Assembly (NCBI GenBank): GCA_028824715.1
Contig: JAPPCV010000087.1
Span: 1 to 64,000 of the forward strand
Direction of reading: 5' to 3'
Source: Boseongicola sp.
GTDB lineage: Bacteria > Pseudomonadota > Alphaproteobacteria > Rhodobacterales > Rhodobacteraceae
DNA: 64,000 nucleotides
The first letter of the stretch is position 1. Each line of letters starts with the position of its first letter. A program made the position numbers and the translations under genes. Under the pieces are notes generated by a model. The model worked only from the letters and a program-made list of their open reading frames with translations, ran no database searches and was not told the DNA's origin. This document shows, piece by piece, positions 1 to 64,000 of the stretch.

Positions 1-121
1 GAGCCCGGGACTGAGGAAGCATCCCGGGGTTGGTCTTCAACGCATGGTTCAGGGTGGATTGGATGACAGTCTCCTTTCCTGTGCTGGTCAGCGCGGGCTC
101 CCGAAACTTTCGTTCCTCAAG

Positions 122-141
122 CCCCTCCCTTCAGGGAGGGG
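122..141. repeat. Perfect 8-bp hairpin CCCCTCCC-TTCA-GGGAGGGG, resembling an IS200/IS605-type element end
   Basis: Palindrome read directly: 122-129 pairs with 134-141, 4-nt loop; context cctcaagCCCCTCCCttcaGGGAGGGGtcgctgac. Confidence 0.45.
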
Positions 142-386
142 TCGCTGACTGCCGTCCCTTTGTTGTGCGGAACGACGGTAGAAGACCCCGACGCGGACGA
201 CAACGCCAAATGGAAGGACGCCTTCAGGGCGTCCCCCGAAACCGTCCGAACCATGGGAATCGATCCACGTTGAACGTGCCGGCTGCCGGGTGTTCGCGGT
301 GCGTTGCCACGGTCAGACGTGCCACCGGCGGACTCGCCTGACCCCAAGGGTTGATTTGATCCGATTCCAAGGGCAGGGTTCCGATC

Positions 387-734
387 ATGACGGTCCAGTA
401 CCCGGCTCCCTTCCCAAGATCCCGGCATGCGCCCGAACGCGTGGCATTCGATCGCCGCGAACTTATGGCAATCCTGAACGTCTACGGCCGCATGGTCGTC
501 GCCGGAGAATGGCGCGACTACAGCATGTCCTTCCTGCAGGACACCGCGATCTTCTCGATTTTTCGCCGGACTACCGAGTATCCTGTCTACCGGATCGAAA
601 AGCGGCCCAGGCTCCGGGAACGGCAGGGCATGTATTCCGTAGTCGGCATGGACGGCCACGTCCTGAAGCGCAGCCAGGACCTGAAGACCGTCCTGCGCGT
701 CCTTGAGCGGAAGCTCATCCGCGTTGTCGAGTAA
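387..734 (+). CDS. DUF2794-like conserved alphaproteobacterial protein
   Basis: 115-aa ORF; VAFDRRELMAILNVYGRMVVAGEWRDYSMSFLQDTAIFSIFRRTTEYPVYRIEKRP resembles the DUF2794 family. Confidence 0.75.
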   Translation: MTVQYPAPFPRSRHAPERVAFDRRELMAILNVYGRMVVAGEWRDYSMSFLQDTAIFSIFRRTTEYPVYRIEKRPRLRERQGMYSVVGMDGHVLKRSQDLKTVLRVLERKLIRVVE

Positions 735-1605
735 CCTGCTTCTCTCTTGGGCCAAGCCTCATGCGTTTCAAGCGCGTCGGCCGCAGCCGCGACGTCGCCG
801 GCCCGGTGTCGGTTGACGCCATCCGTGCCAAGGCGGTCGCGACCCGCTCTTCGACGACCGACATGTGGTGGGCGTTCGCGTGGATGAGCGTGTCATTGCC
901 GCTGGCGATAGCGACATGACCATTCCAGAACACGAGGTCACCGGCGTTCAGGGTGTCAGATTCCGAAAGGCGCTCTCCCGGCATCGCCTCCTGAAGATCG
1001 CTGTCCGGAGGGCATTCAAGACCCGCCGCGTGAAACGCCGCCTGCACCAGTCCGGAGCAATCGATTCCGTAGCCGGAATTCCCCGCCCAGACATAGGGTG
1101 TCCCCAGCATGACTCGCGCCCAGCCTACGACGTTCCCGTCCCTCGACCCAACTTCGGTGAGGTGCGCTGCAGGGACGTGCAGGCGATCCCTTGAGACGAT
1201 TCGGCACCATGCGCCGAGTCGCTCGGTCACTCGAACCTCGGAGTTCAGGTGCAAGTCCCGCACGAGCGAGGCCTTGGCATTCGGATCCGCCCGCGCGTAC
1301 GTGGAGCGAACCATGACCCTGTGCGTCGGACGGAAGGCCCTGGCCAGGCATGTCGCCCCGACATAGCCGACATATCCGTCCTTGGACGAGTATCCGAAAC
1401 TCCAGCTTCCTTGTCTCTCGAGTTCGACAAACCTGTCGCCGAAAATCAACTGGCGAACCGCCTGGCCCCAGGGCGACTCAAGCAGCCAGGCAGATTCAGC
1501 GACGCTGTACGCCTTTCCATCAGTGAAGAGATCCGCCTCGACAAGTCCCTGCAGTTCGCTCCTCGCCACACGCCCGTTTGCCGCCAGGAATCTCCTGTCA
1601 CTCAT
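715..1605 (-). CDS. NlpC/P60 family cell-wall hydrolase with SH3-like N-terminal region
   Basis: GTPYVWAGNSGYGIDCSGLVQAAFHAAGL catalytic Cys motif, then GDLVFWNGHVAI. Confidence 0.9.
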   Translation of the reverse strand: MSDRRFLAANGRVARSELQGLVEADLFTDGKAYSVAESAWLLESPWGQAVRQLIFGDRFVELERQGSWSFGYSSKDGYVGYVGATCLARAFRPTHRVMVRSTYARADPNAKASLVRDLHLNSEVRVTERLGAWCRIVSRDRLHVPAAHLTEVGSRDGNVVGWARVMLGTPYVWAGNSGYGIDCSGLVQAAFHAAGLECPPDSDLQEAMPGERLSESDTLNAGDLVFWNGHVAIASGNDTLIHANAHHMSVVEERVATALARMASTDTGPATSRLRPTRLKRMRLGPREKQVTRQRG

Positions 1606-3026
1606 CCAAGCATCTCCGGCAGCGCCCTGTAGAGTGCACGGATGCCCTGCCCGGACCCGCCCCTGGGACGGCCCGGTGCGGAGTCCCGAGTCCAGCCAAA
1701 TATGTCAAAATGCATGTAACGCGACGCAGCCGTGACGAAACGTCGGAGGAACAGTGCGGCCGTGATCGATCCCGCAAAGCCGCCTTTCGGCGCATTGTCC
1801 AGATCCGCGATTCCCGGCTCGATCATCTTCTCGTACGGGTCCCAGAACGGAAGTCTCCAAACCGGATCCCGCACCGCCTCTGCCGCCGCCTCCAGCGCAG
1901 CGGCATCGCCGTCATCCGTCGCGTAGAACGGCGCGAGGTCTGGCCCGACCGCGACCCTGGCCGCTCCCGTCAAGGTGGCCATCGACACGATCAGGTCTGG
2001 TCGGTCCTCGTCGGCCAGAGCCAACGCGTCGGCAAGCACGAGCCGGCCCTCGGCATCGGTGTTGTTGATCTCGACCGTGAGGCCTTTTCGCGAGTCGAGG
2101 ATGTCGCCCGGACGGAACGCCTCGCCGGAAATGGAATTCTCGACCGCCGGAATCAGGACGCGAAGCCGACAATTCATGCCGCTGTCCATCAACATGTGGG
2201 CAAGACCCAGCACGTTGGCAGCTCCGCCCATGTCCTTCTTCATCAATTGCATGGACGCGCCGGGCTTGATGTTCAACCCGCCGGTATCGAAGCACACGCC
2301 CTTGCCAATCAGTGCAAGGGACGGACCGCTGTCGCCCCATGACATGTCAATGAGCCTCGGCTCCCTGGAACTGGCCCGTCCCACGGCATGGATCATCGGG
2401 AGGTTGCGCTTCGACAGCGCGGCCCCCGCGGTGACTTCAACAGCCATGCCATGGGTGCCTGCAAGATCGCGGGCCGCCATCTCGAGTTCGTCCGGACCCA
2501 TATGGGAGGCGGGCGTGTTTATCAGGTCGCGGGCCAACGCCTCGCCGGACGCGATCCGCTCCAGCATCGCCGCATCAACGCCTTCAGGCGCCAGCAGCAT
2601 GGCCAACGGTTTCGAATCGGAGACGAACCTGTCAAACCGGTAGCCTGCGAGCAGCCAGCCGAGCGCGGCCTCGGCAAGCTCGTCGCCCTCCAGGTCGCAC
2701 TCGAGCCGCCAGACACCTTCGGGAAGATGTCCACGCAGCGCTCCAGCCAGGAACCGGCCCCGCGCGCGGTCCTTCCCGCTGCCCAGCCCGCCGACGGCAC
2801 CGCTCAACCCGCCCTTGCCAGGCAAGGGAAGGGCTTCGCCGACACCGGCCTTGAAGCCCGCAGCGCCGACCCAGTCGCGCGTCGCATCGTCCCGCGCCGC
2901 GAGCCAGTCCGCGAGTCCCTCCTTTTTCACCAGAAACAGCGGCCTTGCCGCAGAAGCGTCTGTCGAAAATGCAAGCGCTGGCAACGTGATTCCCCCCAAG
3001 GCAGGTTTCGGCACGACCAATGCCAA
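1602..3026 (-). CDS. Leucyl aminopeptidase family (M17) protein
   Basis: GKGVCFDTGGLNIKPGASMQLMKKDMGGAA and NTDAEGRLVLADALALA signatures; overlaps next gene by 4 nt. Confidence 0.93.
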   Translation of the reverse strand: MALVVPKPALGGITLPALAFSTDASAARPLFLVKKEGLADWLAARDDATRDWVGAAGFKAGVGEALPLPGKGGLSGAVGGLGSGKDRARGRFLAGALRGHLPEGVWRLECDLEGDELAEAALGWLLAGYRFDRFVSDSKPLAMLLAPEGVDAAMLERIASGEALARDLINTPASHMGPDELEMAARDLAGTHGMAVEVTAGAALSKRNLPMIHAVGRASSREPRLIDMSWGDSGPSLALIGKGVCFDTGGLNIKPGASMQLMKKDMGGAANVLGLAHMLMDSGMNCRLRVLIPAVENSISGEAFRPGDILDSRKGLTVEINNTDAEGRLVLADALALADEDRPDLIVSMATLTGAARVAVGPDLAPFYATDDGDAAALEAAAEAVRDPVWRLPFWDPYEKMIEPGIADLDNAPKGGFAGSITAALFLRRFVTAASRYMHFDIFGWTRDSAPGRPRGGSGQGIRALYRALPEMLG

Positions 3027-3295
3027 TTGTCAACGAACGTCAATCCAAAGGCGCAACCTGCCCATGGTTGCGCTGTTCGGATCAATAACGGTTCAGCCCC
3101 GCCTCAGGCCGTTCTCGTCGACATGAATCCACATTGTCATCCACGCAGCGCCTGACGCTGTCCGCGACCGCGAATCATGCTGTCTCCATTGCGGCAACCC
3201 GATCCAACCCGTCGTCAGGCCTTGCAAATCCACATGCCGAAGCTCTTGAATTCACCCCGCAGCACAGCTCCGGCCAATCGGTGCACCGAAGGAGT

Positions 3296-3437
3296 CTAAG
3301 GCGCGTGGTGCACCTCCTGCAGACCACAGACAGGCGTCGCCAAACCTTCCATCCGAGCCTTGAGCTGAAGCGACAGGAACTGCGAATAGTGGCGGGACTG
3401 GTGCAGGTTGCCGCCGGGGAACCAAAGCGCCTCCTGC
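3296..3437 (-). pseudogene. C-terminal remnant of a flavin-containing monooxygenase-like protein
   Basis: Reverse-strand translation QEALWFPGGNLHQSRHYSQFLSLQLKARMEGLATPVCGLQEVHHAP*; no upstream coding sequence for the rest of the protein. Confidence 0.5.
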
Positions 3438-3465
3438 TGCGACGAAAGAACGAGCAACGGCGGCG

Positions 3466-3930
3466 TTGAGCGCGATGGGACTGTCGGTTTCGGATGCGAT
3501 CCGGATCCTGATGCTGCGCATCGCGGATGAGCAGCGCCTTCCGTTTGACGTGAAGGTTCCGAATTCGGCCACAGTCGAGGCAATGGAGGAACTGGAGGCC
3601 GGCAAGGGCCAACGGTTCGAGACGCCTGAAGACCTGCGGGCGGACCTGGGGATGAGCGTGCTGGCGCTTGTTCGGTCGACACGGTTCCGCAAGGACGTGA
3701 AGCGCATGCAGAAGCGAGGCAAGGACATGGAAAGGCTGGCCACGGCAGTGACGATGCTGGCGCGCCAGGACGCCTTGCCCGCGGAATACCGGGATCACGC
3801 GCTGCGTGGGGACTGGGCGGGCTTCCGCGACCTGCACATCGAGCCGGTCTGGCTGCTGCTCTACCGGGTCGCAGGCGACGAGGTGCAGCTGGCGCGAACA
3901 GGCAATCACTCGGACCTGTTCCAGAAGTGA
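3466..3930 (+). CDS. N-truncated RelB/DinJ-type antitoxin fused in frame to a YafQ-type mRNA interferase toxin
   Basis: MGLSVSDAIRILMLRIADEQRLPFDVKVPN...DLRADLG (DinJ-like) directly followed by MSVLALVRSTRFRKDVKRMQKRGKD...DHALRGDWAGFRDLHIEPVWLLLYRV...LARTGNHSDLF (YafQ-like). Confidence 0.72.
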   Translation: MSAMGLSVSDAIRILMLRIADEQRLPFDVKVPNSATVEAMEELEAGKGQRFETPEDLRADLGMSVLALVRSTRFRKDVKRMQKRGKDMERLATAVTMLARQDALPAEYRDHALRGDWAGFRDLHIEPVWLLLYRVAGDEVQLARTGNHSDLFQK

Positions 3931-4080
3931 CGGGCACCTTGGGGATGACGTTTCCCGAGGTGCCAAGCCGGGGTGAACAATGGGCCTTTCCGCGATCATG
4001 ACTTACGGACGGCCGGACGCGACCGCGCTCGGCATCGTCGTGCGGTTCCTTGATCGAGAACGGGACGCTGCGCGTCGCAA

Positions 4081-4518
4081 TCAGCCAGAAAGAGGTTCCG
4101 TTCGGTCGACACGGTTCGCGGCGCCGCGCTGCAGATAGGCAGCATGGAACCGCGCCGCGACTTGGGCAATGAACGCTCTCGAGAACGTGCCGATTCTGCC
4201 GTCGGGATCGAAGTGGTACGACTGTTCCAGGATGTCGCGGTTGTGCTCGTCCAGAACGATCCAGAGCTGTCGCTCATCGGCGAGACCCACGCGGCGAGCT
4301 TCGGTGATCGGTATCTCAAGGGTGTCCCGGTCCTCGTCGGGCGGCAGGCTGGTGATGGGCAGCAGGTAGAGCATAGTCTTGGTGCTGCGGATCGGGACAA
4401 CGGCGGCGAGCGTGACCGGTCGTGGCTTGCGACCCTCGGTCTCTCCGCGCTCTGCCTGCCACGACCAGAGGTAAGGGTAGCGCCAGACGTCGCCTGAGCC
4501 GGGATCAGTCATCGGCAT
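4081..4518 (-). CDS. PemK/MazF-like putative toxin
   Basis: DPGSGDVWRYPYLWSWQAERGETEGRKPRPVTLAAVV...LPITSLPP...; overlaps the Phd-like gene upstream. Confidence 0.65.
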   Translation of the reverse strand: MPMTDPGSGDVWRYPYLWSWQAERGETEGRKPRPVTLAAVVPIRSTKTMLYLLPITSLPPDEDRDTLEIPITEARRVGLADERQLWIVLDEHNRDILEQSYHFDPDGRIGTFSRAFIAQVAARFHAAYLQRGAANRVDRTEPLSG

Positions 4519-4750
4519 CCATGAGACGGGTCAGCTCGGCGACCAGGAGCTTGCCCTCTTCGGGGGGAATGTCGGCGGTGCGCCGGGCGATCCGGGGGTC
4601 ACCCGATGTCTTGAGCGTTTCGTAGCTCTCGGTCGTGAGCAAGACGAAGCGCCGCTTTCCGTGCCTGGCGATGGCAACCGGCTCCTGGGCCGCGGCGGCC
4701 AGGACGTCTCCGGTCTTGTTGCCGAGGTCCGTGGACGTGAATTGAAGCAT
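4505..4750 (-). CDS. Phd/YefM-family antitoxin
   Basis: MLQFTSTDLGNKTGDVLAAAAQEPVAIARHGKRRFVLLTTESYETLK fits prevent-host-death antitoxins. Confidence 0.75.
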   Translation of the reverse strand: MLQFTSTDLGNKTGDVLAAAAQEPVAIARHGKRRFVLLTTESYETLKTSGDPRIARRTADIPPEEGKLLVAELTRLMDADD

Positions 4751-4761
4751 GTTTCGTTCCT

Positions 4762-5556
4762 TTGTCGAACACATGGAAATTAGCGAAAACCCAGAAAAGG
4801 GTCAAGGACCTGTTCGCGCACACGGCCGGGCTTGACGTCGTCGCGGAGAAGAGGATCGACATCGAGGCCTGCGGCGGCCCCCGGAAGCGCAAAGGACGCA
4901 AGGGCGTGCGGCTCGAGCTGCGGGCCGGGTCCGTCGACCTGGTCCCGCCGGCCGAGCTGCGGAAGGGCACGGCGCCCCTGCGCATGCTCGCCGTGCGCGT
5001 GCTGGAACCCGACCCGCCGGACGGCAAGGAGCCGCTCGACTGGCTGCTGCTGACCACCGAGGGCGGGCCCGACGCGGAGAACGCGCTCCGCGTCGCCGGA
5101 TGGCACGAGAGCAGGTGGCTGATCGAGGAATGGTTCGCCGCCGTCAAGACCGGGACGCGGATCAAGGACCGCAGGCTCAACGCCGCCGACGACCTGCGAA
5201 GGTGCCTCGCCTTCGACGCCATCACCGCCTGCACCGTCATGTCCGTCGAGCGCCTCGCGCGGAGCGCGCCGGACACGCCGGCGCGGACGGTCGTCCACCT
5301 CGACGAGATCCATGTCCTCGCCGTGCACATGGCGAAGCCGAACCACCGCAGGCAGCGCGGCCCGCCAGACCCGGACCAGACGGTCGCGGCGTTCGCGGTC
5401 AACACCGCGCGCCTCGCCGGCTTCATCCCCTCGAAAAGGCAGCCATGGCCCGGGACGCGCAAGCTATGGGAAGGATACCTGATACTGTCGCTCTTCGTCG
5501 AACATCACAGGGCAATGCGCGAATGCGCAAACACCGAGTCAACGGCGTTGCATTGA
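4762..5556 (+). pseudogene. IS4-like transposase, 5'-truncated (C-terminal part only)
   Basis: EPLDWLLLTTEGG...ALRVAGWHESRWLIEEWFAAVKTGTRIKDRRLNAADDLRRCLAFDAITA (region of the DDE glutamate); N-terminal catalytic region absent. Confidence 0.75.
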
Positions 5557-5736
5557 AAGATCCGGGCCCTTGAACACGCAGCCGTCGTCGCCTCGCTCGA
5601 GAATCTCATGACCCGTCCGTTTGTCGAGGAGGCGGTTTCTGCGCGTGCGCTGTCGCTTTGCGGCCTTGGGGTGGACATCCGGGGCGGCGACCTCTTGCCA
5701 TGCATGCCGGAGACCGGCGAATTCGAGCCGGCCTGA
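5557..5736 (+). pseudogene. C-terminal remnant of a beta-carbonic anhydrase
   Basis: KIRALEHAAVVASLENLMTRPFVEEAVSARALSLCGLGVDIRGGDLLPCMPETGEFEPA* read in frame immediately after the transposase stop codon. Confidence 0.65.
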
Positions 5737-5874
5737 TCGTCAGGCTTGCACCCCGGGCCGGGCTCGGACGATGGCGTCAGGATGCGGCGTCGTGGCCCTC
5801 GAGGGACGACCTTCCTCTCCGTCGCTGCGCAGCCGCAAGACGATCGGCATTGGCGCAGCTCGCCGGGCGGCCGT

Positions 5875-6915
5875 TCACGCGACCGCCTCGTCGGCCTTTC
5901 TCAGCACCCGGTTTCCGAGAAGTTCGGCAATCTGGACCGCGTTCAGCGCCGCGCCCTTCCTCAAGTTGTCCGAAACGCACCAGAAGTTCAGGCCGTTCTC
6001 CACAGTCGAGTCCTGGCGGATCCTGCTGACGAACGTGGCAAAGTCTCCCACGCACTCGACCGGCGTCGCGTAGCCCCCGTCCTCGCGCTTGTCGACGACA
6101 ATGACGCCGGGGCTTTCGCGCAGGATTGCACGCGCCTCGTCTTCGCCCAGGAACTCCTCGGTCTCCACGTTGATCGCCTCGGAATGGCCCACGAAGACCG
6201 GAACCCGCACGCAGGTCGCCGTCAGCTTGATCAATGGATCAATGATCTTCTTTGTCTCGGCGACCATCTTCCATTCTTCCTTGGTCGAACCGTCCTCCAT
6301 GAAGACATCGATATGCGGAATCACGTTGAACGCGATCTGCTTCTGAAACTTCCTTGCCTCGACTTCCTCCACCGGATTGTAGATTGCCTTGGTCTGGTCC
6401 CACAGCTCATCCATGCCTTCCTTTCCGGCCCCCGACACGGACTGGTAGGTCGAAACAACGACCCGCTTGATCCTTGCCCGGTCATGCAATGGCTTCAGCG
6501 CAATCACCATTTGTGCCGTTGAGCAGTTGGGATTGGCGATGATGTGCCGGTTCCTGCAATCCACGATCGCGTCCGGATTCACTTCCGGAACGATCAGGGG
6601 AATGTCCGGTTCGTAGCGATACAGGGACGAGTTGTCGATCACGATGCAACCCGTCTTGGCTGCCCTGGGAGCATAGGCCTTTGTCGGGCCTGACCCGATC
6701 GCAAAAAGCGCCATGTCGAATCCGCCGAAGTCGAAGCCATCCAGATCCCTTGTCTTGAGGGTCTGGTCGCCGTAGCTCACTTCCGTGCCCAGCGACCTGC
6801 GGCTCGCAAGAGCCACGACCTCATCTGCGGGGAACTGGCGCTCCGCCAGGATGTTGAGCATTTCACGGCCCACGTTGCCCGTGGCGCCGACGACTGCGAC
6901 GCGATAACCCACCAT
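5875..6915 (-). CDS. asd: Aspartate-semialdehyde dehydrogenase
   Basis: MVGYRVAVVGATGNVGREMLNILAERQFP; IANPNCSTAQMV active site. Confidence 0.95.
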   Translation of the reverse strand: MVGYRVAVVGATGNVGREMLNILAERQFPADEVVALASRRSLGTEVSYGDQTLKTRDLDGFDFGGFDMALFAIGSGPTKAYAPRAAKTGCIVIDNSSLYRYEPDIPLIVPEVNPDAIVDCRNRHIIANPNCSTAQMVIALKPLHDRARIKRVVVSTYQSVSGAGKEGMDELWDQTKAIYNPVEEVEARKFQKQIAFNVIPHIDVFMEDGSTKEEWKMVAETKKIIDPLIKLTATCVRVPVFVGHSEAINVETEEFLGEDEARAILRESPGVIVVDKREDGGYATPVECVGDFATFVSRIRQDSTVENGLNFWCVSDNLRKGAALNAVQIAELLGNRVLRKADEAVA

Positions 6916-7130
6916 GGCCTCCTGCTTGGCTGGGACGTTGTCCAATATCGCCTGTTCGTGCCAGAGAAAAGGGGCAAATCGTCCCGCACCCGTACAAGCA
7001 ATGACGCCGTCCAGCGACCTGCCGCCAAACCGGAATGCCGACGGCGTGTTTGCGCCGCTTGCGGTCTGCGGCAGGATGCGGCGCACGCTTCCCCTTGACC
7101 TCTCGTCCCCTTCGAAGCACGTCCTTGCCC

Positions 7131-7610
7131 ATGCACACCAACCTTCCCTACCGGCACTGCGCAGGCGTGGCGCTGGTCAATGCCCAAGGTCTCGTCTTTA
7201 CCGGCGAGCGCGTCGACACGCCCGGCGCATGGCAGATGCCCCAAGGGGGCGTAGACAGTGGCGAGGCGCCTCGGTCAGCGGCGTTTCGCGAGCTTGAGGA
7301 GGAGACGGGCATATCGCCGGCCTTGGTAACCCTTGAACGCGAGCATCCGGACTGGATTCTCTACGATCTCCCTGAACATCTCGTCGGCAAGCTCTGGAGC
7401 GGTCGCTATCGGGGTCAGAAGCAACGATGGTTTCTGATGCGGTTCCATGGCGCTGACGGCGACATCGCCCTGGACCAGGAGCACCGCGAATTCTCACGAT
7501 GGCGCTGGTCCACTCCGGACGAAGTGATCGGAAACATCGTTCCGTTCAAGCGCGCTGCCTACGAGCAGGTCATCGCGGCGTTCCGGCCGCACCTGTCTGC
7601 CGCTCCGTAG
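7131..7610 (+). CDS. rppH: RNA pyrophosphohydrolase (Nudix)
   Basis: YRHCAGVALVN...GAWQMPQGGVDSGEAPRSAAFRELEEETGI Nudix box. Confidence 0.93.
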   Translation: MHTNLPYRHCAGVALVNAQGLVFTGERVDTPGAWQMPQGGVDSGEAPRSAAFRELEEETGISPALVTLEREHPDWILYDLPEHLVGKLWSGRYRGQKQRWFLMRFHGADGDIALDQEHREFSRWRWSTPDEVIGNIVPFKRAAYEQVIAAFRPHLSAAP

Positions 7611-7741
7611 GCGCCTGGCATCCGGCTCGACGCGCGATGCCGCCTGGGTCCCGTTTTCCGTCCAGGTCATGGCGGCCACGTACGCCGTGCCGGCCAGGCA
7701 TCCCGCTTTCCCTCTTCGGCGCTCAGGGATAAACCCGTCGC

Positions 7742-8635
7742 ATGCCGAAAGGAAGAGTCGATACGAAAGCGGTCGGGCTGGATGCGGGGGCCAGTTTCAT
7801 CCGGTGGCTGACCGGCGCCGAGAACCTGCACTACGGCCTCTGGACCGATCTGGAACCCGTCGCAGGAAACGTCGGCAAGGCTCAGGAAGCATATACCGAA
7901 AGGCTCCTTGGCTTCCTGCCCGAAGGTCCGCTCTCGATTCTCGACGTCGGCGGCGGGGCTGGAGAGACGGCCAGAAAGCTCGCTGATCTCGGCCACCGTG
8001 TGGACATCGTCGTGCCATCCCGCCCGCTTGCGGAGCGCTGCCGCGCAAACGCGCCAGGTGCGCGCGTCCATGAAACGACCTTCGAGGCATTCGACAGCGA
8101 CACCGCGTTCGACCTGTGCCTGTTTTCGGAGAGCTTCCAGTACATCCCGCTCCGAGTCGCGCTGAACAAGGCGCTGCAGTTCGCCGCTCCGGGAGGTCAT
8201 GTCCTGATCGCCGACTGTTTCCGGTCCGAGGAATTCACGCCGGGCGGCCAAACACGGACCGTGGGCGGCGGACATCCAGTCGCGGAGTTCCGGGCAGCCA
8301 TCGAGGCTTGCGCCGGAGAGGTGCTTCGCCAGGAGGACATCACCGAAGCGGTCGCGCCCTCGATCGACATCGAGCAGGGGCTGCTTCATGTCCTTGGCGA
8401 TGCGGTCACGCGCGTTGATGCCGAGCTTTCCGCGAAACGGCCCGTCGTGCGCTGGCTTCTGGCGCACGCAGCCAGGCTCGCGTTCGGGCGCCGCCGCCTG
8501 CACCGGCTGGACAGACGGCTTCGCGGCAATGAGCGCAACAGCACGGTCTTCGTCCGGAACAACCGCTACCTCGTTACGCTGATCCAGAAGGGGCGGGAGC
8601 GTGCGGTGCACCCGGAACCGAACGCCGCCGGTTGA
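7742..8635 (+). CDS. Class I SAM-dependent methyltransferase
   Basis: LSILDVGGGAGETARKLADLGHRVDIVVPS motif I. Confidence 0.85.
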   Translation: MPKGRVDTKAVGLDAGASFIRWLTGAENLHYGLWTDLEPVAGNVGKAQEAYTERLLGFLPEGPLSILDVGGGAGETARKLADLGHRVDIVVPSRPLAERCRANAPGARVHETTFEAFDSDTAFDLCLFSESFQYIPLRVALNKALQFAAPGGHVLIADCFRSEEFTPGGQTRTVGGGHPVAEFRAAIEACAGEVLRQEDITEAVAPSIDIEQGLLHVLGDAVTRVDAELSAKRPVVRWLLAHAARLAFGRRRLHRLDRRLRGNERNSTVFVRNNRYLVTLIQKGRERAVHPEPNAAG

Positions 8636-8769
8636 GAACGGTTTTCCGACCATGTCTCGCGGACTTGAAGATGGACCGGAAAAGAAAGTTGGCAAAAGAA
8701 CAAAAAGCGAATATCGTGCTTCGAGTCGCAGGATCCGAACGCAACCCAAGCCGCATCAGGACATTGCCC

Positions 8770-11700
8770 GTGAGCTTCGCCGAACTCAGCGCCATGTCGA
8801 ACTTCACCTTCCTCACCGGCGCCTCGCACCCTGAGGAATATGTCGACCGTGCCGCGCTCCTTGGCCTCTCGGCCATCGCGATTGCGGATGTGAACTCGGT
8901 TGCAGGCGTTGTGCGAGGACATGCCCGTGCCCGGGAAATCGCGCGGCAGGTGAAGGAGCGCCTGGCCAGCGACCTGATAGGCCCGCCCGCCCCGATGAAA
9001 GGCTGGGAAAAGGAAAGACAGGTTTTTGAAAGCTATCCGGGTGGCAAGGCGCGCCGAAAGAACGGCACCCTTGCATCAGAGGAGCTGGAAGGCCTGCCCG
9101 GCAGCCCGCATGCGGCAGCTGAAACCGGAACGGAACCTTCATCGCTGGAAACCTCCGCCGCCATACTGAACGTGCCACGCCTGATCCCTGGCGCACGGAT
9201 CGTGCTCGACACCGGATTTTCAGTCACCGCGCTTCCGAAAACCCGCAAGGGCTGGGGCAATCTTTGCCGCCTTGTTTCGCGCGGACGGCTTCGCGCAGAG
9301 AAGGGCCACTGCCTCCTCTACATGGATGATCTAGGCGAATTTGGCGCAGAACTCGCCCTCCTGATCCATCCGCCCGAGGAGAAAAGGCCGAAGGGCAGTG
9401 CAGAACCCAGACCCCCCCGGCAAGAAAAGGCCGGCGACGCTCCCAAGACAGGGGGCATCCGGAACGCCTGGCGGGCACAGGTCAACCGGTTGTCACGCCG
9501 CTTTCCCCGGGACAGCCATCTCGTGATGAGCCCCCGTTATGACGGGCAGGACGCCGAACGCTTCGACAATCTCGCCGGGCTTGCGAGGCAGATGGGTCTT
9601 CCTTCCGTCGCTTCCGCGACCCCCCGCATGCATCACGGCTCCCGCCGCAAGCTCGCGGACGTGCTGACCGCGATCCGCACCGGCGTGCAGGTCAAGGATC
9701 TGGGCCGCGCAGCCCTCGCGAATTCCGAGCAGAGATTGCGGGACGAGACGGAGATGCGCCGCCTGCTCGGCCCCCATGGCGATGCCGTCGACCGCGCCGC
9801 CCGGCTGGCGGCATCCCTCGCCTTCTCGCTCGACGAGCTTCGCTATGAATATCCCTCGGAAGTCTCCGAAGGCCAATCCGCGGCCGAGCGCCTGCGCGAA
9901 CTTGCCTACAGGGGGCTCGAGAAACGCTATCCCCGGGCCTCTGCCCCCGAGCGTGTGCGAAACCTTCTCGAGCATGAACTGGCGTTGATCGCCAAGCTGG
10001 AATACGAACCGTATTTCCTCACGGTCTACGACGTGGTGGATTTCGCCCGCTCCAAGGGCATTTTCTGCCAAGGCCGGGGAAGCGCCGCGAATTCAGTGGT
10101 TTGCTACTGCCTGGGCATCACCTCGGTTTCTCCGGAGATCGGCTCCATGGTCTTTGAGCGCTTCGTCTCGGAGGCCCGGGAGGAGGCGCCCGACATAGAC
10201 GTCGACTTCGAGCATGAGCGCCGCGAGGAAGTGATCCAGCATATCTATGACCGCTACGGGCGGGATCGCGCCGGGCTCTGCGCCACGGTCGTGCATTACC
10301 GTGGCAAGCGCGCAATCCGTGAGGTGGGTCGCGCCATGGGTCTCACCGCGGATGCGGTCGGCGCGATCTCGTCCCAGCTCTGGGGCTTCTTCGACACCTC
10401 CGGCATGGCGGCGCAACGGCTCCGCGAGATCGGCTTTGATCCCGACGACCGTCACCTGTCGCAAACGCTCGAGCTTGTCTCCCAGATCCAGGGCTTTCCC
10501 CGCCACCTCTCGCAACATGTCGGCGGCTTCGTCATCACTGAAGGCCGCCTCGATGAGCTTGTCCCCATAGAGAACGCCACCATGGAGGGCCGCACCGTCA
10601 TCTGCTGGGACAAGGATGACATTGATGCCCTCGGGATCCTGAAGGTCGATGTCCTGGCCCTTGGCATGCTCTCCTGCATCCGGAAGGCGTTCGACCTGCT
10701 CAGGCTCCATCACCGGATCGAGCACTCGATGGACAGGCAGCCGCCCCACGAAAAGGAAGTCTACGACATGCTCTGCAAGGCAGACTCGCTTGGCGTCTTC
10801 CAGGTCGAAAGCCGCGCCCAGATGAGCTTCCTGCCGCGCATGAAGCCACGCAACTTCCACGATCTCGTCATCCAGGTCGCCATCATCCGTCCGGGGCCCA
10901 TACAGGGTGACATGGTCCATCCCTATCTCAGGCGGCGGAACGGCGAGGAGAAAATCGAGTATCCCTCGGGCGAACTTGAGGAGATACTTGGCAAGACCAA
11001 CGGCGTGCCCCTGTTCCAGGAGCAGGCCATGCAGATCGCCATCACTGGCGCGGGCTTCTCGCCGGACGAGGCGGACCGGTTGAGGCGCTCGCTCGCCACG
11101 TTCAAGAGGCATGGGAACATCAGCGATTTCCGGAACCGCTTCCTCAAGGGCATGCGCGAAAACGGATACGAGGACGATTTCGCCGAGCGCTGCTTTTCAC
11201 AGCTCGAAGGTTTCGGAAGCTACGGGTTTCCCGAAAGCCATGCGGCTTCCTTCGCCATCCTCGTCTACATTTCAGCCTGGATCAAGTGCTTCCATCCGGG
11301 CATCTTCGCTTGCGCACTCCTGAACTCCCAGCCAATGGGCTTCTATGCTCCGGCCCAGATCGTCAGGGATGCCCGGGAGCACGGGGTCGAGGTGCTCCCG
11401 CTCGACATCAACGAGTCCGCCTGGGACAACGTCATGCAACCCGGTGGCGGCGGCAAACTGGCCTTGAGGCTTGGCTTCCGGCAGATGAAATCCATGAGCG
11501 AAGAGGACGGAACCTGGATCATGGCCGCTCGCGGCAACGGATATCGCTCGGTCGGGGACGTCTGGCGCAAGGCCGGAACCAGGCCGCACGTTCTGCAAGC
11601 GCTGGCTGAAGCCGACGCTTTCGGAAGCCTCGGGATTTCGAGGCGCGACGCGATCTGGGAGGCAAGTGCCATCGCCTCGGTCAAGCCCCTTCCGCTTTTT

Positions 11701-11979
11701 GCAAGCGACCTCGACGGCGAGGCCATCAAGGAACCCGCAGCGCACCTGCCTGAAATGACCCCGGGCGAGCACGTGGTCGAGGACTATGTCACGATGCGAC
11801 TGACACTCCGCGCCCATCCAATGGCCTTTCTCAGGCATCGGCTGACGCCGCAAGCGCAGCCCGACGGCTGCCTCCTTCCACCGGACGGCTCGAAACCATC
11901 CCGCTTCCGGAAGCGCATGAACCTTGCAGCAAAAGCGGGCGGGAGCAGTCCCCTTCACCAATGCGGCCAGGCCCCGTGA
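8770..11979 (+). CDS. dnaE2: Error-prone DNA polymerase III alpha-like DnaE2, C-terminally shortened
   Basis: FAELSAMSNFTFLTGASHPEEYV; CQGRGSAANSVVCYCLGIT; APDIDVDFEHERREEVIQ; FQEQAMQIAI; FPESHAASFA. ORF ends ~45 aa after MRLTLRAHPMAFLR. Confidence 0.93.
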   Translation: MSFAELSAMSNFTFLTGASHPEEYVDRAALLGLSAIAIADVNSVAGVVRGHARAREIARQVKERLASDLIGPPAPMKGWEKERQVFESYPGGKARRKNGTLASEELEGLPGSPHAAAETGTEPSSLETSAAILNVPRLIPGARIVLDTGFSVTALPKTRKGWGNLCRLVSRGRLRAEKGHCLLYMDDLGEFGAELALLIHPPEEKRPKGSAEPRPPRQEKAGDAPKTGGIRNAWRAQVNRLSRRFPRDSHLVMSPRYDGQDAERFDNLAGLARQMGLPSVASATPRMHHGSRRKLADVLTAIRTGVQVKDLGRAALANSEQRLRDETEMRRLLGPHGDAVDRAARLAASLAFSLDELRYEYPSEVSEGQSAAERLRELAYRGLEKRYPRASAPERVRNLLEHELALIAKLEYEPYFLTVYDVVDFARSKGIFCQGRGSAANSVVCYCLGITSVSPEIGSMVFERFVSEAREEAPDIDVDFEHERREEVIQHIYDRYGRDRAGLCATVVHYRGKRAIREVGRAMGLTADAVGAISSQLWGFFDTSGMAAQRLREIGFDPDDRHLSQTLELVSQIQGFPRHLSQHVGGFVITEGRLDELVPIENATMEGRTVICWDKDDIDALGILKVDVLALGMLSCIRKAFDLLRLHHRIEHSMDRQPPHEKEVYDMLCKADSLGVFQVESRAQMSFLPRMKPRNFHDLVIQVAIIRPGPIQGDMVHPYLRRRNGEEKIEYPSGELEEILGKTNGVPLFQEQAMQIAITGAGFSPDEADRLRRSLATFKRHGNISDFRNRFLKGMRENGYEDDFAERCFSQLEGFGSYGFPESHAASFAILVYISAWIKCFHPGIFACALLNSQPMGFYAPAQIVRDAREHGVEVLPLDINESAWDNVMQPGGGGKLALRLGFRQMKSMSEEDGTWIMAARGNGYRSVGDVWRKAGTRPHVLQALAEADAFGSLGISRRDAIWEASAIASVKPLPLFASDLDGEAIKEPAAHLPEMTPGEHVVEDYVTMRLTLRAHPMAFLRHRLTPQAQPDGCLLPPDGSKPSRFRKRMNLAAKAGGSSPLHQCGQAP

Positions 11980-12010
11980 CCTGGCTCCGGAACTGAACGA
12001 GGCCCGGACA

Positions 12011-12589
12011 ATGCCCGATCCAATTGACGAAAGGCCACGCTGCTTTGGCTCAAGGTCAAAGCTCTATGCCCGTTATCACGACACGGAATGGGGCGTGCCC
12101 GTTCATGACGACCGGACGCTCTTCGAGATGCTGATTCTCGAAGGCGCGCATGCAGGCCTGTCCTGGGAAACGATCCTGAACAAGCGCGAGGGCTATCGCG
12201 ACGTCTATCACGGTTTCGACGTCGAGAAGGTCGCCGCCATGAGCGACAGCGAACTGGCCGTCGCGCTTCAGAACCCGGCCATCGTGCGCCATCGCCAGAA
12301 GGTGCCGGCCGCCCGGACGAACGCACGCGTCTTCCTGGCGATGCAGGACGAATGCGGCACGTTTGCAGGCTGGCTCTGGGACCACGTGGATGGAACCCCG
12401 ATCCGGGGCGACTGGAAGAAGGTCACGGACATCCCGGCGGTAACGCCGCTGGCCGAGGAAATCTCGAAAGCCCTGAAGCGTCGCGGCATGACTTTCGTGG
12501 GACCAACGATCATCTACGCCTATCTCCAGGCAGTCGGCGTCGTGAACGACCACTACCGAGGATGCTGGAAAAGCGCCGATCTCACTTGA
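12011..12589 (+). CDS. tag: DNA-3-methyladenine glycosylase I
   Basis: RCFGSRSKLYARYHDTEWGVPVHDDRTLFEMLILEGAHAGLSWETILNKREGYR. Confidence 0.95.
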   Translation: MPDPIDERPRCFGSRSKLYARYHDTEWGVPVHDDRTLFEMLILEGAHAGLSWETILNKREGYRDVYHGFDVEKVAAMSDSELAVALQNPAIVRHRQKVPAARTNARVFLAMQDECGTFAGWLWDHVDGTPIRGDWKKVTDIPAVTPLAEEISKALKRRGMTFVGPTIIYAYLQAVGVVNDHYRGCWKSADLT

Positions 12590-13751
12590 GACGCCCCAGA
12601 ACTTCGAGACTCGCATAGCCGTCAGGCGGCAATCCCCGGCTCGCCTGAAACGCCCGGATCGCATCCATCGTGTTCGGCCCGATGATCCCGTCCGTGCCTT
12701 GCGTGTCGAATCCGCGCGCCGTCAGCAGTCGCTGCATCTCCAACTTTTCGGCACGGCCGAGATTCCTTTCTCTCCTGGGCCAGCGGGACCGGAACGGCCC
12801 GCCGCCGTCCAGACGATCCGCAAGATGGCCCACCGCGATCACGTAGGCATCGGCGGCGTTGTACTGCCTGATGACATGGAAGTTGTCGAAGATCATGAAA
12901 GCGGCACCACGCACGCCGGCCGGCATCAGGATCGAGGCGAACCCGTGGTCAGGAATGCGCCGGCCCCTGGCGTCGCGGACACCCCTGGCAGTCCAGCCAT
13001 CGACGGTGTTCCTGACACGCCGGTCTGCAAGCGCGAGATCGAATCCGCGCGAAAGCACGACCTCCATGCCCCAGGGCTGTCCCTTCCGCCAGCCGCAGCG
13101 GCGAAGAAAGGACGCCGTCGATGCCAGCGCATCGGCCGGATCATCCGACAAGACGTCGGCTCGCCCGTCGCCTCGAAAGTTCACGGCGTGGTCAAGATAC
13201 GTCGTCGGCATGAACTGGGCGTGTCCCATGCCACCGGCCCAGCTTCCCTTCAGGCGTTTCGGAGAGATGTCTCCCGCCTGGACGATCTTCAAGGCCGCAA
13301 TCAACTGATCCTCGAAGAATCGCGCCCGTCGCCCGTCGAAAGCCAGCGTCGCCAGCGCCTCGATCAGGGGCGTGTCGCCACGACATGCGCCAAAGTCGCT
13401 CTCGGCCCCCCAGACGGCTGCCAGGATTGCAGCCTCGACTTCGAACTTCGCCTCGATCTCCGCGAGCAGCCGCCGGTTCCTTTGCAACGCCGCCCGACCG
13501 TCCCTCACGCGCGCATCCGAGACCACCGCGTCCAGGTAGTTCCAGATCTGCCGGGTGAATTCCGGCTGGCTCCGGTCGCTCCGGATCACGCCTGCATTGT
13601 AGCGGACGCCACGAAACGCAACGTCAAAGGCGCCGTCGCGAATGCCGGCAGCGCGGGCTCTTTTTCGAAACCGGTCGATCCAGCGCCGGAAGCCGACGTC
13701 CGATCCGGCCACATCCGGCATGCTGGGCCCTGCCGCATCACGGACAGTCAT
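12582..13751 (-). CDS. Lytic murein transglycosylase (MltB-like) with C-terminal peptidoglycan-binding domain
   Basis: AAVWGAESDFGACRG; KGSWAGGMGHAQFMPTTYL; C-term GFDTQGTDGIIGPNTMDAIRAFQASRGLPPDG. Confidence 0.92.
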   Translation of the reverse strand: MTVRDAAGPSMPDVAGSDVGFRRWIDRFRKRARAAGIRDGAFDVAFRGVRYNAGVIRSDRSQPEFTRQIWNYLDAVVSDARVRDGRAALQRNRRLLAEIEAKFEVEAAILAAVWGAESDFGACRGDTPLIEALATLAFDGRRARFFEDQLIAALKIVQAGDISPKRLKGSWAGGMGHAQFMPTTYLDHAVNFRGDGRADVLSDDPADALASTASFLRRCGWRKGQPWGMEVVLSRGFDLALADRRVRNTVDGWTARGVRDARGRRIPDHGFASILMPAGVRGAAFMIFDNFHVIRQYNAADAYVIAVGHLADRLDGGGPFRSRWPRRERNLGRAEKLEMQRLLTARGFDTQGTDGIIGPNTMDAIRAFQASRGLPPDGYASLEVLGRLK

Positions 13752-15985
13752 TTTCCCTTCCGCTTCAGCTTTGCCGCCCTCTTCCGGGCCTTGGTCGCCT
13801 TTCGACGCGCGGGCATGCGAATCCTGTGCGCCCGGGGCAGCGGCTTGCCGTCGATCTCAAGAAGTTCCAGCAAGATTCCGCCAGTAACCGGGACCGCCTC
13901 GGCCAGCCGGACCAGCACCCGCTGCCCGACCGAAATCACGGTGTTCGTGTCGTCGCCTGTCAGGGTCCGATCGTCGCGATCGAAATGGAAATGCTCGTAT
14001 CCGATCTCGCGCACAGGAATGAGCCCGTCCGCCCCCGTTTCGTCGAGTTCGACGAACGCCCCGAAGCGCTGGACTCCGGAAACGCGCCCGGAGAGCTCTG
14101 TTCCAACCCGATCTGCCATATACGCCGCCAGGTAACGGTCATTCGTATCACGCTCGGCCTGCATGGAACGCCGTTCGGTGTTCGAGATGCGCTCGGCAGT
14201 GGCGTCGAGCCGCTCCACCTCTGCGTCCGTCAAGCCATCGTCTCCCCAGCCGTGAGCACGGATCAGCGCCCGATGTACCACGAGGTCCGCGTAGCGACGA
14301 ATGGGAGACGTGAAATGGGCATAGGCCTTCAGTGCGAGACCGAAATGCCCAAAGTTCCTCGAACTGTAATATGCCTGCGTCATCGAGCGCAGCACCGAGA
14401 GATTCATGAGCGCGCCGTCATCCGTTCCCGCTGCGGCGGCGAGCAGCCGGTTGAGGTGCCGGTTGCTCAGGACCGTACCGGCGCTGAAGGGAAGCCCGGC
14501 CGCCTTGGCGATCTCGTGCAATGCACGAATCTTCTCGCGTGACGGCTCCTCGTGAACCCGGAACAGGAGTGGCGTCCTGTCGCTGATGAGCGTCCGCGCG
14601 GCTGCAACATTGGCGAGAACCATGAACTCCTCAATCAACCGATGCATGTCCAGCCGCTCCTTGAATGCAACCGATCTGACCGTGCCGTCCTCGTCCAGGA
14701 CGATCTCTCGCTCCGGGAGGTCAAGATCGAGTGGCTGGCGGCGGTCGCGAGCGCGTCGAAGCGCGGCATGGGCGGCCCGGAGCGGCTTCAGGACCGTCTC
14801 TCGCAGCGGTTCCGCCCTGTCGTTGGGGCGACCGTCCAGGGCGGCCTGCGCCTCTTCATAACTGAGCGAGGCCACCGAGCGCATCCGGGCGCGCTGGAAC
14901 TCGTGCGCGATCAGTTCACCGCTTGCGTCAATCACGAGGCGGACGGCAATGCATGGCCGCGGCACGCCTTCGTGGAGCGAGCAGAGATCGCCGGACAGGC
15001 GGTCGGGAAGCATCGGGACCACGCGATCCGGGAAGTATGTGGAATTTCCACGCTCCCGGGCCTCGAGATCAACGGCGCTTCCGGGCCTGACGTAGTGTGC
15101 GACGTCGGCGATCGCGACCCAGAGGACGTGCCCGCCTTCGTTGTCCGGAGCCTGGTCAGGTTCGGCCCAGACCGCATCGTCATGGTCGCGAGCGTCCGCC
15201 GGATCGATCGTGACGAAAGGCAGCGATGTCAGGTCCGCTCGCATGCCGGAGCCCGCGGGCCGCGCAGCTTGCGCTTCCGCGATGACCTCATCCGGAAAGT
15301 CGTCCCTAAGTCCGTGCTGGTGAATGGCGATCAGCGAAACGGACCTGGGCCGCGACGGATCGCCGAGACATGCGGCAATGCGTGCGTGAGGAAGGCCCAG
15401 GCGCGCCCTTGGACCGGTCTGCCCGGCTTCGACCAGTTCGCCGTCCTTCGCTCCGCCATCCGCGCCTGGCGGCACATGCCATTCCCTCGACGCACCCTTG
15501 TCGATCGGCACGATGCGTCCGCCCGAATCCGACTTGCGAAATATGCCCAGGATCTTGCCATGGGAAGTGCCGATGCGGCGGATGACACGGGCTTCGTAAG
15601 CGTGCGTGTCGCCCTTGATCTCTTCGAGGCGCGCGAGAATCCGGTCTCCCGGTGCCAGAGCAGGATCGCCGGATCTTTGCAAAACCAGGATCGTGGGCGC
15701 CTCCCCCTGACCTTGCCATTCCGGTGGGCGCGCAATCAGGTCTCCATCAGTGTCAATCCCGTTCACCTGCAGAACCGATACTGGCGGGAGGCGATCCGGA
15801 TCGTGACAGGTCTTGCGGCGCTTCGCGAGCTGGCCTTCGGCTTCCAGTTCCCTTAACTGGCGCTTGAGATCGAGCCGGGCCGGACCCCTGATGCCGAAGG
15901 CTCTTGCGATGTCGCGTTTCGAGGCCTTCGACGGGTTGTCGGAGACCCAGGCAAGGATGTCTTCTTTCGTGGGAATCCGGGTCAT
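13748..15985 (-). CDS. rnr: Ribonuclease R
   Basis: FVTIDPADARDHDDAVWAEPD RNB motif; S1-like C-term; basic tail. Confidence 0.94.
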   Translation of the reverse strand: MTRIPTKEDILAWVSDNPSKASKRDIARAFGIRGPARLDLKRQLRELEAEGQLAKRRKTCHDPDRLPPVSVLQVNGIDTDGDLIARPPEWQGQGEAPTILVLQRSGDPALAPGDRILARLEEIKGDTHAYEARVIRRIGTSHGKILGIFRKSDSGGRIVPIDKGASREWHVPPGADGGAKDGELVEAGQTGPRARLGLPHARIAACLGDPSRPRSVSLIAIHQHGLRDDFPDEVIAEAQAARPAGSGMRADLTSLPFVTIDPADARDHDDAVWAEPDQAPDNEGGHVLWVAIADVAHYVRPGSAVDLEARERGNSTYFPDRVVPMLPDRLSGDLCSLHEGVPRPCIAVRLVIDASGELIAHEFQRARMRSVASLSYEEAQAALDGRPNDRAEPLRETVLKPLRAAHAALRRARDRRQPLDLDLPEREIVLDEDGTVRSVAFKERLDMHRLIEEFMVLANVAAARTLISDRTPLLFRVHEEPSREKIRALHEIAKAAGLPFSAGTVLSNRHLNRLLAAAAGTDDGALMNLSVLRSMTQAYYSSRNFGHFGLALKAYAHFTSPIRRYADLVVHRALIRAHGWGDDGLTDAEVERLDATAERISNTERRSMQAERDTNDRYLAAYMADRVGTELSGRVSGVQRFGAFVELDETGADGLIPVREIGYEHFHFDRDDRTLTGDDTNTVISVGQRVLVRLAEAVPVTGGILLELLEIDGKPLPRAHRIRMPARRKATKARKRAAKLKRKGK

Positions 15986-16108
15986 GTCCGGCGCGTATCA
16001 CGGGATCTGGACCGGGTCACGCCGGTTGACGACGCGCTGCTTCTGCGCGTGGCCGCACCATCACGGCTTCAGTCGGGGCTGAATCCGGATGGAGGAAAGC
16101 CGAGTCCG

Positions 16109-16678
16109 TCACCGAAGATCGGAAGCGGTGTCAACGTCGGCAAGCGTGTCAACCATCGCGATCGGTCTTGGAAGCGTGTGAAGCGCGTCGGCGAGGGTGC
16201 CCTGATGCGACCAGCGCGTGCCCCGAAACAGGTCCTTGGGCGGCCGCTGCGGATGATGGAGGCCGATCAACCAGAATCCGCCATCGCAGGAAGGGCCGAT
16301 GACGGTTCGGGCCCGGCCCAGTGCCGAGAACCCGGCGACAATGTGGCGCCTGCGAATTCCAGGAATGTCAGATCCGATGAGCAAGGTCGGTCCCGGCGTT
16401 GCGCTGAGCGCACGCGTCATCCTCTGGCCCAGGTTCCCGGTCCCTTGCGGGACGCGCGGAAGGTCGGCCGGCCAGGCACGGCTCCTGAATCCCTCGACGT
16501 CGGGCGTGACCGCAAGGACCGTCTGCCAGCGCGGATCACGAAGTCGGCGCAAGAGCCGCCTGGTCTGGTGCCGGTACCACCATGCCGCCCTCACCACGCC
16601 GATTTCCCGCCCAAGGCGCGTCTTGACCCGGCCCGGGTGCGGCTCCTTGACCATGACAATCAAGGTCCGTCGCCTCAC
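16109..16678 (-). CDS. DUF2064/TIGR04282-like glycosyltransferase family protein
   Basis: LIVMVKEPHPGRVKTRLGREIG...NLGQRMTRAL...LIGSDIPGI. Confidence 0.82.
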   Translation of the reverse strand: MRRRTLIVMVKEPHPGRVKTRLGREIGVVRAAWWYRHQTRRLLRRLRDPRWQTVLAVTPDVEGFRSRAWPADLPRVPQGTGNLGQRMTRALSATPGPTLLIGSDIPGIRRRHIVAGFSALGRARTVIGPSCDGGFWLIGLHHPQRPPKDLFRGTRWSHQGTLADALHTLPRPIAMVDTLADVDTASDLR

Positions 16679-17091
16679 AGGGCAAGCACCATTTCGCGAT
16701 GAGGGATGCCTGCATCGAAGTATTCCGGGCCAGTCACTTCAAAGCCGAGATCCTCGTAGAACCCGACCGCGTGGGCCTGGGATCCGAGGCTTGCCCGGAC
16801 TACGCCCTGCCTTCGCAGTTCAGCCAGGGCCGCGCGCATGATGTCCTTGCCCAGGCCGCGGCCGCGCCTGTCCGCGAGAACCGCCACACGACCGATCCTG
16901 CCTGCATCGCCATCGATAAGGAGGCGCGCGGTGCCGACGGGCTCGCCGCAATCCAGGGCAACGAGATGGATTGCTTCGTCGTCGCGACCATCTCGCTCGT
17001 CCGCTTCGGAAACGCCCTGTTCCTCGATGAAGACGCGGGCGCGAATGTCCAGCACTGCAGGCATGTCGCGCGTTTCGGCGCGGCGAATCAT
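16675..17091 (-). CDS. GNAT family N-acetyltransferase
   Basis: GRIGRVAVLADRRGRGLGKDIMRAALAELRRQG; VGFYEDLGFEVTGPEYFDAGIPH. Confidence 0.9.
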   Translation of the reverse strand: MIRRAETRDMPAVLDIRARVFIEEQGVSEADERDGRDDEAIHLVALDCGEPVGTARLLIDGDAGRIGRVAVLADRRGRGLGKDIMRAALAELRRQGVVRASLGSQAHAVGFYEDLGFEVTGPEYFDAGIPHREMVLAL

Positions 17092-18230
17092 GCAAAGTAC
17101 CTCTCGAGGATTCGGCGGTAGACTGCAGCGAGCTGCGCTATCTGCGCGACTTCGACGCGCTCGTCGACCTCGTGCATGGTCTTGCCGACGAGACCGAACT
17201 CCACGACCGGGCAGTGCCGCTTCATGAAGCGCGCATCGGAGGAGCCGCCGGTGGTCGAGAGGTCGGGCGAAAGACCGGTTTCGGCCCGGATGGCTTCCGC
17301 AACGAGTTCCGAAAAAGCGCCGGGCGGAGTGAGAAAGCTCTCGCCGGAAACCTTGGTCTCCATTGAAATCTCCACGCCCGATTCGGCTGACGCACGCGCG
17401 GACTCCTCTTCAAGCCAGGCCGTCAGGCTCCCGGAGCCATGGGCATCGTTGAACCTGATGTTCAGCGATGCCTGGCAGGCCGAGGGAATGACGTTGGTGG
17501 CGGCATTGCCCGTGTCGATCGTCGTGACGGCAAGCGTCGACGGCTGGAAATGTTCGGTGCCGTCGTCGAGCTTGTGGCTGGCAATCCTGTCCATGAGGCG
17601 CGCGAGGGCGTGAACGGGATTGCGGGCCCGGTCCGGATACGCCGTATGGCCCTGCACGCCGGTCGCGGTGAAATGCGCAGACATGGAGCCCCGGCGCCCG
17701 ATCTTGATCGTGTCGCCCAGCGCCTCGACGGAGGTCGGCTCTCCGACGATGCAATCGGACATGGCTTCACCGTTTGCGGACATCCAGTCGAGAATGGCCG
17801 TGGTGCCGTCGGCTGCGTGGCCCTCTTCGTCGCAAGTGATGGCAATGATGATCGCGCCCTCTGGCGGGCTTTCCTGCACGAAGGAAATTGCGGCGGACAC
17901 GAATGCCGCGACCCCCGACTTCATGTCGACGGCACCGCGCCCGTAGAGCCAGCCATCGCGCTCCTCCGCTCCGAACGGGTCGGCAGACCAGGTCCCCGGA
18001 TCACCGGGTGGCACGACGTCGGCATGCCCGTTGAAGCCAAAAGTTCGTGCTGCAGCCTTCATGCCCCAACGGGCAACGAGGTTCGCGACAGCTCCCCTGT
18101 CAGCACGAAAGCAGTCAAAGCCGGCATCGCGAAGCGTTGATTCCAGCAGCGAAATTGCACCGCCCTCCTCCGGGGTGACGGTCCGGCAGCGAACAAGCTG
18201 CCGCGTCAGTTCTACAGGGTCGCAGCTCAT
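17088..18230 (-). CDS. dapE: Succinyl-diaminopimelate desuccinylase
   Basis: FNGHADVVPPGDPGTWSADPFGAEERDGWLYGRGAVDMKSG; TCDEEGHAADGT. Confidence 0.94.
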   Translation of the reverse strand: MSCDPVELTRQLVRCRTVTPEEGGAISLLESTLRDAGFDCFRADRGAVANLVARWGMKAAARTFGFNGHADVVPPGDPGTWSADPFGAEERDGWLYGRGAVDMKSGVAAFVSAAISFVQESPPEGAIIIAITCDEEGHAADGTTAILDWMSANGEAMSDCIVGEPTSVEALGDTIKIGRRGSMSAHFTATGVQGHTAYPDRARNPVHALARLMDRIASHKLDDGTEHFQPSTLAVTTIDTGNAATNVIPSACQASLNIRFNDAHGSGSLTAWLEEESARASAESGVEISMETKVSGESFLTPPGAFSELVAEAIRAETGLSPDLSTTGGSSDARFMKRHCPVVEFGLVGKTMHEVDERVEVAQIAQLAAVYRRILERYFA

Positions 18231-18265
18231 GCGCCTTGGCTAGCCTTTGCAGCGCACGGTCGCAA

Positions 18266-18964
18266 TCACGCTCTCCGGGCCACGTCGCCGCCTGCCGCAA
18301 CGAAAGGCGAAGAAGCCGGTGCATCAAGTTGCAGTCCAAGGCCCGCAATCGCCGGTTTCAGGTCCTCCGGGCGGTCAATGACGGCCCCGGCATCGCGCCA
18401 CTCCTCTTCGTTCCCGTATCCCCAACTGACCGCGACGCTCTTCATTCCGACTTCCTTGGCGGCCGCCATGTCGTGCTCGCGGTCCCCGACCATCACGGCC
18501 TTGGCCACGTCTTCGCCGGTTTCGGCGAGCGCATGAGCCAGCAGGTCGCCTTTCCAGTTCCGCGTGCCGTCAAGCTCCGGTCCGAATTCGCGCTCCATGT
18601 ATTCGGCAAGACCGAAATGCCGCGTGACCTTCCGGGCGTAGACGTGTGGCTTGGCGGTTGCGAGATAAAGGCGCGCACCTGCCTCCCGAAGGGTGTTCAG
18701 CGCGCCTGGGACACCGCCATACACCCGCGCGTCGAACATGCCCCCCTTGCGGTAATGTTCCCGGTACGCGGCCATCACCGCCTCGGGGTCCGAAAGTCCC
18801 ATCTTGCGAAAGGACTCGTCGAAGGGCGGTCCGATCATCCAGGCAAGGTCCGTCTCCGCAAGCGCGTGATGGCCGCTCGATCCGAGTGCATGGCGCAAGG
18901 ACTCGAGGATCCCGGGGTGGGATTCCATAAGCGTGCCATCGAGATCGAGAAAGACTGCCGTCAT
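18266..18964 (-). CDS. HAD-family hydrolase (phosphoglycolate phosphatase-like)
   Basis: AVFLDLDGTLMESHPGILESL; MVGDREHDMAAAKEVGMKSVAVSWGYG. Confidence 0.88.
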   Translation of the reverse strand: MTAVFLDLDGTLMESHPGILESLRHALGSSGHHALAETDLAWMIGPPFDESFRKMGLSDPEAVMAAYREHYRKGGMFDARVYGGVPGALNTLREAGARLYLATAKPHVYARKVTRHFGLAEYMEREFGPELDGTRNWKGDLLAHALAETGEDVAKAVMVGDREHDMAAAKEVGMKSVAVSWGYGNEEEWRDAGAVIDRPEDLKPAIAGLGLQLDAPASSPFVAAGGDVARRA

Positions 18965-19156
18965 GTCAGCACTCCGACCAGGACATGCCCGACAGCCATC
19001 GCGACGTCTTCGGAATGCACGTCGCCTCCTCTCCGTTCATCTCCGGGGTGAGGGGCACGCGTGACTTGGGTGACAGGGATCCGATTGCGACCATGGGCGG
19101 GTTGTGCGTTTGGGAGGTGGCGAGAAAGGCACGCTCTCCGATCACGGGCGTCAGGA

Positions 19157-19984
19157 TCAGTCACGCAGGAGCTCGTTGATGCCGGTCTTCGAACGCGTAC
19201 GTTCGTCAACCTGCTTCACGATTACCGCGCAATAAAGATTGACGCCGTTCTTCGAAGGCATCGATCCGGCGACGACCACCGAGTATGGCGGAACTTCTCC
19301 GTAGAGGACCTCACCCGTGTCCCGCACGACGATCTTCGTGGACTGGCCGATGAAGACGCCCATGCCGAGAACAGAGCCTTCGCGGACGATGACCCCTTCC
19401 ACGACCTCCGACCTGGCGCCGACGAAGCAGTTGTCCTCGATGATCGTCGGCCCTGCCTGCATGGGTTCGAGAACGCCGCCGATGCCGACGCCGCCCGAAA
19501 GATGGACATTCTTGCCGATCTGCGCGCAGGAGCCGACCGTCGCCCAGGTGTCAACCATCGTGCCTTCGTCAACATAGGCGCCGAGATTGACGAAGGACGG
19601 CATCAGAACGACGCCCGGCGCGATGTAGGCGGACCTGCGCACGACGCAATTTGGCACGGCACGAAAGCCGGCCGCCTTCCACCTGTTGTCATTCCAGCCT
19701 TTCCACTTGCTGTCGACCTTGTCCCACCAGGCGGCGCCTTGCGGGCTGCCTTCGTGCAGTTCCATGTCCTTGAGGCGGAAGCCAAGGAGCACGGCCTTCT
19801 TGGCCCACTGGTTGACGTGCCAAGTGCCGTCGTCCCCGCGTTCGGCAACGCGAAGCCTGCCTTCATCCAGCGCGGTCAGCGTGTCCTCGATCGCGTCACG
19901 GGCTTCGCCGGTCGTCGAGGGCGTTATCTCGTCGCGAACGTTCCAAGCGGCCTCGATCGCGGCTGCAAGCTGGGCGTTGGACAT
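19157..19984 (-). CDS. dapD: 2,3,4,5-tetrahydropyridine-2,6-dicarboxylate N-succinyltransferase
   Basis: [69 protein letters not shown] hexapeptide repeats. Confidence 0.95.
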
Positions 19985-20052
19985 CTGGATACCTCGCATG
20001 GCTGACGTCGGCGACATAGCTTCTGGCCGGGGAGAGGGCAACGACGCATTCT

Positions 20053-20547
20053 TCATCTGCCACCCGGCCGTCTCGACGAAACGCGCACGCCGCCGATGCC
20101 GGCAAGGTTTGGTCCGCCGAACAGGCGCATGTGCTCGACCTTGGGGCAACGATCCTGAACCACGATCAGCCCGTGCGCCCGCGCCTTCTCCGCCGCCGCT
20201 TCGTGGCGCACGCCGTATTGCATCCAGACGCACTTGAGACCTGGCATCAGGCATTCGAGCGCCTCGTCCACGATGCCCGGCACGGCGTCGGAGCTTCGGA
20301 AGACGTCAAGCATGTCAATCCTGACGTGCGAGGGAATGTCGCGAATGCTCGCCAATACCGGCTCGCCGAGCAGCACCTCTCCGACACGGTTCGGATTGAT
20401 CGGAATCACGCGCCGTCCCCGCCCGCCGAAATACGTCGCGACGAACAGGGACGGGCTGACGGGATTCGTGGAAGCGCCGACCATGGCAATGGCGCTTGTC
20501 TCCTCAAGAACATGACGAAGAGTCGAATCCTTGCTATCGTCCGGCAT
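20053..20547 (-). CDS. CoA-binding (YccU-like) protein
   Basis: [70 protein letters not shown]. Confidence 0.85.
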
Positions 20548-20553
20548 TGGCCA

Positions 20554-21546
20554 TCATCCTCTCGGTGCCGTGGCGAAGCCTGCGACAGGACGCTCGACCC
20601 CGGTGGCAAGCCCGTCCCAGTTGCGAATGCCGCGGCTGAGCAATGGATGGTTCTCGCTGATCGCGCCGAGCCGTGCAAGCAAGGCCGCCATCGCGACTTC
20701 GGATGCACGGGTAGCGCCGTCAGCGATCTTGAGAGCGATTCCGAGTTTCCGTTCCGGAAGAATCGCGACATAGACGCCCTCGGCGCCGGTCTTGACGGCC
20801 AGGGGCTCGTTCGCCGAATCCATCAGCGCCGCGCAGGCACGGCCACGTCCGGAAACGAGGTCCGGATGCGCGATCATTGCGCTGACAAGCTTGCTCATCG
20901 CGACGTCACGGAGGCCGCCGCTCCCTCCTGCTGAGGCAAATCGCGCCAAGGCGCGTGCAAGGCCCGCAAGGCTGACCGCAAAGTTCGGGGCCGAGCATCC
21001 ATCGATCCCGAAACCCGGGCTCGCTTCGTCACAGGTCTCCTCGATCGCCTGACGGACGGCGCGCTGCACGGGATGGTCCGGATCGACATAGTCGGGACCC
21101 GCCTCAAGGTGCTTCGCAAGCGTAAGGAAGCCCGCATGCTTGCCCGAGCAGTTGTTGTAGGCACGGGTCACTTCCTTGCCGACACGGTCCATCCAGAGGC
21201 AATGTTCACGATCTCGTGACGGCTGCGGCCCGCATAGCAGCGCGCTGTCGTCAAGGCCAAGATCCGTCAGCCATTGGCCTACGAGGGAGACGTGATGCCT
21301 CTCGCCGCTGTGCGAAGCGCAGGCAAGCGCCAGCTGCTCGGTTGAAAGGCATGCGCCCGCTCCGCTTTCGAGCAGCGGCAAGGCCTGCAGCATCTTGGCT
21401 GATGAGCGGGGGAGAATGACCAATCCTGGATCGCCCCAAGCTTCAACGATTTCTCCGTCCGCGCTCGTGATTGCCGCATGGCCTTCGTGCCGGGATTCCA
21501 CGAAGCTGCCTCGAAGGATCTCGACCATCGGCACGGGCCGGATCAT
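20554..21546 (-). CDS. L-asparaginase, thermolabile rhizobial type
   Basis: MVEILRGSFVESRHEGHAAI; ACASHSGERHHV; NNCSGKHAGFL; GIDGCSAPNFAVSL. Confidence 0.88.
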   Translation of the reverse strand: MIRPVPMVEILRGSFVESRHEGHAAITSADGEIVEAWGDPGLVILPRSSAKMLQALPLLESGAGACLSTEQLALACASHSGERHHVSLVGQWLTDLGLDDSALLCGPQPSRDREHCLWMDRVGKEVTRAYNNCSGKHAGFLTLAKHLEAGPDYVDPDHPVQRAVRQAIEETCDEASPGFGIDGCSAPNFAVSLAGLARALARFASAGGSGGLRDVAMSKLVSAMIAHPDLVSGRGRACAALMDSANEPLAVKTGAEGVYVAILPERKLGIALKIADGATRASEVAMAALLARLGAISENHPLLSRGIRNWDGLATGVERPVAGFATAPRG

Positions 21547-21698
21547 GGGTTTGCTCCGCTCGGTTGAGGCGGATTTCTGCCGGCAGGGGGTTCCATCACG
21601 AGCTTGAGATACGCTATTAGAGACCCGTTGGACAGGAACATCGCGCCTGTGACAACGGGCAGGAATCGGGCGAATAGATCCGGAGGCAAATTGGCACG

Positions 21699-22232
21699 AT
21701 GAAGACAGGACGTATTTTCTCTGCATTGGCACTGTCCGTCGCGGCGGCATGCCTTGCGGCAAGCCTGAGCGCACAGGATGCAGGCACTCGTGTGGCGGAA
21801 GCATCCGACTGGCAGGTCTTCGAGGGGACCGACCCAAAGACTTGCTGGGCCGTGACCGCACCAAAGAAGACCGTGAACACGCGTGGCGGCAAAGAGGTGA
21901 CGGTTCGGCGGGGCGACATCCTCCTGTTCGTGACGTATCAACCTGCGCGCAACGTGGCGGGAGAAGTCAGCTTCACGGGCGGTTACCCGTTCGCGAGAGG
22001 TTCGACCGCGACGCTGGAAATCGACGGCGCGACGTTCGAGCTCTTCACCGATGATGAGTATGCCTGGCCTGCGACACCGGCCGAGGACCGGAAGATCGTG
22101 ACCGCCATGAAGCGGGGAGCCGATGCGGTCGTGACCGCACGTTCGACGCGCGGAACGCAGACGAAGGACACGTTTTCGCTGATCGGCGCGACAGCGATGA
22201 TCGAGGACGCCGAGAGACGCTGCGGATCCTGA
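21699..22232 (+). CDS. Invasion-associated locus B (IalB)-family secreted protein
   Basis: Signal peptide; WQVFEGTDPKTCWAVTAPKKT; MKRGADAVVTARSTRGTQTKDTFSLIG. Confidence 0.8.
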   Translation: MKTGRIFSALALSVAAACLAASLSAQDAGTRVAEASDWQVFEGTDPKTCWAVTAPKKTVNTRGGKEVTVRRGDILLFVTYQPARNVAGEVSFTGGYPFARGSTATLEIDGATFELFTDDEYAWPATPAEDRKIVTAMKRGADAVVTARSTRGTQTKDTFSLIGATAMIEDAERRCGS

Positions 22233-22418
22233 CGCAGCACGTCCGCGACTGACAGCGGCACAGCCTGCCCGCCGCGCCAGTCTGTCCGATCCATGAATCA
22301 ACTCCGCAAGCGGGACCGGCAGGTCCTTTCGGAGCGCCGGTGCCGCGGTCCTTGGAAAATCTCTGGCAATCGGGCCCGGATCGCCTATATCCGCACCTTG
22401 ACCATTGGATCGCAACTC

Positions 22419-23609
22419 ATGCCCGCTCCCGCACCGATTACGCCTGATGTCCTGACCGTCCCGCGCAGGGATTCTTCGGGCGACGGGCGGATCAATCTCG
22501 TGGGGCTCACATGGGAGAGGCTTGCCGAGACGCTTGTCCGTGCTGGAACGCCGGAACGGCAGGCAAGGATGCGGTCCCGTCAGATCTGGCAATGGGTGTA
22601 TCACTGGGGCGTGCGCGACTTCGCGGCGATGACGAATCTCTCGAAAGCATACCGCGCCATGCTGGAAGAGCGATTCGTGATCTCCTTGCCAGAAGTCGTT
22701 CGCCGACAGGTCAGCTCCGACGGCACGCGCAAGCTGCTGATAAGGATTGCCGGAGGGCACGAAGTCGAAACGGTCTACATACCTGAAGAGAATCGAGGCA
22801 CGCTTTGCGTGTCCTCGCAGGTCGGCTGCACGCTGACCTGTTCCTTCTGCCACACCGGCACGCAGAAGCTCGTGAGAAACCTCGCCCCGGACGAGATCGT
22901 GGGCCAGGTCATGCTGGCACGCGATGATCTGGGAGAATGGCCGGAACCGGGAATCGGGTCGGGAGCGACGGGTCCGAGGCTCCTTTCAAACGTCGTCCTG
23001 ATGGGCATGGGCGAACCGCTCTACAATTTCGACGCCGTCCGTGACGCAATGAAGATCGTGATGGACGGCGAAGGCATCGCCCTGTCGCGACGGCGGGTCA
23101 CCTTGTCGACAAGCGGGGTCGTGCCTGAAATCGCGCGAACAGCAAGAGAGATCGGCTGCATGCTGGCTGTCAGCTTTCATGCAACGACGGACGAGGTGCG
23201 CAACCAGCTTGTGCCAATAAACCGACGCTGGAACATCGCCGAGCTTCTGGACGCCCTTCGGGCCTATCCGAAGCTCTCGAATTCGGAGCGGATCACCTTC
23301 GAATACGTGATGCTGAAGGGTGTAAACGACAGCGACGAGGACGCGCGGCGGCTCGTCAGGCTGATCCGGGGCATTCCCGCGAAGGTCAACCTGATCCCGT
23401 TCAACGCATGGCCGGACGCTCCGTACGAACGGTCCGACCAATCCCGTATCCAGGCCTTTGCCGACATCGTGCACAAGGCAGGTTACGCGTCACCGGTGCG
23501 CACTCCGCGCGGCGAGGACATCATGGCGGCCTGCGGCCAGCTCAAGTCGGATACCGAGCGGGCCCGGAAGAGCCGGGCGGAAGTCCTTGCGGACGCAGGA
23601 CTGGCGTAG
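22419..23609 (+). CDS. rlmN: Dual-specificity 23S rRNA/tRNA adenine C2-methyltransferase (radical SAM)
   Basis: [25 protein letters not shown] CxxxCxx[27 protein letters not shown]. Confidence 0.96.
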
Positions 23610-23812
23610 GACGCGTTTCGGCCGCACTTGCCTGACTGCGGGGAAACCCTCGACCGGCGGTGCGGCCAGCCGCGACCCGGCGAACCCTGTCCTCGGATGC
23701 AAGGCCCAACACGGAGACGTTCTGCTCGCCATGACGGGCCCATGCGCAAGCGCGCCTAGAAATTCCCGTCATGGCGCCACGATGTCGCCGGACATTCCGG
23801 CCGCACGCGGCG

Positions 23813-24637
23813 TTACATGTCCTGCGGCCAGCCTTCCATGACCGCTACCGCCTCCTCGGCGGTCTCGACAAAGCGAAAGATCTCGAGATCGCTCGGAGAA
23901 ATCGTGCCAGCTTCCGCAAGTGCTTCCCAGTTGACGATGCGTTTCCAGAAACCGCTTCCGAAGAGGATGAACGGCACCGGTCGCATGCGTCCTGTCTGAA
24001 TCAGCGTCAATGTCTCGAAGAGTTCGTCCAGCGTGCCGAATCCGCCTGGGAAGACGGCGATGGCAGCGGCACGCAGCAGGAAGTGCATCTTTCGAATGGC
24101 GAAGTAGTGGAAGTTGAAGTTGAGGTCAGGCGTGATGTACTTGTTGGGCATCTGCTCATGCGGCAGCACGATGTTGAGCCCGATCGACACGCCGCCCGCC
24201 TCCGCCGCCCCTCGATTCCCGGCCTCCATCACGCCCGGGCCGCCTCCCGTAACGATCACTTGCTTCTTGCCGTCGCTTGAGCCTGCGACAGAACGCTCGG
24301 TGACAATGCGGGCGAACTTCCGGGCTTCCTCGTAGTACCGACTGAGTTCCGCGAGAGTCTCGGAGCAGGCCGCGTCCCTTTTCTCCGGGCTCGGGATGCG
24401 TGCCCCGCCGAAGAGGACGACAGTGGAATTGACACCGTATTCCTCCATCAGCAACTCGGGCTTGAGGAGTTCGAGCTGAAGGCGAACCGGCCTCAGTTCG
24501 TCACGGCAGAGAAATTCGGAATCCGCGAAGGCAAGCCGGTATGCGGGTGACATTGTCTGCGGCGTGTCCGGAACGTCCCGGGCGGTTTCCATGTCCTGAT
24601 GCGCGTGGGGGAAAAGACGGGATTCGTCGTTGGCCAT
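23813..24637 (-). CDS. LOG-family (TIGR00730-like) protein
   Basis: VIVTGGGPGVMEAGNRGAAEAGG; AIAVFPGGFGTLDELFETLTLIQTGRM. Confidence 0.9.
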   Translation of the reverse strand: MANDESRLFPHAHQDMETARDVPDTPQTMSPAYRLAFADSEFLCRDELRPVRLQLELLKPELLMEEYGVNSTVVLFGGARIPSPEKRDAACSETLAELSRYYEEARKFARIVTERSVAGSSDGKKQVIVTGGGPGVMEAGNRGAAEAGGVSIGLNIVLPHEQMPNKYITPDLNFNFHYFAIRKMHFLLRAAAIAVFPGGFGTLDELFETLTLIQTGRMRPVPFILFGSGFWKRIVNWEALAEAGTISPSDLEIFRFVETAEEAVAVMEGWPQDM

Positions 24638-25047
24638 GATCTGCTCCCTGAAAACGTGCCGTTCCTCCATTGCAGGTCAGCGCGAACGACTCAATGGCAC
24701 CGACGCTGCCGCGGCATCCGGCCATTGCGCTCGCGCTGCACAAGTCATGATTGCCCGCAAGACACATTGCATGCCTTTGCCGCAGCAAATTGCCGCAACA
24801 TGCTGTTGTCGGCGCCGCCAGGCCATTGGCGGGCGATCATGTCGGCGATGGATCTGCCTGCACTCGATCCCGGCCGGCTGTCATGCAATTTGGGTCCAGG
24901 CGCGTTTCTCCGCTGCAGCTGGCGGCAAACGCGTTTCCAGAACTGCCGACACGCACGCAGGCCGGACTTGCCGGACCACGAGGAAAGAAGGCGTTCCACG
25001 AGAGGTCGTTTCACGGCGCACCCATTCGACATCGCCCGGATGAACGC

Positions 25048-26961
25048 TCAAATCGGGTGCCAGAGCACACCCGCCGGCGGAAGCGTCGTGCCTTCGAAAT
25101 CCATGGGTTCCGGCGCGTAATTGAAGACGAAGCGATGCGTCGCGGTGTCCCGGATCCGGAGACCGTCCGGCAGTGACCTGGTGCCAAGCCCCTCGGCGGC
25201 GCAAGCATTGGCAACAATGTGACCGAAGGCGGTCCGGTCCGGCCAGCCCGCAACATAGTGCATCTTGCCACGGGACATGATGGCTGGCCGACCGTCAGTG
25301 GTGGCCGCAGTAACAGCAGCATCCCCTTCGAGATGTTCGAACCAGCGACAAAAGCTCCCGCCGCCCTCCAAGGGTACACGGGCGAAGGGAGGCAGGCTTT
25401 CGACGCGAGATACCGTGGCATCGAGGCCGGGCAGGTTTGGCGGCAGCGGATCCGGAATCACGAGTTCTTCCGTCTTGCTGTTCGTTCGGGGCCCAATGAT
25501 CGCCGTGCCGGAGAAGGCTTCAAGCGCCATCCTGAGGTTGCCGGACAGGGTCAGGAGGCCGGGAACGAGCAAGAGGTCATAACCGTTGAGGGACTTCGTG
25601 TCAGCGGGAAGGAAATCGATCGATAGTCCGGCTCGCCGCAGAGCCTTGTAAGTGTCGAATACCAGTCCGAAATAGGTGAAATCCGCGCCTTGCGGGAGCG
25701 CTTCCCACGCCCATGAAGACGCGTAGTCGAAAATGATCGCCACTTTGGCCTTGGTCGTGCCGGCATCGGGCATCTTGGCGATTTCCCTTGCCAACTGGCG
25801 CGCCTCGACGATCGCCGGAGCGTCCGCACCGTCCGGCCTCAGCAGACCCGCATGCATCTGCTCTTGCGCGAAAGGCGCTTGGCGCCATCGAAAGAAGCAG
25901 ACTGCCTCGGCCCCGTGTGCGAAGGCCTCCCAAGCCCAAAGGCGCGGCATCCCTTCGATCGGCGCGACGTTCCATCCAGCCCAGTTCACCGGTCCGGGCT
26001 GCTGCTCCATGATCCAGTAGCGGCCCCGCCCGACGGACCTGTAGAGATCATGATGGAATGCCTGGGCATCTGGATGGCCTTGGCGAAGGAAACGTTCCTG
26101 CTCGGTTTCGTCTGCATCAAGGCGATCAAGAAGGTAGCCGAGCGGATAGCTGTCCCAGGATGCAATGTCGAGGTCGGCCGCCACGTCGAAATGGTCGAAG
26201 GACAGGATGCGGCACATGTAGTTGTGGATCAACGGCGCATCCGAGTAACGGCGCAGGATGTCTGCCTGTGCGCGATTGAAACGTACAACCTGGTCCGAGC
26301 AGTAGCGGCGAAACGCGAGGACGTGGGACGGATTGGGCGTCGTGACCGTTAGGTTGGGAAGCCCGATCTCGTCGAATTCGGCGTATTCCATTGACCAGAA
26401 AACGTTGCCCCAGGCGCGATTCAGCGCGTCCGTGGACTGGTAGCGCTGGGCGCACCATGCCTGGAATCCCCTCTTTGCCGCGTCCGAATAGCTTACCGCG
26501 GTTTCATGGCATCCGTATTCGTTGTCGGTCTGCCAGGCGGCAACATGGGAGCTCTTGCCGTAGCGTTGGGCAAGCAGGGTCACGATGCGTCGGCATTCCT
26601 CCAGGTAACCGTCATGCGAAAAGCAGTAATGCCGCCGCGAACCGTAGCCGCGCGGCTGGCCCTTTTCGTCAAGTGCGACCATGTCAGGATGGCGGGTGAG
26701 CATCCATCTCGGCGGCGTCGCCGTGGGTGTTCCGAGGACAACCTTGAGACCCGCCTGCCCCAATGCCTCGATGGCAAGATCAAGCCATTCGAAGTCCAGC
26801 TCTCCGGGCTGAGGCTCCAGCCTCGACCAGGCAAACTCACCGATCCTCACCCAGGACAGCCCGGCTTCGGTCATGCGGCGGGCGTCGTCGGCCCAGACCC
26901 TTTCGGGCCAATGCTCTGGGTAATAGCATGCGCCGAGTTCGCGTTTTGGGCCTTTCCCCAT
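25048..26961 (-). CDS. Glycoside hydrolase family 42 beta-galactosidase
   Basis: GACYYPEHWPERVWADDARRMTEAGLSWVRIGEFAWSRLEP; AAWQTDNEYGCHE; WIMEQQPGPVNW. Confidence 0.93.
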   Translation of the reverse strand: MGKGPKRELGACYYPEHWPERVWADDARRMTEAGLSWVRIGEFAWSRLEPQPGELDFEWLDLAIEALGQAGLKVVLGTPTATPPRWMLTRHPDMVALDEKGQPRGYGSRRHYCFSHDGYLEECRRIVTLLAQRYGKSSHVAAWQTDNEYGCHETAVSYSDAAKRGFQAWCAQRYQSTDALNRAWGNVFWSMEYAEFDEIGLPNLTVTTPNPSHVLAFRRYCSDQVVRFNRAQADILRRYSDAPLIHNYMCRILSFDHFDVAADLDIASWDSYPLGYLLDRLDADETEQERFLRQGHPDAQAFHHDLYRSVGRGRYWIMEQQPGPVNWAGWNVAPIEGMPRLWAWEAFAHGAEAVCFFRWRQAPFAQEQMHAGLLRPDGADAPAIVEARQLAREIAKMPDAGTTKAKVAIIFDYASSWAWEALPQGADFTYFGLVFDTYKALRRAGLSIDFLPADTKSLNGYDLLLVPGLLTLSGNLRMALEAFSGTAIIGPRTNSKTEELVIPDPLPPNLPGLDATVSRVESLPPFARVPLEGGGSFCRWFEHLEGDAAVTAATTDGRPAIMSRGKMHYVAGWPDRTAFGHIVANACAAEGLGTRSLPDGLRIRDTATHRFVFNYAPEPMDFEGTTLPPAGVLWHPI

Positions 26962-27238
26962 TTGTCCCTCCAGGTCGATCGCCCCAAATTAGGAAGTTCG
27001 CGGACGGGCGCAACTCTGTCGGTCGACACCGGTTGCGGGCGGGGCTCACGGCTGCAAAGCCACGTACCGCCCAAGTTGTCGGCATCTCGTTCTGGCGTTC
27101 AGCGTTTCCGGCAGCATTTGACGCTCTTGTCCTGGCCACTTGGCGGCATCTCTCCGGGCGACCGAACACAGGAGAGGCTGACCTTCCCCACGGCGAAAAT
27201 CGAGATCGCCCCAGATGATCTCGAACAGATAGAGGAGA

Positions 27239-27315
27239 TGGCGCGCTGGGGAGGATTCGAACCCCCGACCTCTTGATTCGTAGTCAAGCACTCTATCCAG
27301 CTGAGCTACCAGCGC
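27239..27315 (-). tRNA. tRNA-Arg (anticodon ACG), CCA encoded
   Basis: RC GCGCTGGTAGCTCAGCTGGATAGAGTGCTTGACTACGAATCAAGAGGTCGGGGGTTCGAATCCTCCCCAGCGCGCCA; 7-bp acceptor stem GCGCTGG/CCAGCGC, anticodon loop CTACGAA. Confidence 0.95.
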
Positions 27316-27467
27316 GCGGGTGGGCAGGGTGTATCCGTCGGCCCTACACGTTGCAAGGCTGATTCTGACTGCGTTCACCTTGCATGCGGAACCCACGGTT
27401 CCAGTTCCGAATTCCACCGCCGTCGCGCACGAAAGGGCAGCCAAAGCCTGCCGTGGCAAAGCCGGAA

Positions 27468-27544
27468 TGGCGCGCTGGGGAGGACTCGAACCCCCGACCA
27501 CTTGATTCGAAGTCAAGTGCTCTATCCATCTGAGCTACCAGCGC
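27468..27544 (-). tRNA. tRNA-Arg (anticodon TCG), CCA encoded
   Basis: RC GCGCTGGTAGCTCAGATGGATAGAGCACTTGACTTCGAATCAAGTGGTCGGGGGTTCGAGTCCTCCCCAGCGCGCCA; anticodon loop CTTCGAA. Confidence 0.95.
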
Positions 27545-27713
27545 AGGAGCGGACCGGATGTAGCGGGCGGCCGAGGACACTGCAAGGCCGATCCTGAGCG
27601 ATTCCCGGCGTTCATGGCCGCTCGTTGACACCGGGACACGCCAGCTCAGCGCCGAGGCAGCACCAGGACTCCGTCCGTCTTGACCGAAGCAAGAGACACC
27701 CAACCACGCGGCG

Positions 27714-29117
27714 CTACTTGACGACCTGGTCGACGTCGATCACGGCCTTGGGCAGAGTAACGACGAAGGTCGTGCCTGCGGGCCCGGTCTCCCCAAGCGA
27801 CAGTTGGCCCCCATGACCACGCACAAGCTCGGCGGCAATTGCAAGACCCAGCCCGGCTCCGCCTTTTGAGACGCCGCCCTGAAACGGCGTGAAGAGATGT
27901 TCCCTGGCACGTGACGGCAAACCTGGCCCCGTGTCGCTGACCTCGATCCGCCAGCACGTGTCATCCTCGGTCGCCGCAATGCGGATATTTCCGTCGCTCT
28001 TGGTCGCCTCAATTGCCTGCCTTGCATTGCGGATCAGATTGGACAGAACGCGATGGAGCTGTTCGGCATCAGCACGCAGGGTCATTCCCGGCGGTATTTC
28101 GGTCTTGAACGCGACGCCTTCCTTCTCGACGGCCAGTTGTTCGGCTTCGACGACATCCTCCACGGTGACAGCAAGGTTGATCAGCATAAGTGCCGGCGAA
28201 GGCTCTTCAGCCTTGCCAAAGGCCAGCGTACGTTCACATAGATGCACTGCACGGCTGATCGAATTCATCAGCTTGGGCAGCATGCGGGCCACAACCGGAT
28301 CGTCGGAAGCCTCGATCCGGTCTGCGAAGAGTTGCGCCGACGTCAGGATGTTTCTCAGATCATGGCTTACCTTGGCGACCGCGCTTCCAAGCGATGCGAG
28401 ACGCTCCTTGTGCCGAAGCATGGAAGTCAGTTCGGTCTGCATTGACCTCAGTGCCGCTTCGGCTTCGCCAATTTCGCCGGTGCCGGAAGAAGGTTCGATG
28501 ATGCGCCGCGCGTCTTCCGGAGCCTCAGCATAGGACTGCATGGCAGAGACCACGCCCCTCATCGGCTTCACCATCAACTGACGAACCGCAAAAAACAGAA
28601 GTGTCGCCGTCACGGCCGAGATGACTGCCGAGAGAATCAGGATCCGCAATCCGTAGTCCAGCATCGCTTCCCGGAGCGGCTCGGTCGACATGGTGACCTC
28701 GATCAGGAGCCCTGCGTCCTGGACCGGATGGCCGATGACACGCACGACTTCGGGCCCAGGCTTCAGCAACCTTGCCAATGCATCGCTGATTAGCGCACTC
28801 GCCGCCGGGTAGCGAAGGTCATATGTCGCGGCCACCGGGCTGGGCATATCCGATGACAATACCAATTCACGCACTTCGTCGCGCCGCAGGGCGACATTGA
28901 AGACACCTGCGTTTTCCAGGAGTTCGTGTTCAAGCTCAGGCTCAATGGCTTCTGCTGCGAGCCGGGCAAGCGAAGCAATCTGCGCCCGCTCCAAGTGGTC
29001 CATCATGTAGTCCTGACGGAAGCGGGCAATTGAAGGCACGAAGATCAGGACTTCGGCCAGCATCACGAACAGGACCGTCAGAACCAGGAATCTACCGGAA
29101 AGAGTATGCAGGAACAT
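27714..29117 (-). CDS. Sensor histidine kinase
   Basis: HAMP-like region; AKVSHDLRNILTSAQLFADRI H-box; LSNLIRNARQAIEA N-box; VSDTGPGLP; GGAGLGLAIAAELVRGHGG. Confidence 0.92.
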   Translation of the reverse strand: MFLHTLSGRFLVLTVLFVMLAEVLIFVPSIARFRQDYMMDHLERAQIASLARLAAEAIEPELEHELLENAGVFNVALRRDEVRELVLSSDMPSPVAATYDLRYPAASALISDALARLLKPGPEVVRVIGHPVQDAGLLIEVTMSTEPLREAMLDYGLRILILSAVISAVTATLLFFAVRQLMVKPMRGVVSAMQSYAEAPEDARRIIEPSSGTGEIGEAEAALRSMQTELTSMLRHKERLASLGSAVAKVSHDLRNILTSAQLFADRIEASDDPVVARMLPKLMNSISRAVHLCERTLAFGKAEEPSPALMLINLAVTVEDVVEAEQLAVEKEGVAFKTEIPPGMTLRADAEQLHRVLSNLIRNARQAIEATKSDGNIRIAATEDDTCWRIEVSDTGPGLPSRAREHLFTPFQGGVSKGGAGLGLAIAAELVRGHGGQLSLGETGPAGTTFVVTLPKAVIDVDQVVK

Positions 29118-29132
29118 GGCCCTCTTCCAGCG

Positions 29133-30548
29133 CTAGGGGACAAGACGTTGAACAATCCCGACGACTCGCTTGACGTTCTCGCTTTCGAAGAGCCTTGGAG
29201 AAAAATAGGCTCCGGCGGCCCGCTTGTTTATCTCGCCCAACGTCGGATAGGGCGCGACCATTGCCGCCACGCCACTCATCTTGAGGCCATTGGCGATTGC
29301 GAGCGCCCATACGCCTACAAGTTCACCGGCCGCCTCGCCCACGATGGTCGCGCCGACCGGCCTGCCCTTGACAACCATGACCTTGACGAATCCGGTGGTC
29401 TTCCGCGAAGCGATTGCGCGATCGTTTTCGTGATAGTCGAATCGGGCTACGGCGAGGGCGGAACCGTGGATCTTGCGGGCCTCGGCCTCGGTCGGTCCTA
29501 CTTGCGCGAGTTCTGGATCGGTGTAGGTCACCCACGGGATATGGGACGTCTTCGCCTTGGACGGCAGGCCGAAGAGCATGGAGCGAATGATGACGCCCGC
29601 ATGATATCCTGCAACATGCGTGAACTGGAGACCGCCCGCCGCATCGCCAACGGCGTAGACCCTGCGGTTCGAAATCGACCGGAGGCTCCCGTTGACTTTC
29701 ACCGCCCGGTCATGCGCGACATTGCCCTTGTGAAGATCGAGCTTCTCGATGTTCACCGTGCGGCCTACGGCCATGAGCAGGTGAGAGCCTGTGAAAGCCC
29801 CTTGCGATGTCTTGACCGTGATCCGGCCACCGTCCTCTCCGACTTCCTCTGCCAGCGCATCTTCGACAATCTCGATGCCTTCGGCGCGCATCTTGTCCAG
29901 AACGACTTTCGCGGCCTCTGGATCGTCGCGACCCAGCGCCTTCAGGCCCTCGATCACGGTGACCTTCGAACCAAGACGCACATGCGCCTGCGCCATCTCC
30001 ATTCCGATCGGCCCGCCACCGATGATCAACAAGTGTTCAGGGCGTTCGCGAAGATCAAAGATGTTCTCGTTCGTGTAGCAAGTGACCTCGTCCACACCAG
30101 GGATCGGCGGAACGAATGGCGACGAGCCTGTTGCAATCACGATGCGACGGGCCTTGATCAGGTGATCGCCGGCCTGAACTTCGCTCGGGGAAACGAACCG
30201 TCCATATTCCCGGATCACTTGGACGCCGAATCCCTCGAACCTTTCCTGGCTGTCTACCGGGGCAATCGTCTCGATGACCTTGTGCACGTGATCCTTGGCC
30301 GCGGCATAGTTCACTTCCGGCGCGACGGGCGTCACGCCGAACGGTTCTCCCGCATTCATGGAATATGCCTGCTTGGCTGCGGCAATCAGGGCCTTCGACG
30401 GCACGCATCCGAAATTCAGGCAGTCGCCTCCCATCTTGTGACCTTCGAGAAGAACGACACTTGCGCCCATCTGGCTGGCTCCGGCAGCCACAGAAAGCCC
30501 GCCGGAACCAGCGCCTATGACGAGTATGTCCGTCTTGATCCGTGCCAT
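29133..30548 (-). CDS. FAD-dependent pyridine nucleotide-disulfide oxidoreductase (dihydrolipoamide dehydrogenase/mercuric reductase-like)
   Basis: ILVIGAGSGGLSVAAGASQMGASVVLLEGHKMGGDCLNFGCVPSKALI (GGDCxxxGCVPSK redox-active disulfide). Confidence 0.92.
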   Translation of the reverse strand: MARIKTDILVIGAGSGGLSVAAGASQMGASVVLLEGHKMGGDCLNFGCVPSKALIAAAKQAYSMNAGEPFGVTPVAPEVNYAAAKDHVHKVIETIAPVDSQERFEGFGVQVIREYGRFVSPSEVQAGDHLIKARRIVIATGSSPFVPPIPGVDEVTCYTNENIFDLRERPEHLLIIGGGPIGMEMAQAHVRLGSKVTVIEGLKALGRDDPEAAKVVLDKMRAEGIEIVEDALAEEVGEDGGRITVKTSQGAFTGSHLLMAVGRTVNIEKLDLHKGNVAHDRAVKVNGSLRSISNRRVYAVGDAAGGLQFTHVAGYHAGVIIRSMLFGLPSKAKTSHIPWVTYTDPELAQVGPTEAEARKIHGSALAVARFDYHENDRAIASRKTTGFVKVMVVKGRPVGATIVGEAAGELVGVWALAIANGLKMSGVAAMVAPYPTLGEINKRAAGAYFSPRLFESENVKRVVGIVQRLVP

Positions 30549-30549
30549 C

Positions 30550-31275
30550 TCAGAACGCCTTTCCGCGTATCGCCTTGATCACGATCGGGAGCGCCGCAAG
30601 CGCACAGAGACCGAGAATCGGCAGAAGGATTTGCGGCTCGAAAATGATGCCGAGGTTCGGGGTTTCGCCACGGGCAAAGACTTCGCCCAGCCCCGCACCA
30701 ACCGACGTATAGACCACGGCCCCAGGGATGATTCCGACAAAGGTCGAGATCACGAAACGGCGGAGCGGGACACCAAGAAACGAGGGCAGCAGGTTCGCGA
30801 CGAAGAACGGCACCGCTGGAACGAGACGGATCAGGAAGAGCATGGACCACTGGTTGCTGTCGATCCCGTCCTTGATCGACTTGATCGCGCCCTCGGAAGC
30901 GTCCAGCTTGCGTTCCAGCCTTTCGCCAAAACCCATGCGTGCAGCCAGGAAAATCGCCGTCGCCCCGATCGTGGCCGCAGTGACGTTGAAGAGCGCGCCC
31001 GGAAACGTGGAAAACAGGAACCCGCCCGTAAGCGTCGCGATGGTGGCACCCGGAAGCGAGAATGCGACGATAACCACGTAGGCGGAAATGAACACGAGCA
31101 CCGTGAGCAGGTAGTTCGCATCCCGGAATGCGATCAGCATCTCACGGTTGTCCGCCAGCGCCTGAAAGCTGAGATGATCTCGCAAGGTGAATGCGCCAAC
31201 TGCCGCAACCACCAGGATGATCAGAAGCGGAAGGCGCTTTGCGAGCCCGCCGAACGGAGATGCCTCGTCGCTCAT
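30550..31275 (-). CDS. TVP38/TMEM64 (VTT domain) membrane protein
   Basis: SLPGATIATLTGGFLFSTFPGALFNVTAATIGATAIFLAARMGFGERLERKL; VPAVPFFVANLLPSFLGVPLRRFVISTFVGIIPGAVVYTSVG. Confidence 0.9.
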   Translation of the reverse strand: MSDEASPFGGLAKRLPLLIILVVAAVGAFTLRDHLSFQALADNREMLIAFRDANYLLTVLVFISAYVVIVAFSLPGATIATLTGGFLFSTFPGALFNVTAATIGATAIFLAARMGFGERLERKLDASEGAIKSIKDGIDSNQWSMLFLIRLVPAVPFFVANLLPSFLGVPLRRFVISTFVGIIPGAVVYTSVGAGLGEVFARGETPNLGIIFEPQILLPILGLCALAALPIVIKAIRGKAF

Positions 31276-31481
31276 GTCAGTCCCTTTAATCACCATTCTG
31301 GTCGAGTTTCCATGCCGCAATCGCAGTGCAACAGTTGTCGTCAAGGCCGTCATTCCTTTCCGGCGAGCCTCAAGTTTGACCCGCATCGCAGTTGAACCGA
31401 CATTGTCGGGATGAAGTCGCCATGTTGAACTTCGGCGATGTCGAAGCGCCTTCGGACGAGAATGCAACCGACTGACTGGAA

Positions 31482-31733
31482 ATGTTGGCGAGGCCGAACG
31501 ACACGCAGCGCATGTCACGCGCGGCCGAACTGACGGGCGCGAGGCCAACGACATTCGTCAGGGCGCCTGCGGTACGGGAGGCCGAGCGGGTTCTGCGTGA
31601 ACATCAGGACACGGTGCTGTCCAAACGCGACCGGGCGACACCGCGGGAGGCGCTCGACAATCCGCCGCCGCCGACAATGGCGGCCTGGGAGGCTGCTCGC
31701 GGCAACCGCTCGCGCATCGCCAATGCCGGGTGA
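31482..31733 (+). pseudogene. DUF1778 (TacA/AtaR-like) antitoxin remnant
   Basis: RAAELTGARPTTFVRAPAVREAERVLREHQDTVLSKRDRATPREALDNPPPPTMA resembles DUF1778; canonical DNA-binding N-terminus not recognisable. Confidence 0.6.
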
Positions 31734-31739
31734 CGGGGC

Positions 31740-32246
31740 CGCGATTCCGCCTCCGGAATCGTTATTGAGCCGTTGGGTCCCGGCCGGCATGACCGGTCGG
31801 GGATTTCGTGCGGAACGGACCGCCTCGACAACTTTCTGCGGCTCAGTGCGCGAAAAGCAACAAGACGACTGCACGCGGGCATTTGTCCCGGTCGCGCAAG
31901 ATTCGCCCTGGGTCCTCGACTACTGCGCGCTGAATGCCCATGCGGTCGCGACCAAAGGCCTCGGCGCAGACCAGCCCCGGCGAGCGCCCAGCACCGGCAC
32001 CGTTCCAGCGTTGCACCTCTCGACTATGGCCATCGATCGGAGTTGGCAGGGCAAGGGATACGGGGCTGATCTTGCGGTCGATGCGCTCAACCGCGTCCGG
32101 AATGTGTCGAGCGAAATGGGGATCAAGCTGGTCGTGCTCGATGAGATCTACGACGGCGGGGACGAGGCCCTCACGCGTCGCATGAAATTCTGCCGCCGCA
32201 TCGGAATCCAGGGCCTTAAGGACCGGCCGTACCGGATGTTCATGAC
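31740..32246 (+). pseudogene. GNAT-toxin (TacT/AtaT-like) remnant, frameshifted
   Basis: Frame A: GIVIEPLGPGRHDRSGISCGTDRLDNFLRLSARK; frame B continues: QQDDCTRAFVPVAQDSPWVLDYCALNAHAV...LSTMAIDRSWQGKGYGADLAVDALNRV. Confidence 0.65.
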
Positions 32247-32471
32247 CAGTGGACGATTGCGCATTTGGCGATCATGCGGGTGGGGCGACCGGAGGCGTGC
32301 GTCAGGCGCATCGGGAAGGAGCGCTCCCGCAACCAGCCTGCGGCCTGAACTTCCATTGCCAACTTCCGCGATGGAATCATCACCAGGACGTTGACATGGC
32401 GAAATGATCTGCCTATTGGCCGGGCTTTGGAACAGCCAGGCCCGATTCCGCGGCCGAATTGGAGAGGTGAG

Positions 32472-32609
32472 ATGCCCAAGCGCACTTTCCAGCCATCTAA
32501 CACGGTCCGCAAACGGCGCCACGGATTTCGTGCGCGCATGGCAACCAGAGCCGGTCGCAGGATCTTGAATGCCCGCCGTCGGCGCGGCCGGAAAAAGCTG
32601 AGCGCCTGA
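32472..32609 (+). CDS. rpmH: 50S ribosomal protein L34
   Basis: [45 protein letters not shown]. Confidence 0.97.
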
Positions 32610-32732
32610 TCGACCTTTTGCATGCGAGGTCTCCTGCGAGCCCGTCCCGGCACGCATTCAGTCCTTGCGCAGGCACCCGATCGTGAAGCGATCTTCCGAA
32701 GTTGACCATTCGGATATACACTTCCGGTCATC

Positions 32733-33080
32733 ATGCAGACCAACGGACTCATCGCGCTCAGGAAACGCGCAGACTACCTCAAAGCCGCGGCCGGCATGCA
32801 TCGCAGCACACCCGGATTCGTTCTCCAGATCCGGAACCGCGGGGAGGAGGAACCGGATAGCATTCGCGTTGGAATCACCTGCTCGAAGAAGGTGGGAAAT
32901 GCCGCAACCCGCAATCGTGCCAAAAGACGGCTTCGTGAAGTGGCGCGCCTGGCGCTTCCCGAGCACGGCCGGAACGGCTTTGACTACGTCCTGATCGGAC
33001 GTCGCCATGTGACGACCACTCGCGGCTTCGCGACAATGCTCGAAGACCTGAAAGACGCTTTGGCCGAGGTCCACAAGTGA
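32733..33080 (+). CDS. rnpA: Ribonuclease P protein component
   Basis: RVGITCSKKVGNAATRNRAKRRLREVAR; downstream of rpmH. Confidence 0.95.
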   Translation: MQTNGLIALRKRADYLKAAAGMHRSTPGFVLQIRNRGEEEPDSIRVGITCSKKVGNAATRNRAKRRLREVARLALPEHGRNGFDYVLIGRRHVTTTRGFATMLEDLKDALAEVHK

Positions 33081-33301
33081 GTCCGCTTGCCTGGATCCTG
33101 GCCCTGGCCGTCCGGGCATACAGGCTGATTCTCAGTCCGTGGATCGGGCATCATTGCCGCTACCAGCCCACATGTTCGGCATACGCACTGGAGGCGCTTG
33201 CAAAGCACGGCGGCCTCAAGGGCGGCTGGATGGCGCTGAAGCGCATTCTCCGATGCCATCCATGGGGCGGAACCGGTGTCGACAACGTGCCCGACCCGTA
33301 G
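33077..33301 (+). CDS. yidD: Membrane protein insertion efficiency factor
   Basis: AYRLILSPWIGHHCRYQPTCSAYALEALAKHGGLKGGWMALKRILRCHPWGGTGVDNVP. Confidence 0.95.
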   Translation: MSPLAWILALAVRAYRLILSPWIGHHCRYQPTCSAYALEALAKHGGLKGGWMALKRILRCHPWGGTGVDNVPDP

Positions 33302-33452
33302 TTCCGCCAAGCCAGACTTCGTGCATCGGAACAGCCGAATTCGGCAAGAATGTGCAGCGGGCCGGTTTCTGTGCCGTGCCCGCGCCGCAGCACGCAGGCA
33401 CAGGTCTTGACGGCCTGAATCGACACGCCATAAGCGACAATGCAATTTCAGC

Positions 33453-34142
33453 ATGAAAGCCGGACCCATGCAGCTCGAAGAAGCCGATGACGCGTTCTGG
33501 GCACCTCGCGAGTGCTTGCGGAAGCCCATTCCCGAGACATTCGAGGCGGCGATGCTGCTCGATCGAGCCGTCGCGCATCACATGGCCGGCAACCGCAACG
33601 AAACCGCTCGCCTGATCCTGCAGACCGACAGGGAAGACATCAGGGCCTTCACGGAGTCACTTTGGGGGTCGATGGCGGCGAACCCCGACCAGCCAACGTA
33701 CGTCCGGCGGCGTTCCGTCTCTGGCTTGCCCGAACCGGCCGACGAGGACCTTGACAGGAAACGAAAGCCGAACCGCTCTGACGAGCGCGCAATCGTGGCG
33801 CGCTGGGGTCGCCATTGCGTCTATTGCGGCGTGCCGTTGATCCGAAACGCCATACCGAAGGCATTGCAGGCCGCATATCCCGATCTCAGGATCTGGAGCC
33901 CCAGCAACAGGAACGCGGAGCAGCATGCCGCATTCCAGTTGATGTGGATGCAATTCGATCATGTTGTCCCGCACAGCAGGGGCGGGCGAACGGACACCGA
34001 TAACGTCGTGGTGACCTGCGCACCTTGCAACTACGGGAAAGGGGACCTCATGCTTGAGGAACTGGGCCTCATCGATCCACGTTCGCGGCCGGGAGTCCGA
34101 ACATCCTGGGACGGGCTCGAACGAATGCGCGTTGACGGCTGA
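33453..34142 (+). CDS. HNH endonuclease domain protein
   Basis: [12 protein letters not shown] ... [39 protein letters not shown]: paired CxxC and DHxxPxSxGG...N...CxxCN. Confidence 0.88.
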
Positions 34143-34182
34143 CGCGCTCCCCGGGTGCACGGGCCAATCAAGGGCGAACCAG

Positions 34183-36222
34183 ATGTCGAAGCGCGCGAGC
34201 ATGCGAGATGCCAGGGACACTGACGCTCCCGAGCTGTTCGGGTCGGACGCCGCGTGGGCGCCAACACGGGTGCTCGATGCCCAGGCGCTGGGAGTGCGCC
34301 ACTTCGATCTCGACGAGTTCGCTCGGTACCGGTGCATTCGGATCCTCACCTACTCGGCAAGCGTTCCTATGCTCGCCTCGCTGCTCGATCAGTTCGAAGA
34401 GGCAAGCGTCGAGGTGGTGATGGGCCATACTCGAACCGTGAATGACATGGCCGCGCTCATCGCGCTGCAGACGGTCGCGATGGAGGACGTTCGCACGGCG
34501 CTTCAGGGCATCTCCGAGTTGCGCAGGGAGGAGATTCTCGGGCGCATTCGGAGCGGCAGATTGCGCGTGTGGGTGGTCGAAGGACATGTTTCGCATGCGA
34601 AGATCTTCCTGCTTTCGGACGGGCCGGACGGAGGCCGTTCCGTGCTGACCGGTTCAGCCAACTTCTCGGCATCGGCCTTGCTCGGCGACCAGCACGAGGT
34701 GCTCATGCGGTTCAATGACGATCTCGCTTGGGACCATTTCGAGGACCAGTATCGACGCGTCCGGGATCATGCATCCGCCGAGCTACCGCTCGCGAAGCTC
34801 GCCGAAGACCGGCGCGACCCGGCGGATGGCATGTCACCGGTCGAAGCGCCGGTGCTGGCGCCCGACCGCGGGTTGCAGGTGATTCAGGTCGCGAAACCGG
34901 TCGAGGCGGAGGAGTCGGTCGAGCGCGGGCGTCGGCTGGAGAGGATTTACGATCTGGTGCTGCCGGCACTGCGCAAGGAAAAGCCGAAGGCCGACAGGAC
35001 AAAGGTCAGGCTGGACGACTCGATTCGCAAGCGGTTCTCCGGGATGATCCGGCGCCAGACCAGAGGTCAGGCTGCCACCCACCCGACCTTCTCCCTTGAC
35101 CTGGACAGGCGGCAAGCCACCGTCTGCGGCGCCGACTGGACTCTCGACACCGAGGACGGGCAGGTGAGCCGGGACGCCGAAGCGCTGGTGACGTTCTGGG
35201 AAACCTACGGCGAGGCATTTCGCGGCGACGTCGGGAAATTGCAGAAGGACTACTTCGTCTTCCTGTGCTGGATGTTCTTCTCGCCGCTCATATGCACGTT
35301 GCGTCGCCAGGCCGCGCTCGAGGACCGGGACGTCATCCGCTATCCCAGGGTCGGGATCATCTATGGCAAGTCCAACTCCGGCAAGACGCAACTCGTGGAC
35401 ATCGTCGGAAAGTTCATGTTTGCGGACGATTTCCCGAACGCTGTCAGGGCGCCGATGACGGGCTTGCTTCTGCGCGAGATCGATGCGTCTTTCCGGCGCA
35501 TGCCCGCGTTCTTCGATGACATTGGCTGGCGCCGTTTCCGGGACCATGCGCCGGAATTCATCAAGGACGAGACCTTGCCGCCGCACCACGAGACCCCATG
35601 CATGGTGGTCTCGATGAACGCCCGGGTCGGCGCATTCCCGGACGAAGTCGCGAAGCGGTGTCTCCTGATCTACAGCTCTGCCTCACTTCCCAGCGAAGAC
35701 GAGGACGGCCGCATCGCCATGGCCGACCGGCTGGCCACGATCGAGCCCACCACGCATCTCTATCGTCGCTACCTGCGCGTGGTGCTGGACCGCATCGACG
35801 CGGACGGTGGCGACTGGCTGCGGCTGTCGTCGGAAGTCCTGTCAGGCATCCTGGGCGAGTGTGGCCATGATCCTGCATGGGCAGGCCCGGTCTCTTGGCA
35901 GGAGTATGCGTCCACGCGGTATGATGCCCTGCGTGAGCAGCTGCGCAGCCTTCTCGATCCGGCGAGGCGCCAGGCTTCCCGCCCGGCCACTGACAGCGAG
36001 GGCTGGTTTGCCGAGGGAGGCAAGGTCTGGATCCGGGTCGGGACGAACAGTTTCGGACATCCCGACTTCGAGTGGCGGGATCTCCCGACCTACATGCTGC
36101 ACGAGCACGAGAGCCGCGCGGCCGAGTTCGTGCTCGACGTCAAGGCGGTCGAGAATTTCCTGGGCGCAAGACTTGAGCAGCCACGCTGGCGTTTCCCGTT
36201 TCGGTTGCGGTCCGTGAGGTAG
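34183..36222 (+). CDS. PLD-like nuclease domain fused to P-loop ATPase (~680 aa), unrecognised family
   Basis: N-term HAKIFLLSDGPDGGRSVLTGSANFSASALLGDQHEVLMRF (PLD/HKD-like plus GSxN); C-term GIIYGKSNSGKTQLVDIVGKF (Walker A), RMPAFFDDIGW (Walker B-like), CMVVSMNARVGAFPDEVAKRCLLIY (sensor-like). Confidence 0.82.
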   Translation: MSKRASMRDARDTDAPELFGSDAAWAPTRVLDAQALGVRHFDLDEFARYRCIRILTYSASVPMLASLLDQFEEASVEVVMGHTRTVNDMAALIALQTVAMEDVRTALQGISELRREEILGRIRSGRLRVWVVEGHVSHAKIFLLSDGPDGGRSVLTGSANFSASALLGDQHEVLMRFNDDLAWDHFEDQYRRVRDHASAELPLAKLAEDRRDPADGMSPVEAPVLAPDRGLQVIQVAKPVEAEESVERGRRLERIYDLVLPALRKEKPKADRTKVRLDDSIRKRFSGMIRRQTRGQAATHPTFSLDLDRRQATVCGADWTLDTEDGQVSRDAEALVTFWETYGEAFRGDVGKLQKDYFVFLCWMFFSPLICTLRRQAALEDRDVIRYPRVGIIYGKSNSGKTQLVDIVGKFMFADDFPNAVRAPMTGLLLREIDASFRRMPAFFDDIGWRRFRDHAPEFIKDETLPPHHETPCMVVSMNARVGAFPDEVAKRCLLIYSSASLPSEDEDGRIAMADRLATIEPTTHLYRRYLRVVLDRIDADGGDWLRLSSEVLSGILGECGHDPAWAGPVSWQEYASTRYDALREQLRSLLDPARRQASRPATDSEGWFAEGGKVWIRVGTNSFGHPDFEWRDLPTYMLHEHESRAAEFVLDVKAVENFLGARLEQPRWRFPFRLRSVR

Positions 36223-36274
36223 CTGGCCCGTGCCGTCCCTTGTCCTGCAATCCTGAATTCAGTATTTCCGCACC

Positions 36275-37249
36275 ATGCTTGACGAGGCTGACGACATCCA
36301 TCCGCTCTTTCAGGGAGCGCCTTCGACGACCGAGTTCCGGAAGCTCCGAAAGCGCATCATCCGCAATGTACGCATGGCAATCGAAGAGTATGGCATGGTC
36401 GAACGCGACACACGCTGGCTGATCTGTCTCTCGGGCGGCAAGGACAGCTACACGCTCCTCGCTGCGCTGCATGAACTCAAGTGGCGCGGTCACCTGCCAG
36501 TGGACATGCTTGCCTGCAACCTGGATCAAGGACAGCCGGGCTTCCCGTCAACCGTGCTGCCGGATTTCCTCGACCGCATGCAGATCCCACACAGGATCGA
36601 GTTCCAGGATACCTATTCCATTGTCACCGACAAAGTGCCGGCCAACAGGACCTACTGCGCACTCTGCTCGCGGCTGAGGCGTGGACATCTCTATCGCATT
36701 GCCCGCGAAGAGGGGTGCTCGGCAATCGTGCTCGGCCACCACCGGGATGACATTCTCGAGACATTCTTCATGAACCTTTTCCATGGCGGCCGGCTGGCGA
36801 CGATGCCGCCGAAACTCCTGAACGAGGAAGGCGACCTGCTTGTCTGTCGCCCGCTTGCCCATGTGGCGGAAGCTGACTGCGCACGTTTTGCCGCAGCGAT
36901 GAACTATCCCATCATTCCCTGCGACCTCTGTGGCAGCCAGGACGGGCTGCAGCGCCAGCAGGTCAAGGCGATCCTGGATGAGTGGGAAAGGAACGCGCCC
37001 GGTCGGCGGCGGGTCATGTTCCGCGCTTTGACGAACGCGCGTCCGTCGCACCTTCTCGATCCCCGTCTCTTCGATTTCGCGGGACTTGCCAGCAAACCCA
37101 AGGACACGAACGACGTCGATTGCCGTGAATTCTCGGCACTCCCATCGTCCTGGAGCGATCCGTCGGAACCCGCCGTCCCTGGCCCAGCCTCGCCGGCGGG
37201 CGACCCCGCTGCTGCCCGTGCGATTCGCGGGGCGCGCCACACGACCTGA
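36275..37249 (+). CDS. ttcA: tRNA 2-thiocytidine(32) synthetase TtcA
   Basis: [19 protein letters not shown]-loop; [46 protein letters not shown]. Confidence 0.95.
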
Positions 37250-38038
37250 GCGATTCAAGCTGGTCCCGTGACTTCAAGGCAACCGGAACTTCCCGCACGC
37301 GCCCAGCCTGCCAAGGTCAGCCAACGCGGCGTCGAGCACGCCGCCAACTCCACCCTTGATCGACGTCTTGCCGAAATTGTCCTTGAGCTGCCATGACACC
37401 CGTCCCCCATGACGTGACATTCCCGGAATGATGAGCCGCGCCAAGGCGATGGGGAGGCGAAGCCCTGCTTGAAAGGGCCGCTTGCGTCCGCGCTTTCGGC
37501 GGACGCCACAAGCGGTGCCGACCGGAGCATGCGTGCAGATGCCTGTTCTCCCGCCTGCCGGAAGATCGCACCGATCCCCTGATCGAGCGTCCCCATGCAG
37601 GACGGCATCGCTCTTCCAACCGGCAGAAATCGCGGATGCCTTGCGGCGCATGGCTCGATTCCGTCGCACTTCAGGGAGGAGACCAATGCGTTCAACGAGC
37701 GGCCCATGGGTCAAGACGTTCCGTTGGCGATCAAGCCTTTCGCCCGCCTTCGCCCGAGGCTTGGCCCTGCGTGTGGTTCAGGGCCGGCGCGGCCCTGGAT
37801 ACAAGGACGACGGCGGTCTCGCAATGGACCGGCAAGTCGACGGCGAGCGGCGCCTTGACGGGAAGCCCTCTCGCGCCCGGACAGCCAGCCACATCGTGAT
37901 GCCGTGTTCCAGCAATGGTCCAGACGGATTGCCGGCTTCCCTGAAGGCATCATCAACCAGGTCCGGCACCAAAACGCCTTGACCTTTTGGTCACCGGGCT
38001 ATTGAACCACGGGCGCGGTTTAGGAAACCCCGGAATCG

Positions 38039-40042
38039 ATGATGGACGATCAGAACAAGAACCTGATCCTCGCGATGGTGCTGAGTTCCCTTGTGCTGGT
38101 CGTGTGGATGATCTATTTCGCGCCGGAACCGGTAGAGGCCCCTGGTTCCCAGCCGACGGACACCTCGACCAGGACCGCCGAAGACAGCCAGGCAACGATT
38201 CCGTCTGCCGCAACCGGCACTGAGGTCACGGTCGCAGGACCGCAGGACTCCACGGCCGCGTCTCCCGAAGCCGACCGCGTGCCGATCCAGACGCCAAACG
38301 TCCAAGGCTCAGTTTCGCTGGCCGGGGGCCGCATCGACCAGCTTTCGCTCCACCATTACCACGTCACCCTGGATCCCTTGGCCGAAGAGGTCACGCTGTT
38401 TGCTCCCGTCGGCTCCGAGAACCCATACTATGCAGTGTTCGGCTGGACTCCGGGCGGCACGCTCGGTGCCGACGACGTGCCCGAAACGGACACGATATGG
38501 AGTGTAGAGAGCGGGACAACACTTGCGCCTGGGACGCCCCTGGCCCTTCGCTGGAACAGCCCGTCAGGCTTGGTCTTTCGCCGCCAGATCGAGATTGACG
38601 ACCGCTTTCTGTTCACCGTGACGCAGACGGTCGAGAACCCCACCAGCCAGCCGGTCCGCCTTGCCCCGTACGGCCTTGTGGCGCGCCATGGCGAACCTCA
38701 GGACCTCTCCGGCTTCTTCATTCTCCATGAGGGGGCGATCCGACGGAACGACGGCCAGCTTGACGAAATCGACTATTCCGACATGCCGGACCTGTCCTAC
38801 GATGACCGCTGGGGACCGAGCGCGGACGTTGTCCAGGTCGAGTCCAGCGGCTGGGTGGGCTTCACGGATCATTACTGGATGACGGCGCTTATCCCGGAAC
38901 AGGGAATTCCCTTCACCAGCGTCGTTCAATACCTGCCCGCCACGGACGTCTATCGCACCGCAGCCCAAATGCCGACGGTGACGGTCCCTCCGGACGGCTC
39001 CTCGAGCGCAACGACCCGCCTCTTTGCCGGCGCGAAGGAATGGGACACGATCCGCGACTACGAAGCCGGTCGCAGAATCGAGGGCTTCAACGACTCGATT
39101 GCCTATTTCATGGGCTTCGGAGGCGACGCGCAGGTCGAGGGCTTCATCGATTCCATCGACTGGGGCTGGTTCTATTTCCTGACCAAGCCCATCTTTTTCG
39201 CCCTGCACGAGCTCAATGCCGTGATCGGCAACACGGGCTGGGCAATCATCTGCCTGACCCTGCTGATCAAGGCGCTGCTCTTCCCGTTGGCACGAAAGTC
39301 ATACGTTTCGATGGCCCGAATGAAGGAACTCCAGCCCGAGATGCAGATCCTGAAGGAACGTGCCGGCGACGACCGCCAGAAGCTGCAGCAAGAAATGATG
39401 GCGCTCTACAAGAAGGAAAAGGTCAATCCCGCCGCCGGATGCCTGCCCATCCTTCTGCAGATTCCGATCTTCTTTTCGCTGTACAAGGTGATCTTCGTCA
39501 CGATCGAGCTTCGCCATGCCCCGTGGTTCGGACCGTTTCAGGACCTGTCCGCCCCCGATCCGACGTCCATCATGAACCTGTTCGGCATCCTCCCGTTCCC
39601 GGCACCCGGACCGGAAAACATACTCAGCTTGATATTCATCGGCATCCTGCCGATCATTCTCGGCGTCTCCATGTGGATGCAGCAGAAGCTGAACCCGGCC
39701 CCGACGGATCCGACCCAGCAGATGATCTTCGCGTGGATGCCCTGGATCTTCATGTTCATGCTGGGCAGTTTCGCAAGCGGGCTCGTGATCTACTGGATCG
39801 CCAACAACGTGATCACCTTTGCCCAGCAGTACATCATCATGCGGGGGCACGGCTACAGGCCTGACATCTGGGGCAACATCCGCGGAACGACAAAGCCCGA
39901 CGAACCTGCCAAGGCCAGGAATGACGATGCTTCGAAAGCGGAATCGAAAGCGGACGAGCCAGCGGATCAACCGCCGGCAAAGCCTGCGAACAAGCCGGGC
40001 CGAAAGCGCTCCGGCAGGAAGAAATCCCGCAAGAAGCGATGA
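38039..40042 (+). CDS. yidC: Membrane protein insertase YidC
   Basis: N-term TM MMDDQNKNLILAMVLSSLVLVVWMIYF; C-term YVSMARMKELQPEMQILKER...PIFFSLYKVIFVTIELRHAPWFGPFQDLSAPDP. Confidence 0.97.
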   Translation: MMDDQNKNLILAMVLSSLVLVVWMIYFAPEPVEAPGSQPTDTSTRTAEDSQATIPSAATGTEVTVAGPQDSTAASPEADRVPIQTPNVQGSVSLAGGRIDQLSLHHYHVTLDPLAEEVTLFAPVGSENPYYAVFGWTPGGTLGADDVPETDTIWSVESGTTLAPGTPLALRWNSPSGLVFRRQIEIDDRFLFTVTQTVENPTSQPVRLAPYGLVARHGEPQDLSGFFILHEGAIRRNDGQLDEIDYSDMPDLSYDDRWGPSADVVQVESSGWVGFTDHYWMTALIPEQGIPFTSVVQYLPATDVYRTAAQMPTVTVPPDGSSSATTRLFAGAKEWDTIRDYEAGRRIEGFNDSIAYFMGFGGDAQVEGFIDSIDWGWFYFLTKPIFFALHELNAVIGNTGWAIICLTLLIKALLFPLARKSYVSMARMKELQPEMQILKERAGDDRQKLQQEMMALYKKEKVNPAAGCLPILLQIPIFFSLYKVIFVTIELRHAPWFGPFQDLSAPDPTSIMNLFGILPFPAPGPENILSLIFIGILPIILGVSMWMQQKLNPAPTDPTQQMIFAWMPWIFMFMLGSFASGLVIYWIANNVITFAQQYIIMRGHGYRPDIWGNIRGTTKPDEPAKARNDDASKAESKADEPADQPPAKPANKPGRKRSGRKKSRKKR

Positions 40043-40788
40043 ACGCAACACTTGACCGTATCATCCGACATCCGCTGAAGGCGATCGGACGAGAAGAACT
40101 GATCGGAACCATCCTGACACGTGGCCGGTGGCTCCCGATGGACCGGGTCTGGGCAGTGGCCCACGAACGGTCGAATCTGGGGCAAGGCTGGGCTCCAAAG
40201 GCAAACTTCCTGCGCGGCGTGACCGCGCCGAACCTGATGGCCGCCTCCTGCATCTGGGATGAATCGCTTGCCCGCCTGCAACTCGCCCACCCTGAGGCAG
40301 GCGAAATTTCGATCTGTCCCGACACTGAATCGGACACTCCTGTCCTTCTCGACTGGCTCTCGCGGATCTGGCCCGAAGAGCTGCCCCGACCGATCGGAGT
40401 CCATCGCGCCGTGGATGCGAACCTCACGGATGCGCCGGACCCTTGGATTTCGATCAATTCGTTGGCGTCGAACCATGCCGTGTCACGGAATGTGGGCAAG
40501 GACCTGTCGATCCACCGCTGGCGCGGCAACCTCTGGATCGGGGGCCTGACACCCTGGGAGGAGAAGGGCTGGGTCGGCAAGGACATCCGGGTCGGCGAAG
40601 CTCAGCTGCGAGTGCACTGCGAGATCACGCGATGCAAGGCAACGATGGCCAATCCTGACACGGGACGTCGCGACGTGGACACGCTCGGCGCGCTTCAGGC
40701 GCTTGGCCATCAGGAATTCGGAATCTACGCCGAAGTGACTCGTGGCGGCGAAATCGCGACGGGCGCCACGGTCGAGGTCGTGACATGA
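40039..40788 (+). CDS. MOSC domain-containing protein
   Basis: RNVGKDLSIHRWRGNLWIGGLTPWEEKGWVGKDIRVGEAQLRVHCEITRCKATMANPDTG. Confidence 0.87.
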   Translation: MNATLDRIIRHPLKAIGREELIGTILTRGRWLPMDRVWAVAHERSNLGQGWAPKANFLRGVTAPNLMAASCIWDESLARLQLAHPEAGEISICPDTESDTPVLLDWLSRIWPEELPRPIGVHRAVDANLTDAPDPWISINSLASNHAVSRNVGKDLSIHRWRGNLWIGGLTPWEEKGWVGKDIRVGEAQLRVHCEITRCKATMANPDTGRRDVDTLGALQALGHQEFGIYAEVTRGGEIATGATVEVVT

Positions 40789-41435
40789 CCTCGTTTGCAT
40801 TCCCGCTAGCCACGGCAGATGCCTCGGACTTGAGAGCTGGCCGTGATCTCTTTGCCAAGGGCACGGACTTTCTGAAGGGCGTCGTGACCATGGACGGACT
40901 GCCACCAGCAGACAGGATCGAGTTCTGCTTCGCGGGCCGTTCGAACGTTGGCAAGTCCACGCTGATCAATGCGGTGACTGGCAGAAAGGCGCTTGCCCGC
41001 ACCTCGAGCACGCCCGGCAGGACGCAGGAAATCAACTTTTTCACTCTGGCCGACAGCCATTACCTTGTGGACTTGCCGGGCTATGGATTTGCAAAGGCGC
41101 CATTGCAGGTGGTCGAGAACTGGCAAAGGCTGCTCAAGTCCTATCTCGCAGGACGCGCCACGCTTCGACGAGCTTTCGTGCTGATCGATGCGCGCCACGG
41201 CATCAAGCCGGTCGATGAGGAAATCCTGACCCTGCTGGACATCTCGGCGGTCGTCTTCCAGATCGTGCTGACCAAGGCCGACAAGGCGAAGGAGAAGGAT
41301 CGGGACAACCTGCTCCGACGCGTGCGAAGCGCGCTCCAGGCGCACCCGGCCGCATTCCCGGAAATCGTGCTGACGTCTTCGGAGACGGGTGAAGGTGTCG
41401 AGGTGTTGCGCGCGATCATTTCCGGTTCAGCTTGA
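40785..41435 (+). CDS. yihA: Ribosome biogenesis GTP-binding protein EngB/YihA/YsxC
   Basis: IEFCFAGRSNVGKSTLINAVTGRKALARTSSTPGRTQEINFF...VDLPGYGFAKAP...VLTKADK. Confidence 0.96.
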   Translation: MTSFAFPLATADASDLRAGRDLFAKGTDFLKGVVTMDGLPPADRIEFCFAGRSNVGKSTLINAVTGRKALARTSSTPGRTQEINFFTLADSHYLVDLPGYGFAKAPLQVVENWQRLLKSYLAGRATLRRAFVLIDARHGIKPVDEEILTLLDISAVVFQIVLTKADKAKEKDRDNLLRRVRSALQAHPAAFPEIVLTSSETGEGVEVLRAIISGSA

Positions 41436-41496
41436 GCCCGGCACGGCGAAGGCATACTGAGGCCCCGAACGGGGAAATCCGATGAGAACGAGAGAG

Positions 41497-42348
41497 ATGA
41501 ATCGCGACTGGATCGCCACGGCACGCACCCTGAACGAAGCATTGCCGTACCTGCAGCGCTACGACGGCGCGACCGTTGTCATCAAGTTTGGCGGCAACGC
41601 GATGGGCGATGCCGACGCCATGGCCAGATTCGCGCGCGACATCGTGCTGATGCGGCAGGTCGGCGTGAACCCTGTCATCGTTCATGGCGGCGGGCCGATG
41701 ATCGCGCAAATGCTCGACAGGCTTGGCATCAAGACCGAATTCGTGCGCGGGAAGCGGGTTACGGACCAAGCGACTGCCGAAGTCGTTGAAATGGTGCTTT
41801 CCGGCCTCGTGAACAAGCGAATTGTCCAGGCCATCAACGCAGAAGGCGGGCGGGCGCTCGGTCTTTCCGGAAAGGACGCGAACCTGATGATCTGTGACCA
41901 GGTCGGGGCGGATCTCGGCCTCGTGGGCGAGCCTGTCGAAGTGGACCCGGGCATACTGCGCACACTGATGGCAGCCGAAGTGATTCCCGTCATCGCGCCC
42001 CTTGGGGCGGGGCGGAACGGCGAGACGCTCAACGTCAACGGCGACACCGCGGCGGGCGCCGTTGCGGCAAGCCTGGACGCCGACCGGCTGCTTCTGCTGA
42101 CCGACGTCACCGGCGTAATGAACGCCGAAGGCGAGGTCGTGACCGAAATCACGCCTGAGCAGATCCGCAAGCTGACAATGGACGGTGTCATCGCCGACGG
42201 CATGGTGCCCAAGACAGAAACCGCGCTGGCGGCCATTGACGGAGGTGCGCGCGCCGTTGTCATCCTGGACGGACGAACTCCAAATGCCTGCATCCTTGAA
42301 CTGTTCACCGAGCACGGTGCTGGCAGCCTGATCCGCAGGGCGAGATAG
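41497..42348 (+). CDS. argB: Acetylglutamate kinase
   Basis: [52 protein letters not shown]. Confidence 0.96.
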
Positions 42349-42464
42349 CGTAGAATCCATCGGTGCGGTCTGCACGCATCGACGCGGTGAGTCCCACCTG
42401 TGCAGCAATTCGGCGCCCGCCTTGTCAACCTGCCCTTCTTGCGCAGCCTTTCGACCATGCCAAC

Positions 42465-42620
42465 TACGGCAACGATGTCGCCAACCGTGAGTTGAACACA
42501 ATGCCGTTGGCGTGAAGGAAGACTCGCTCGTCATGAAACGAGAACGCAATGTCGATCCTGGACGAAAGCTCTCGAACCATGTCCCGGGCACACTCTGGCA
42601 TTCCGACCCTGCGACTTCAG
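42465..42620. repeat. Diverged repeat, copy 1 (downstream of argB)
   Basis: cgatgtcgccaaccgtgagttgaacac...aatgccgttggcgtgaaggaagactcgctcgtca...gagaacgcaatgtcgatcc...tcgaacca matches 44625-44790 by eye. Confidence 0.8.
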
Positions 42621-43232
42621 CCTCAGAAACGCCCCGTTGCGGGCGCACTGCGGCAGGAAGTTGCCTCACGAAGACATGATCGTCCAAATCGAATTCGGAG
42701 CGCTCACAGCCGATAGTCACAGAAGTCGGCAAACCTGGATCTGCACCCTTCGCTTCGGGAATGACCTTCGGCGGGCGGACTGGAAAAGGCGTGACCGCTC
42801 CTGGATCTGATCGCCTCAAGGCAATTGCAAATCGAAGGGGCGTCGACGTGGTCTCATGAAGGTTGGAGGTGGTAACCGCGCGCCCCTGTTGGCCTTTGAC
42901 CGTCCGAGTGCCGGAAACCGGATCGGTGCCGAACGGGCAATCGTTCTGACCGAGGATGCCGCCGTCCCGCTATTGAGCGTGTCTTCCGAGAGACGCGGCG
43001 GCGCATGCCCTGTCAAGGACTTGCGTTTGACGGCAAAGGGCGGGCGCTCTTTGCCGCTACCGGCAGGATCGTTACGGGGAGAACGCATCGATGGCGGCAA
43101 TTCGGGCCGAAGGCGACGACGGGTCTCTCGCAGGCCGTCGTCTCGTTGCGTCCCCCGCACCACACATATGTCGAGACGCATCTTGTGGCGCCGCGATCAT
43201 GAAGCGCAGACCCGCGGCAGCGGCGAAGGCCT

Positions 43233-43970
43233 TCATGCGAGATCCCTTCCGTTACGGCAGCCTGCCCCCACCGGCGGGGCGATCCGTTGAGAATCCTCGG
43301 CGCGTTTCAGCGAGGCCCTCCGGAGCCGTCCCCGCCACCCCACTTTCTTCGCCGCAAGTCCCGTCATGTCGTAGCTTTCCGCGAAGTCGTCCCCGGCTTC
43401 AGCCCTGCGCTGGTCAAAGACGATGCGGCTGGCCATTCGTCCCGCCCTCTCGATCTCGTCGAACAGGCCTTCCGCCGAAGGGATGATGTTCAGCGCCTCG
43501 AGCGCGAGGGCGAAGGACCATGTCGAGAGGTGGCGCACGCGTGGCCCGAAATCCATGTTCCTCACGCGCCTGTCTTCGAACAGCACCAGTCCGGTCGTGC
43601 CACCGACCAGTCCACCGCGCATTTCCTCCGCCAGGTCCCGTATGGAGTTCTCCCCGGCGATCCTCATCTCGCGTCGCACCTTCCGGCGCTCGTGATCAAG
43701 CCTGCCCTCCGGGACGTAGTCCAGGAGGTCGAAAGCCCTTTGCAGGAGACGTCCGGACGGGGTTTCCACGATGCGCAGCCGGTTGCCGCCCGCCGCGACC
43801 CACCCTGCAAGGGCCTCCCGTTCCGGCGCGGACGGACGGCCCTCGAGAAGCTCTGTCCTGACGGCATCCGTGATCAGGATCTGGCTGTTGAACCTGTCGA
43901 CGAGATCGAGCCGTCCGACCAGGCCAAGCGAGATGAGCGGGCCCGTGTCCGGCACGACGACGGAGATCAA
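43233..43970 (-). CDS. PIN-domain-like putative ribonuclease toxin
   Basis: SVVVPDTGPLISLGLVGRLDLVDRFNSQILITDAVRTELLEG ... GLVGGTTGLVLFEDRRVRNMDF: PIN-like acidic residues. Confidence 0.65.
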   Translation of the reverse strand: MISVVVPDTGPLISLGLVGRLDLVDRFNSQILITDAVRTELLEGRPSAPEREALAGWVAAGGNRLRIVETPSGRLLQRAFDLLDYVPEGRLDHERRKVRREMRIAGENSIRDLAEEMRGGLVGGTTGLVLFEDRRVRNMDFGPRVRHLSTWSFALALEALNIIPSAEGLFDEIERAGRMASRIVFDQRRAEAGDDFAESYDMTGLAAKKVGWRGRLRRASLKRAEDSQRIAPPVGAGCRNGRDLA

Positions 43971-44221
43971 TTCCCCGCGGCCTCCGGAGCGGAAACCAGG
44001 TTTGCGCGCAGAAACGGCAGCGCCTCGCGGAGTTCGCGCTCCGTCTCCGCTTCCTCCCCGGCGCCCCGGGGAAGGGGGACCTCGCAGTCCGCCATCACCA
44101 GCATCAGGTCGGCGAATCCCGTCACGCCAAGACGCCGGATGGCCTCCTCGGGCGGGATGACGCCCCTGGAGTACGCTTCCAGAACCTGGGCTGTCGTGAC
44201 GAGTTCCATCTTGCGCTCCAT
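43967..44221 (-). CDS. Small protein overlapping the PIN-like gene, putative antitoxin
   Basis: MERKMELVTTAQVLEAYSRGVIPPEEAIRRLGVTGFADLMLVMADCEVPLP; stop overlaps start of downstream PIN-like ORF. Confidence 0.55.
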   Translation of the reverse strand: MERKMELVTTAQVLEAYSRGVIPPEEAIRRLGVTGFADLMLVMADCEVPLPRGAGEEAETERELREALPFLRANLVSAPEAAGN

Positions 44222-44624
44222 GCTGCCCGGGAGACGCCGTCCTCCCTCCCGTTCGCGTCTTCAGGGATAGGATTGCGCGCAGAGGCGGTCAAGTCGCGGT
44301 CTGGAATTCTCAACGTCCTGCGTCCACGGCTCCTCAGATGTCCCGCCTGGCACAGGGCGCGCCGTCGACATCCGTCATCAAAGGGCTGAACGCGAAGCGG
44401 GTGTCGCGAACGGGCGGGATTCCGGTCTCAGACCAAAGCCTCGGACTCCCTGCTTTCAAGGCTTCGGCGAGATCGTGCCTCCATCAACCGAGAACCGCGC
44501 CCGGTCCGGATCCCCCCTCACGCGTCCACACGGCTAGGCCCGGCGTGTCCAGCGGGAGGCACGCGTTCCATCGGAAAATGCGAAGGAAAGTGCCGCACCC
44601 GGACCGCCTGTTCATCTTGCCAAG

Positions 44625-44800
44625 CGCAGAAGCGATGTCGCCAAACCGTGAGTTGAACACCTGTCCGGCTGACAATACCGTTGGAGTGAACGAAGACTCG
44701 CTCGTCACGCGAGGAGAACGCAATGTCGATCCCGATCGAGAGCCTTTCGAACCAGGCCTTGGGAACATGTCCGCCTCGCGACTCTGCAACCGCCGCTTCG
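44625..44800. repeat. Diverged repeat, copy 2 (upstream of and into predicted 5' end of AMP-binding gene)
   Basis: cgatgtcgccaaaccgtgagttgaacacctgtccggctgacaataccgttggagtgaacgaagactcgctcgtca...gagaacgcaatgtcgatcc...tcgaaccag matches copy 1. Confidence 0.8.
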
Positions 44801-46486
44801 GGAGCGCCATTCAACGGGCGATCCTACGTCCGGGGCGAGACGACCGCAGATCTGGAACGCGTCACGATCCCCCAGCTGTTTCGGAGGGCCGTGTCACGTC
44901 ACGGGCCAAAGGATGCCCTGGTGTTTCGCGACAGCGGCGAGCGGCTGAGCTATAGCGAATTCGACAGGGAGGTCGACACCGTCGCATCCGGACTGCTCGC
45001 CTTGGGGCTGAAGAAGGGAGACCGCGTCGGGATCTGGTCACCCAACAGGTACGAATGGGTCCTGACCCAGTTCGCCACCGCCCGGATCGGGGCGATCCTG
45101 GTGAACGTCAATCCGGCATACCGGATCGGGGAGCTGGAATACGCGCTCAACAAGGTCGGCTGCAAGGCGCTCGTCCTGACGCCGTCGTTCAAGTCGTCAG
45201 ACTATCTCTCGATGATCCGGGAACTGGCGCCGGAACTGGAAATGTGCGAGCCAGGCCGGCTGAACGCCGCCAGGCTTCCGACCCTCGGAAGCGTGATCGT
45301 GACGGGTGCGAAAGGCGGGCCGGGCGCGTTCACCTTCGACGAGGTGCGCAGTCTTGGCGGCCCGGCCCAGAGGCAGCGCCTTCAGGCCATCGACGCCACT
45401 CTCAGCCCGGACGATGCCATCAACATCCAGTTCACCTCCGGCACCACGGGTGCGCCGAAAGGAGCGACGCTCTCCCACCACAATATCGTCAACAACGCGC
45501 GTTTCGTGACCGACCGCATCAGGCTGTCGGATGCGGACCGGCTGTGCATTCCGGTGCCGCTCTATCACTGCTTCGGCATGGCCATGGGGGTCATGGGCGC
45601 GGTGACAAAGGGGGCCTCGATGATCTTCCCGGGCGAGGCATTCGAGCCGCGCGCAACGCTTCAGGCCCTGTCCGAGGAGCGCTGCACGGCGGTCTATGGC
45701 GTGCCGACGATGTTCGTCGCCATGCTGCAGGAGCTCGAGAGCGAGAGCCTTGACCTCGGCTCCCTGCGCACCGGCATCATGGCCGGCGCACCCTGTCCGA
45801 CGGAAGTCATGGAACGGATCACGACGCGCATGAACCTGCGCGAGATGACGATCTGCTACGGCATGACCGAGACATCGCCCGTCTCCTTCCAGAGCCTTGT
45901 CGATGACCCGATGGACAAGCGCTGCGCCACGGTCGGCCGCGTGCACCCGCATGTTGAAGTGAAGATCGTGGATCCTGAGGGCAACGTCGTCCCTGTCGGC
46001 GAGCGGGGCGAGCTCTGCACGCGCGGCTACGCGGTCATGAAGGGCTACTGGGACGACGAGGAGCTAACCCGTGAGAGCATCGTCGACGGATGGATGCACA
46101 CGGGCGATCTTGCGACCCTGGACGAGGAGGGCTTCTGCTCGATCGTTGGCCGCGTGAAGGACATGATCATTCGCGGCGGTGAAAACGTCTATCCTCGCGA
46201 GATCGAGGAGTTCCTGTTTCGCCATCCTGATGTCTCGGTGGCGCAGGTGTTTGGCATCCCTGACGAAAGATACGGCGAGGAAGTGTGTGCCTGGATCATT
46301 CCGAAGCCGGGCGGGTCACTGACGGAAGACTCGGTCAGGGATTTCTGCCGGGAGCAGATCGCGCACTTCAAGATCCCCAGGCATGTCCGCATCGTCGACG
46401 AGATCCCGATGACCATCTCGGGCAAGCCGCAGAAGTTCGTGATGCGGGACCGCATGGTGGAGATGCTGTCCGGTCAGGCGACATGA
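44723..46486 (+). CDS. AMP-binding acyl-CoA synthetase
   Basis: [73 protein letters not shown]; start uncertain. Confidence 0.92.
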
Positions 46487-46559
46487 CGGTTTCCGGCCGT
46501 ACAAGCCGCGTCGAATGCAGCGAGGCCGAGTGGGGGCCAGGACCACCACTCGGCAATAC

Positions 46560-47201
46560 ATGATGATTGAGGAAGTGACGAAGGCTGCCCTCGCAGAACG
46601 ACTGGACGTGTTCGGGCTGCTCCACGCGGAACCCGCTGACGGCATCGGGGAGGGAACCATCGTGCTCCTCGGTCCCGCTGAACCCGGATTCTGGCCCCAT
46701 GTGACGGCATCCCCCGAATTCGACGACGGCGAGCCCGATCCCCTGGATCGCTGGTCCATGCGCGTGGTCAAGCGGATCGCAGCGAACGCATATGGCGAGG
46801 CGCTGCTCCCTTTCGGAACGCCGGCACGGCCATTCGCTCGCTGGGCGCTCAGGAGCGGGCAGGCATTCGTCTCGCCGGTCCTGCTTCTTGTTCACGCCCG
46901 TGCCGGCCTCTTCGTGTCATACAGAGGTGCCGTACTTCTTCCTGAGCTTCTGGAACTTCCGAAGCCGCCACCCCGTCCCTGCGATTCATGCGAGGGAAGA
47001 CCCTGCCTTGCGGCCTGTCCGGTCTCGGCGCTCGTCAACGACCGCTATGACCTTCCTGCCTGCCATGCCTACCTTGACTCGGACGCAGGCCAGACCTGCA
47101 TGGCCCGGGGATGCGCCGTACGCCGCTCTTGCCCATTGGGACGCAACTATCCCAGAATGGAGAAGCAGTCGGCCCACCACATGAAGGCGTTTCATCCGTG
47201 A
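46560..47201 (+). CDS. Ferredoxin-like 4Fe-4S protein
   Basis: CDSCEGRPCLAACPVSAL ... CMARGCAVRRSCPLGRNY cysteine clusters. Confidence 0.78.
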   Translation: MMIEEVTKAALAERLDVFGLLHAEPADGIGEGTIVLLGPAEPGFWPHVTASPEFDDGEPDPLDRWSMRVVKRIAANAYGEALLPFGTPARPFARWALRSGQAFVSPVLLLVHARAGLFVSYRGAVLLPELLELPKPPPRPCDSCEGRPCLAACPVSALVNDRYDLPACHAYLDSDAGQTCMARGCAVRRSCPLGRNYPRMEKQSAHHMKAFHP

Positions 47202-47701
47202 CACTCACCCTGATCCTGACGCGGCACGCGAAATCTTCATGGGATGATCCCACGCTGGACGACTTCGACCGCAGCCTGGCACGCAGAGGGCGGAAGTCGG
47301 CCCCGCTGATCGGGCGGTGGCTGGTCGAACGAGGATACGTGCCGGACGTCGTCGTTGTTTCGGGAGCAAGGCGGACCGTGGAGACATGGGAAGGCATGGC
47401 GTCAACCATGCCCGAAGCAACCTTGCTGGAACCTGACACGGCACTCTTTCACGCAGGCGCAAGCACCATTCTGGGAGTCCTGCGCGAGCAGGCTGCCGCC
47501 AAGGTCATGCTGATCGGCCACAATCCGGGATTTGCCGACTTCGCGAACCGAATCGTCGTGCAGCCGCCCGAGCATGACAGGTTCAATGACTATCCGACCG
47601 CCGCAACGGCCGTGATCGAGTTCAAACGCGAAAGCTGGGCGCAGGTAGGTTGGCGCAGCGGCAGGATCCTGGACTTCGTCGTGCCCCGCGAACTGAAGTA
47701 A
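47198..47701 (+). CDS. SixA-like histidine phosphatase
   Basis: TLILTRHAKSSWDDPTLDDFDRSLARRGRKSAPLIGRWL (RHA motif); KVMLIGHNPGFADF. Confidence 0.9.
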   Translation: MTLTLILTRHAKSSWDDPTLDDFDRSLARRGRKSAPLIGRWLVERGYVPDVVVVSGARRTVETWEGMASTMPEATLLEPDTALFHAGASTILGVLREQAAAKVMLIGHNPGFADFANRIVVQPPEHDRFNDYPTAATAVIEFKRESWAQVGWRSGRILDFVVPRELK

Positions 47702-47776
47702 ACAGCGGCACGAAACACTGACGTCGCTTGCGGCCGACCCCGGATCGGCGGGGCGCCGGGACGAGGGCCTCTCGCC

Positions 47777-48580
47777 TCAGTGGCCGAGAATCTGGCTCAG
47801 GAACAGCTTCGTGCGATCCGATTTTGGATTCTTGAAGAACTCTTCCGGCTCGTTCTGCTCCACGATCTGGCCGTCGTCCATGAAGATGACCCGGTTCGCG
47901 ACCTGCCGGGCAAAGCCCATCTCGTGGGTCACGCAGAGCATGGTCATGCCTTCCTCGGCAAGCTCGATCATGGTGTCGAGCACCTCCTTGATCATTTCCG
48001 GATCAAGGGCGGATGTCGGCTCGTCAAAGAGCATGATCCGTGGCCGCATGCAGAGGCTGCGCGCGATCGCGACCCGCTGCTGCTGGCCTCCGGAGAGCTG
48101 GCCCGGGTACTTTTCGGCCTGCTCGGGGATCTTGACCTTCTCGAGGAAGTGCATCGCCGTTTCCTCGGCTTCCCGTTTCGGGATCTTGCGCACCCAGATC
48201 GGGGCGAGGGTGCAGTTTTCCAGGATGGTGAGATGCGGGAACAGGTTGAAATGCTGGAAACACATCCCGACTTCGGACCGGATCTTGTCGATGTTCTTGA
48301 GGTCGCTTGTCAGTTCCGTGCCTTCAACGACGATTTGCCCCGCCTGATGCTCTTCCAGGCGATTGATGCAGCGAATCAGCGTGGACTTGCCCGACCCGGA
48401 CGGGCCGCAAATCACGATGCGTTCGCCCTTGTGCACTGTCAGGTCTATGTCCCGCAGCACGTGAAACATGCCGAACCACTTGTTCATGCCCGTGATCTGG
48501 ATCGCGACCTCTTCGGAGACCTGCATCTTTCTCCGGTCGATTTCGCGCTCGACCATGGTGTCGTGCATGCTCTCGGCCAT
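47777..48580 (-). CDS. aapP: General L-amino acid ABC transporter ATP-binding protein
   Basis: [56 protein letters not shown]. Confidence 0.95.
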
Positions 48581-48592
48581 AACCAGTCTCCT

Positions 48593-49951
48593 TCAGTCGT
48601 TTTCGGTCTTTAGCTTGCGCTCAAGGTACATGGAGTATCGGGACATGCCGAAACAGGCGATGAAGAACAACAGCGCAATGAACGCGAACAGTTCCCAATA
48701 GATGCCGTTCCAGTCGGTGTCCGCACGGATCGAGTTCGAAAGGCCCAGCGGGTCAAGGAGCGCGATGATCGAGACCAGCGTGGTGTCCTTGAAGATCCCG
48801 ATGAACGTCGAAACGATGCCGGGGATCGATATCTTGAGCGCCTGCGGCATGATGATCAGCCGCTGCGCCTGCCAGTAGTTCAGCCCGAGCGAATCCGCGC
48901 CTTCGTACTGGCCCGTCGGGAGGCCTGCAAGCCCGCCCCTGATCACTTCGGCCATATAGGCGGCCGCAAACAGGGTGACCATGATCATCACCCTCAGGAT
49001 GATGTCGAAATTCGTGCCAGGCGGCAGGAATATGTTAAGGAGCGTCGACGCCACGAAGAGCAGCGTGATCAGCGGCACGCCACGGATGAATTCAATGAAG
49101 CCCACGCAGATCGCCTTGACGATGAGCATGTTCGACTGGCGCCCGAGGGCGAGAAGGATCCCCAAAGGAAGCGAGCAGCCTATGGCCACGACGCCGATCA
49201 TGACGGAGAGCATGAATCCACCAAACTTCCGGGACTCGACGGTCTCCAGCAAGAACGGGGCGGTGTCGGGCGAAATCGCGGCGAGGCCTTCGCCCAGCCC
49301 CGCAGCGAGGACCTCCGTCTGAACGGGAAATCCAAACCAGACCATCCACCAGATGATGGCAGAAAGGATGCCAAGGACGAGCCCCGCCACCGCCCCGCGA
49401 AGGGCCCGGCCGACAAGATAGGCCACGACAAAGCCCGCAGCGACGCCGACCGGGGTCCAGATGGATCCACCCCACATCAGCCAGGGCATCAGGAACGGAT
49501 ACGCTGCCGTGACGTACAGGAGTCTTGGCGACACCTTGTCGGCAAAGAGAACCGGAGCAAGCGCCGCGATCAGCAGCAGCAATGCCAGGATCGGCCGATA
49601 GTACAGTTCAGGCGGATAGAACCCGAAGAGGAGCTGCAGCCAGCGATCGTTGATCACGCCCCAGCAGGCATGACCATGCGTGCTGCCCCATGTCTCGATC
49701 ATGACCTCGCGGCATTCGCTCAGAGAGCCGGCGGTCCAGACGGACCGGAGAGTCCAGCCGAGGAGGCCTGACAGGACATACCAGATCGCGGCAAGACAGA
49801 GCACGGTCAGGATTGCGTTCCACCAGTTCGGGAACAGGTTGGCGCGCAGCCATCCGATCACGCCCACCGACGTCGGCGGGGGATCCTGCTCGGCCAGCAT
49901 TTCCGTGCGGACAAAGGATGTATCGCTCACGTCATCGCTCCACCAGCGCAA
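48593..49951 (-). CDS. aapM: General L-amino acid ABC transporter permease
   Basis: FIRGVPLITLLFVAS; YMAEVIRGGLAGLPTGQYEGADSLGLNYWQAQRLIIMPQALKI; gene order aapJ-Q-M-P. Confidence 0.93.
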   Translation of the reverse strand: MRWWSDDVSDTSFVRTEMLAEQDPPPTSVGVIGWLRANLFPNWWNAILTVLCLAAIWYVLSGLLGWTLRSVWTAGSLSECREVMIETWGSTHGHACWGVINDRWLQLLFGFYPPELYYRPILALLLLIAALAPVLFADKVSPRLLYVTAAYPFLMPWLMWGGSIWTPVGVAAGFVVAYLVGRALRGAVAGLVLGILSAIIWWMVWFGFPVQTEVLAAGLGEGLAAISPDTAPFLLETVESRKFGGFMLSVMIGVVAIGCSLPLGILLALGRQSNMLIVKAICVGFIEFIRGVPLITLLFVASTLLNIFLPPGTNFDIILRVMIMVTLFAAAYMAEVIRGGLAGLPTGQYEGADSLGLNYWQAQRLIIMPQALKISIPGIVSTFIGIFKDTTLVSIIALLDPLGLSNSIRADTDWNGIYWELFAFIALLFFIACFGMSRYSMYLERKLKTEND

Positions 49952-51200
49952 CTCTCTTGTTGTAAATGTTCATGAACACGGAAATCGTCAGCGAAATGCA
50001 GAGGTATATGAGCATCAGAAGCAGGAGGCATTCCAGCTCCCGCCCGGTCTGGTTCAGCGTGATCCCGCCGAGCGTGCCCGTGATGTCCAGGTAGCCGACC
50101 GCAATTGCCAGCGACGAGTTCTTGGTCAGGTTCAGGTAGTTCGAGATCAAGGGCGGAATGATCACGCGAAGCGCCTGCGGGAGAATGACGAGGCTCATGA
50201 TTCGGTTCGGCCTGAGACCGAGCGAACCGGCCGCCTCGGTCTGGCCTTTCGAGATCGCGAGGATCCCGCCCCTCACGATCTCGGCAATGAACGCCGCCGT
50301 GTAGAGCGAAAGCGCGATCCAGAGAGCGATGAGCGAGTTCCTGAGGTGGGTTCCGCCTGCGAAGTTGAAGCCTTTCAGTTCAGGCTTTCCGAGATGGAAC
50401 CCGAGCGCAGCAAGCAGGATGAAGGTCGGAACGACGAGCACGGCGACCTGGAAGTGCCAGGTCGTCGGCCTGTTCCCGGTCTCGTTCTGGACACGTTCGG
50501 CCCAGATCCGGATGCGGCGAAATACGAAGAACGAGGCGGCGAGCACGGCAATGATCGCAACCAGGTCAAGCGACACGTCGAAGCGCAGCGAGCTTTCGCC
50601 AAACAGGCGCACATCGCCAAGGCTTCGGGAAAACAGCGCCTCCGGCACGTAGACGCCGCGATTCGTGATCGCGACGCTGTCATTCAGGATCAGGGACTGC
50701 GTGGCGTTCTCTCCCCTGAAGGCGCGCGGGGAAGGCAGGCTCTCGATCAGGATCGCCATCGCGAACACGATCCAGAGCAGCACGGGCACGTTGCGGAACA
50801 TCTCGACATAGACGGTCATGATGCGGGCGATGAGCCAGTTCCTGGAAAGGCGCGCGACGCCGACGAGGACACCGATGATCGTTGCGGTTATGCAGCCCAG
50901 GACCGCCACGACCAGCGTGTTCAGGAGCCCCATGAATGACGCACGGAGATGCGTGTCGCGGCTCGTGTAGTCCAGAAGCCTCTGGTTGATGTCATAGCTC
51001 GCCGGCTCGCTGAAGAAGCCGAATTCGACCTCCTTGCCGAGACTGGCAAGGTTCTGGACGGTATTCGAAATGATCCATGCTACGAGGAGCATGAACGCGA
51101 ACAACGCGATTACCTGGATTGTAAGCGACCGGTATCGCGTGTCGTAGATGAGCATTGAAAGCCTGAAGCTTTCACGCGGCGGGTCCGTCATCGTCGCCAT
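49932..51200 (-). CDS. aapQ: General L-amino acid ABC transporter permease
   Basis: VEMFRNVPVLLWIVF; FIAEIVRGGILAISKGQTEAAGSLGLRPNRIMSLVILPQALRV. Confidence 0.93.
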   Translation of the reverse strand: MATMTDPPRESFRLSMLIYDTRYRSLTIQVIALFAFMLLVAWIISNTVQNLASLGKEVEFGFFSEPASYDINQRLLDYTSRDTHLRASFMGLLNTLVVAVLGCITATIIGVLVGVARLSRNWLIARIMTVYVEMFRNVPVLLWIVFAMAILIESLPSPRAFRGENATQSLILNDSVAITNRGVYVPEALFSRSLGDVRLFGESSLRFDVSLDLVAIIAVLAASFFVFRRIRIWAERVQNETGNRPTTWHFQVAVLVVPTFILLAALGFHLGKPELKGFNFAGGTHLRNSLIALWIALSLYTAAFIAEIVRGGILAISKGQTEAAGSLGLRPNRIMSLVILPQALRVIIPPLISNYLNLTKNSSLAIAVGYLDITGTLGGITLNQTGRELECLLLLMLIYLCISLTISVFMNIYNKRVALVER

Positions 51201-51297
51201 GGCGAACCTGTCCCCCCTGTCTATCCGGCACCGCCGGGCGACGCGCTCTTCCGGCGCTGTGCCCGATGGCCAGTCCTGGGTGCCAATCTACGCTGAG

Positions 51298-51328
51298 CAA
51301 GGGGCGCGGTGTTCAACCGCGCCCCTTG
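51298..51328 (-). promoter_or_regulatory. Strong intergenic stem-loop between aapJ and aapQ
   Basis: CAAGGGGCGCGGT-GTTCA-ACCGCGCCCCTTG: 13-bp perfect stem, 5-nt loop. Confidence 0.85.
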
Positions 51329-51336
51329 AAGACCTA

Positions 51337-52371
51337 TTACCGGAACGGCGGCGAATAGATCAGGCCACCTTCGGTGTATTGCGCGTTCAATCCGCGCGCG
51401 AGACCAACCGGAGTGTTTTCGCCGATGTTCTTCTCGAAAATCTCTCCGTAGTTGCCTTCCGCCATGATGGCGCGCTGGGCCCACTCCGAATCGAGGCCGA
51501 TCATGTCGCCGAGAGTGCCCTCGGTGCCAAGAAGCCGGTTGATTTCCGGGTTGTTGGTGGGACCGCCCGAAAGCTCGCCGACATTCGCCGAGGTAATGCC
51601 AAGCTCTTCGGCGGAGATCAGGGCGTTCAGGGTCCACCGGACGATGTCGCCCCATTCGTTGTCGCCATGACGGACAACCGGGCCGAGAGGCTCCTTCGAG
51701 ATGATCTCGGGCAGGATCACGTGATCGCCCGGGGACTCGAAGGAGGCGCGGGTCGCGGCAAGACCGGACGCGTCGGTCGTGTAGACGTCGCACGCCTCAG
51801 CCAGGTACTGCTGCTGCGCTTCGGCGTTTGTCTCGATCGGCACCGGCTCATAGCTGATGTTGTTCACGCGGAAGAAGTCCGCGAGATTCAGCTCGGTCGT
51901 GGTGCCGGTCTGGATGCACACCGTTGCGCCATCAAGATCCTTGGCAGAAGTCACGCCAAGCGCCTTGGGCACCATGAAGCCCTGGCCGTCGTAGTAGTTG
52001 ACGCCGATGAAGTCGAGCTTGAGATCGGTGTCGCGCGAGAAGGTCCAGGTCGTGTTTCGGGCCAGCATGTCCACTTCGCCGGACGCCAGCGCCGTGAAAC
52101 GCGTCTTGCCGGTCGTCGGAATGAACTCGACCGCCTGGGGGTCGCCCAGAACGGCTGCAGCAACTGCACGGCATACCGCCACGTCGAACCCTTCCCAGTT
52201 GCCGCTGGCATCCGGAGAGGCAAAGCCGACAAGGCCAGTAGACACGCCGCAGTTGAGATTCCCGCGTGCCTTGACGTCATCGAGGGTCGCGGCGCCAGCC
52301 GCACCACCGATGACAACGGCAGCAGCAAGCGCGCCATAGAATACGGATTTTTGCATGATTTCCTCTTTCAT
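51337..52371 (-). CDS. aapJ: General L-amino acid ABC transporter substrate-binding protein
   Basis: Signal peptide; TLDDVKARGNLNCGVSTGLVGFASPDASGNWEGFDVAVCRAVAAAVLGDP. Confidence 0.94.
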   Translation of the reverse strand: MKEEIMQKSVFYGALAAAVVIGGAAGAATLDDVKARGNLNCGVSTGLVGFASPDASGNWEGFDVAVCRAVAAAVLGDPQAVEFIPTTGKTRFTALASGEVDMLARNTTWTFSRDTDLKLDFIGVNYYDGQGFMVPKALGVTSAKDLDGATVCIQTGTTTELNLADFFRVNNISYEPVPIETNAEAQQQYLAEACDVYTTDASGLAATRASFESPGDHVILPEIISKEPLGPVVRHGDNEWGDIVRWTLNALISAEELGITSANVGELSGGPTNNPEINRLLGTEGTLGDMIGLDSEWAQRAIMAEGNYGEIFEKNIGENTPVGLARGLNAQYTEGGLIYSPPFR

Positions 52372-52573
52372 GATTTCACTTCCTGAGTTTCCACCATCGC
52401 TGGCGATCATCCTGAAACCGGCTCATGAACCCGGTCCCGACGATTCCTTTGGCGGTCATTCCGCCTAACAGTCGAAATGTGGAGGGATTCCATGCCCGAG
52501 GTCAAGACCGCGCTGCCCAAAAATGCGCTGTCACAGTCTTGATCGGAATTTTGTCGCAGGCTTCGAAACCGCC

Positions 52574-53281
52574 TCATCCGGCCAGACGAAAAAGCTTGGC
52601 AGCATGAAGGAACGCCCGCATCTTGCGCAAGGCCTCCTCGGTCGCCTCAACATCTTCGCCCCATTGCTCGACCTGCCAGCTCTCGTCGAGGCGGGATGCC
52701 GACCAAAGGTCCTGTACAGGGAACGCGCCATCTGCAACCGCAAGCGCGATCACGAAAGATCCCGATAGGGTCACGAGTTCTTGAAATCCCGTCAGCTGGA
52801 AACTGGACATCGACTCCATGCTCCGCACGAGCCTTGAGACGCATGCCGGATTCTGCTCGACCGGCATCACGCCCTGCGTCACCTCGAAGCGCACGCCATG
52901 ACGAGTTGCCAGCCAGTCGAGCAACGGATTCCACGTCTTCTGCTGGCGCAGGACAAGCTCGACCGGCCCTGCAGCCCTGTAGCTCAACAGGTCGTTGCCT
53001 GCGTAACCGGCGAGATGGTTCATGACTTCGCGCCGTTGCGTTGCAACCTTGTCAATGGCCGCGTTTGCCGAACGCGTCCAGGGCATGGTCGCGGGATCGA
53101 CCCGTTCCTCCTGCGCTTGCCATTCTGCCGCGACATGCCTGGCGATGGCTTGTGTCGGCAGAACGAGTGCACGTTTCGCCGGTGTCCGAACTGGACGGTC
53201 ATCCAGTCGGATCGAGAAACCCTCCGGGCCGGCATCGACGGACACGGTGCTCCAGAATCGCTTCGGTCCCCACTCGCTCAT
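52574..53281 (-). CDS. ATP12 family chaperone protein
   Basis: KRFWSTVSVDAGPEGFSIRLDDRPVRTPAKRALVLPTQAIARHVAAEWQAQEERVDPATMPWTRSANAAID. Confidence 0.9.
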   Translation of the reverse strand: MSEWGPKRFWSTVSVDAGPEGFSIRLDDRPVRTPAKRALVLPTQAIARHVAAEWQAQEERVDPATMPWTRSANAAIDKVATQRREVMNHLAGYAGNDLLSYRAAGPVELVLRQQKTWNPLLDWLATRHGVRFEVTQGVMPVEQNPACVSRLVRSMESMSSFQLTGFQELVTLSGSFVIALAVADGAFPVQDLWSASRLDESWQVEQWGEDVEATEEALRKMRAFLHAAKLFRLAG

Positions 53282-54327
53282 GGGCTCCCTGCACCCTCGA
53301 ACGGGTCTCCTGGGACGCAGGACGCGTCCCAGTCCAGCATCTTCCATGTCTGCTGCATGTGTGGTGGCAAGGGGGCAACGAGCTCAAGGCGGTCACCCGT
53401 CACGGGATGGTCGAGAACGAGGGAACGTGCGTGCAAATGCAGCTTGCGGCTGATTTCGCCGCCCAGTTGAGCTCCCCAGCCGTCGCCCGGGTTCTCCTGT
53501 CCCGAACCACCGTACTTTCCGTCCCCGACGACGGGATGTCCGATTCCTGCCATATGGGCGCGCAACTGATGGGTGCGACCGGTGACCGGGATGAGTGCTA
53601 CCCAGCTTGCGCGGTTGCCGAGCGCCGCCAGAACCGAGTAGTCCGTGGTTGCGTGCCGTGCATCCGGCGTCCGCTCGACATCTTCCGGAAGGACGACGCG
53701 TGCCTTCTCGCCTTCGCCTGCCTTTCCATGCCCACGTGCCTTTGCGAGGCCATAGCGAATCACTCCTGCGCGAGGATTCGGGACACCCGCGACGGCAGCC
53801 CAGTAATTCTTCCTGACGTCGCGGGCGCGAAAAGCCCTTCCGAGCACATTGGCCACGGCACGCGTTCGCGCAAGAAGCAGGATGCCGGACGTGTCCTTGT
53901 CCAGCCTGTGAACGAGGCGCGGCTTGTCTTCACGCCCGAATTTGAGCGCTTCGGCCAACCCGTCCACATGCCGAGGCTGCTTCGAGCCGCCCTGAACCGC
54001 AAGGCCGGGAGGCTTGTTGAGCGCAATCAAGTGCTCGTCGCGATAAATTACGGTCTTCCGGATCATCTCCGCATCGACCGGACTCACCAGCCCTGCGGGC
54101 ATCCTTGCCTGACTCTCCGCTTCGGGCAGCGGCGGAACGCGTACGGTCTGGCCGTCCTCTACCCGTGCGCCCGGCCTTGCCCGTCGCCCGTCGAGCCGGA
54201 TCTCGCCTTTCCGGCACATCTTCTCGATCCGTCCTTGCGGAACATGCGGAAATCGCCGCCGGAACCATCGGTCAAGCCGCTGGTCGCCTTCGCCCGGGGC
54301 GACGCTGATCCACTGAACGCCGGTCAT
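53278..54327 (-). CDS. RluA/RluC-family pseudouridine synthase with S4 domain
   Basis: GDQRLDRWFRRRFPHVPQGRIEKMCRKGEIRLDGRRA; PRLVHRLDKDTSGILLLAR; VTGRTHQLRAHMAGIGHPVVGD. Confidence 0.94.
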   Translation of the reverse strand: MTGVQWISVAPGEGDQRLDRWFRRRFPHVPQGRIEKMCRKGEIRLDGRRARPGARVEDGQTVRVPPLPEAESQARMPAGLVSPVDAEMIRKTVIYRDEHLIALNKPPGLAVQGGSKQPRHVDGLAEALKFGREDKPRLVHRLDKDTSGILLLARTRAVANVLGRAFRARDVRKNYWAAVAGVPNPRAGVIRYGLAKARGHGKAGEGEKARVVLPEDVERTPDARHATTDYSVLAALGNRASWVALIPVTGRTHQLRAHMAGIGHPVVGDGKYGGSGQENPGDGWGAQLGGEISRKLHLHARSLVLDHPVTGDRLELVAPLPPHMQQTWKMLDWDASCVPGDPFEGAGSP

Positions 54328-54412
54328 CGTGACAACACGGCGACAGCCGTCCAGGCAAGTTCCGCAAGATCCGCGTCAGAAGGAAACAGTCGCCCCGATC
54401 GAGGTGTTCGCT

Positions 54413-54793
54413 TCATGAAAGCAACACGCGCGCAAGGCCTAGCCCGGCCAGAAGACCAAGTATGGAAAGCACGACGGAAGCCGTGACGTAAATGATCGAC
54501 GCCACGATATCTCCGCGCTGATAGAGGAGGACGGCCTCGAGAGAAAATGCCGAGAACGTGGTGAACGCCCCCAGGAAGCCCACCACGAAAAAGGGCGAGA
54601 GATGCGTCAGTCCGCGCTGTGCCGCCAGGACGACAAAGAACCCGATCAGGAAGGAGCCGATGACGTTGACCGTGATGATGCCGAGAGGAAACGTGGTCGG
54701 ACCCAGAAGCCGCAGGACTCCAAGGCCGGTCAGGTGACGGGCCAAGGCTCCCAACGCACCGCCGCCGGCAATCGAAATCAGTGTGCCCAGCAT
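54413..54793 (-). CDS. crcB: Fluoride efflux channel CrcB
   Basis: GGALGALARHLTG; GTTFPLGIITVNVIGSFLIGFF-like segment; GFLGAFTTFSAFSLEAVLL. Confidence 0.94.
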   Translation of the reverse strand: MLGTLISIAGGGALGALARHLTGLGVLRLLGPTTFPLGIITVNVIGSFLIGFFVVLAAQRGLTHLSPFFVVGFLGAFTTFSAFSLEAVLLYQRGDIVASIIYVTASVVLSILGLLAGLGLARVLLS

Positions 54794-54825
54794 GCGCCCG
54801 GGTCTGTCTTGACGCGTTGCGCTTG

Positions 54826-56133
54826 TCAACTCTGTCGCTTGGCGCGCAGGTTCCTGAAGTAGTCGAGGCGGCGCCTGAGGTCCCGCTCGAATCCGCGCTC
54901 CACCGGCTGGAAATAGGATGCGCGCTCCATGCCGTCCGGGAAATAGTTCTGACCGGAGAACCCGTCCTCGGCGTCATGGTCGTAGGCGTAGCCCTTGCCG
55001 TACCCCTGGTCCTTCATCAGCCGCGTCGGTGCGTTCAGGATGTGCTTGGGCGGAGGCTCGGAGCCTGTGGACCTGGCCGCTCTCTGTGCGGCCTTGAACG
55101 CCGCGTAGCCGCTGTTCGACTTGGGGGCCAGCGCAAGGTAGATCACCGCCTGGGCCAGCGCGAGTTCCCCTTCCGGGCTGCCAAGACGTTCATAGGTGTT
55201 CCATGCATCGATGCAGACGGACTGCGCCTGCGGATCCGCAAGCCCGATGTCCTCGACGCTCATCCGGGTGATCCGGCGCGCAAGGAACCTCGGGTCTTCG
55301 CCGCCCTCGAGCATCCTGGCAAGCCAATAGAGCGCCGCGTCGGGATCCGACCCGCGCACGGACTTGTGCAGCGCGGAAATCAGGTTGTAGTGGGCATCGC
55401 CGGACTTGTCGTACTGCGCCGCACGCCGTGCAAGCCGCCGCGCCAGTTCCTTCTGATCGAGGCAGTCCGCCACGGACCAGCCCGATACCTGCTCGATCAG
55501 GTTCAGGAGGGCGCGCCCGTCTCCGTCGGCCAGTTCCAGGAGCGCATCGCGTGCCGCTGGGTCAAGCGGCAGGGTCTGTCCCAGCGCTTCCTCGGCGCGC
55601 CGTGCGAGCCGTTCGAGGTCGATCAAGCCAAGGCGGTTCAGCACCATGACCTGGGCACGGGACAGCAGCGCCGCATTCAGCTCGAACGACGGGTTCTCCG
55701 TGGTCGCCCCGACCAGGAGGATCGTCCCGTCCTCCATGTGCGGCAGAAACCCGTCCTGCTGAGCCTTGTTGAAACGGTGAATCTCGTCGACGAACAGCAG
55801 CGTGCCGCCACCGTTGCCGCGACGGATCTTGGCCGCTTCGAAGACCTTCTTCAGATCCGCAACGCCCGTGAAGATCGCGCTGACCTGCACGAAGGCGAGG
55901 TCAGTGACGTCGGCCAGAAGCCTTGCAATTGTGGTCTTGCCAACTCCAGGCGGTCCCCACAGGATCAAGGAGCCCAGGGTGTCGGCACCGAGCATCGTGC
56001 CAAGCGGACCGTCCGGGCCGAGCAGTTCGTCCTGGCCAATCACCTCCTCCAGCGCGCGCGGGCGCAAGCGGTCCGCCAGCGGATGCCAGGCGGGCTCGGG
56101 CTCTGGTCCAGGACTCTCGAACAGATCTGCCAT
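54826..56133 (-). CDS. rarA: Replication-associated recombination protein A (AAA+ ATPase)
   Basis: RPRALEEVIGQDELLGPDGPLG; LILWGPPGVGKTTIARLLA; LLFVDEIHRFNKAQQDGFLPHMEDGTILLVGATTENPSFELN. Confidence 0.96.
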   Translation of the reverse strand: MADLFESPGPEPEPAWHPLADRLRPRALEEVIGQDELLGPDGPLGTMLGADTLGSLILWGPPGVGKTTIARLLADVTDLAFVQVSAIFTGVADLKKVFEAAKIRRGNGGGTLLFVDEIHRFNKAQQDGFLPHMEDGTILLVGATTENPSFELNAALLSRAQVMVLNRLGLIDLERLARRAEEALGQTLPLDPAARDALLELADGDGRALLNLIEQVSGWSVADCLDQKELARRLARRAAQYDKSGDAHYNLISALHKSVRGSDPDAALYWLARMLEGGEDPRFLARRITRMSVEDIGLADPQAQSVCIDAWNTYERLGSPEGELALAQAVIYLALAPKSNSGYAAFKAAQRAARSTGSEPPPKHILNAPTRLMKDQGYGKGYAYDHDAEDGFSGQNYFPDGMERASYFQPVERGFERDLRRRLDYFRNLRAKRQS

Positions 56134-56315
56134 CTGCCGTGCAGGCTACGCTCCGGTCGCGCGGACGAAAAGAGCGGAGTGGGATTCAACCCGGGCGCGA
56201 CGGGCGCCGGTCCTTGACACGGCGCAATGCGCCTGCCGGCCATCCGGGATTCACGTGCGGTCACGCCGTCGGGAGTTTCCGCGACCGCCTGTCGGCTGCC
56301 GCGTCCGCGGGCAGG

Positions 56316-56738
56316 CTACTCTTCGGCCGCGTCTTCCTCTTCTGCAAGACGCTTGCGGTCGGCGGCACCCTTTGCGTCGACATCGCGGTCCACGAGTTCG
56401 ATGATGGCCATCGGCGCCATGTCGCCGTAGCGGAATCCGGCCTTGAGCACGCGGGTATAGCCGCCGGAGCGTTCCTTGTAGCGTGGACCGAGCACCTCGA
56501 AAAGCTTGGAGACGTGCATGTCCTGCTTCAGCCGGGCCGCTGCCTGGCGACGGGCATGGAGGTCGCCGCGCTTTCCGAGCGTGATCAACTTGTCCATCAC
56601 GCGCCGGAGCTCCTTGGCCTTGGGCAGCGTGGTCTTGATCTGCTCGTGCTCGATCAGCGATCCGGCCATGTTGGCGAAGAGCGCCTTGCGGTGTTCATGA
56701 GTGCGGTTCAGGCGACGATGGCCTTTGGCGTGACGCAT
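56316..56738 (-). CDS. rplQ: 50S ribosomal protein L17
   Basis: [45 protein letters not shown]. Confidence 0.97.
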
Positions 56739-56842
56739 TTTCCGATTCCCTTTTTTGTGCTTTGTCCGGCGGGGGATGCGCACCCCCCGCTCACCTTGGG
56801 GCTATCGCCCATGCTGTTCCGGCTTCCCGGACCTTGCGTTCC

Positions 56843-57859
56843 TCAGAACTGGTCCTCGAATTTCTTGGCGAGATCCTCGATGTTCTCGGGCGGCCATTCC
56901 TCGATGTCCATGCCGAGATGCAGGCCCATGCCGGACAGCACCTCCTTGATCTCGTTGAGCGACTTGCGGCCGAAGTTCGGTGTCCTGAGCATTTCGGCCT
57001 CGGTCTTCTGGATCAGGTCGCCAATGTAGACAATGTTGTCGTTCTTCAGGCAGTTCGCGGACCGAACGCTGAGCTCCAGTTCGTCGACCTTCTTCAGCAG
57101 GAGCGGATTGAATTCGAGACCGTCGTCCTCGTCGGCACGCTGCGCCGATTCAGGCTCGTCGAAGTTGATGAACGTCGCGAGCTGATCCTGCAGGATCCGC
57201 GCCGCCAAAGCCACGGCATCCTCCGGAGTGACCGAACCGTCGGTTTCGAGCTTGAGCGTCAGCTTGTCATAGTCGAGCACCTGGCCTTCCCGGGTCGGCT
57301 GGACGTCATAGCTGACCCGTCGCACGGGCGAATAGATCGCGTCGACCGGCATCATGCCGATCGGAGCGTCCTCGGGGCGGTTCTTGTCGGCCGCCACGTA
57401 GCCCTTTCCCGTCTCAACGGTCAGTTCCATGTAGAGGTTTGCGCCTTCGTCGAGGTGGCAAAGCACGTGATCCTTGTTAAGGATGTCGATGCCGGCAATC
57501 TCGGAAATGTCCCCGGCGGTCACGATCTGGGGTCCCTTGGCGCTTATGGACAGACGCCTGGGCCCCTCCACCTCCATGCTGATGGCAACGCCCTTCAGGT
57601 TCAGGACGATGTCGGTCACGTCTTCGCGCACCCCTGCCACGGAGGAAAATTCGTGGAGAACGTTGTCGATCTGGACGCTGGTGATGGCGGCCCCTTGAAG
57701 CGAGGACATCAGGACGCGGCGAAGCGCGTTCCCCAATGTCAGGCCAAAGCCGCGCTCAAGCGGCTCCGCGATCACGGTCGCCTGCCGCAGGGGGTCGTTG
57801 CCAGGCTTGACTTCGAGTTGAGTCGGCTTGATGAGTTCCTGCCAGTTCTTGTGGATCAT
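56843..57859 (-). CDS. rpoA: DNA-directed RNA polymerase subunit alpha
   Basis: [45 protein letters not shown]-terminal domain [40 protein letters not shown]. Confidence 0.98.
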
Positions 57860-57948
57860 GTGAATCTCCTCAATTCCTGCGCCTGGCCCATGTCCGAGAC
57901 CACGCGCTCCCGAGGTATTGCGGGCCGATATGCGGCCCGCCAAGGAAT

Positions 57949-58335
57949 TCAGACGCGGCGGCGCTTCGGCGGACGGCAGCCATTGTGTGCAATGGGCGTC
58001 ACGTCACGGATCGAAGTGATGGTGAAGCCGACCGTGGCCAAGGCGCGCAGGGCGCTTTCCCGGCCCGAGCCCGGACCCTGCACCTCGACTTCAAGCGTGC
58101 GAACGCCGTGCTCCTTTGCCTTCATGCCGGCATCCTCAGCGGCCATCTGCGCGGCATAGGGAGTCGACTTCCGGGACCCCTTGAAACCCATCGTTCCGGC
58201 AGAGGACCAGGCAATGGCATTGCCCTGGACGTCCGAGATCAGGATCTTGGTGTTGTTGAAGGAGGAATTCACATGCGCCACGCCGGCGGCGATGTTCTTC
58301 GATACCTTCTTCTTTACGCGGCGATCACGTGCCAT
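57949..58335 (-). CDS. rpsK: 30S ribosomal protein S11
   Basis: [46 protein letters not shown]. Confidence 0.98.
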
Positions 58336-58350
58336 GCTCGCTGTCCTCCC

Positions 58351-58719
58351 CTACTTCTTCTTGCCGGCGATCGGCCTCGCCGGGCCCTTGCGGGTGCGGG
58401 CGTTGGTGTGCGTGCGCTGGCCGCGCACGGGGAGGTTCCGGCGATGACGCAGGCCGCGGTAGCAGCCCAGGTCCATGAGGCGCTTGATGTTCATCTGCAC
58501 CTCGCGCCGCAAGTCGCCTTCGACGTTGTAGTTTGCGTCGATGTGCTCGCGAATCGCGAGAACTTCGGTGTCGCTGAGTTCGTTGATCCGGCGCGAGACG
58601 TCTATGTTCGTCGCCTCGCAAATGGCTTGCGCCGAGGACCGGCCTATGCCGGTGATGTAGGTGAGCGCGATCGGAACCCGCTTCGCAGTCGGGATGTTCA
58701 CGCCAGCAATACGTGCCAC
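58351..58719 (-). CDS. rpsM: 30S ribosomal protein S13
   Basis: [55 protein letters not shown]. Confidence 0.98.
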
Positions 58720-58909
58720 GGAGTTCTTCCTTTCGTTGCGAGCCCGTGATTCCAGGCCCTTTTTTCACAACGGAAGCCCGGGACTGTGTCGGCCCGGGCT
58801 TGGTTCGTGATTCTGCTTCAAGATGGCGGTAAGTATGCCTTTGCCCGCTGCGGGTCAAGGGGCGAAACATCGCCATCCGCAAATTCCGTTCCTCTGGCCA
58901 ATTCGCCCG

Positions 58910-59554
58910 TCACGCACCCAGCGATGCCGCGATTTCGCCTTTCACATCGTCGATCTCGCCAAGCCCGTTGACCGGCTTCAGGAGACCCGCATGGAAGTAG
59001 TACCCGATCAGTGGTGCGGTCTTCTTGTAATACTCCATCAGGCGGGTCCTGAGGCTCTCCTCGTTGTCATCCGCCCGACGCCTGAAATCCGAGGCGCCGC
59101 AGGTGGAGCACCTGCCGTCATCCGGGATCGGCCGGGTGATGTCGTTGTAGACCTCTCCACAGTTGGCGCAGGTCGAACGGGCCGTGATTCGTGCCACGAG
59201 CGCATCATCGTCCACCTGCATCTCGACAACGGCGCCAAGCTCCTTCTTGTTCGCCTTGAGCAGGTCATCCAGCGCGGCGGCCTGTGTCAGCGTGCGTGGA
59301 AAGCCGTCAAAGATGAACCCGTCTCCATTGACCGACTGAAGCTTCTCATCGATCAGGCCGACGACAATGTCATCCGTCACGAGGCCGCCCGAGTCCATTA
59401 TGTCCGCCACCTTCTTGCCCAATTCGGTGCCGGACGTGCGCGCCTCGCGGAGCATGTCACCTGTTGAAAGCTGGACCATGCCGCGCTCTTCCTCAAGGAT
59501 TCGCGCCTGCGTTCCCTTTCCGGCCCCGGGCGGGCCAATCAGAATGATGTTCAC
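58910..59554 (-). CDS. adk: Adenylate kinase
   Basis: [49 protein letters not shown]; zinc-finger-like [13 protein letters not shown]...CSTCG. Confidence 0.97.
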
Positions 59555-60912
59555 CGTCTTGCCGTCCCTCTTTGCTTGCCGCCACGCTTTCTTCCGCGAA
59601 GCTGGGAACGTTCAATCAATCCCTCGTACTGATGGGCCAGCAGGTGGGACTGAACCTGTTGAATGAAATCCATGCCGACGGACACGATGATCAGTATTGA
59701 CGTGCCGCCAAAATAGGCGGTGATGGCCAGACTGCCCCGGACCATTTCCGGGATCAGGCAGACCAGCGCCAGGTAGGCCGAACCCAGGACAAGGACGCGG
59801 ACAACCACGTATTCCAGGTATTCCTCGGTCTTTTTCCCTGGACGGATGCCAGGCACGAACCCGTTCTGGTTCTTGAGGTTCTCCGCCACGTCGTCCGGCT
59901 TGAACGAGACGTTCAGCGTGTAGAAATAGGTGAAGAAGATGATCATGCCCGCGAAGAACAGCAGATAGAGCGGCTGCCCAGGTCCGAAATAGGCAAGAAT
60001 CCAGCCCATCACCGGACCTGCCGAGCTGCCGGAGAACGTCGAGAGCGTCGTGGGCAGGAGCAGAAGCGACGAGGCGAAGATCGCAGGAATCACGCCGGCC
60101 GGGTTGACCTTCACCGGCAGATGCGAGGAGCCGCCGTCATAGACCTTCATGCCGACCTGACGGCGCGGGTACTGGATGTGTATCTTGCGCAAACTTCGCT
60201 CCATGAAGACCACGAAAACAAGCGTCGCGAATATCATCGTGAGGATTCCGAGGATCACGCCCGTCGACAATGCGCCGACGCGGCCCTGTTCGAAGAACTG
60301 AGCGAATACGCCCGGAAGCTCGGCCACGATGCCAACATAGATGATGAGCGAAATCCCGTTGCCGACGCCGCGCGCCGTGATCTGCTCGCCCAGCCACATC
60401 AGGAACATGGTGCCGCCCACGAGAGTGATCACCGTCGAGATGCGGAAGAACCATCCTGGATCCGTCACCAGGTTGCCGGCCTCCATCGACACGGCAAGGC
60501 CATAGGCCTGGAATGTCGCCAGTCCCACGGTTCCGTACCTCGTGTACTGGGTGATCTTGCGACGTCCCTGCTCGCCCTCCTTCTTGAGCTGTTGCAGGGG
60601 ACCCCATGTTGCCGCCAGCAACTGAATGATGATCGAGGCCGAAATGTACGGCATGATCCCCAACGCGAATATGCCCATGCGGCTGAGCGCGCCGCCGGTG
60701 AACATGCCGAGCACGCCGGCAATGCCGCCGGCGGCCTGTTCCATGAACTCGCGCAAGGCGACGCCGTCGATCCCCGGAACCGGGATGTATGTTCCGATGC
60801 GATAGACGATCAGAAGTCCGATCGTGAACAGCAGCCGATTGCGAAGCTCGGTTGCCTTACCCAGCATGCCCCAACTGACGTTGGAGGCCATTTGCTCTGC
60901 TGCAGACGCCAT
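59551..60912 (-). CDS. secY: Preprotein translocase subunit SecY
   Basis: [44 protein letters not shown](I/T)[13 protein letters not shown]. Confidence 0.97.
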
Positions 60913-61012
60913 GCGAGGCCTTTCCTGTATGCCGGCGCCGCCCGCGCGCACGCGGCCAGCGGTTCCGGACGTCCATGGACATGTAGGCGGCGACAGGGCC
61001 GCCCGCAAGCCG

Positions 61013-61486
61013 TCAGCCAGTCACCGACGCGGACGTGATCGTCAGCGAGCCGCCTGCCTGCTCGACCGCCGCAATCGCGGATCGAGACGCGCCGGTCACC
61101 TCGATCTTTGCCCTGGTCGAGAATTCGCCCTTTGCCAGGACGCGGACTCCGTCCCTCTTGCGGCGCACGAGCCCGCTCTCGACCAGCACGTCTTCATTGA
61201 TGTCCTTGCTGGCGTCAATTTTCCCGGCGTCGATGAACTTCTGGATCAGGCCCAGGTTCACGACGGCAAAGGACTTGCGGTTTGGCTTGTTGAATCCGCG
61301 CTTGGGAAGGCGCTGGTAAAGCGGCATCTGGCCGCCTTCAAAACCGTTGAGAGCCACGCCTGAGCGCGACTTCTGGCCCTTTGTCCCGCGTCCGGCGGTC
61401 TTTCCCTTGCCGGATCCGGGTCCCCGGCCGACGCGCTTCGCCCGCTTTGTGGCGCCGGGATTGTCCCGAAGTTCGTTCAGTTTCAT
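61013..61486 (-). CDS. rplO: 50S ribosomal protein L15
   Basis: [43 protein letters not shown]. Confidence 0.97.
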
Positions 61487-61632
61487 GTCGCTTCTCCTGA
61501 CCGGACCCGCCCCCGAAGCGAACTGGGACGGCCACGGCATGTTCCTGTTTCAGGACCGGCATCGGCCACCGGAGGCGTATAGACGAGCGCAGGCACCGCT
61601 TCAAGGCAGGGCCCGTCCAGGAACCCGGTTCG

Positions 61633-61821
61633 CTAGCCGCGCTCCTCGACGATTTCGACCAGATGCGGAATCTTGGCGATCATGCCGCGCACGGAAGGCG
61701 TGTCCTCCAGTTCGCGGGTCTTGTGCATCTTGCCAAGGCCGAGCCCGGTCAACGTCCGACGCTGGATTGCCGGCCGTCGAATCGGTGATCCTGTCTGCCT
61801 TACGACGATTGTCTTTGCCAT
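61633..61821 (-). CDS. rpmD: 50S ribosomal protein L30
   Basis: [55 protein letters not shown]. Confidence 0.97.
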
Positions 61822-61826
61822 GGTCG

Positions 61827-62402
61827 TCACGCCTCCTCGACTTCAGCCGTTTCGGCCTTTGCAGGCTCCTCGCGCTTCGGCAGGATGTCGGCGGCCTTCT
61901 TGCCACGGCGCTGAGCCACCGAGCGTGGCGACGCCTCCTTGCTGAGGCCGTCCATGGTGGCGCGGATCATGTTGTAGGGATTCTGCGTGCCGATCGACTT
62001 GGCGACAACGTCCTGCACGCCCAGCATCTCGAAAACGGCGCGCATCGGTCCGCCGGCAATGATGCCGGTTCCGGTCGGCGCGGTCCGCATCACGACGCGG
62101 CCAGCGCCATGGCGCCCCTCAATGTCGTGGTGAAGCGTCCGGCCCTCGCGCAGCGGGACCCGAACCATTTGGCGCTTGGCCTGTTCGGTGGCCTTGCGAA
62201 TGGCTTCGGGCACTTCCTTGGCCTTGCCCTTGCCAAACCCCACGCGACCCTTTTGGTCGCCGACGACGACGAGTGCGGCAAAGCCGAAGCGCTTGCCGCC
62301 CTTCACGGTCTTCGACACACGGTTGATCGCGACGAGGCGGTCGCCGAATTCAGGCGCTTCGTCGCGGTCGCGGCGCCCGCCGTTTCTTGGTTCCCTGGCC
62401 AT
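61827..62402 (-). CDS. rpsE: 30S ribosomal protein S5
   Basis: [49 protein letters not shown]. Confidence 0.98.
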
Positions 62403-62497
62403 ACGGCCTTCTCCCCTCACTTGTGCGCCGAAGCGCTGTTGCCCGACCTCGGTGCCGCTTGCGGCCCTGGTCATCGGGGTGGCGTGCCACCCGCAGT

Positions 62498-62857
62498 TCA
62501 GATCTTCAGTCCGGCCTCCCGGGCCGCGTCGGCCAGAGCCTTGACCCTTCCGTGAAACAGGAAGCCGCCCCGGTCAAAATACGCTTCCTGGACGCCAGCC
62601 TTCCTTGCGCGTTCGGCAATGGCGCGGCCAATGGACGCAGCGGTCTCGATGCCGTTGTCGCCCTTCGTGCCGATGCTCTTCTCAAGCGACGATGCCGAAG
62701 CCAGGGTCCTGCCCAGCTTGTCGTCGATCACCTGGGCGCTGATGTTCTTGTTCGAACGGTGCACCGACAGCCGCACGCGCCCGGCATTGGCCTTGCGAAG
62801 CCTGTTCCGGACACGCATCCGGCGCTTTTCGAACAGTTCTCTCTTGGAAAGTGCCAT
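62498..62857 (-). CDS. rplR: 50S ribosomal protein L18
   Basis: [55 protein letters not shown]. Confidence 0.98.
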
Positions 62858-62868
62858 CTGACCGGTTC

Positions 62869-63402
62869 CTATTTCTTCTTGCCTTCCTTGCTGAAGACAT
62901 ACTCACCCTTGTACCTGATGCCCTTGCCCTTGTACGGCTCTGGCTTGCGCCATTCGCGGATCTTGGCCGCGACTTGGCCTACGAGCTGCTGGTCAATGCC
63001 TTCGACGATGATTTCGGTGTTCCTTGGCGTAGTCACGGTCACGCCTTCCGGCACATCGAAGATCACGTCATGCGAAAGGCCGAGATTCAGCGTCAGCGTG
63101 TTGCCTTGCGCCTGCGCCCGATAGCCAACGCCGCTGATCTCGAGTTCCTTCCGGAACCCGTCCGTGACGCCGGTGACGAGGTTCTGGACCTGGGTGCGAC
63201 TCATGCCCCACTGCTGGCGCGCACGCTTCGACGACCCGCGTGGGTCGACGCTCACCGCGTTGTCCTTGACAGTGATCGTCACGTCGTCGGTCGCCGTGAA
63301 CTCGCGCTGACCTTTCGGGCCCTTCACGGTCACGGTCTGGCCGGACAGCGTGGCTTCCACGCCTGTCGGCAGCTCCACCGGTTTCTTCCCTATCCGAGAC
63401 AT
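62869..63402 (-). CDS. rplF: 50S ribosomal protein L6
   Basis: [48 protein letters not shown]. Confidence 0.98.
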
Positions 63403-63414
63403 GGATCCTGCTCC

Positions 63415-63807
63415 CTAGAAGACCGTGCAGAGCACTTCGCCGCCGACATTCGCGGAACGGGCGGCCGTATCGGACATCACGCCCCTGGAGGTTGAAACAA
63501 TGGACACGCCGAGGCCACGACGGACTCGCGGGATGTCATCCGCTCCGAGGTACACGCGCCGTCCAGGCTTCGAGACCCGCTTGAGTTCGCGAATCACGGG
63601 CGCTCCATCGTAGTATTTCAGGCTGATCTCGATCGCGGGATGGCCACGATCATCGGTGACTTCCTGGTAGCCGCGGATGTAGCCCTCGTCGGCAAGGACG
63701 TCCAGAACCCATTTTCGCAGCTTGGACGCCGGTGTCATCGCCGTCGACTTGCCGCGCATCTGTGCATTGCGGATGCGGGTCAGCATATCACCCAAGGGAT
63801 CATTCAT
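63415..63807 (-). CDS. rpsH: 30S ribosomal protein S8
   Basis: [54 protein letters not shown]. Confidence 0.98.
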
Positions 63808-63819
63808 CCTCTCTACTCC

Positions 63820-64000
63820 TCACCAGCTCGACTTCACGAGACCCGGAATCTGGCCTTGGCTGCCGAGTTCCCGAAGCGCGATTCGTGACATCTTCAGCTT
63901 TCGGTAATATCCGTGCGGGCGCCCGGTCAGCTGGCAGCGGTTGTGAAGCCGCGTGGCCGAACTGTTCCTCGGCAGCTTCGCAAGCTTCAGACGAGCCTTG
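63820..64000 (-). CDS. rpsN: 30S ribosomal protein S14, 5' part beyond window
   Basis: Reverse translation [59 protein letters not shown]. Confidence 0.95.

Follow-up and report, generated by a model that had tools for sequence, protein, structure and literature searches.

Two described systems combine a PLD nuclease with an ATPase. SauUSI is a type IV restriction enzyme in which a PLD nuclease, an SF2 ATPase, and a TRD are joined in a single chain (PMC7913695). The CglI/NgoAVII restriction-modification systems consist of an R protein with PLD and B3 domains, an N protein that is an SF2 helicase, and a methyltransferase (PMC4267653). They are precedents for ATPase control of a dimeric PLD nuclease. 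In the literature that we found, the characterized ATP-dependent PLD nucleases (SauUSI and CglI/NgoAVII) use SF2 motors. Here we analyze a gene pair from the Rhodobacterales genus Boseongicola in which an HNH endonuclease gene is followed by a gene for a PLD nuclease joined to a P-loop ATPase with SF3-like motifs. Literature searches returned no description of a PLD-SF3 fusion, and the PLD-ATPase apparently represents a rare and undescribed architecture. The significance of the locus rests on this protein family and not on the idea of a nuclease cassette.

The gene pair and its flanking genes

The HNH and PLD-ATPase genes are located between yidD and ttcA on the plus strand of the window, which is the whole 64,000-nt stretch of DNA that was analyzed. 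To the left are rnpA (32733-33080, Pfam Ribonuclease_P) and yidD (33077..33301, plus strand, Pfam YidD 4.7e-29), the start of which overlaps the rnpA stop. The HNH gene (33453..34142) encodes 229 amino acids and matches Pfam HNH_5 and HNH. After a gap of 40 nt (34143..34182; about 40-43 nt across the genus) comes the PLD-ATPase gene (34183..36222), which encodes 679 amino acids with a PLD match and ATPase motifs. To the right are a ttcA-like PP-loop gene (36275..37249, plus strand, Pfam ATP_bind_3 4.5e-13) and yidC (from 38039). The position and strand of the pair are exactly as given in the first-pass annotation. The PLD-ATPase starts at a conserved ATG at 34183, and its frame is open back to 34054. 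Synteny within the genus and dN/dS values of 0.14-0.19 show that both ORFs are real genes. The neighborhood is a normally tight block of housekeeping genes, and no defense island was found in it. Elsewhere in the window, two small adjacent gene pairs on the minus strand resemble toxin-antitoxin modules by eye only: a MazF/PemK-like gene with a Phd-like gene (4084-4774), and a PIN-like gene with a small partner (43236-44221).

Comparison with other genera identifies the pair as a derived insertion. In 14 genomes from other genera, yidD and ttcA could be compared on a single stretch; 11 of these junctions are empty, with a gap of 29-115 bp. In addition, the PLD-ATPase was found in none of the 296 other genera in a 298-genome sample of the family. 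These two results argue for insertion, and the possibility that the interval is fixed and ancestral in the whole family did not hold. The three remaining gaps are enlarged. One is 1.33 kb long and contains a DUF900 alpha/beta hydrolase gene on the opposite strand (L072), one is 0.69 kb long with a DUF1353 gene on the opposite strand (L082), and one is 0.64 kb long with a small ORF that has no family assignment (L075). The junction appears to tolerate insertions, and the cargo found in other genera is not defense-like. The first-pass annotation had suggested that the site could be an integration hotspot for defense cassettes in related genomes. Presence and absence of the pair do differ between genomes, as in an insertion, but with most junctions empty and the others carrying DUF900, DUF1353, or a tiny ORF, the hotspot reading found no support.

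The pair may be expressed from its own promoter. A promoter-like element, TTGACG-N16-CATAAG, lies directly 5' of the HNH gene (33407..33434, plus strand); it was matched to the consensus by eye, did not pass a strict scan, and is conserved among six compared sequences of the genus. A strict scan found no terminator-like site in the plus direction between the HNH and PLD-ATPase genes. Together with the 40-43 nt gap, this makes co-transcription plausible, and the two genes are likely co-transcribed from the predicted promoter just 5' of HNH. The identical motif with the same spacing is found directly before ttcA in a genus with an empty site (G014), and a similar CTTGACG element is present in another (G017). 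The insertion may have separated ttcA from a promoter that it had earlier. The elements before HNH and ttcA agree in motif and spacing but differ in their spacer letters, so that homology is not separated from convergence. The conserved promoter-like elements before HNH and ttcA indicate that expression of the pair is not necessarily tied to the rnpA transcript. The suggestion that the pair rides on a constitutive operon is thus modified: HNH has a promoter-like element of its own, and another conserved element precedes ttcA.

The region between the PLD-ATPase gene and ttcA varies in length. The whole spacer ranges from 53 to 959 bp in the genus, although the approximately 50 bp before ttcA are conserved. 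This conserved segment contains an imperfect palindrome with 20-nt arms (36242..36273), which is a possible control region or operator for ttcA. In sister species (L010, L011, L012, and L013) the spacer is 0.35-0.96 kb long. One of these spacers has a short Phd/YefM antitoxin-like ORF on the minus strand (L011:10689-10871; Pfam 2e-6, below cut-off) with no visible toxin, apparently a decayed toxin-antitoxin module.

Domains and motifs of the two proteins

The PLD-ATPase has a PLD domain at about residues 30-200, a linker, an SF3-like P-loop ATPase at about residues 360-540, and a C-terminal region. The PLD catalytic motifs are H138/K140 (HxK), GSxN at residues 157-160, and E172, and they are nearly invariant in a 14-row family alignment, across identities of 25-34%. 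The roles of the HxK, GSxN, and Glu residues are known from the BfiI-type nuclease family. Pfam scores of the window protein fall short of the thresholds for RE_NgoFVII (PF09565; 20.4 bits, cut-off 23.8) and PLDc_2 (21.1 bits, cut-off 27), and its PLD domain is recognizable at 3e-4. The RE_NgoFVII model matches the PLD domain in eight of nine family alignment rows, with a best value of 1.9e-6, and some relatives carry the RefSeq name "restriction endonuclease PLD domain-containing protein". At the acidic position of HxKx4(D/E), the proteins from the genus and from Acetobacteraceae have Ser and the Thermus relative has Glu; the Ser places a reservation on the nuclease reading.

The ATPase was assigned by motif alone (YGKSNSGKT, FFDDIG, VVSMN, and AKR). 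The P-loop (Walker A YG[KR]S..GKT), the acidic DD, the S/T-x-N, and the basic KR pair are conserved in the genus, Acetobacter, and Thermus proteins, and they occur in the order found in SF3 helicases. Neither the ATPase region nor the C-terminal 130 residues (approximately) matched any model in Pfam, PADLOC, PHROGs, or NCBIfam, and the family as such is unmatched in the defense, phage, and general family libraries that were scanned. Scans of the window protein and of the family alignment rows found no match to an SF2 family. In hhalign comparisons, 109 columns were colinear with a D5/P4-type SF3 set at a probability of 73%. An ABC-type control reached 86% over 20 columns, and unrelated P-loop controls aligned over only 11-44 columns around Walker A; the SF3 score is not beyond those of the controls. 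An AlphaFold model, made from seven near-identical rows without the plasmid homologs, had a pLDDT of 35, and sequence searches of the PDB gave nothing meaningful.

The first protein of the pair belongs to the HNH endonucleases. Its Pfam scores exceed the cut-offs for HNH_5 (38.3 bits, cut-off 27.5) and HNH (34.0 bits, cut-off 21.4), and its catalytic His and Asn residues are intact. An N-terminal region of about 120 amino acids is followed by the CxxC pairs C122/C125 and C189/C192 and the core D169-H170...N184...N193. D169-H170, N184, and N193 are invariant in six copies from the genus.

Distribution and history of the two genes

The PLD-ATPase is found throughout one genus, and its other relatives are on plasmids. 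It is present in all eight genomes of the genus with 89-95% identity (two copies are cut by contig ends), and it is in the yidD-ttcA interval wherever the contig permits a check. It was absent from the 53 relatives in other genera that were searched. Samples of 385 genomes from the class and 399 from the phylum contained no full-length relative, and no relatives were found in a phage collection or in viral contigs. Weak class- and phylum-wide matches (G110, G883, G965, and G099) covered only the PLD motif region in frames of about 1100 amino acids and were set aside. The sole relatives found outside the genus are 25-34% identical and are encoded on plasmids of Acetobacter, Komagataeibacter, and Thermus. 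These proteins (for example, WP_244176999.1) have the same domain order across 94% of their length. Their gene neighborhoods include toxin-antitoxin modules, transposases, and transfer genes, and in Thermus oshimai a transposase splits the PLD-ATPase gene. Plasmid pKOB3 of Komagataeibacter oboediens carries the neighborhood twice (L056 and L018), with one PLD-ATPase gene intact and one shortened.

The plasmid relatives raise the question of a role in replication or mobility. A PLD-SF3 protein could be the analog of an HUH-SF3 Rep protein, using a phosphohistidine intermediate to nick an origin or transfer strands there. Such a role would be in keeping with the nuclease-SF3 order, which matches Rep architecture, and with homologs that are plasmid-borne and sometimes occur as two copies per plasmid. 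However, the carrier plasmids have other replication initiators and relaxases, no origin-like and no convincing terminal or target-site repeats were found around the pair, and the gene is fixed in the genus as a single chromosomal copy. A Rep-like enzyme is therefore highly improbable in our judgment.

The pair is an old resident of the genus, present in single copy under purifying selection of housekeeping strength, and it is not a recent arrival. The mean pairwise dN/dS in five genomes is 0.142 for the PLD-ATPase and 0.185 for HNH, and for the neighbors it is 0.178 (rnpA), 0.236 (yidD), 0.186 (ttcA), and 0.140 (yidC). Within the genus the PLD-ATPase is better conserved than rnpA, yidD, and HNH, and HNH evolves faster. 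The GC content of the pair is 0.63-0.64 compared to 0.63 for the window, and GC3 also matches the neighbors, ruling out an argument for recent transfer from composition. The gene trees of HNH, PLD, ttcA, yidC, and rnpA disagree in detail, on short branches, and we do not use them to argue for transfer within the genus or for strict co-inheritance.

Defense genes are seldom fixed throughout a genus under housekeeping-like selection, and this pattern might instead indicate a cellular role. The main alternative to a defense function is that the PLD-ATPase is a domesticated cellular enzyme of DNA processing, such as a repair or replication-fork nuclease. This would account for a single-copy gene of ordinary composition that is as constrained as yidC and more conserved than the genes beside it. 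A core repair enzyme would not be expected to have this distribution, however, as the protein is absent from all other sampled genera of the family and its relatives are found on plasmids with toxin-antitoxin cargo. We regard a cellular role as unlikely.

The HNH gene belongs to a dispersed family of solitary HNH genes. It is whole in six of the eight genomes of the genus, partial at a contig end in one, and a remnant in one. Six relatives were found elsewhere, 39-44% identical and all solitary: one on a Novosphingobium plasmid, one each in G011, G425, and G006, and two extra copies in G004. G004 and G006 are themselves members of the genus, and their further copies (L129, L130, and L131) are 39-41% identical. 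The relative in G011 (L132:4257-4967, 42% identical) is inside a TRAP transporter operon, between the substrate-binding and membrane genes, and resembles a freestanding insertion. A viral search with the HNH query gave one match, with 23% identity. These findings raise a real possibility, which we place a little short of even, that HNH is a freestanding mobile nuclease, of homing type or another kind, that came to lie beside the PLD-ATPase incidentally. The solitary homologs at unrelated sites and the additional copies in G004 agree with mobility. On the other hand, the gene is whole in six members of the genus, its dN/dS is low at the value given above, and no intron, intein, or other sign of homing was seen. 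A mobile HNH would be compatible with our preferred explanation of the PLD-ATPase.

The two genes were not found together outside the genus in the sequences searched. When HNH was compared with all plasmids, those of Acetobacter, Komagataeibacter, or Thermus had no relative, and none of the six solitary HNH homologs has a PLD-ATPase beside it. One member of the genus (G007) has an intact PLD-ATPase with 91% identity, while its HNH is apparently a C-terminal remnant that has lost the loop joining the two parts of the core; the contig ends close to this remnant, and the genome carries 7% contamination. The first-pass annotation viewed the pair as horizontally acquired and possibly working as one system. 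Horizontal acquisition fits the derived insertion and the occurrence of PLD-ATPase relatives only on plasmids of distant bacteria. The co-occurrence that it expected of a joint system was not seen in any of the sequences examined.

A two-component defense system, in which HNH and the PLD-ATPase act jointly by a Septu-like logic of ATPase plus HNH with an extra PLD nuclease, thus has little support, and we regard it as unlikely. The genes are adjacent on the same strand, the short gap is kept throughout the genus and lacks a terminator-like site, and both genes are under purifying selection. Against this stand the missing adjacency outside the genus, the retention of the PLD-ATPase with a broken HNH in G007 (with the contig-end and contamination caveat), and the faster evolution of HNH. 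Adjacency in a single lineage is compatible with a partnership formed there. Most likely, HNH and the PLD-ATPase are separately derived nuclease genes that were juxtaposed once before the genus diversified and were then kept.

Proposed activity and comparison with known systems

Our preferred explanation, to which we give about even chances, is that the PLD-ATPase is an ATP-dependent DNA nuclease resembling BfiI and SauUSI, with an SF3-like rather than an SF2 motor, that acts against incoming plasmid or phage DNA; HNH would be separate and likely co-transcribed. A single HxK active site, independent of metal, would be built from two paired N-terminal PLD domains. The P-loop ATPase, SF3-like and probably a ring, would load on or move DNA and gate cleavage. 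The enzyme would attack incoming DNA as SauUSI or CglI/NgoAVII do, but with a different motor, and HNH would probably cut DNA independently. In this reading, an anti-invader enzyme of plasmid type was domesticated in the genus. We infer the nuclease and ATPase activities, the dimer or ring, the defense role, and co-transcription from sequence. Fixation in one genus within a block of core genes offers a clean case in which to examine whether plasmid-type nucleases become domesticated.

The locus differs from known defense systems that have related parts. PADLOC models of defense systems gave no good match to either protein. Septu PtuAB also has an HNH protein adjoining an ATPase, but the PADLOC match of HNH to PtuB is marginal (0.0056) and the ATPase has no match to PtuA. 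DISARM includes the PLD protein DrmC; here the PADLOC match to DrmC is marginal (0.0078), and no DrmA, DrmB, or methyltransferase gene adjoins. No partner for modification or target recognition was found at the locus.

The similarity to CglI/NgoAVII is in the NgoFVII-type PLD domain and the presence of an ATPase that would control it. The locus is not a member of this group, with rnpA, yidD, HNH, ttcA, and yidC as its genes around the PLD-ATPase. It has no B3 domain, SF2/Z1 protein, or methyltransferase, and nuclease and ATPase are in a single polypeptide. Similarly, the window protein has the HxK, GSxN, and downstream Glu of the PLD fold of BfiI/RE_NgoFVII (PF09565), while the ATPase fusion takes the place of the B3 DNA-binding domain and the Pfam score is below cut-off. 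The ATPase resembles the D5/P4-alpha SF3 helicases (PF19263 and PF05272) in the order of Walker A, acidic motif, S/T-x-N sensor, and basic finger; it differs from them in lacking a primase, and the similarity is at the profile level only.

SauUSI shares with the window protein an N-terminal PLD domain with a single HxK, a linker, and then a P-loop motor in one polypeptide. The window protein differs in having an SF3-like instead of an SF2 motor, in having no recognizable TRD, and in the Ser that replaces the acidic residue of HxKx4E (Glu in the Thermus relative). We tentatively suggest, as a somewhat unlikely extension of our preferred explanation, that the PLD-ATPase represents a previously undescribed class of ATP-driven nuclease, with a PLD (HxK) nuclease and an SF3/AAA+ ring motor joined in one chain that would destroy or process invading DNA by a mechanism different from SF2-driven restriction. 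If true, the combination of PLD with an SF3-like motor would represent a separate means of linking ATP to metal-independent cleavage of DNA.

Follow-up and report, generated by a model that had tools for sequence, protein, structure and literature searches.

The window, by which we mean the whole stretch of 64,000 nucleotides of Boseongicola sp. DNA that was analysed, carries a gene for a predicted fusion of a PLD nuclease with an ATPase (PLD-ATPase) and a gene for an HNH endonuclease, both located between yidD and a ttcA-like gene (Table 1). The HNH gene lies 40 bp upstream of the PLD-ATPase gene in every member of the genus in which the contig permits a check. The gap from yidD to ttcA measures 46-114 bp in four other genera; in this genus it is occupied by the HNH and PLD-ATPase genes. 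The pair represents a chromosomal two-gene insertion, which is a new point. Housekeeping genes surround the PLD-ATPase gene, there is no defence island, and no RNA family was found near it. The spacing around ttcA varies within the genus, with ~50 to 960 bp before ttcA and ~215 to 790 bp between ttcA and yidC (L003:12038-12995; window positions 37250-38038).

Table 1 Features of the PLD-ATPase locus. Positions are those of the window.
Feature	Position	Strand	Evidence or remark
yidD, left edge of the insertion site	33077..33301	+	yidD-ttcA empty site in four other genera
HNH endonuclease gene, 229 aa	33453..34142	+	Pfam HNH_5 1.3e-9; synteny
PLD-ATPase gene (AgaP-like)	34183..36222	+	ATG start, 679 aa and stop
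PLD nuclease domain (predicted), residues 42-203	34306..34791	+	Pfam and PDB profile matches, alignment, low-confidence model with Foldseek
P-loop ATPase (probably SF3-like AAA+), residues ~326-570	35158..35892	+	13-sequence alignment; hhalign with P-loop controls
C-terminal segment, residues 571-679	35893..36219	+	no known domain; dN/dS 0.08
ttcA-like gene, right edge of the insertion site	36275..37249	+	synteny

An earlier, sequence-only reading of this DNA had placed an open reading frame of about 680 codons at this position; its coordinates were right, and all the motifs that it quoted were found in the protein. A GAGG-type ribosome site is conserved ahead of the ATG in six genus members, and in the relative G003 a stop codon lies no more than nine codons before the ATG, leaving an open frame of only 688 aa. 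Both observations support the ATG at 34183 as the start. The PLD-ATPase gene is under strong purifying selection, with a dN/dS of about 0.13 (pairwise range in the genus 0.12-0.16), which is similar to the values for yidC (0.11-0.16). By part, the ratio was 0.10 for the ATPase and lowest, indicating the strongest purifying selection, in the C-terminal segment.

The PLD part contains one half-site (H138-x-K140 ... G157-S-x-N160), and Q170 is conserved as well. Residues 111-197 of the window protein were matched by the Pfam families PLDc_2 (E 3e-4) and RE_NgoFVII (3.5e-4), both below the Pfam cut-offs, and each of the two families matched all seven diverse members tested. The best match in a PDB profile search with a 13-member profile was R.NgoVII (4rct, E 1.7e-4). 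Despite the low confidence of the model of residues 42-203 (pLDDT 51, pTM 0.50), a Foldseek search with it recovered the PLD nucleases Zucchini (2.6e-5) and NucT (5.2e-4), both of which have a PLD fold, among the best solved structures. The earlier proposal of a single PLD half-site holds; HxK and GSxN are present and conserved. The same reading had described the spacing from H-x-K to D (x5) as slightly non-canonical, and this spacing proved to be meaningless: the classical position, HxK(x)4D, is not conserved and is occupied by Ser145 in the window protein, by Ser in Acetobacter and by Glu in Thermus and in NpAgaP (see below). D146, one residue further on, is not conserved either, and a variant HKD motif with D at x5 was therefore rejected.

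The ATPase half contains a Walker A motif at residues 395-402 (G395..GK401), a Walker B motif with DD445-446, a B'-like K461, a motif C with N479 and the Arg finger R492. All 13 aligned members show motifs A, B, B', C and Arg finger in this order, which is the order of SF3 helicases. Eleven residues are invariant in the 13 members (H138, G157, S158, N160, P368, G400, K401, P441, N479, R492 and P635; window numbering), and K140, G395 and D445 are nearly so. Walker B is DD or DE in most members, the acidic pair being incomplete in one of the 13; the B' residue is basic in 12, and motif C closes on N (SMN, TTN or ISN). Together with the PLD matches, the conservation of these motifs across 13 diverged homologues goes beyond chance and bears out the view that a PLD nuclease is fused to a P-loop ATPase in one chain. 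With small profiles, hhalign aligned the ATPase to DUF5906-type SF3 domains with a probability of 88% over 112 columns that span Walker A to the Arg finger. Of nine control proteins, eight reached at most 18% and the best, an AAA ATPase, reached 42%; all controls covered 32 columns or fewer. The test is weak in absolute terms, since with such small profiles one SF3 subgroup scored only 12% against another. Pfam gave no match to the P-loop half, SF3 families included, and the full-length AF2 model, built from six near-identical sequences, reached a pLDDT of 32 and is not reliable; for the first reason the SF3-like character of the ATPase, and for the second both this character and the oligomer proposed below, are what we infer. 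SF3 helicases of the DUF5906, D5 and VirE types share the motif order of the window ATPase, whereas the window protein differs in its fusion to a PLD nuclease.

A characterised counterpart of this architecture was found in haloarchaea. Cheng et al. 2024 described AgaP of Natrinema pellirubrum (NpAgaP), which restricts plasmids together with a prokaryotic Argonaute (PMC11442185). AgaP alone is toxic through its HxK and GSxN motifs, pAgo suppresses this toxicity, and plasmid restriction needs AgaP and its PLD catalytic residues (PMC11442185). In the authors' account the PLD centre alone is responsible for plasmid restriction, with separate helicases suggested as a possible help, and soluble AgaP was not obtainable from E. 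coli (PMC11442185); the words ATPase, Walker and P-loop are absent from the main text of the paper. The frame L096:5998-8151 carries H105, K107, E112, G119, S120, D122, G157, S158 and N160 and can be identified as the published NpAgaP, because all nine residues agree with the numbering of PMC11442185. RefSeq annotates NpAgaP only as a C-terminal fragment and antisense ORFs, though the frame is open for 717 aa (L096:5998-8151).

A profile of members from Thermotogota, Campylobacterota and Lactobacillales found the window protein with an E-value of 3.4e-16 over both halves and NpAgaP with 3.7e-23 over residues 150-698, and a profile of alphaproteobacterial members found NpAgaP at 4e-10; the same searches (Z = 1e6) gave no match among shuffled proteins or unrelated ORFs. 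We conclude from these sequence comparisons that the window protein is a distant, full-length and colinear homologue of NpAgaP. Both show the HxK...GSxN half-site, a linker, a P-loop ATPase with the same motifs and a C-terminal segment; AgaP is the PLD component of the haloarchaeal APAP system (long-A pAgo and PLD). They differ in that identity is about 19%, the distance from HxK to GSxN is 16 residues in the window protein compared to about 50 in AgaP, and Walker A ends in GKT in the window protein and in GKG in NpAgaP. The HxK-GSxN spacing is also short in the Piwi-linked member P0003, so that wide spacing is a mark of some Ago-linked members but not of all. Moreover, the window gene has an HNH neighbour, is chromosomal and fixed in its genus, and no long-A Argonaute was found in an operon with it. 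The sequence-only reading had called the protein undescribed, which no longer stands in view of AgaP, a full-length homologue that is already characterised, though Cheng et al. make no reference to its ATPase half in their main text. Its suggestion of a defence-type role gains support from the same homology, as plasmid restriction by AgaP depends on the PLD residues (PMC11442185). On alignment evidence, the AgaP family is a family of PLD nuclease-ATPase fusions, which is a new point; the open-licence literature that we searched holds no report of the ATPase half of AgaP or of an Argonaute-free bacterial branch.

The PLD-ATPase gene was present in all eight genomes of the genus that were searched, with 89-95% identity and two copies cut by contig ends, and in none of the 29 other Rhodobacteraceae genomes searched. 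In the sample of the class, one of 277 genera carries it, and a profile search of the phylum (299 genomes, 154 genera) matched only the window's own genome (one of 154 genera). Searches of phage and viral contigs gave no relative. Distant full-length members with 25-28% identity occur on Acetobacter and Komagataeibacter plasmids, further plasmid members in Arcobacter, Lactobacillus, Ligilactobacillus and Limosilactobacillus, and an Athalassotoga plasmid member adjoins helicase and DNA methyltransferase genes. Many haloarchaea carry plasmid-borne members. As a plasmid collection was the main place searched for these distant members, their plasmid location may partly be a sampling effect. In the tree, the members from Acetobacteraceae and Thermus fall together with the window genus, and this group stands apart from the haloarchaeal clade (support 100/99), at a place where long branches meet. 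AgaP-family members are scattered over several bacterial phyla and haloarchaea, which is also new. Pfam, NCBIfam, PHROGs and PADLOC contained no full-length match, only weak local PLD matches, in agreement with the earlier statement that the protein belongs to no named defence family. DrmC, ZacB and PLD_Helicase of PADLOC were rejected as its identity, as they matched the PLD part only, and weakly. On Thermus plasmids of two species, PLD-ATPase genes are broken by transposase genes (L019:7962-11020, L020:5962-7849), and Aquifex aeolicus plasmid ece1 carries a split member with the PLD and ATPase parts as separate ORFs (L102:4300-6237).

We further compared the occurrence of Argonaute genes. 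A Piwi domain (PF02171) was found beside or near the member gene in four of eight haloarchaeal records (Natrarchaeobaculum AArc-Mg, Salinirubellus, Natrinema zhouii and N. pellirubrum), and a Halapricum plasmid had a sub-threshold Piwi match away from the member gene. No Piwi match was obtained in the eight genus genomes or on the ten bacterial plasmid records with a member, in a search with PF02171, which may miss very divergent short Argonautes. Bacterial AgaP-family members without a Piwi gene found on their replicon are a new point. The haloarchaeal members without a Piwi match on the plasmid (L025, L027 and L028) adjoin helicase and PD-(D/E)XK nuclease genes; these neighbourhoods are perhaps another AgaP-containing system.

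We consider it probable, at roughly 60%, that the window protein belongs to the AgaP family as a bacterial member without Argonaute, in which a PLD DNA nuclease is fused to an SF3-like AAA+ ATPase and acts as an ATP-gated nuclease. Its most likely role would be to attack the DNA of plasmids or phages; for the window protein, the nuclease activity, its coupling to ATP, the oligomeric state and the defence role are all predicted. PLD nucleases require two half-sites, and for this reason the PLD-ATPase should at least dimerise. SF3 ATPases commonly assemble as rings. The PLD-ATPase could accordingly form a dimer or a ring with active centres made of paired PLD half-sites, while the ATPase would load on or travel along DNA and control when the nuclease cuts. 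In haloarchaea, Argonaute restrains and directs the AgaP homologue; in bacteria, restraint might be intrinsic to the PLD-ATPase, through its own ATPase, or come from another factor, possibly the HNH neighbour. Against the reading as an AgaP-type defence nuclease, a genus-fixed and strongly conserved gene among housekeeping genes is unusual for a defence gene, and as identity to NpAgaP is only about 19%, the function may differ from that of AgaP.

The sequence-only reading had proposed a self-contained nuclease; no Argonaute was found, but the neighbouring HNH gene could have a larger share in the function. The two genes might form a unit in which the HNH protein cuts or senses and the PLD-ATPase processes DNA, with HNH in the place that Argonaute has in haloarchaea. 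They are on the same strand 40 bp apart, are both missing from the interval between yidD and ttcA in relatives, and are retained together throughout the genus. However, an HNH neighbour of this kind was seen in none of the other family members whose surroundings were inspected, HNH homologues with 40-44% identity exist both within the genus and outside it with no PLD-ATPase, and the HNH protein evolves faster (84-90% identity, compared to 90-94% for the PLD-ATPase). We therefore regard a two-gene unit as rather unlikely. The 40-44% relatives are located at other sites in genus-mates (L063, L064, L065), in another genus (L062) and on a Novosphingobium plasmid, and the window HNH gene appears to belong to a dispersed HNH family. 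No PLD-ATPase was found beside these relatives, and the HNH protein may for this reason be either a partner or a fellow traveller of the PLD-ATPase.

The conservation pattern would also fit an enzyme that was domesticated for genome maintenance and lost its defence role, for example in the ATP-dependent processing of stalled forks or damaged DNA: the gene is present in all eight genus genomes, occupies one site wherever the contig permits a check, has a dN/dS as low as that of yidC and is flanked by housekeeping genes on all sides. We consider this unlikely, as none of the other sampled genera in the family has the gene, which is patchy in the wider phylogeny and was otherwise found on plasmids in this analysis, and its characterised homologue AgaP restricts plasmids. 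A plasmid-derived nuclease that serves plasmid competition or maintenance by excluding other replicons, an explanation that overlaps with that of an ATP-gated AgaP-family nuclease, seems quite improbable; although all distant members were recovered as plasmid-borne, some of them beside rep/par genes (Arcobacter L097, Ligilactobacillus L099), distant members could be found chiefly in the plasmid collection, so that part of the bias lies in the search, and the copy in the window is on the chromosome. A lipid-acting PLD enzyme with a regulatory ATPase is highly improbable, since the PLD fold alone leaves the substrate undefined but the PLD part is closest to the R.NgoVII and NucT nucleases and Zucchini, and the SF3-like motor and the AgaP data indicate DNA.

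Returning to the ATP-gated AgaP-family nuclease, the results suggest a broader, largely unstudied family of ATP-powered nucleases. NpAgaP itself carries an ATPase half with P-loop motifs, which raises the question whether ATP drives the nuclease AgaP. With no Argonaute found, the bacterial members offer a non-halophilic and possibly single-gene version of the enzyme and raise the question how foreign DNA is told from own DNA. It may be speculated, as a tentative extension that we do not favour overall, that stand-alone PLD nucleases powered by an SF3-type ATPase form a wide family in bacteria and archaea, of which AgaP represents one branch, that Argonaute is a haloarchaeal add-on, that the ATPase is the core which recognises and shreds foreign DNA without a guide, and that the genus copy is a domesticated, guide-free form.

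Two kinds of known system resemble the window protein in part and are precedents for an ATP-driven nuclease. In NgoAVII and CglI, cleavage is ATP-dependent, a methyltransferase belongs to the system, and the ATPase, of the DEAD family, is a protein of its own (PMC4267653). The resemblance to NgoAVII lies in R.NgoVII as the best PDB profile match to the PLD part, whereas the ATPase is SF3-like and fused in the window protein; a DEAD ATPase or methyltransferase is absent beside the window gene, the neighbours being HNH, yidD and ttcA. The nuclease of the type IV restriction enzyme SauUSI is of the PLD type. Its ATPase is helicase-like, and a target-recognition domain serves to bind modified DNA (PMC7913695), whereas the window ATPase is SF3-like, and no Pfam helicase domain was found in the window protein. 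Compared by description, SauUSI resembles the window protein in combining a nuclease dimer and an ATP-driven DNA motor in one chain (PMC7913695).
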